Shown here: positions 1 through 20,813 of the stretch, piece by piece
Position numbering within the stretch: position 1 is the stretch's first letter
How the letters are laid out: each line of letters opens with the position of its first letter
Source of the DNA: a virus
IMG/VR virus record: IMGVR_UViG_3300048022_000142
Span: 1 to 20,813 of that record
Strand: one strand, 5' to 3'
DNA length: 20,813 nucleotides
Translations under genes and position numbers: made by a program
The notes under the pieces: generated by a model
Database searches by the model: none
Told to the model about the DNA's origin: nothing
The model's input: the letters and a program-made list of their open reading frames with translations, nothing else

Positions 1-1
1 A

Positions 2-58
2 GACAAACCGCGTGTCAAACCGTCTCGAAAGAGTAAAAAACGTCCCAAGCGTAAGTAA
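2..58 (+). CDS. C-terminal end of a very basic protein (partial)
   Basis: An open frame enters from the left edge and ends at TAA 56-58. It gives 18 residues, about half of them Lys or Arg, ending in KKRPKRK. Such a basic tail usually contacts nucleic acid, but no domain is visible, so the function is unknown. Its stop lies 9 bases before the next ATG (68) on the same strand, which fits an operon with the small genes that follow. The frame and the Lys/Arg-only tail are the only evidence. Confidence 0.55.
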   Translation, partial: DKPRVKPSRKSKKRPKRK

Positions 59-67
59 CATCCACGC

Positions 68-331
68 ATGAAAAAAGTTGAAACCCTCCTTCCAGAAGAG
101 CTAGTCGAAAGACTCTCTGCTGAAGCTAAAGAAAAAGGCATTCACAGATCAGAATTGATCCGTGAGCGTCTTTCTCAACCGCCCAATCACTTCGGACTTA
201 CAACCAGTGATTTTCATAAAGCTGTTACGAAGGTTCGTCGTCGATCCAGTTATGGTCTGGATAGGCAACAGGCTGAAAGCATTGTCGCCACAGTCTTCAA
301 CGAACTCTTCAGCCCAGAACATGGGAACTAA
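68..331 (+). CDS. Small ribbon-helix-helix-like protein
   Basis: The product is 87 residues. Its first 35 residues have the CopG/Arc-type ribbon-helix-helix pattern: a short beta strand (KKVETLLPEE), a helix (LVERLSAEAKEKG), then a turn and second helix (HRSELIRERLS). Proteins of this family dimerise and insert the N-terminal strand into the DNA major groove, so a phage repressor or auxiliary DNA-binding role is likely. Residues 45-70 are basic and could add nonspecific DNA contacts. The gene overlaps the next one by 11 bases, indicating translational coupling. The DNA target is unknown. The fold call rests on the pattern alone. Confidence 0.75.
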   Translation: MKKVETLLPEELVERLSAEAKEKGIHRSELIRERLSQPPNHFGLTTSDFHKAVTKVRRRSSYGLDRQQAESIVATVFNELFSPEHGN

Positions 332-578
332 ATCAGTGCATCTTCAGTATTGTCAGATCGAAGACGAAAACTTTCCCCTCGCCATAACGCGCTTCACTTC
401 GTTCGACTTAGACGACAAGCCGCTCAGCGTTGAGCAAGTGACATACGAATCCAACATGGATTACATGGAGCGGCAAATTATCAATGCATTGCGCTGCAAT
501 GTCGAAGTCAGCATCCTCACTACAACACCAATTCATGAATTCAAAAGGCTCTATCACATCTTCAAAAGTGACGAATGA
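321..578 (+). CDS. Hypothetical 85-residue protein
   Basis: The frame is open from 162, but the ATG at 321 is the sensible start: it lies just before the stop of the upstream gene (11-base overlap), and everything earlier is a shadow of that gene. The product begins MGTKSVHLQYCQ and is mixed alpha/beta in character, acidic, with no signal peptide, membrane segment or cysteine motif. I do not recognise the family. It belongs to a run of tightly packed small + strand genes. Its TGA overlaps the ATG of the next small frame (ATGA, 575-578), which supports expression as part of a coupled chain. Confidence 0.65.
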   Translation: MGTKSVHLQYCQIEDENFPLAITRFTSFDLDDKPLSVEQVTYESNMDYMERQIINALRCNVEVSILTTTPIHEFKRLYHIFKSDE

Positions 579-748
579 ACATACAGATCTTCCGCCATAG
601 GGATGAATGGATTGTGCTAAACGAAAGTTATGAGATAACGTTCCATCAAACCCTCAACAGCGCGATGAACCATGCCGCAACCGAAATCGGGGCGTCAGAT
701 CATCATGGAGCGCCTCAACAAAGCAATTCAACTGGCGACAACAGCTGA
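575..748 (+). CDS. Hypothetical 57-residue protein
   Basis: This frame starts with an ATGA overlap on the upstream stop (ATG 575-577) and runs to TGA 746-748. The first 40 residues look protein-like, with alternating hydrophobic and aromatic positions (MNIQIFRHRDEWIVLN, then FHQTLNSAMNHA), as in many small phage proteins. The last 15 residues are low complexity, rich in Gln, Ser, Asn and His. It overlaps the next gene by 77 bases if that gene starts at 672, or by 44 if it starts at 705. The function is unknown. The stop/start coupling and the N-terminal pattern favour a real gene, while the large overlap argues for caution. Confidence 0.5.
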   Translation: MNIQIFRHRDEWIVLNESYEITFHQTLNSAMNHAATEIGASDHHGAPQQSNSTGDNS

Positions 749-881
749 CCTCCAAAGGGCTGCAATGTTCCTAGAAGGAGCCAGAGAAGTCAGAAAAGGT
801 TCTCGTCGTCAACGCACCAATGCACGCTCTGCTCAAGCAACTGCGTGGAAGAAAAAGGTTGACGAGTCGATAACATGGTAA
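672..881 (+). CDS. Small basic helical protein, unknown function
   Basis: The product is 69 residues and predominantly helical. The central helix (ERLNKAIQLATTADLQRAA) is followed by a strongly basic stretch (VRKGSRRQRTNARSA) and a Trp-Lys-rich end. The basic half suggests nucleic-acid binding, which is an inference only. The start is uncertain: ATG 672 overlaps the preceding 57-residue frame by 77 bases, while ATG 705 (MERLNKA) shortens the overlap and retains the whole helix. No strong Shine-Dalgarno sequence marks either. The gene lies between two ribbon-helix-helix-like genes on the same strand and is probably co-transcribed with them. Confidence 0.55.
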   Translation: MPQPKSGRQIIMERLNKAIQLATTADLQRAAMFLEGAREVRKGSRRQRTNARSAQATAWKKKVDESITW

Positions 882-905
882 CATTCGTTTAGTATTTTAG
901 AGCCG

Positions 906-1205
906 ATGGCTACAAAGCACGGCAACCGGGTATATATCCAAGTCCTACTTGAGCCCTTTCGCGGTGAACTCTTCATGCAAGAGGCCGACTCTCAAGGCAT
1001 CAAACCATCAGCCCTGATCCGCCAACTGGTCTACGACTATCTCGCAGAAAACACCAAAGAAGAAACCTATTGCGAAGCTCTAGTCAACGACAAGCAAAAA
1101 TGGCAAGACGCTGTAGACGCCAGACTCGAAGGCAGAGCAAGAAACCGCCGTTCCAAGATTGATCAGTCAGACGAAACCATCGACGCATCCAACTCTCCAA
1201 TGTGA
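906..1205 (+). CDS. Ribbon-helix-helix-like protein with basic C-terminal region
   Basis: The product is 99 residues. Residues 8-48 match the strand-helix-helix pattern of the ribbon-helix-helix fold: a beta strand (RVYIQVLLE), helix 1 (FRGELFMQEADSQG), the turn (IKPS) and helix 2 (ALIRQLVYDYLAE). The C-terminal half is charged and ends with an Arg-rich segment (ARLEGRARNRRSK). A DNA-binding regulatory role is likely; the target is unknown. It is the second such protein in the first 1.2 kb and is clearly diverged from the one at 68. Its 3' end overlaps the convergent minus-strand gene by 43 bases, with no evident terminator between them. Confidence 0.7.
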   Translation: MATKHGNRVYIQVLLEPFRGELFMQEADSQGIKPSALIRQLVYDYLAENTKEETYCEALVNDKQKWQDAVDARLEGRARNRRSKIDQSDETIDASNSPM

Positions 1206-1399
1206 CCCACTGCTTGCCTAAGCAGCTTGGCTTGATGCCAGTTGGTTCGTACCAATGACACGCATAACGCCCTAAGCGCACTCTCGTCAGTACAGCCCTG
1301 AACGTCTCGCACGTTACGTTCCAATTCCAACTCCTCTTCAAGGCTTTGGTTGACGACCATCCAGTCTGCCCAGCCCATAGCCTCGAAGATTCTTATCAA
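1163..1399 (-). CDS. Small helical protein resembling NblA (phycobilisome degradation)
   Basis: The product is 78 residues, starting at TTG 1399 one base after the stop of the dCTP deaminase-family gene; ATG at residue 8 is an alternative. Residues 19-41 (SLEEELELERNVRDVQGCTD, then ESA) align without gaps to the first half of NblA as I remember it: SLE, a hydrophobic pair, VQ, then an S/T-x-E/D-x-A element starting a second helix. NblA is a helical-hairpin adaptor that directs phycobilisomes to Clp proteolysis, and some freshwater cyanophages carry it. The second helix here (LRALCVSLVRTNWHQAKLL) resembles NblA less closely. This could instead be an unrelated picocyanobacterial helical-hairpin family. 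It is the last gene of the minus-strand cluster. Confidence 0.6.
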   Translation of the reverse strand: MIRIFEAMGWADWMVVNQSLEEELELERNVRDVQGCTDESALRALCVSLVRTNWHQAKLLRQAVGHIGELDASMVSSD

Positions 1400-1400
1400 T

Positions 1401-1919
1401 TCATGCCACGGACGGCATCACTGTCAAGTGGTTGTTGTAATGACCCGTCTCCGCATAGCTTTTCATCGGCACCTCACTCATCGCGTGAAACACCATCTGA
1501 CCGATCTTCAAACCTGGATACAACGGCAACGCATGATGCAAACGCTCATTCTTCAATTCGAGCGTCAGCTTGCTTCCGTGCCAGCCTGGATCGCACCAGC
1601 CAGCAAGCAAGTGATTAAGACCAGATCGTGCGCGGCTTGATTTGAGAACAAATTGACAGCTGATGTCGTTGGGCAGGTTAAACAGCTCAAGTGTCTCAGC
1701 CAAGCAAAACTCGCCGGACTGAAGCATGAACGGGTCATCCTCTGTCTTGTCCGCAATGTTGATACGCACCAGATCAGGGCTATAAATGCTCTCCACCATC
1801 AGATAATCACCCAGCCTCAAGTCCAAACTGGCTGGATTCAGCAGCTCTTCATCGAATGGGACGACCATCTGACTTTTCCGACACCGAGCCGAGATCTCCC
1901 AATCACACAGAACTGCCAT
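1401..1919 (-). CDS. dcd: dCTP deaminase / dUTPase-family enzyme
   Basis: This 172-residue protein of the dCTP deaminase/dUTPase superfamily converts dCTP to dUTP, or directly to dUMP in bifunctional members, feeding dTMP synthesis during phage replication. Visible motifs are NPASLDLRLGD (28-38), KSSRARSG (93-100, aligning with the RSSLARLG loop of E. coli Dcd), DPGW (110-113) and TLELKN with the general-base Glu at 121. The stretch AGWCD (106-110) has Trp where E. coli Dcd has Arg126, and is closer to the AGWID of archaeal bifunctional enzymes. The C-terminal nucleotide-binding segment reads HYNNH rather than the usual YxxQxG, so substrate preference is uncertain. The start is ATG 1919. The gene sits between a small membrane protein and the NblA-like gene. 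Confidence 0.9.
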   Translation of the reverse strand: MAVLCDWEISARCRKSQMVVPFDEELLNPASLDLRLGDYLMVESIYSPDLVRINIADKTEDDPFMLQSGEFCLAETLELFNLPNDISCQFVLKSSRARSGLNHLLAGWCDPGWHGSKLTLELKNERLHHALPLYPGLKIGQMVFHAMSEVPMKSYAETGHYNNHLTVMPSVA

Positions 1920-1941
1920 CCCCGATCCGCAAAAATCAATC

Positions 1942-2139
1942 CTACTGATCTTGCTTCAAAACGCTCTTTTCTGCGTGATACGCCCCTTTTTGGTACATCT
2001 CAGTTACGTCTCGTACCCATGGCACCAGCCAATCATTGACCCGTAAACACTGGTCCCAGTTCACTGGCCTAGCGCATTGCACGACAACCGTGGTCCAAAA
2101 AGCACTGATATATGCCCACAACCAATAAAAATTACTCAT
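1942..2139 (-). CDS. Small membrane-anchored protein, unknown function
   Basis: The product is 65 residues. Residues 3-22 (FYWLWAYISAFWTTVVVQCA) form a strongly hydrophobic, Trp-rich segment that should be one membrane span or an uncleaved signal anchor. The remaining 40 residues are soluble and charged. The gene overlaps the stop of the peptidase gene by 8 bases (ATGAGTAA), so the two are translationally coupled and may act together at the membrane. I do not recognise the family. A lysis-accessory or holin-like role is possible from context only. Confidence 0.6.
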   Translation of the reverse strand: MSNFYWLWAYISAFWTTVVVQCARPVNWDQCLRVNDWLVPWVRDVTEMYQKGAYHAEKSVLKQDQ

Positions 2140-2881
2140 TTACCAAGATCACCCATCCCGTACGTGGTCCTTCCGCTTGCCACCTCTGATAAAAAGCAGC
2201 CTGCCTCACACGGACATTACGCCCCAAATGCGGATTACTATGCCCGCCTTTTTCCATCTCGGGATAACCCCTGGGATCTTGCATGATCCACTCTGGATCG
2301 TTGCTGTTTTTACCCGCGTAACCACTGATAACGCTCCAATGACCACAACCCATGCCATTGCACATAGGTGGTTCGCCTAAAAGCATGTTTCCAGCGTGTA
2401 GCCAGCCCACGAGAACTGGTCTGCCAGCTTCGATCTCTAATTCCACCATGTCAGAGTCACCGTCCTTACGGAACTCAGCTTCCAAACCAAGACTCCGCAA
2501 CGCTGCAAGCTGAGCTTCTACCGATGTGGTGTCGCCAAACTTCGAGCGGATAGCGTTGTATTCGTCATCGGTGCGCACCTTCTTGTAATACGCCGCCACC
2601 ATGGCAGCTGCTGAGCTGAAACACTCGCGGTATCCCGTTCCAGTCTTGTTGTCGAGCTGTTTGAAGTAAGGCATATAGACCTGCTGGTCATATCCACTCT
2701 CTTTCCACGCCTGAAACCAATCGGCTTCGTGCTCCTCCAGTAGTTCCGGCGGCATTGACTCCTCAAGTTGTTTAATTGCAGCCAGCTGATGGGGCGTGCC
2801 ACGAAAAAACTGGAAAAACGGCAGCAGGGCAAGACCCATAGCCATCAGCAGCAGGGTTAGCTGGATAATGCCGGATGCCAC
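2132..2881 (-). CDS. Membrane-anchored C39-like papain-fold cysteine peptidase
   Basis: The product is 249 residues, with GTG start 2881 directly abutting the upstream stop. Residues 5-26 are a hydrophobic membrane anchor. The rest fits the C39-like peptidase fold: Gln75 as a possible oxyanion-hole residue in YFKQLDN, catalytic Cys87 in YRECFSSAAAM, His181 in GCGHWSVISGY and Asp202 in MQDPRGY. Cys, His and Asp are therefore present in the order and spacing the fold requires. C39-type enzymes cleave peptides such as bacteriocin leaders, and related domains act as wall peptidases or maturation proteases. Its place among small membrane-protein genes suggests a lysis or envelope role, which is an inference. 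The N-terminal anchor makes it unlike a free endolysin. Confidence 0.8.
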   Translation of the reverse strand: MASGIIQLTLLLMAMGLALLPFFQFFRGTPHQLAAIKQLEESMPPELLEEHEADWFQAWKESGYDQQVYMPYFKQLDNKTGTGYRECFSSAAAMVAAYYKKVRTDDEYNAIRSKFGDTTSVEAQLAALRSLGLEAEFRKDGDSDMVELEIEAGRPVLVGWLHAGNMLLGEPPMCNGMGCGHWSVISGYAGKNSNDPEWIMQDPRGYPEMEKGGHSNPHLGRNVRVRQAAFYQRWQAEGPRTGWVILVNE

Positions 2882-3055
2882 CTACTTTTCAACTCTCGTG
2901 TCAGGCAACAGCATTTCGCGGACATGCTTTACCGCCAAGTCGTCTAAATCGTTGTCTGTCCTAGCAACAATCTTCTCCAACATCGCCACAATCAATTCCT
3001 TAAACGCTCTTGATTTCCACGCGGTCATCAAGATCGGCTTGAGAATCAAAAGCAT
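2882..3055 (-). CDS. 57-residue helical protein, unknown function
   Basis: ATG 3055 to TAG 2882-2884 encodes 57 residues. The N-terminus (MLLILKPILMTAW) is hydrophobic, followed by an amphipathic helix (FKELIVAMLEKIVART), an acidic turn (DNDLDDLA) and a final short helix. This style is familiar from small proteins next to phage holin or lysis genes, but I cannot name a family. The stop codon is immediately followed by the GTG start of the peptidase gene with no gap. That arrangement strongly supports a real, co-translated gene. Confidence 0.65.
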   Translation of the reverse strand: MLLILKPILMTAWKSRAFKELIVAMLEKIVARTDNDLDDLAVKHVREMLLPDTRVEK

Positions 3056-3082
3056 GGGACTGCCTTGAATAGCACTATTACG

Positions 3083-3334
3083 TTAGTGCCTTTCGCTATG
3101 GCCTTCCAGCCTGGCCACTGACCGCTCCAGCTCATTCAATCTCGCAAACACCTCCATATCCTTTGTCTTGATGTCGTTGTGCAAAATATCCAGACGGCCA
3201 GCAAGATTATCAACAGCAGCAGTTAGTCGAATTAACGAGTCCTGTCCTTGACGACTTTGGCGGCTAAGACCTGAAGCGCCTAAGCCGGCCACCGTGATTG
3301 ACGCGCCAGCAACGGCGGCCCAGACTTCAACCAT
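3083..3334 (-). CDS. Membrane-anchored coiled-coil protein, holin- or spanin-like
   Basis: The product is 83 residues from ATG 3334; an in-frame TTG at 3346 would add four residues. The ATG is preferred because GGGA lies about 6 bases upstream. Residues 3-20 (EVWAAVAGASITVAGLGA) form one membrane span. Residues 25-80 are an amphipathic helix with regular Leu/Ile/Val spacing, probably a coiled coil. This topology occurs in XhlA-like lysis accessories and some i-spanins, but no lipobox or second protein is evident, so the role is open. It is the first gene of the minus-strand cluster, and its start lies 26 bases from a divergent gene. Confidence 0.6.
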   Translation of the reverse strand: MVEVWAAVAGASITVAGLGASGLSRQSRQGQDSLIRLTAAVDNLAGRLDILHNDIKTKDMEVFARLNELERSVARLEGHSERH

Positions 3335-3360
3335 GAACCGTCCCAAATGCTCGATTCATC

Positions 3361-3627
3361 ATGGCAGAACCCATGGATGACAACCACGAAAAGGAAGGCT
3401 TCAGCGTTGCTGATCTTGTTAAATGCGCTGTCCTTGCTTGGAGCGCCACGCTACTCACCATTTCATACCTTGGGATCTATCCCCAGATGAAAATGGACAA
3501 CACCTTTGTCGCCTCACTGCTCACTGGTGCGATGGCGTCGTTTGGCATCGAACGCAAGGGCAATGGAAATGGAAATAAGAAGCCGACTATTGTCGATAAC
3601 AAAGACACCAAAGCTGGCATCAAATGA
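3361..3627 (+). CDS. Small membrane protein, possibly holin-like
   Basis: The product is 88 residues. After an acidic N-terminal stretch, residues 22-42 (CAVLAWSATLLTISYLGIYP) and 49-62 (FVASLLTGAMASFGIE) form two hydrophobic segments separated by a short loop. The C-terminus is polar, with a GNGNGNKK run. Two spans with a charged tail are compatible with a class II holin, but this is topology only. Start ATG 3361 has an alternative at 3373, and no Shine-Dalgarno sequence is obvious. Its stop overlaps the next gene's ATG by 4 bases. I recall similar proteins next to secreted-protein cassettes in marine cyanophages; a database search would settle this. Confidence 0.65.
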   Translation: MAEPMDDNHEKEGFSVADLVKCAVLAWSATLLTISYLGIYPQMKMDNTFVASLLTGAMASFGIERKGNGNGNKKPTIVDNKDTKAGIK

Positions 3628-4118
3628 ACCGCTCACTTTTGGTATTGGGCATCACCTTGGCAGCTGCTTTGCCTGCTAAAGCTGATTTAACCCACAAAAT
3701 TCAAAGCTCAGTACAACTGGAGGTTGGCGGTGCTTCTACTCGCGCTATCCGCGTCGGCAATACTTACAGCATCAGCGGTTCAGGCGTCAGCACCACTGAC
3801 GGCTCTACTGCTGGTGTTGTTGGCGGTTTGGGTGCTCACACTAATGGCGTTGGTGCGTTGACCACCGTTACCGCTTCACAAGCAACCAGTGGAAGCGCAT
3901 TCAGCTTTGCAAACAGCTACACCGTCGGTGACACCATCCCAACGTCCGCTCCAACCGTCGGTGAAGTGCCTGCTTTTGGCGATGTCACCTCAACTGCTGC
4001 TGGCACAGCAGGAACACTTGCTGGCACCATTACGACTGCAGGCGCTATTACAGTCACCGCTGGTGGCGCCAATACCAGTGCAATCGGTCAAGTCATCAGC
4101 GAGCTGACCACACGGTGA
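3624..4118 (+). CDS. Secreted Gly/Ser/Thr/Ala-rich protein, first of a three-gene cassette
   Basis: The product is 164 residues. It has a classical Sec signal peptide: NRS, a hydrophobic core (LLVLGITLAAALPA), then a probable cleavage site near KAD at 20-21. The mature part is low complexity, rich in Gly, Ser, Thr and Ala, with alternating beta-strand pattern (SVQLEVGGASTRAIRVGNTY, and later GAITVTAGGANTS). It has no cysteine and looks like an extended beta structure, as in virion or surface proteins. It is coupled by 4-base overlaps to genes on both sides. I recall homologues as uncharacterised or structural proteins in marine cyanophages. The function is unknown. Confidence 0.75.
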   Translation: MNRSLLVLGITLAAALPAKADLTHKIQSSVQLEVGGASTRAIRVGNTYSISGSGVSTTDGSTAGVVGGLGAHTNGVGALTTVTASQATSGSAFSFANSYTVGDTIPTSAPTVGEVPAFGDVTSTAAGTAGTLAGTITTAGAITVTAGGANTSAIGQVISELTTR

Positions 4119-4501
4119 AACGGCTAATCATTCTGTTGCTGTTGCCATCTCCAGCAATAGCCGTTCCAGTCGTGCCTAACTTCAGCCAGGGTGTGGTGTC
4201 GTCTCACACTGAGTCCAAGACGATTGTCAAAGAGTCGATCGTCTCGGAGTCTTATCGCAGCGGTTTTGAATACACCGTTAGCGGTACTGGCGTTGAACCA
4301 ACAAGCGGAACTGTTAGCCCGTCGATTAGCGGTAACAAGATCAACCTCTCCAGCCGCTCCAGCTGGAAACAGTCAGTCCCAGGTGCTGCGTTTCAGTTCG
4401 TTGAAACGCTAAATACGCCTGGCTTGATCGAGAAAGTCATAATCGACCGCGAGACCATCACCGAAACAGTCATCGACTCCACCAGCACCTTTAGCCAATG
4501 A
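4115..4501 (+). CDS. Secreted beta-rich protein, second of a three-gene cassette
   Basis: The product is 128 residues. The N-terminus (MKRLIILLLLPSPAIAVP) is a signal peptide with Lys-Arg, a Leu/Ile core and a probable A-x-A cleavage near residue 16. The mature part alternates hydrophobic and Ser/Thr residues, as beta strands do, including FEYTVSGTGVEPTSGT, which echoes YSISGSGVSTTDGST in the preceding protein. The two may therefore be distant relatives. No catalytic motif or cysteine is present. Four-base overlaps on both sides mean the three secreted proteins are made in linked amounts, consistent with one complex. The function is unknown. Confidence 0.75.
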   Translation: MKRLIILLLLPSPAIAVPVVPNFSQGVVSSHTESKTIVKESIVSESYRSGFEYTVSGTGVEPTSGTVSPSISGNKINLSSRSSWKQSVPGAAFQFVETLNTPGLIEKVIIDRETITETVIDSTSTFSQ

Positions 4502-5268
4502 GAGCGACAGCTTCTGCTCTGCTGCTCAGCCTGCTCTACACCGCTCCAGCAGCAGCACAAGTCAGTGCAACTGCATCACCCGTTTCAAACAGCAGTGGTT
4601 CAGTGGTCAACCAAGCGGTTCAGATCACCCCGGGGCAGTACATGAAGCACAGCTACGGATCGCAGATTCAATGTGATTCGGCAACGCTAAACATCTCCCC
4701 CTTTGCGTCTTCGACGCATTCTTTTGGCGATCCAAACAATCAGTATTATCAAGAGCCGGTCTACGACAACAGCGACAACTTTGGCCTAATCGACCCAGAA
4801 ACAGGACTCGATGGCCCAGATGGCGTTCCAGACAACCCTGGCAAAGTCCTGTATTACAAGCCGCAGCGCACAGGCTACCGGCAGAACTTCAGCAATAACT
4901 TCGGCATCACAGCCACCTTCTCCATCCCTCTGGATCGTGGACCGATTGAACTGTGCAAGCAGGCAGCCAAGAAGCAGATTGCGCTCTACGAGCAATCCCT
5001 AGCTGATAAGCGACTCAACTATGAGATGGGGCGGCTCAAGGCTTGCGCTGAAGCCATAAAGGGTGGTTATGGATTTGCCAAGACTTCACCGTTTTATTCC
5101 ATCTGCGCTGATGTAGTCCTCAAGCCCGTTCCAACAGAACAGCACACTCACGAGATCATTTACCCAGAGCACGCCTCAGATCGCGAATGGCTTGATTCCG
5201 GTGACGTTGAGCAGAGCGCCGCTCCTGTAAAGATTCCAGTTTTGCCTTACGGCCAAGCTTCTGATTGA
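4498..5268 (+). CDS. Secreted protein with paired cysteines, third of a three-gene cassette
   Basis: The product is 256 residues. A signal peptide is clear (MRATASALLLSLLYTAPAAA, likely cut after AQ or APAAA). The mature region contains QIQCDSATLNISPF, a Tyr/Asn/Asp-rich section with DPETGLDGPDGVPDNPG, a beta segment and a helical segment with further cysteines (IELCKQAAK, LKACAEAI, YSICADV). Four cysteines in an exported protein suggest disulfides. I recall very similar proteins in marine cyanophages, usually without assigned function or listed as virion-associated. The last 113 bases overlap the convergent gene at 5156-5932. The ATG overlaps the upstream stop by 4 bases. Confidence 0.75.
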   Translation: MRATASALLLSLLYTAPAAAQVSATASPVSNSSGSVVNQAVQITPGQYMKHSYGSQIQCDSATLNISPFASSTHSFGDPNNQYYQEPVYDNSDNFGLIDPETGLDGPDGVPDNPGKVLYYKPQRTGYRQNFSNNFGITATFSIPLDRGPIELCKQAAKKQIALYEQSLADKRLNYEMGRLKACAEAIKGGYGFAKTSPFYSICADVVLKPVPTEQHTHEIIYPEHASDREWLDSGDVEQSAAPVKIPVLPYGQASD

Positions 5269-5932
5269 TCTTCTTCACCACCTTCTTGGTCAAAGGTTTA
5301 GCCAGCTTCTGCAGTATTGACGCAATCGGCTTCGCGAAAATCGCCACAGTCGTTGCAAATGCAGCAGTCAGTGCAATCGACACTGTTGGACCCGCATCAG
5401 GCACATAGTTATTGATCACCTGCCCCACAGGCACAGGATCCCAAACCTTTACGCACACACCATCCTGCAGCTCATAACTCGCCAGGATCTTTGTTCCTAA
5501 TTTGTTAAACGATCCGATTTCTTTCGCTCCAAACGGTGGACACGGTGGATCCTTTGGCAGATTTGTTGTGTCGGGCTTGTCACCCGGCGGAAGAGGGGAT
5601 GCAACCTTGGCCGGAGTTGTCACCTCCGGCTTTTTTATGTCTGCCTTTGGCGGCTCTACCCAAGTAAAGTCTCTTGGCCTGTAATCCGGTGCTTCATATA
5701 CAGGCACCGCTCCAGTGCATAACGTCACGTTGCCGCGTGGATCCTCCTCAAACGTTTCCGTTCCATTGCCAACAGCAATCCTGGCTCGCACGCAACCAGG
5801 CATATCAATAACTGGAAACCGCGTAGACGTAACTGGCGGTGCTGCTGGTAAAACAGGTGGTGGTATCGGCTGACCGACAGAGATCATTGGAACGCCGATT
5901 GCATTTACACCGATCTCAGGAATCTCCGGCAT
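5156..5932 (-). CDS. Proline-rich protein with hydrophobic and basic C-terminus
   Basis: The product is 258 residues. The N-terminal 35 residues are Pro/Ile/Val-rich (MPEIPEIGVNAIGVPMISVG, then PIPPPVLP). Middle residues 40-90 include a likely disulfide pair (DMPGCVRAR and VTLCTGAVP), and 95-135 is a Pro/Lys linker. Residues 175-195 (VSIALTAAFATTVAIFAKPI) are hydrophobic enough to span a membrane, and the final 60 residues are Lys/Arg-rich. No catalytic motif is seen. I recall this protein type accompanying the secreted-protein cassette in marine cyanophages, where it may be virion-associated. Its 3' end overlaps the cassette's last gene by 113 bases, and its start codon overlaps that of the divergent gene at 5931. 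Confidence 0.75.
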   Translation of the reverse strand: MPEIPEIGVNAIGVPMISVGQPIPPPVLPAAPPVTSTRFPVIDMPGCVRARIAVGNGTETFEEDPRGNVTLCTGAVPVYEAPDYRPRDFTWVEPPKADIKKPEVTTPAKVASPLPPGDKPDTTNLPKDPPCPPFGAKEIGSFNKLGTKILASYELQDGVCVKVWDPVPVGQVINNYVPDAGPTVSIALTAAFATTVAIFAKPIASILQKLAKPLTKKVVKKINQKLGRKAKLESLQERRSAQRHRNQAIRDLRRALGK

Positions 5933-6245
5933 GAAGTCAGAACGGTTTACAGCAGGTCAGCTCTGGATTGAACGTAACCGCAGACGCGAAGGGCCGCCTG
6001 TTGTTTACACCGTATTGTGCGGCAAATCTGCCAGACCGTTTACCGATCCAAAAGCCATCCTCAAGTGGGTTAAATGGCCAAAGGGCACGCCAACTGGTGA
6101 CGCTTTACGCGAATGGCTTGCATCCTTTGAGCAGAAAGCTGAAGCACCCGCGCCAGAACTTGATATGGCAAAAATCAAGGCTGAAGGCTTCGGACCTGAA
6201 GCTCATGACGACGACCCAACCGCCAACACTAAAATGGTGACTTGA
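5931..6245 (+). CDS. Hypothetical 104-residue soluble protein
   Basis: The product begins MKSERFTAGQLWIERNRRRE, followed by PPVVYTVLCGKSARPFTD and an aromatic segment (ILKWVKWPKGTPTGD). The C-terminal 30 residues are acidic. It has no signal peptide or membrane segment. AGGAA lies about 8 bases before the ATG and supports this start even though it sits inside the divergent gene's first codons. The two ATGs share the palindrome CATG at 5930-5933. The 3' end overlaps the next minus-strand gene by 17 bases. I do not recognise the family. Confidence 0.65.
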   Translation: MKSERFTAGQLWIERNRRREGPPVVYTVLCGKSARPFTDPKAILKWVKWPKGTPTGDALREWLASFEQKAEAPAPELDMAKIKAEGFGPEAHDDDPTANTKMVT

Positions 6246-6465
6246 TTGGCAGAGCTGGACCCGTAGAAGTCGGCAGCTCCGGCATGACCTCATCAATCTG
6301 ACCAGGCACCATGTCAGTGATCATCTCAGTTAGCTCAAGCTTCAGCTCACTGATGTAATGCTTGGTCAATGATGGGATGCGCGTGTAAAGCATCACCGAT
6401 CCAATCACCATGCCGCCTGACATCACAAAGGATGCGACGGACATCACGTTAAAAAGCTTTTGCAT
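6229..6465 (-). CDS. Small membrane-anchored protein
   Basis: ATG 6465 gives 78 residues. The open frame extends to 6516, but those extra codons come from the terminator hairpin, so the shorter start is chosen. Residues 5-25 (FNVMSVASFVMSGGMVIGSVM) are one membrane segment. Then comes LYTRIPSLTKHYISELKLEL, a probable amphipathic helix, a second helical part (ITDMVPGQIDEVMPELP) and a Pro-rich end. I recall closely similar short proteins in marine cyanophages without known function. Because the terminator lies just upstream, this gene probably depends on read-through or its own promoter. Confidence 0.65.
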   Translation of the reverse strand: MQKLFNVMSVASFVMSGGMVIGSVMLYTRIPSLTKHYISELKLELTEMITDMVPGQIDEVMPELPTSTGPALPIKSPF

Positions 6466-6477
6466 GATGGCTTTGGG

Positions 6478-6505
6478 TAAAACAAAAGGCCCCCTCTCGG
6501 GAGCC
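6478..6505 (-). terminator. Rho-independent terminator of the tail operon
   Basis: Reading the minus strand, GGCTCCC (6505-6499), loop GAGA and GGGGGCC (6494-6488) form a 7-bp GC-rich stem with one G-T pair, followed directly by TTTTGTTTTAC. It sits 40 bases after the stop of the outer-membrane-like gene and is placed to end the long minus-strand late transcript. Confidence 0.8.
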
Positions 6506-6528
6506 CATTGCAGCAACGTGTGAGGAAG

Positions 6529-6548
6529 CTGAGCTTGTTATAGCTCAG
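6529..6548. other. Perfect inverted repeat at the stop of the outer-membrane-like gene
   Basis: CTGAGCT, a 6-base spacer and AGCTCAG form a perfect 7-bp stem that includes the TGA stop of the gene at 6545. No U-run follows on either strand. It lies just ahead of the strong terminator and could act as a 3'-end stabilising hairpin, which is an inference, or it may be coincidence. Confidence 0.4.
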
Positions 6549-6907
6549 AAGCTGTACTTCATACCAACTTTCGTTCCAATCGAAAGCTCATCGCCAGTCA
6601 TGCCGCTCAGCTCTCCATAAACAGAGACATTTTCAGCAACAGCGACAGAACCGCCAAACTTGCCAGCAAGTTCCAGCTCTTGATCTTCACCGTCAGGCAT
6701 GACAATTGCAGGACCACCTTGGATGTAATAGCTGTAGGCACCAGAACCGCCTTCAAAACCAACATCAAGGTTCAGCGTTCCACCAAGCCAGTCGTCGCCA
6801 TAAGCGCCGCCATTGAACTCAGGGTTCACATACACGTCTGCGAGAGCAGGAGATGCCAGCGCAGCTGCTGAAACGGCGACACCACTCGCAATGAGAGTTT
6901 TGATCAT
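6545..6907 (-). CDS. Small outer-membrane beta-barrel-like protein
   Basis: The product is 120 residues. The signal peptide is MIKTLIASGVAVSAAALASP, cleaved near ALA-D at 23-24. The mature 97 residues alternate hydrophobic and polar residues in successive strands (LNLDVGFEGG, YSYYIQGGPAIVM, LAGKFGGSVAVA, VSVYGELSGM, TKVGMKYSF) and end in Phe, the usual C-terminal signal for BamA-mediated outer-membrane insertion. The count suggests a small barrel of about eight short strands or a partial barrel. I recall related proteins in marine cyanophages and Synechococcus. It could alter the infected host surface, for example in superinfection exclusion; this is an inference. It is the last gene before the terminator. 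Confidence 0.75.
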   Translation of the reverse strand: MIKTLIASGVAVSAAALASPALADVYVNPEFNGGAYGDDWLGGTLNLDVGFEGGSGAYSYYIQGGPAIVMPDGEDQELELAGKFGGSVAVAENVSVYGELSGMTGDELSIGTKVGMKYSF

Positions 6908-6918
6908 TGGAAAGAGGA

Positions 6919-7044
6919 TTAACGTTTTCCCTGTCCACGATACTTCTTGCGTCCATGGGACGGTTTTGATTGTGATCCATTCCCCTGACGTGTCTTTTTC
7001 GGCTTGCTAGGGACAAAACTTTGCCCGCTAAGTGACTTTGCCAT
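6919..7044 (-). CDS. 41-residue basic Gly/Ser/Lys-rich protein
   Basis: ATG 7044 to TAA 6919-6921 gives 41 residues, with a short ordered N-terminus (MAKSLSGQSFVPSKPKKTRQ) and a C-terminus of Gly, Ser, Lys and Arg ending RKKYRGQGKR. It is highly basic and probably disordered, so nucleic-acid or ribosome binding is possible but unproven. I recall near-identical short proteins in marine cyanophages, which supports reality despite the length. Its ATG overlaps the upstream stop (ATGA), showing coupling. It ends 11 bases before the outer-membrane-like gene. Confidence 0.7.
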   Translation of the reverse strand: MAKSLSGQSFVPSKPKKTRQGNGSQSKPSHGRKKYRGQGKR

Positions 7045-7232
7045 CAGTCAGTTGACTCCAAGCTTTGGTACTTAAGGGCCAGTCCAGTAAACAACCCATA
7101 CTGCGGATGGCTGATCTGGTCACGACCATCAAGGAAGAACAGCTCTTCAAGCCACAGCGTCCGAGCAGTCATAGCCTGCACATCTTCCGCCCCAGACTTA
7201 CAAGCGATCATCGGATCAGGGCGTTTCATCAT
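7044..7232 (-). CDS. Hypothetical 62-residue protein
   Basis: Possible starts are GTG 7235, ATG 7232 and ATG 7229, and no Shine-Dalgarno sequence distinguishes them. The product reads MKRPDPMIACKSGAEDVQAM, then a helical stretch (TLWLEELFFLDGRD) and a Tyr/Leu-rich end (YGLFTGLALKYQSLE). It has no signal peptide or membrane span. It overlaps the small upstream membrane frame by 17 bases and couples to the next gene by ATGA. Its position in the late operon suggests a virion or late function, but I cannot name a family. Confidence 0.65.
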   Translation of the reverse strand: MMKRPDPMIACKSGAEDVQAMTARTLWLEELFFLDGRDQISHPQYGLFTGLALKYQSLESTD

Positions 7233-7302
7233 CACGGGGGTTGATCGCTAACAGGCTATAGCCCATCAGCAGTAGAAGCATCAGGGCTGCAATACCAATC
7301 AC
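7216..7302 (-). CDS. 28-residue single-span membrane microprotein
   Basis: GTG 7302 overlaps the TGA of the upstream tail-fibre-assembly-like gene (GTGA), and TGA lies at 7216-7218. The 28 residues are almost all one membrane segment (IGIAALMLLLLMGYSLLAIN) with an acidic tail (PRDDETP). It fills the otherwise empty space between two coupled genes, and both its ends overlap them by a few bases, as real genes here do. The hydrophobic run is too clean to be a likely accident. A holin-like, toxin-like or envelope-modifying role is conceivable. The short length keeps confidence moderate. Confidence 0.5.
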   Translation of the reverse strand: MIGIAALMLLLLMGYSLLAINPRDDETP

Positions 7303-7808
7303 TCTGCAGCGTTATCAGGGTCAGCCGTCCAAACGCCGTAAGTGTCGCCTTCGATGTACTGCTGCAAAGCTTCGACGCGACCAAAGTCTGCATGGGGCGC
7401 TGTGTTGCCAACATCAGCTGTTGCTTCGATGGCAGTGACCATCGTTCCGCACTCAGTGCGGATGGTTTGACGCCAGGTCTTCCAATCTGCGTTCATCGTG
7501 GTGCCACGTTCCTTGGCCTTGATGACGCGCCAATCAGAAGGTTGCAGCAAGCTGTTTGCTGTTTCTTTGGTCTTAGCGATCCAAAGGGTCTTCAGATCGG
7601 TGTAGGTCTTGGGAATCAGGTTGCCATCAGCGTCATAGCCCCAATAGAACTTTTGGTTCCAGGACGCACCAGCGTTTTCCCAAACAATGCCAAGCTCACT
7701 GCGATCTTGCGCCGTGCTCAGTCGCAACCAGTTAGCTGGATACTGAACATCGTTGTGCTCCCAAGGAACATCGAGAGCCAGCGTGCGATCACCAAGTTTG
7801 TAGGGCAT
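7299..7808 (-). CDS. Tail-fibre-assembly-like phage protein
   Basis: The product is 169 residues. Early residues include PWEHNDVQYPANWLRLS, followed by a WGYDADGNLIPKTYTDLK segment. Residues 75-115 show the pattern of phage tail-fibre assembly chaperones: a helix ending in ANSLLQPSDW, a short linker, then WKTWRQTIRTE. In those families this element accompanies fibre trimerisation or attachment. Its position directly after two large fibre genes fits that role. The C-terminus (FGRVEALQQYIEGDTYGVW) is also typical of cyanophage versions, from memory. It could alternatively be a structural component of the fibre. Confidence 0.6.
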   Translation of the reverse strand: MPYKLGDRTLALDVPWEHNDVQYPANWLRLSTAQDRSELGIVWENAGASWNQKFYWGYDADGNLIPKTYTDLKTLWIAKTKETANSLLQPSDWRVIKAKERGTTMNADWKTWRQTIRTECGTMVTAIEATADVGNTAPHADFGRVEALQQYIEGDTYGVWTADPDNAAE

Positions 7809-7831
7809 GGTTCTTGACCGATGAAGTGAGT

Positions 7832-10618
7832 TTAACGAGCAAGCCCGCCATTAGCTTGGAAGGGGTTTTCAGCGAAACAGGCATATATCACCGTATTGCC
7901 AACAGGTTGCGCAATTCTAATCTTAAAACCGTTTGACAAGAAATCTATGATGTCTAAAGAGGCTTCAGCGGCGTTGGTATCAGCAAGCAAATAGTTGTCC
8001 ATTACGTTGTAAGTATTTCTCTTAGAGTCAAACATTGCCCAGTTGCCGGCTGTATTTGAGTAGCGGTAAAGTATAAATGCGGGTCTGAAACCTGTATAAA
8101 CAAATGGAAAATTGGAAGCACCGCCTGCCGTGTACGAACCAAACGCGCTATAGCCTGCGACAGAAGTAAACGAGTAAGCCACCATTGGTTCGTCGGCCCC
8201 AATAATTAGCGACGAAGGATATGTAAAAACACTAGATGTTGGTGCAGTCGTAAACTCATTTGTTGCTGCCGCGCCAGTGTCATTTAGGTTAATGTATTTT
8301 TGGCCTATGGATTTGTGATATGAGTACCAGTTACTGCTTACGTCTCGGAACTTATGGATTACAAATTCAGGAGCAGCATTTAATCCGTGCCCATAGGTAA
8401 ACTGTGCGGACGGATTTGGCGTGTTAAAGGTAGCAATACTGAATCCAGCCGTTTGATTTGCTCTGACCTGTGAAGTTTGGCTGCCGTCAGTATTGCTGGC
8501 CGTTGATGATCCGGCGTCCCACGCCCAGGCTATTGATTCGCCAGAACTATAGTTAGCATTGTTGTTTTTGCCTGAAGTAAATCCATCAGAAGTAAAAGCC
8601 AAACTATTACTTAAATTAGCTTCAACACTTGTTTCATTTGGCATTAATGCTTTATTTGCACCTCTGACCTGATCCCATAGTTGATGCGCGTAAGCGTTTG
8701 TTCTTGATTTTGTCCATATCAAATCTGGAGAGAGATTAAATCCACTTACAGTTTGCGTTCCATTGTTTGCTGTAAAAGTCTTTGCATCAAACGCCGTCGA
8801 ACCATCGGCAATCGTCGGGGTCGGGAGCAGTGTGGTGCATAACGGGGAAAATCCACTTGGGGCGCTATACGCAAAGGCACGTTGGCCAAAGTTCCAAACT
8901 TGTTTGTCGTTTGTTGTGTAGAGCGTTCCACCGAAGTGGTAAACATCTGCGTCAAGATCTGAACCTGAATATGCAGTTCCTAAAGATGTGCCGTTTTTGT
9001 AAAAAGTAAGAGTTTTTGTCGCAGAGTCAAGGTCGAGAGCAATGCCAATAACATCACCAGCGCCATAAGTAACACTTCCATACGATGTGTTCGTAGAGTC
9101 GTGCCTCAAGTAACCCTCTGCCGCGTAACTCCAGCCGTTTGCATCATTGCCGATATACCCACCAGTTACAGAGCCTTGTTGGATCCCGATAAAATTATAC
9201 GCACCGACTTCATTTGTGCATTCAACGTACCACTTACCTGAACTGACTCCGATGGTAGAGACAGCGTTGTTATAGCCGCTTTGTCCAGTATCAGTGATCT
9301 CTAAATTGCCATTGGAAAAAACAGGGCTTGCAGTATTGTGTACCACCAACGGGTTGAGTGTCGCGTAATTCCCTGACACTTCTCCCCCGGCCCCAGAATC
9401 ATCTGACGAATCGCCGTTTGTTGGTACGTCACGCAGAACGTCAGCTTGTCCAACTAAATTTACAAGAGCAGGAAAACTGCCAGACATTTTTGAATTAGCA
9501 TCTGGTTGTGAAGAGGTTCTTGTATCACCAATTAAATATAAATCTTCAGTATTTGTGTAATCGTATGCTTGCGGGGTGCCAGTGGTATTTTCCCACTGAA
9601 ACGTATCAGCCTCTCCTACTCCGTGGCTTCCAGTGTTATACCACGAAGTGTCGCCGGAACTCCTTACATACACATAATACAGAGAGGGATATTCAGATCC
9701 CTCCGGGTGACAAAGTTCACCCACTACTCCACCATCGTTTGGCACCAAGTAAACAAATTCATCTGACGATAACGTAAATGCATCTTGACCTCGATCAGTC
9801 GCATTAGCAATAACGTCAGCCTTTGTGGTGTATAAAGTTGTAGAGGTGTACCATTTCGGTTTTGTACCACTGTAAACACCAGTTGAGAGGTTATTTACCG
9901 TAAAGTCATTGTCATTGCCGCTGGAATCATCGCCGATCCCGCTTTCATTGGCAAAGTCGAAAAGATGAAATCCGTTCGTACCAAATGTTCCGCTATAGGC
10001 TGCAGCTTGCCATACGCCGTTATCGTCAAACGCTCCAAATGACGTAGGGTCAAGTGCTTGGCCGTCGATAAAATAGACATCGGCTAAATATCCATCTAAA
10101 TAACGGCTGTATCCAGCTTCTTTGCCAATTAACTGTTCTGTGCTGTCATTTACTGATGATTGCAAGTTTTGCGAAAATGTTCCATCAAGAGTTTGTTCTA
10201 CTCCATTGACATAGAATCGAACTCTTTCGGCAGCTGTTGAGCTGCTGGTATTCCATACTAAGCAATAATGTGCCCACCCAGAAAAGTCACGAAAAACAGC
10301 ATTAGTGCTATGTCGTTCAATAGCAGCACCGTTTGGGGGGTCTGTAAAAATCTCCCAAGTTCCGCCTGACTCGTATCTGACGAAAAATCTATCATTGGCA
10401 TCGCCAGCACTAAACAGACACGGATATGTATTATTCATTTCGGACAGTTTTATCCAAGCCGCCCATGTCCAAGTCGTTAGGCTGCCAGCGGAACTATTTG
10501 TACGATTCAGATATGCCGAATCTGCTGAATTAAACCGAACGGACTTAATTGGTCCTGCAGCTGCAGCGTCAGCAGCCGCCGTGAAAAACAGCGGGCTTGC
10601 ACTTCCAGGAATACTCAT
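7832..10618 (-). CDS. Large tail fibre or tip protein with LamG-like and SPRY-like domains
   Basis: The product is 928 residues. Residues 25-215 form a LamG/concanavalin-like jellyroll (KSVRFNSADSAYLNRTNSSA at the start, WTWAAWIKLSEMNN, VRFYVNGVEQTLDG, GYLADVYFIDGQALDP), a fold that often binds sugars. Residues about 455-580 match a SPRY-like domain (VSSGKWYVEC, FIGIQQG, GDVIGIALDLDSATKTLTFY, KNGTSLGTAYSG). The C-terminal third has LIWTKSRTNAYAHQLWDQVR and SFTSVAGYSAFGSY motifs that I associate with phage fibre tips. Together these suggest adhesion to host glycan. The ATG overlaps the upstream stop by 4 bases. A hand-counted 60-base sample (8221-8280) is 45% GC, against about 52% in the neighbouring fibre. 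Confidence 0.8.
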   Translation of the reverse strand: MSIPGSASPLFFTAAADAAAAGPIKSVRFNSADSAYLNRTNSSAGSLTTWTWAAWIKLSEMNNTYPCLFSAGDANDRFFVRYESGGTWEIFTDPPNGAAIERHSTNAVFRDFSGWAHYCLVWNTSSSTAAERVRFYVNGVEQTLDGTFSQNLQSSVNDSTEQLIGKEAGYSRYLDGYLADVYFIDGQALDPTSFGAFDDNGVWQAAAYSGTFGTNGFHLFDFANESGIGDDSSGNDNDFTVNNLSTGVYSGTKPKWYTSTTLYTTKADVIANATDRGQDAFTLSSDEFVYLVPNDGGVVGELCHPEGSEYPSLYYVYVRSSGDTSWYNTGSHGVGEADTFQWENTTGTPQAYDYTNTEDLYLIGDTRTSSQPDANSKMSGSFPALVNLVGQADVLRDVPTNGDSSDDSGAGGEVSGNYATLNPLVVHNTASPVFSNGNLEITDTGQSGYNNAVSTIGVSSGKWYVECTNEVGAYNFIGIQQGSVTGGYIGNDANGWSYAAEGYLRHDSTNTSYGSVTYGAGDVIGIALDLDSATKTLTFYKNGTSLGTAYSGSDLDADVYHFGGTLYTTNDKQVWNFGQRAFAYSAPSGFSPLCTTLLPTPTIADGSTAFDAKTFTANNGTQTVSGFNLSPDLIWTKSRTNAYAHQLWDQVRGANKALMPNETSVEANLSNSLAFTSDGFTSGKNNNANYSSGESIAWAWDAGSSTASNTDGSQTSQVRANQTAGFSIATFNTPNPSAQFTYGHGLNAAPEFVIHKFRDVSSNWYSYHKSIGQKYINLNDTGAAATNEFTTAPTSSVFTYPSSLIIGADEPMVAYSFTSVAGYSAFGSYTAGGASNFPFVYTGFRPAFILYRYSNTAGNWAMFDSKRNTYNVMDNYLLADTNAAEASLDIIDFLSNGFKIRIAQPVGNTVIYACFAENPFQANGGLAR

Positions 10619-13044
10619 GACACGTTCAGCAGCGAGGTGACCGTAATACGGGTCGAGCTTTCCACATAGTAGGCAAGAACATCAACTGCACTAGCCGTTG
10701 TCGTCAACGTCGGTGCCGTTCCACCAGCAAACTTGTAGATCGAGTTATATGCCAGTGTTCGGCTACCTGTTGAGTCCTGCGTCACCACGATCACACCAGA
10801 CTGACCAGCAGTTGTGTTTGTTGGTGCGCCTAATGTCCGGTTGCCTGCAAGCGTCACGCTGAAGTTGTTACCCAAGCTCAGGTCAACAGCAATGGTGGCT
10901 GCATCGGTCAAAGAAACCACAGTTCCACGCTGTGCCTTCGTAAAACTCTGAGCGACACCAAGACCAGCAACAGTGGTCGTTGCATCAGGCAGCGTGATCG
11001 TGCGATCTGCCGTTGGGTCGGTAACGCTCAGCGTCGTCTCAAACGCATCAGCAGTAGCACCCTCAAAGATGATGCTGCCGTTGAAGGTGGCGTTACCAAC
11101 AAACGTGGTGGTGCTATCAAACGTTGCAACGCCGGTAACGTCCAGCGTTCCAGGGATGTCCACATTGCTAGTGAACTCAACACCAGTGCCAGCCGCATCG
11201 GTCTGCAGCAGTTGACGGGCAGTACCGTTTGCAAGCTTGCTAACTGCAATCTCTGCACTTGCGCTGATGTCTGCGTTGGCGATCGTGCCATCCAGAATCA
11301 TCGTGCTGGTAACGCTGCCCGTATCACCAGTTGTCACCACCGTTCCGGTGACATTTGGCAGTGTGATCGTGCGGTCAGCAGTCGGGTCAGTAACCGTCAG
11401 AGTTGTTTCAAACGAGTTATCTGAAGAACCCTCAAATGACAGCGTGGCGTTCTGACCAAGTGCCACCGTTCCAGTAAACGACGGGCTAGCACCACCAACC
11501 TTTTCGGTGTCAAGCTCTTGCAATGCAGACTGCACATCTGTGCTGCTGATGTTGCCTGCCGGAACAACAGAAATGTTGCTTGCCGTCTGACCAGCAATAG
11601 CGTTAGACACGTCAATCAGCTGGAACGTTGAGCCCGTTCCAAGTGAAATCAACATGTCCGGCGGTGCCAGAGCTTCTGCTGGTGCGTTGCCTGAACCCGT
11701 TCCAGACGTGTCAACAACGACGTAATAGTTGAGGTTGCCAGTAGCAGGTGCAGGAAGTGCAGCACCATTGGTAAAACCAGCAGCAGAACCAGCAGTTGTG
11801 ACGCTGCTCAGCAGGTTGGTGCTTGCGTCATACGTTCCAGCGTTAACAAGGTTGCCGCTGATAACCGTGATCGGCAGGAACGATTCACCCGTATAGATGT
11901 AAAGGTCTTCGTTTTTCTCGTCGAAGAAGAACTGACCTTTGAAGTCACCGTCAGGGAAGACAACAATGTTGTCAGTTGCACCCGCACCACCAAACTTGGT
12001 AACTGAAGAGTCGGCTAGCTTCGCTGCTGTGATTACATCGTTGGCAAGTCGCGCAGTCGGAAGAGCGCCTGATGTGATCTTGGCTGCATCAAGGTCTGGA
12101 ATGTCAGCAGCAACAAGATTGACTGCGCTCGTGACGTGACCTTGAGCGTCAACAGTGACCTTGGTAAAGGTGCCAGCTGTTGTGCTGTTGGTGTGATTCA
12201 GCGTTCCACCAGACGCAACACTTAAGCCTGATCCAGGGACAACTGCACCCTTTGCACTAGATGTTGCTTCAGGCAGGTCAACTGCTGCAATGACGCGACC
12301 AGCAGTGATCAGACCGTTGGCGTCGTACTGAACAAGGTGATGCTCAGTCGTTTCTGCGGTAACGGTGTTGTTAATACGAAGCTCAGTCCCGCTCAGTACC
12401 AGCCCATTGCCGTTGATTGATACACCACCCTTGGCAGAGCTAGTGGCAGTAGGCAAATCACCGCCTGCAATCGCTCGATAGCTGACCGCACCAGAAGCAG
12501 ACGTAGGACCAGCAAGGAACTGTGCGCCTGCAGTGGTGTTATCCAGCGATGGCGTGATCGTTACCGTGTCACCGCTGGTGCTGATGGTGATATTGACGAT
12601 GCCGCTACTGGTGCCGACAACAGCGTTGACCGAACCAGCACCTTTGACCGACTGCCAGGCCGATCCGTCCCAGATGTAAATCTTGTTGTCATCGGTATCC
12701 AGCGCAAGCTGGCCCGTGTAACCACCAGAGCTAGGCAACGTTGTGACTAGATCACAGGTCGCTTCGTTGGCAATCTTTGCAGCGGTGATCGCGTCGTCAG
12801 CAATCTTGGCTGTTGTAACGCCACCATCCGCAAGTGCAGTGCCAGCAACCTCACCCGTACCAAACAGGATCTTTGCGCCAGGGATGCTGCTGTTGGCAAT
12901 CAAGTCAACGCCTGACTCAATCAGGTTCTGCAGCGTGATCTTTTTGGTCTCAGACGCGCTGGCATCAACAATCGCCAGCTCGTCACCAGTAGCCAGGTTG
13001 GCTCCCGCAAGGGCTGTAAGCTCACTAATCTTCAGATCGGCCAT
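10615..13044 (-). CDS. Long tail fibre protein with internal repeats
   Basis: The product is 809 residues, low in charged and aromatic residues and rich in Thr, Ala, Gly and Ser, as in trimeric phage fibres. The N-terminus (MADLKISELTALAGANLATG) is typical of cyanophage fibre proteins that attach to the tail. Repeated elements include AKIADDAITAAKIA and ARLANDVITAAKLAD, LPTATSSAKGGV and LPEATSSAKGAV, and two copies of an FETTL-VTDPTADRTITLP unit near residues 541 and 665. ALDTDDNKIYIWDGSAWQSV is a common fibre segment. GGAGG lies about 11 bases before ATG 13044. It probably carries adhesion domains or acts as a rod between the tail tip and the second fibre. Confidence 0.85.
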   Translation of the reverse strand: MADLKISELTALAGANLATGDELAIVDASASETKKITLQNLIESGVDLIANSSIPGAKILFGTGEVAGTALADGGVTTAKIADDAITAAKIANEATCDLVTTLPSSGGYTGQLALDTDDNKIYIWDGSAWQSVKGAGSVNAVVGTSSGIVNITISTSGDTVTITPSLDNTTAGAQFLAGPTSASGAVSYRAIAGGDLPTATSSAKGGVSINGNGLVLSGTELRINNTVTAETTEHHLVQYDANGLITAGRVIAAVDLPEATSSAKGAVVPGSGLSVASGGTLNHTNSTTAGTFTKVTVDAQGHVTSAVNLVAADIPDLDAAKITSGALPTARLANDVITAAKLADSSVTKFGGAGATDNIVVFPDGDFKGQFFFDEKNEDLYIYTGESFLPITVISGNLVNAGTYDASTNLLSSVTTAGSAAGFTNGAALPAPATGNLNYYVVVDTSGTGSGNAPAEALAPPDMLISLGTGSTFQLIDVSNAIAGQTASNISVVPAGNISSTDVQSALQELDTEKVGGASPSFTGTVALGQNATLSFEGSSDNSFETTLTVTDPTADRTITLPNVTGTVVTTGDTGSVTSTMILDGTIANADISASAEIAVSKLANGTARQLLQTDAAGTGVEFTSNVDIPGTLDVTGVATFDSTTTFVGNATFNGSIIFEGATADAFETTLSVTDPTADRTITLPDATTTVAGLGVAQSFTKAQRGTVVSLTDAATIAVDLSLGNNFSVTLAGNRTLGAPTNTTAGQSGVIVVTQDSTGSRTLAYNSIYKFAGGTAPTLTTTASAVDVLAYYVESSTRITVTSLLNVS
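10988..11068. repeat. Fibre-gene repeat, copy A
   Basis: About 80 bases align without gaps to 11357-11437, at roughly three quarters identity by eye. Both encode FEG-x4-FETTL(S/T)VTDP and TADRTITLP in the minus-strand fibre gene. This reflects duplication of one fibre shaft unit, with a 369-base period between copies. Confidence 0.75.
11357..11437. repeat. Fibre-gene repeat, copy B
   Basis: This is the second copy of the unit at 10988-11068, in the same orientation and reading frame. The conserved core is VTDPTADRTITLP. Confidence 0.75.
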
Positions 13045-13054
13045 GAGCGGTCAG

Positions 13055-13060
13055 CCCTCC
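13055..13060 (-). promoter_or_regulatory. Shine-Dalgarno sequence of the long fibre gene
   Basis: On the minus strand GGAGGG occurs in the 21-base gap before ATG 13044. It is one of the few strong ribosome-binding sites in this operon and supports this start. It may raise fibre synthesis independently of upstream coupling. Confidence 0.6.
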
Positions 13061-13065
13061 AGGGG

Positions 13066-13935
13066 TTACTGGTCAGTCTCTAGAACAAGTTTAGCGCTTG
13101 CATCTTGATCCAAAAGTATGTCGTCACCGCTTTCCTGCAGCAAAGCGTCAGGCACAATCAAGTTCATTTTCAGCTGAATCGCCCCAGTAGTCACAAAATC
13201 TGCTGTGATCTGCACCGTATTGTCTGGCGCAAACTGGACAGCGCATGACGTAATTACACCTTTGAAGTCGTAGTAAATCTCGTCGTTTGCTCGTGCTGCA
13301 ACTCCGCTTGGGTTGTAGTCATTGCGCTTAATGTAAAATTTACCGCGAAATTGACTGCCAACCTTGGTGCGAAGCGACAGCTCTACCAAGTAATTAGGCA
13401 GCTCGTTTGCAGTGTCTCCGGTGTATTCCCAGAACGCATTCATGCGTCCCGATCCAGAAATCAACGTGTTGGCTCTGGAACGGAACTCCTCCGAAAGCGC
13501 AGTGGTGTCAACGGTTTCGCGCTCTGTATTTAACTCAAACCCAGTAACCTGTGCCAAAACCCTGGACACGCTATTTTCTACAGCTACTTCAATCGGGATT
13601 GATGCACTGGGAACCGCAAGTGCCGTAGCGTTTGTCGATCCACCATTCACTGCGTGGGCAAATGAGTCATACAGAAAGATGCCGTCAAGCTCATCAACGT
13701 GAATAAATTTTTTGACCGATGAATCTGTATAACTATCAATAAAGTCCAACGCACTGCCGTCAGTGCTCTTGATCACGATCTGATCGCCAGTGATCAGCTG
13801 GCCATGATCAAAGTCGAAGCTAAACCGCTTTTTGGTCGCGTTTACGTCCCCGGTATCAATCGTCGAAAACAACGAGCCGCCATCAAACTCCCGTTGCAGC
13901 TCGACTTCGCCATGCGTACCTAGATAAACCGTCAT
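13066..13935 (-). CDS. Tail-tube-like protein, long form
   Basis: The product is 289 residues. Residues about 135-255 match the plan of the next upstream protein (13932-14369): VTGFELNTERETVDTTALSEE, then a GSGRMNAFWEYTG strand pair, and an ending VQITADFVTTGAI. Both therefore look like siphovirus tail-tube proteins. Here there is an additional 130-residue N-terminal beta-rich domain (VYLGTHGEVELQREFDG, YDSFAHAVNG) and a short acidic C-terminal tail. A second tube protein, a tube-capping or a tip-adaptor role is plausible. The start overlaps the upstream stop by 4 bases. The relationship is inferred by eye and needs structure comparison. Confidence 0.6.
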   Translation of the reverse strand: MTVYLGTHGEVELQREFDGGSLFSTIDTGDVNATKKRFSFDFDHGQLITGDQIVIKSTDGSALDFIDSYTDSSVKKFIHVDELDGIFLYDSFAHAVNGGSTNATALAVPSASIPIEVAVENSVSRVLAQVTGFELNTERETVDTTALSEEFRSRANTLISGSGRMNAFWEYTGDTANELPNYLVELSLRTKVGSQFRGKFYIKRNDYNPSGVAARANDEIYYDFKGVITSCAVQFAPDNTVQITADFVTTGAIQLKMNLIVPDALLQESGDDILLDQDASAKLVLETDQ

Positions 13936-14369
13936 GACCCAATGGATGCAGTAGCAAGAGCACCAGTGCCCTGGAACGCAATCTCAGCTCTAACAATGTC
14001 GCCAGTTGCCGCTCCAATGCTCGCACTGGTGATATAAGCCGTCAGCTTGATGTCGTTGTTGTCCGTTCCATCAACCCAACGGAAGGTCAGCTCAACCGTG
14101 TCTGAACTACTGACACCAGCTGTGCCAGTCTTCATCAGCTTGTTCAGCAGGTCAGTGGTGTTGATCGTGTTGCTGTCATCCTTGTAATACAGCAACGTTG
14201 CACTGCCTGAATAGCCAGTCACACCAGGGCTATAACTTCTGACGCCATCACCCAACGTGGTGGTTTCAAGCGTTTCTAGGTTGCTGGACACAGAAAAATT
14301 GACGACCTTGGCAAGGGTCGCGCCAGCAAGCTGCATTACGCCATCTCTGCCGGTGTAAACCTTTGCCAT
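13932..14369 (-). CDS. Major tail tube protein-like
   Basis: The product is 145 residues. It starts MAKVYTGRDGVMQLAGATLA, followed by VVNFSVSSNLETLETTTLGD, a GYSGSATLLYYKDD strand pair and the ending IVRAEIAFQGTGALA. These features (N-terminal DG-x-L strand, the E-T-x-x-LGD loop and the GSATLLY hairpin) fit phage tail tube proteins, which stack as hexameric rings around the tape measure. Length is close to the minimal tube fold. It is odd that it lies downstream of the tip genes rather than before the tape measure. The start overlaps the upstream stop by one base (TGATG). Confidence 0.65.
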   Translation of the reverse strand: MAKVYTGRDGVMQLAGATLAKVVNFSVSSNLETLETTTLGDGVRSYSPGVTGYSGSATLLYYKDDSNTINTTDLLNKLMKTGTAGVSSSDTVELTFRWVDGTDNNDIKLTAYITSASIGAATGDIVRAEIAFQGTGALATASIGS

Positions 14370-14743
14370 CAGAGCACACCAATTAAATTGACTGTAACGC
14401 TACTGGTCCCCGGACGCACAGACGAGATCTGTGGTGGTGACTCGTATCGCCAGTTATTGCCAGTAGCCGCATCAATCGCTGCGGCGTCACCGCTCCAGCC
14501 AGCCCTGAACCCGGACGGCAGCGTGAAAACATCAAAGCCGCCCTTCACTTCGTCGTAGTGAGTGACGAAATCATCGGCTGCTGTGTCAGCGATATTGGCG
14601 TACTGCAGCTGTAGCTTCATGCCAGTTCGCTTGTCGCCGTACAGGATCCGGTACTCTTTGCCGGACTGGGACGAAAACGTTTTATACGGGTAGTCGCCAG
14701 CGTCAAAAGAACGGCCAGTAGGCTTATGCGCAGGAAATGCCAT
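14369..14743 (-). CDS. Minor tail protein, gpM-like
   Basis: The product is 124 residues. It has a strand (KEYRILYGDKRTGMKLQLQY), a helix (ANIADTAADDFVTHYDEVKG), a turn into FDVFTLPSG and a final strand set (WRYESPPQISSVRPGTSSVT). This order resembles the lambda minor tail protein M family, in which GDG-like strands precede a helix and a WKAF-type turn. In lambda, gpM belongs to the tip complex with gpL and gpK. The gene directly follows gpJ with a one-base overlap (TAATG), not between the tape measure and gpL as in lambda. Similarity is by pattern only. Confidence 0.55.
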   Translation of the reverse strand: MAFPAHKPTGRSFDAGDYPYKTFSSQSGKEYRILYGDKRTGMKLQLQYANIADTAADDFVTHYDEVKGGFDVFTLPSGFRAGWSGDAAAIDAATGNNWRYESPPQISSVRPGTSSVTVNLIGVL

Positions 14744-17700
14744 TACTCGCCTATACCTCCTTCGATTGTAATCGCGCCTGCAGTGTCGAGAACGTCGATA
14801 GCAAGCTGGCTGACGCCGCTTGAATTGACCGCGTAGTTGCTTGCTTTGATCGTTACGATGCCATCTTGATCAATGTCCAACGCCTCAATCTGATAAATCT
14901 CAGAAACGCTGCCCGCGCTTTCTTTCAGGCTGAACACTGAGTTGAACAGCTCGGTTGCCTTACCGTTCTTGACGTGCAGCACGCCTTCACTGACTGCAGT
15001 GGTCTGCCGCTCCCAGTAATAAACGTTGTACGCTCCATCAGACAAAGCGTTGATGGCGACAATCGTTCCGTCGTCCTGAATGATGCCGTTGTTGTCAGGA
15101 CGGTAAGGGCTCATCTCGCTGGCAACACGGATAAACTTGCCAGCTTCCAAGTTCAGGCCCCAGGGCAACGTCTTGAACGTGATCGTGTGGGTCAGGTTTT
15201 TGCGCAATGACAAGAAATACCGGGCAACCTTCGCCGCATGCTCATCACTGGTGATGTGGTTAAAAGCAAACTCCTCAATCGGCAGGTCACTGTTGTCTGA
15301 ACCGTAATAAGCAATTAACGTCTTTTGCTCAGGGAACTGGTTGACTCGTGACTGCTGATAAATAATTGCAGCCTGGAACATCTTTCGTTCCTCAAGCTCT
15401 AGCCATGTAAATTCAAGGCTGTCTTCAATGATGTTGCCCTCGGTGAACATCGCTGAGATTGTCACAGGGTTGCTTGCATCAATCTTGTGGTTTGAGTCAT
15501 AGGGCAATGCAGGCTCCAGGCTCATCCTGCCGTTTTTCAACGACACAAAGCACAAAACACTTGGTGCCTGCTCAGACAACCAGCTGCGCAGATTGACTGG
15601 CTCTGTGATCACGTCATCCCAATACAGCTTGTTGTTTTCCAAGTAACGACCAGTTGTCGTCAGCAACGCCTTGTCAACAAGATCTTGGTTGAGGATGTTG
15701 CCCGCTCCAGTGTCCTTGTTTGTTACCAAATACCAGAGCAGGTCAGTCAGCAAGTTGCTGGACGCAACATCGCCATCAATCAGACGCTCCACCTCAATGC
15801 CATTTTTGATGTATGTCCGAAGCTGATCAAGCTGGTTGAAGTTGTCGCTTGATTTGAGTTTCAGGCCAGCCATTGCACAGCCGTCGTAGTCAGGGATAGT
15901 TTCTTCTGACAGCGTTTCGTTGACATACACCAGTTCATGCTCTGGGCCGCTATCGCAACTACGACTAATCAAATCACCGTAGTGAGACACCTCAGCAACA
16001 CCGCTATATTTTTGCCACAATCGCGTTGCGGTTCTATCGAAAGAAGCTACGTTGCTTGAATTAGTGTTTCTTACAAATCTATATTTGAACGCAAACTGAA
16101 CACCATTGGCGTTTCTTGCGTATTTAGTAAACATGTCCCCCTCGTCGTAGTCGCCGTTGTAGTTAAGCAGCTCAACGCGCTCAGCACGCCACCACCTGTT
16201 TCGGGGTGTGTGATCGTAGTTTTGTTCATACGAAATCAAATGCAGCTTCATATAAACTTCTCTTCCTGAATCGCGGGTGTATTGCCAGTTCTCAATAATA
16301 CGCCTTGTGCCATTAGACAGTCCCGCATTGTTATTGGCAAAATACGGGTCTTCTCCAAGAGCTAATGCATAGATATTGCTTTGAGTTCGATCGTTAATTG
16401 CGTCTCCTTCCTTATAAAGGTCTTTTGTCTCGTTAGCTCTGATGCTGACTGCTTCAGGGCTTAGGGTGAGGCTTTGATTTTCTTTGCCAGGAGTGCCATA
16501 AATAATATCAATGTTGCCGTCACCATCTTGATCAACGACTTCAGGGACTGCAGCCATCTCAAGATGGACAAACTTGTTTCGGGGCTCTTGCTTGTACCCA
16601 CGAGCTATAATCTGAAACTGCCCATAAATGGTTTCACCAAACCAGGCTTCCGCACCAGTGCGGCCTCCTTCTAGAACAAGAACATCGCCTTCACCATTGC
16701 TTTGCTCTACAAAAATAGCGCTATTGAATGGACGGAGACGGTATTCAAATTGCTTACGTTCCGGGTGCTTAACCCTGATGAATGAATACACGTCAACAGG
16801 AGAATTGCCAAGAACAGCAAAGACGTAAGGACCTATGTTGACCCAGCCCTTATTGCTGCTTTTTGATTCGTCATAATTGCTTGGACGCACATCAAGGGCA
16901 AAGAACGACATCCGATGCGCGAATGAAGTCACCTTGCCTTCTGAGTAAGAAATCTTTTCTTTGTTGCCTTCAACAAGGGTTCTGGGAGACGGAACAGTAT
17001 TAAAATTAGTAATACCCTCAAATTTTGCCCAGACCTGTGATTTGATGCCAATTTCAGTTACGTCACAAGCTCGCGTGTTTTGAAACGTTCCAATCTCATA
17101 TTTCAGCAGTGGATACCACGCTTCATGGATTTCATCAGTGACTTGAGTAAACGGTACTCTTGAACCAGCGATAATTGCTTCTACATCAACAATGCCTATT
17201 TTCTTTTGAAGACGGCTCCAAGTTTCAATGCACTCAAGCGTTACTAAAATTCCATTGTTAACGTGATCACCGTTTGATCCATCATAAACTTCTTGGGTGC
17301 TGCGTCTAATTACTTTCCAGGTGGTACGACCAATCATCCAAGTCGAGCCAAGCTTAAACATGGCGTCGTATCTTGCCGATTCAGCCTGTACTGCAGATCG
17401 AATGTCACTTAAATCGACAGGCTCAATACCTCCAACCCCGAAGGGTTTCTCCTCTTGCCTGCTCTTGCCAATCAAGACCTCAATAGTGTCACCGACCTGA
17501 CACTCAACTTCGCGCCTTACATTTTGCCAGGACTCATGCCCTCGGTTTGAGTCTCTGAGAGTGTGAGTAACTGTTGTTTCGGTCCCATTAACACTTTTGT
17601 GCTTAATGATGCCTACACGCCTAGCGTAATTCGTACCAGTGCCGGGCATCCCGCAATTACTGCTACCGCTGTCGTCGTCTTTTGAGTTTCCCCCAAATGG

Positions 17701-18708
17701 GTGTTCGTCCATTAAATACTCATCGACATATTTTTTCTGTTGATTCTTGAGTTGCCGATCTGTCTTCTCCGCTTGTCCTTTCGGGATTGAAATAATTTTC
17801 CAGTTTGGGCGGAACGGCGTGCCGTTTGGAACACCGCTGTAAACACCAAAACGTGTTTGTGATGAAGGTGTAAACGCACCACAAAAAGCAGGCTGCGCAT
17901 TTTCATTCCTGGTTGGCGCGTAAAACATCTGATCCGAACCATTCAACCCTGGGTTATCCCTGTCGCCATCAATAGATAAGTTGCCGTAGCGCAAGTTGTA
18001 CCCACGAAGACGACTGCCAACTCCTAAAACTTCAAAGCCGCCGTTCCAATAAAAATCAAAATAATCCTCGTAAATACCGTCTAGAGCGTTATTGCCAAGA
18101 AAAATTCCGGCTAGCTCAGGTCTTGCCATGTTGCCTTGGCCAGCAAGAGTCACAACCTCAGCAATCTGGTAGCTTCCCCAGCTCTTCATTCGGGACCACA
18201 CCAGTTGCGGTGAGATCAACAGACCGCCTGTTCCTTTGTCACTGTTTTGATCATTAGGGTCAACTTGACCCTTGCGACGAGTAAACGCGATTGGAACGGT
18301 TTGACCGTATTCAGCTAACTCTTGAAGACTGTCGAAGCCAAAGGACGGCGTGTAAACATCCTTGCCTGAACGACCTCCAAGCTGACGACGCCTGATTTCG
18401 TTTGATTTTGGCTGATGAGGTTTTGGGGCAAGCAGAATTGCAGCCGCAGTGCTCAAAACACTGACGACAAGGCTGATGATTGCAAGCGTTCCTGGATCAA
18501 TACTGTTTTGTATATCAGGAATATGCGCATAATCTTCCGGGCGTTCCTTATATCGACGTTCTACCTCTTGCGCGAACTGTCGATATTCCTGCTCACTACA
18601 ACCAAGAGCCGTGATCAGCCGCTTTTCATACGGAAGCAGTGGCTGTTCGACACTCCGTCGATAGGGCACCATGCGACCGCCTTCAAATGCCGATTGATGT
18701 AAAGACAT
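14743..18708 (-). CDS. Tail tip attachment protein, gpJ-like (central fibre)
   Basis: The product is 1321 residues from ATG 18708; a TTG at 18720 would add four. GGAG at 18715-18718, six bases away, supports the ATG. Residues about 70-95 form a hydrophobic segment (LAIISLVVSVLSTAAAILLA) followed by KPHQPKSNEIRRRQ and a FGFDSLQELAEYGQTVPIAF segment, the usual opening of gpJ-like tip proteins. Later regions include WYPLLKYEIGTFQNTRACDV and a C-terminal GLNLEAGKFIRVASEMSPYR element, which I take as hub fibronectin-like parts. Two Asp-rich loops resemble EF-hand calcium sites (DQDGDGNID and DIDQDGIVTI). The middle (about residues 300-900) is more A/T-rich: 42% GC in the sample 16321-16380. Confidence 0.8.
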   Translation of the reverse strand: MSLHQSAFEGGRMVPYRRSVEQPLLPYEKRLITALGCSEQEYRQFAQEVERRYKERPEDYAHIPDIQNSIDPGTLAIISLVVSVLSTAAAILLAPKPHQPKSNEIRRRQLGGRSGKDVYTPSFGFDSLQELAEYGQTVPIAFTRRKGQVDPNDQNSDKGTGGLLISPQLVWSRMKSWGSYQIAEVVTLAGQGNMARPELAGIFLGNNALDGIYEDYFDFYWNGGFEVLGVGSRLRGYNLRYGNLSIDGDRDNPGLNGSDQMFYAPTRNENAQPAFCGAFTPSSQTRFGVYSGVPNGTPFRPNWKIISIPKGQAEKTDRQLKNQQKKYVDEYLMDEHPFGGNSKDDDSGSSNCGMPGTGTNYARRVGIIKHKSVNGTETTVTHTLRDSNRGHESWQNVRREVECQVGDTIEVLIGKSRQEEKPFGVGGIEPVDLSDIRSAVQAESARYDAMFKLGSTWMIGRTTWKVIRRSTQEVYDGSNGDHVNNGILVTLECIETWSRLQKKIGIVDVEAIIAGSRVPFTQVTDEIHEAWYPLLKYEIGTFQNTRACDVTEIGIKSQVWAKFEGITNFNTVPSPRTLVEGNKEKISYSEGKVTSFAHRMSFFALDVRPSNYDESKSSNKGWVNIGPYVFAVLGNSPVDVYSFIRVKHPERKQFEYRLRPFNSAIFVEQSNGEGDVLVLEGGRTGAEAWFGETIYGQFQIIARGYKQEPRNKFVHLEMAAVPEVVDQDGDGNIDIIYGTPGKENQSLTLSPEAVSIRANETKDLYKEGDAINDRTQSNIYALALGEDPYFANNNAGLSNGTRRIIENWQYTRDSGREVYMKLHLISYEQNYDHTPRNRWWRAERVELLNYNGDYDEGDMFTKYARNANGVQFAFKYRFVRNTNSSNVASFDRTATRLWQKYSGVAEVSHYGDLISRSCDSGPEHELVYVNETLSEETIPDYDGCAMAGLKLKSSDNFNQLDQLRTYIKNGIEVERLIDGDVASSNLLTDLLWYLVTNKDTGAGNILNQDLVDKALLTTTGRYLENNKLYWDDVITEPVNLRSWLSEQAPSVLCFVSLKNGRMSLEPALPYDSNHKIDASNPVTISAMFTEGNIIEDSLEFTWLELEERKMFQAAIIYQQSRVNQFPEQKTLIAYYGSDNSDLPIEEFAFNHITSDEHAAKVARYFLSLRKNLTHTITFKTLPWGLNLEAGKFIRVASEMSPYRPDNNGIIQDDGTIVAINALSDGAYNVYYWERQTTAVSEGVLHVKNGKATELFNSVFSLKESAGSVSEIYQIEALDIDQDGIVTIKASNYAVNSSGVSQLAIDVLDTAGAITIEGGIGE

Positions 18709-18980
18709 CCTCTGCTCCAAACGACTGCAAAGACAGGATCACCCTGATCTAGCAGCAACACGTCCCCATCGTAACCGGGCTGGTCAATTCGACTCCCCCA
18801 CTTCAATAAATCTCGCCCATACTGCCTAACACTCTGGTTATACCAGTCATCCTGAAACTCAGGCGTGGGCATATTAAGCCGCTCCAGAACCACATAAACC
18901 AGATGAATGCAGTCGATTGCTCCGTCAGCTCCAGTGCCATCAGCACCTAGGCGATACGGTCTGCCGATCAGATCAATCAC
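18615..18980 (-). CDS. NlpC/P60-like tail protein, gpK-type, possibly inactive
   Basis: The product is 121 residues with the NlpC/P60 pattern: GRPYRLGADG, catalytic Cys24 in AIDCIHLV, GDVLLLDQGDPV and a late histidine (His98) in YINRHLKAVAW. The usual second catalytic residue, a His in an S-H-V-G-like strand after GD, is replaced by Phe84 (DPVFAVV). Cys24 and His98 alone do not make the standard pair, so the wall hydrolase activity may be lost and the domain retained as a structural tip component. In lambda, gpK forms the tip with gpL and gpJ. The gene overlaps gpJ by 94 bases and shares ATGA with the upstream stop. Confidence 0.7.
   Translation of the reverse strand: MIDLIGRPYRLGADGTGADGAIDCIHLVYVVLERLNMPTPEFQDDWYNQSVRQYGRDLLKWGSRIDQPGYDGDVLLLDQGDPVFAVVWSRGCLYINRHLKAVAWCPIDGVSNSHCFRMKSG
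18715..18718 (-). promoter_or_regulatory. Shine-Dalgarno sequence deciding the gpJ start
   Basis: GGAG on the minus strand lies 6 bases before ATG 18708, within the gpK-like gene. It favours the ATG over the TTG at 18720 as start of the tip protein. Confidence 0.55.
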
Positions 18981-19822
18981 GCAACTCGAACAGCGCTGGT
19001 CAAAGGCAAGTGACCAACAAGCTGCCGCGTCAAACGCTTGCGTGGTACGTCCGCACCAACAGCGTCAAACACTGATGCCAGCTCTAGCGTCAACGCTGTA
19101 CTGTCCCATTTAGCACTGACAATCTGTCCGATGTACTGGTTGATCAAGGTGTAGCCGTCTTTGTCGTTTGGGTCGATCAACACGGTACGGACATTGGCTA
19201 AATACTCGTCCTGCACTGCAATCGTCGCAAACGGACGACTTAGCTCATTGTTCGGGAAAGCGATCGTTGCGGGCTGGTTATCACCTGACTTGGTGACGGT
19301 GACGCCTGAAAAAGCAAATGGCAGAAAACCAAACTCAACCCTAGCGCCAGTATCTTGATTGAAAAAAGGCGCGTTCTCACCAACCCAGTAATTCTGAAAC
19401 TTGTAATCACCAAGGGTTGTCGGTGAGCGCAGCGTCAAATAATGACCAAATGCAAGACCAGCATCACTAGCCTCAATGCCGACGGTCTTAGCAGCACCAC
19501 CCATCCCAGAATGGTTCGTGCAGTAATAGAAAAGCAACGGTGCCTTGTAGGCAATCGTAATTTCTGTGTAAGCGCCTGAGCTGCCAGGCGTTCCAGCAGT
19601 CGTTACACCTGCTGTGTACTCCGTTCCACCGCCATGGGTGCCGTCAGGAGTAGCGCTAAATCGAAGCGGGTGCCCCGAGTTGCTTGAGTGCTCCTGCGTA
19701 AATCGGTATGTCTTGCCTTCTGTCAGCTCAAGCGTTTCAGCATCAAGCGAACCACCGTCAAAGCGATAGCGGTTGCCGCCAGTGCTAGCGACAACGGTTA
19801 CGGCAAATGTTTGATCTGCCAT
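18977..19822 (-). CDS. gpL-like tail tip protein with N-terminal cupredoxin-like domain
   Basis: The product is 281 residues. Residues 1-115 look like a cupredoxin: strands (FAVTVVAS, YRFDGGS, TLELTEGKTYRFTQ), His51 in SGHPLRF, and Cys101, His104 and Met107 in FYYCTNHSGMGG, which are the four ligands of a type-1 copper site. Residues 115-281 resemble gpL-type or DUF1833-like tail proteins (LTLRSPTTLGDYKFQNYWVG, ATIAFPNNELSRPFATI, and a C-terminal RKRLTRQLVGHLPL). Position between the tape measure and the gpK-like gene fits gpL. Metal binding is not proven. Starts and stops overlap neighbours (TGATG and ATGA). Confidence 0.7.
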   Translation of the reverse strand: MADQTFAVTVVASTGGNRYRFDGGSLDAETLELTEGKTYRFTQEHSSNSGHPLRFSATPDGTHGGGTEYTAGVTTAGTPGSSGAYTEITIAYKAPLLFYYCTNHSGMGGAAKTVGIEASDAGLAFGHYLTLRSPTTLGDYKFQNYWVGENAPFFNQDTGARVEFGFLPFAFSGVTVTKSGDNQPATIAFPNNELSRPFATIAVQDEYLANVRTVLIDPNDKDGYTLINQYIGQIVSAKWDSTALTLELASVFDAVGADVPRKRLTRQLVGHLPLTSAVRVA

Positions 19823-20813
19823 CAGAGACCAATCCTCCGGCGCTGTGATGTGTTCTGCCTAAGAGTAGTCAAAGCACGCTGCTCGCCCTGTGTTGCACCC
19901 TGTGCTGCAGCCTGCTGCATTCCACGCTGGAACTGATCAGCCGTCACATAATCAACGCTGTTGATACGTTCCACGGTGTAGCGAACGTCGATTGGTGCGG
20001 CAACTGCTGTTCCGCCACCTTCGCCTGATGTTCCAGAGCCGCCCGTTTCAGGAATAACAGAACCACCACGAGCACCGCGAGAATAACGCGACATGCTTTC
20101 ACGCATCTTCGACTCAGGAATGACGTATTCAGGCTCACCGGCCTCTCCGACCAAAGCGTTGGTTGGACCTGAAACATAACCACCTTCTGCGAAGGGAGTA
20201 ACTGGCGTGTTAGCTCCAATGCCGGAATACTGCTCAACACCAGCAAGGTTTAATTCTTTTCCGCCACTGCCACCAGCAAGTCCAGCAAAGGCACGGGCAA
20301 TGCCAATCGCGATATAAGTCGCAATCATCTGTGCAGCTTGCTTCGCAAGTACATCAGCAAAGCTCATCAACATGTCCGCAAAGACTTTCTTTGCGCTTTC
20401 CGCTCCAGTGACCAGATTTCGCAGTCCGCTTACAATTGAATTGCCAAGCGCATTGCCGATATTCTGAGAAATTTGAACAGCTTGAGTTTCAAGGTCATTC
20501 AGACTTTCGACTGACTGCTTGATGAATTTATTAAGAGGGCTGTTTTCTGCAGAGATTTGCCGCATCAAGTCGCCAATTTGCGCAACTTGAGCGCCGGACA
20601 TTCCATCGTCCTTTAACTCTTGGAGCTTCTTCTCAATACGAAGCCGTTCACGCTCTGCTTCGCTGGTTGCTTGGCTTAAAGCAAGCTGATACTCAAGGTC
20701 CGCAACCGTATCATCAAATAATTCTTGACGCTTATGCTGCTCTTCTGTGATCTGACGCTCTATTTCACGGTGAGCAGCTAGCTTTTCAGTGGCCTTGGCG
20801 ATATTGATAGCTT
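19822..20813 (-). CDS. Tape measure protein, C-terminal part (partial)
   Basis: The frame is open to the right edge, giving 329 residues of C-terminus. The N-terminal 75 residues are a charged coiled coil (LAAHREIERQITEEQHKRQE, SEAERERLRIEKKLQELKDD). A helical region with a hydrophobic stretch follows (AQMIATYIAIGIARAFAGLA). Then comes the tape-measure signature EGGYVSGPTNALVGEAGEPE ending YVIP, a Gly-rich linker, a beta strand and a Gln/Arg helix (EQRALTTLRQNTSQRRRIG). It sets tail length and is ejected during infection. The real start lies outside the window. Confidence 0.85.
   Translation of the reverse strand, partial: AINIAKATEKLAAHREIERQITEEQHKRQELFDDTVADLEYQLALSQATSEAERERLRIEKKLQELKDDGMSGAQVAQIGDLMRQISAENSPLNKFIKQSVESLNDLETQAVQISQNIGNALGNSIVSGLRNLVTGAESAKKVFADMLMSFADVLAKQAAQMIATYIAIGIARAFAGLAGGSGGKELNLAGVEQYSGIGANTPVTPFAEGGYVSGPTNALVGEAGEPEYVIPESKMRESMSRYSRGARGGSVIPETGGSGTSGEGGGTAVAAPIDVRYTVERINSVDYVTADQFQRGMQQAAAQGATQGEQRALTTLRQNTSQRRRIGL

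Follow-up and report, generated by a model that had tools for sequence, protein, structure and literature searches.

The locus examined here raises the question of why the tail-tip protein of a marine phage should begin with a domain that looks like a blue copper protein, and what such a domain might do there. The window, that is, the whole 20,813-nucleotide stretch analysed (IMG/VR record IMGVR_UViG_3300048022_000142), comes from a contig that is itself a 20.8 kb fragment, and counts given for the window cover that stretch. Its tail genes run in the order tape-measure end, gpL-like ORF, NlpC/P60-like gene, hub protein and gpM-like protein (Table 1). The gpL-like ORF thus lies between the tape measure and the gpK and hub genes, which matches the position of gpL in lambda-like tails. 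The gene at the gpK position keeps its synteny in relatives, and its PHROG minor-tail match was weak. The closest isolates for the hub protein are the Synechococcus siphophages S-LBS1, S-CBS3 and S-CBS1, so the host of this phage is likely a picocyanobacterium, judged from this kinship. Twenty relatives (L001-L020) span the whole or most of the tail-tip ORF.

Table 1. Features of the tail-tip locus and copies of the domain elsewhere. Positions without a locus name refer to the window.
Feature	Location	Strand	Remark
Tail-tip protein ORF	18977..19822	minus	281 aa; stop codon 18977-18979
Predicted cupredoxin-like domain, residues 1-116	19475..19822	minus	AF2 model and VIA-align matches
gpL-like hub domain, residues 121-281	18980..19462	minus	Foldseek and VIA-align matches
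His51, first putative copper ligand	19670..19672	minus	kept in 210 of 213 distinct copies
Cys101, putative copper ligand, end of strand 97-101	19520..19522	minus	211 of 213 distinct copies
His104, putative copper ligand, loop after strand 97-101	19511..19513	minus	211 of 213 distinct copies
Met107, putative axial copper ligand	19502..19504	minus	210 of 213 distinct copies; Leu in the other three
Tape-measure protein end, upstream neighbour	19822..20811	minus	PHROG tape-measure matches, best E 1.1e-9
Downstream neighbour, gpK position, 121 aa	18615..18980	minus	NlpC/P60-like by reading
Tail hub protein, gpJ position, 1325 aa	14743..18720	minus	phrog_27845 tail protein, E 1.8e-33
gpM-like minor tail protein	14369..14743	minus	phrog_15525, E 1.6e-17
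Ligand-less copy L165	ORF at 3, residues 124-226		
Ligand-less copy L170	ORF at 1524, residues 160-262		
SAR86 ORF, 183 residues	L308 4779-5309		lipobox and one domain
SAR92 lipoprotein with domain	L305 4323-5300		
Marine Group II archaeal lipoprotein	L291 4230-5324		collagen-like repeats
Marine Group II archaeal lipoprotein	L297 4041-5303		collagen-like repeats
Cellular lipoprotein	L302 3747-5294		all ligands

For the fold of the N-terminal region, structures were predicted with AlphaFold2 from an alignment of contig loci only, with the phage-isolate rows left out. The full tail-tip protein was modelled as two domains, and residues 1-116 modelled alone gave a mean pLDDT of 93.8 and a pTM of 0.88. 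Among solved structures compared by VIA-align, the best match was the N-terminal cupredoxin domain of the nitrite reductase from Hyphomicrobium (Z 9.6, 2.7 A, 101 residues, 18% identity); two-domain laccases and further copper oxidases came next. Each of the 50 PDB chains among the VIA-align matches listed was a copper protein of cupredoxin fold, and amicyanin was present among the Foldseek matches. Immunoglobulin chains were absent from these 50 matches and some appeared lower down in the Foldseek rows; the assignment to the cupredoxins therefore follows from the better-ranked matches and the ligand set, not from the absence of immunoglobulin chains from the list. The cupredoxin fold, a Greek-key beta sandwich, that the earlier note had suspected for a domain of about 115 residues was thus confirmed as the predicted fold of residues 1-116. 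In the model, His51 lies immediately ahead of strand 53-56, Cys101 closes strand 97-101, and His104 and Met107 sit in the loop preceding strand 110-114, a modelled placement that is the cupredoxin arrangement.

This architecture is shared with amicyanin, pseudoazurin and plastocyanin (PF00127), which have the same fold, the same H...C-x2-H-x(n)-M order, and a Cys closing one strand with His and Met in the next loop. The window domain differs from these blue copper proteins in belonging to a virion protein that lacks a signal peptide such as periplasmic carriers have, in scoring under the Pfam cut-off, and in carrying a long insert between His51 and Cys101. In the Hyphomicrobium denitrificans nitrite reductase (2dv6, 6tfd and 6tfo; Z 9.3-9.6 over 101 residues) an extra cupredoxin is likewise fused at the N-terminus; however, identity is 18-19%, and that cupredoxin is joined to an enzyme whereas the one in the window is joined to a phage tail. 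As a separate observation, the fold was also matched in BFVD by beta-sandwich proteins of uncultured Pithovirus- and Marseillevirus-like giant viruses (A0A481Z6J5, A0A481Z7Q7, A0A481YY19 and A0A481YWX9), with TM scores of 0.64-0.74 by query length and 16-23% identity.

The four residues that the earlier note had picked out, His51, Cys101, His104 and Met107, were found in the 281-aa ORF at those positions and in cupredoxin order. Its remark that the Cys-to-Met spacing is shorter than in plastocyanin also held, as the motif reads C-x2-H-x2-M. Amicyanin has a loop of exactly this length, C-x2-H-x2-M, so that the short spacing is that of a known type-1 loop. Cys101 is the sole cysteine of the tail-tip protein. 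The pattern H-x(40-60)-C-x2-H-x2-M occurred in one of the 120 long reading frames of the window, compared with a mean of 0.02 for shuffled residues.

Conservation of these residues was then considered across homologues. All four were invariant in an alignment of 39 copies, seven of them from phage isolates, and the complete set was kept in 210 of 213 distinct viral copies, which bears out the ligand conservation that the earlier note had proposed to look for; since these copies were found by similarity, very divergent ligand-less relatives are under-sampled in this count. As a bias control, viral contigs were searched with the domain cut ahead of the Cys motif and with a peptide pattern upstream of all ligands, and copies were detected by a profile with its four ligand columns masked; all four ligands were present in 80 of the 82 complete copies so obtained. 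After weighting (about 47 effective sequences), each of the four ligand columns stood among the top ten of about 107 by conservation. The Cys, His and Met were kept while the letters between them varied, as in CTNH, CSVH, CQNH and CVNH, or HSGM, HGYM, HAAM and HPKM.

In one lineage (copies L165 and L170) the ligands were replaced together by N-S-N-L, with the remaining domain well kept and the reading frame intact; the third exception (L135) reads D-C-H-L. Among structural proteins of T4-like cyanophages, those of P-RSM4 (L253), S-SM1 (L258), MS29 (L255) and S-WAM1 (L257), called GC345 in P-RSM4 and S-SM1, have kept the shape of the domain, but Cys, His and Met have gone together in one block, with His51 still present in three of the four. 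Loss mostly as a set is expected from a shared metal and not from packing alone, and the persistence of ligand-less versions indicates that copper would be dispensable for some uses of the fold. It could be argued that the domain is a metal-free cupredoxin serving as a structural spacer or decoration, with the four residues kept for packing or through recent common descent; copper-free relatives of cupredoxins occur elsewhere, and the ligand-less copies in intact ORFs fit such a spacer. We consider this unlikely, because the ligands are, across about 47 effective sequences, as conserved as any of the most constrained columns, are lost together rather than singly, and stay constant as the letters between them vary. 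His51, Cys101, His104 and Met107 most likely form a type-1 copper site with a Cys-to-Met loop of amicyanin length, as far as sequence can tell.

Direct sequence kinship with known copper proteins was faint. The window domain reached E 0.18 and 12.7 bits against Pfam Copper-bind (PF00127), under the curated cut-off of 21.2 bits, and nine of the 39 family members matched this model at E<=1 (best E 0.066). Pfam contains no family for the domain, and NCBIfam gave no credible match. Matches to Pfam CBM_4_9, all below cut-off, were dismissed because the fold and the ligand pattern indicate otherwise. A PDB search with the single window sequence returned no match, and a profile of the main family alone retrieved mainly antibody chains, along with two copper proteins, an oxidase and a pseudoazurin, both at E about 1. 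Compared directly, the profile of the window family and phage plastocyanin aligned weakly (hhalign probability 2.5%).

A link was provided by large proteins of the cyanophages P-SSM2, ACG-2014h and MED4-213 (L266-L268), which carry an intermediate, more plastocyanin-like form of cupredoxin. The alignment of the window family (A3) matched that of the intermediate form (A7) with an hhalign probability of 95% and E 3e-8, the two having no sequence in common, and A7 in turn matched phage plastocyanin with a probability of 80% and E 1.4e-5. A comparison of alignments A2 and A6 (probability 99%) was discounted, as a P-GSP1 sequence was present in both, and the A3-A7 comparison was used instead. Searched against the PDB, the A6 profile, built from four sequences of which three are these intermediates, matched copper nitrite reductase, plastocyanin, amicyanin and rusticyanin; against Pfam it fell marginally below the cut-offs of Copper-bind and Cupredoxin_1. 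The bridging phage domains thus link the family to blue copper proteins, and on this kinship the window domain is a divergent cupredoxin rather than a look-alike motif. In MED4-213, both cupredoxin types were seen within one ORF of 1840 residues (L269). None of the chains in solved phage structures matched the carrier proteins of P-SCSP2 or P-GSP1.

The domain shares its copper-site residue types with PetE, the plastocyanin that cyanophages carry as an auxiliary metabolic gene. In contrast, PetE is encoded by a separate small gene, has the spacing C-x2-H-x4-M and is not part of a virion protein, whereas the window domain is fused and has C-x2-H-x2-M. A separate petE gene was found alongside the window-type domain in 7 of the 16 phage genomes searched.

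We further investigated how steadily the domain accompanies the tail-tip protein. It is absent from twelve relatives with 88-97% identity to the window in the gpL part, which begin directly at the gpL domain (MSDTALAFGHY...), and from ten further, more distant relatives. When presence or absence of the domain was mapped on a tree built from the gpL part, six changes were required, at least three of them forced by well-supported branches; the underlying alignment is short (155 columns), and several branches are weak. Grouping all carriers in one clade was rejected (p-AU 0.0002), and L021, which has no domain, clustered with two carriers, L003 and L004 (support 99/92). Related siphophages that share the hub and tube genes carry the domain inside the gpM-like protein instead, after residue 90-95 or so (L044, L071, L094, L095, L104 and others).

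Its carriers also include a gpJ protein (L097), SU10-type neck adaptors with the domain inside them (L134 and L152), an S74 tail fibre (L058), LamG/DUF7483 proteins (S-B68), and baseplate or fibre proteins of T4-like cyanophages, podoviruses and phages of Pelagibacter and Methylophilales. The set fetched comprised 22 carrier groups, a few of which are fragments; many are unrelated to each other, and the carriers cluster in marine phages that infect Synechococcus, Prochlorococcus, Pelagibacter and Methylophilales. The recognised parts of the viral carriers are virion proteins, and deposited relatives are annotated as tail fibre, virion structural protein, immunoglobulin domain-containing protein or hypothetical. 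The fusion at the tail tip is therefore no one-off, and the comparison of these proteins describes the domain as a mobile, dispensable module of many virion proteins. The window itself encodes a 928-residue protein with SPRY and DUF7483 regions (7832-10618, minus strand), and in a relative from S-B68 (L082) the cupredoxin domain is inserted among such modules.

The module is not confined to phages. In a scan of marine genome contigs with one typical copy of the domain as query, all ligands were present in 48 of 48 full copies, some lying in phage-like stretches and others clearly cellular. The latter include copies in cell-surface lipoproteins from SAR86, from SAR92 and from archaea of Marine Group II (Table 1), and a giant Bacteroidetes protein (L284) also carries the domain. 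Genes neighbouring the cellular copies were housekeeping-like by reading, and no copper genes were seen among them.

An optional module that moves among particle and cell surface proteins fits a role in adhesion or decoration like that of the immunoglobulin-like domains of phages. These promiscuous domains of tailed phages are likewise optional additions to tail, neck and fibre proteins, either fused or inserted; the window domain differs from them in its cupredoxin fold and its conserved set of metal-site residues. We therefore lean towards a mobile, dispensable cupredoxin on the virion surface, most likely with a one-copper type-1 site, that probably serves in adhesion or decoration. The module would sit on the outer face of the phage particle, ahead of the gpL-type tail-tip protein, and hold one copper ion through His51, Cys101, His104 and Met107; phages would swap it among tail-tip, neck-adaptor, tail-fibre and baseplate proteins as they do immunoglobulin-like domains, and the metal would act as a lock on the fold in a module that most likely adheres to other surfaces or decorates the virion. 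The predicted fold and its boundaries, the ligand conservation and concerted loss, the repeated presence and absence, and the many unrelated carriers were computed here; that the site is filled with copper, that the module is displayed and that it adheres is what we infer. Free copper is very low in the host cytoplasm, where virions are assembled, and this counts against the copper reading. A more far-reaching version, in which marine tailed phages of several families carry copper-loaded type-1 centres, the metal is active in host contact or entry (by adhesion, lure or redox chemistry) and virions form a pool of copper ligands in seawater, seems to us rather doubtful.

Two narrower uses of the metal can be set beside a role in adhesion or decoration. 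A copper-loaded domain might dock on a copper-uptake or other surface protein of the host as a kind of Trojan horse, for which we know of no receptor. The concentration of carriers in marine phages of the four host groups named above would suit such a lure, and an analogous hypothesis based on iron has been proposed for the tail fibres of marine phages (PMC11705849). The presence of the domain in neck adaptors, away from the receptor-binding end, and in cellular surface lipoproteins nevertheless makes this improbable. Even less credit can be given to a redox element, in which the copper centre would take part in electron exchange, or render oxidants harmless, on the surface of a photosynthetic host. 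Type-1 copper sites are electron-transfer sites and the best fold matches are redox enzymes, but the carrier proteins examined include no partner redox domain, and a lone copper centre on a particle would have no obvious donor or acceptor; we regard this use as very unlikely.

The second domain of the protein was analysed in the same way. From residue 121, to residue 252 or 270, it matched lambda gpL (8iyk_L) with Z 10.5 and 3.7 A over 129 residues (Foldseek E 2.1e-5), and the hub proteins of T5 (7zqp_b, Z 10.7), JBD30 (8rk3_O, Z 10.0) and RcGTA (6tba_7A, Z 9.3); the final 30 or so residues of the model are of low confidence. With this fold and its genome position after the tape measure, the gpL-like second domain described in the earlier note was confirmed. 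Residues 121-270 thus agree with lambda gpL, T5 pb3 and RcGTA gp13 in hub fold (Z 9.3-10.7) and in genome position. The match covers gpL residues 16-162 alone, and no cysteine follows residue 101. Because the match ends at about gpL residue 162, the window protein lacks the C-terminal domain in which gpL binds its Fe-S cluster; compared with lambda gpL, it also has an extra N-terminal cupredoxin.

These features could suggest that the cupredoxin stands in for the Fe-S cluster of gpL in the tail tip, as the earlier note had proposed. The gpL part was free of cysteine in all 18 relatives with the cupredoxin domain and in 20 of 22 without it, the other two having one cysteine each. As the cluster cysteines are absent with or without the domain, and the domain has been repeatedly gained or lost, there is no link between its presence and the missing cluster; gpL homologues without an Fe-S cluster have moreover been published (PMC13243795), and the replacement idea is therefore hardly credible.

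In the part of the literature that was searched, we found no account of a cupredoxin or blue-copper domain in phage virions, phage tails or cyanophages. By these comparisons, the window would thus present a known fold and a known type of site in a setting for which no earlier report was found. The metal sites known or proposed for phage tails are Fe-S clusters and histidine-held iron. The significance of the locus lies in a copper-protein domain that is shuffled through virion proteins of very abundant marine phages and is shared by surface lipoproteins of marine bacteria and archaea. If the domain holds copper, virion copper should be measurable in the cultured phages P-SSM2, S-TIM5, Melnitz and Baldr, and many carrier entries now named 'tail fibre' or 'hypothetical' would receive a testable function. 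The natural pairs with and without the domain, together with the natural ligand-less copies, are ready controls. Elsewhere in the window, judged by eye, the minus-strand ORF at 1401-1919 resembles a dCTP deaminase or dUTPase, and that at 2132-2881 (minus strand) a C39-type cysteine peptidase with an N-terminal membrane segment.
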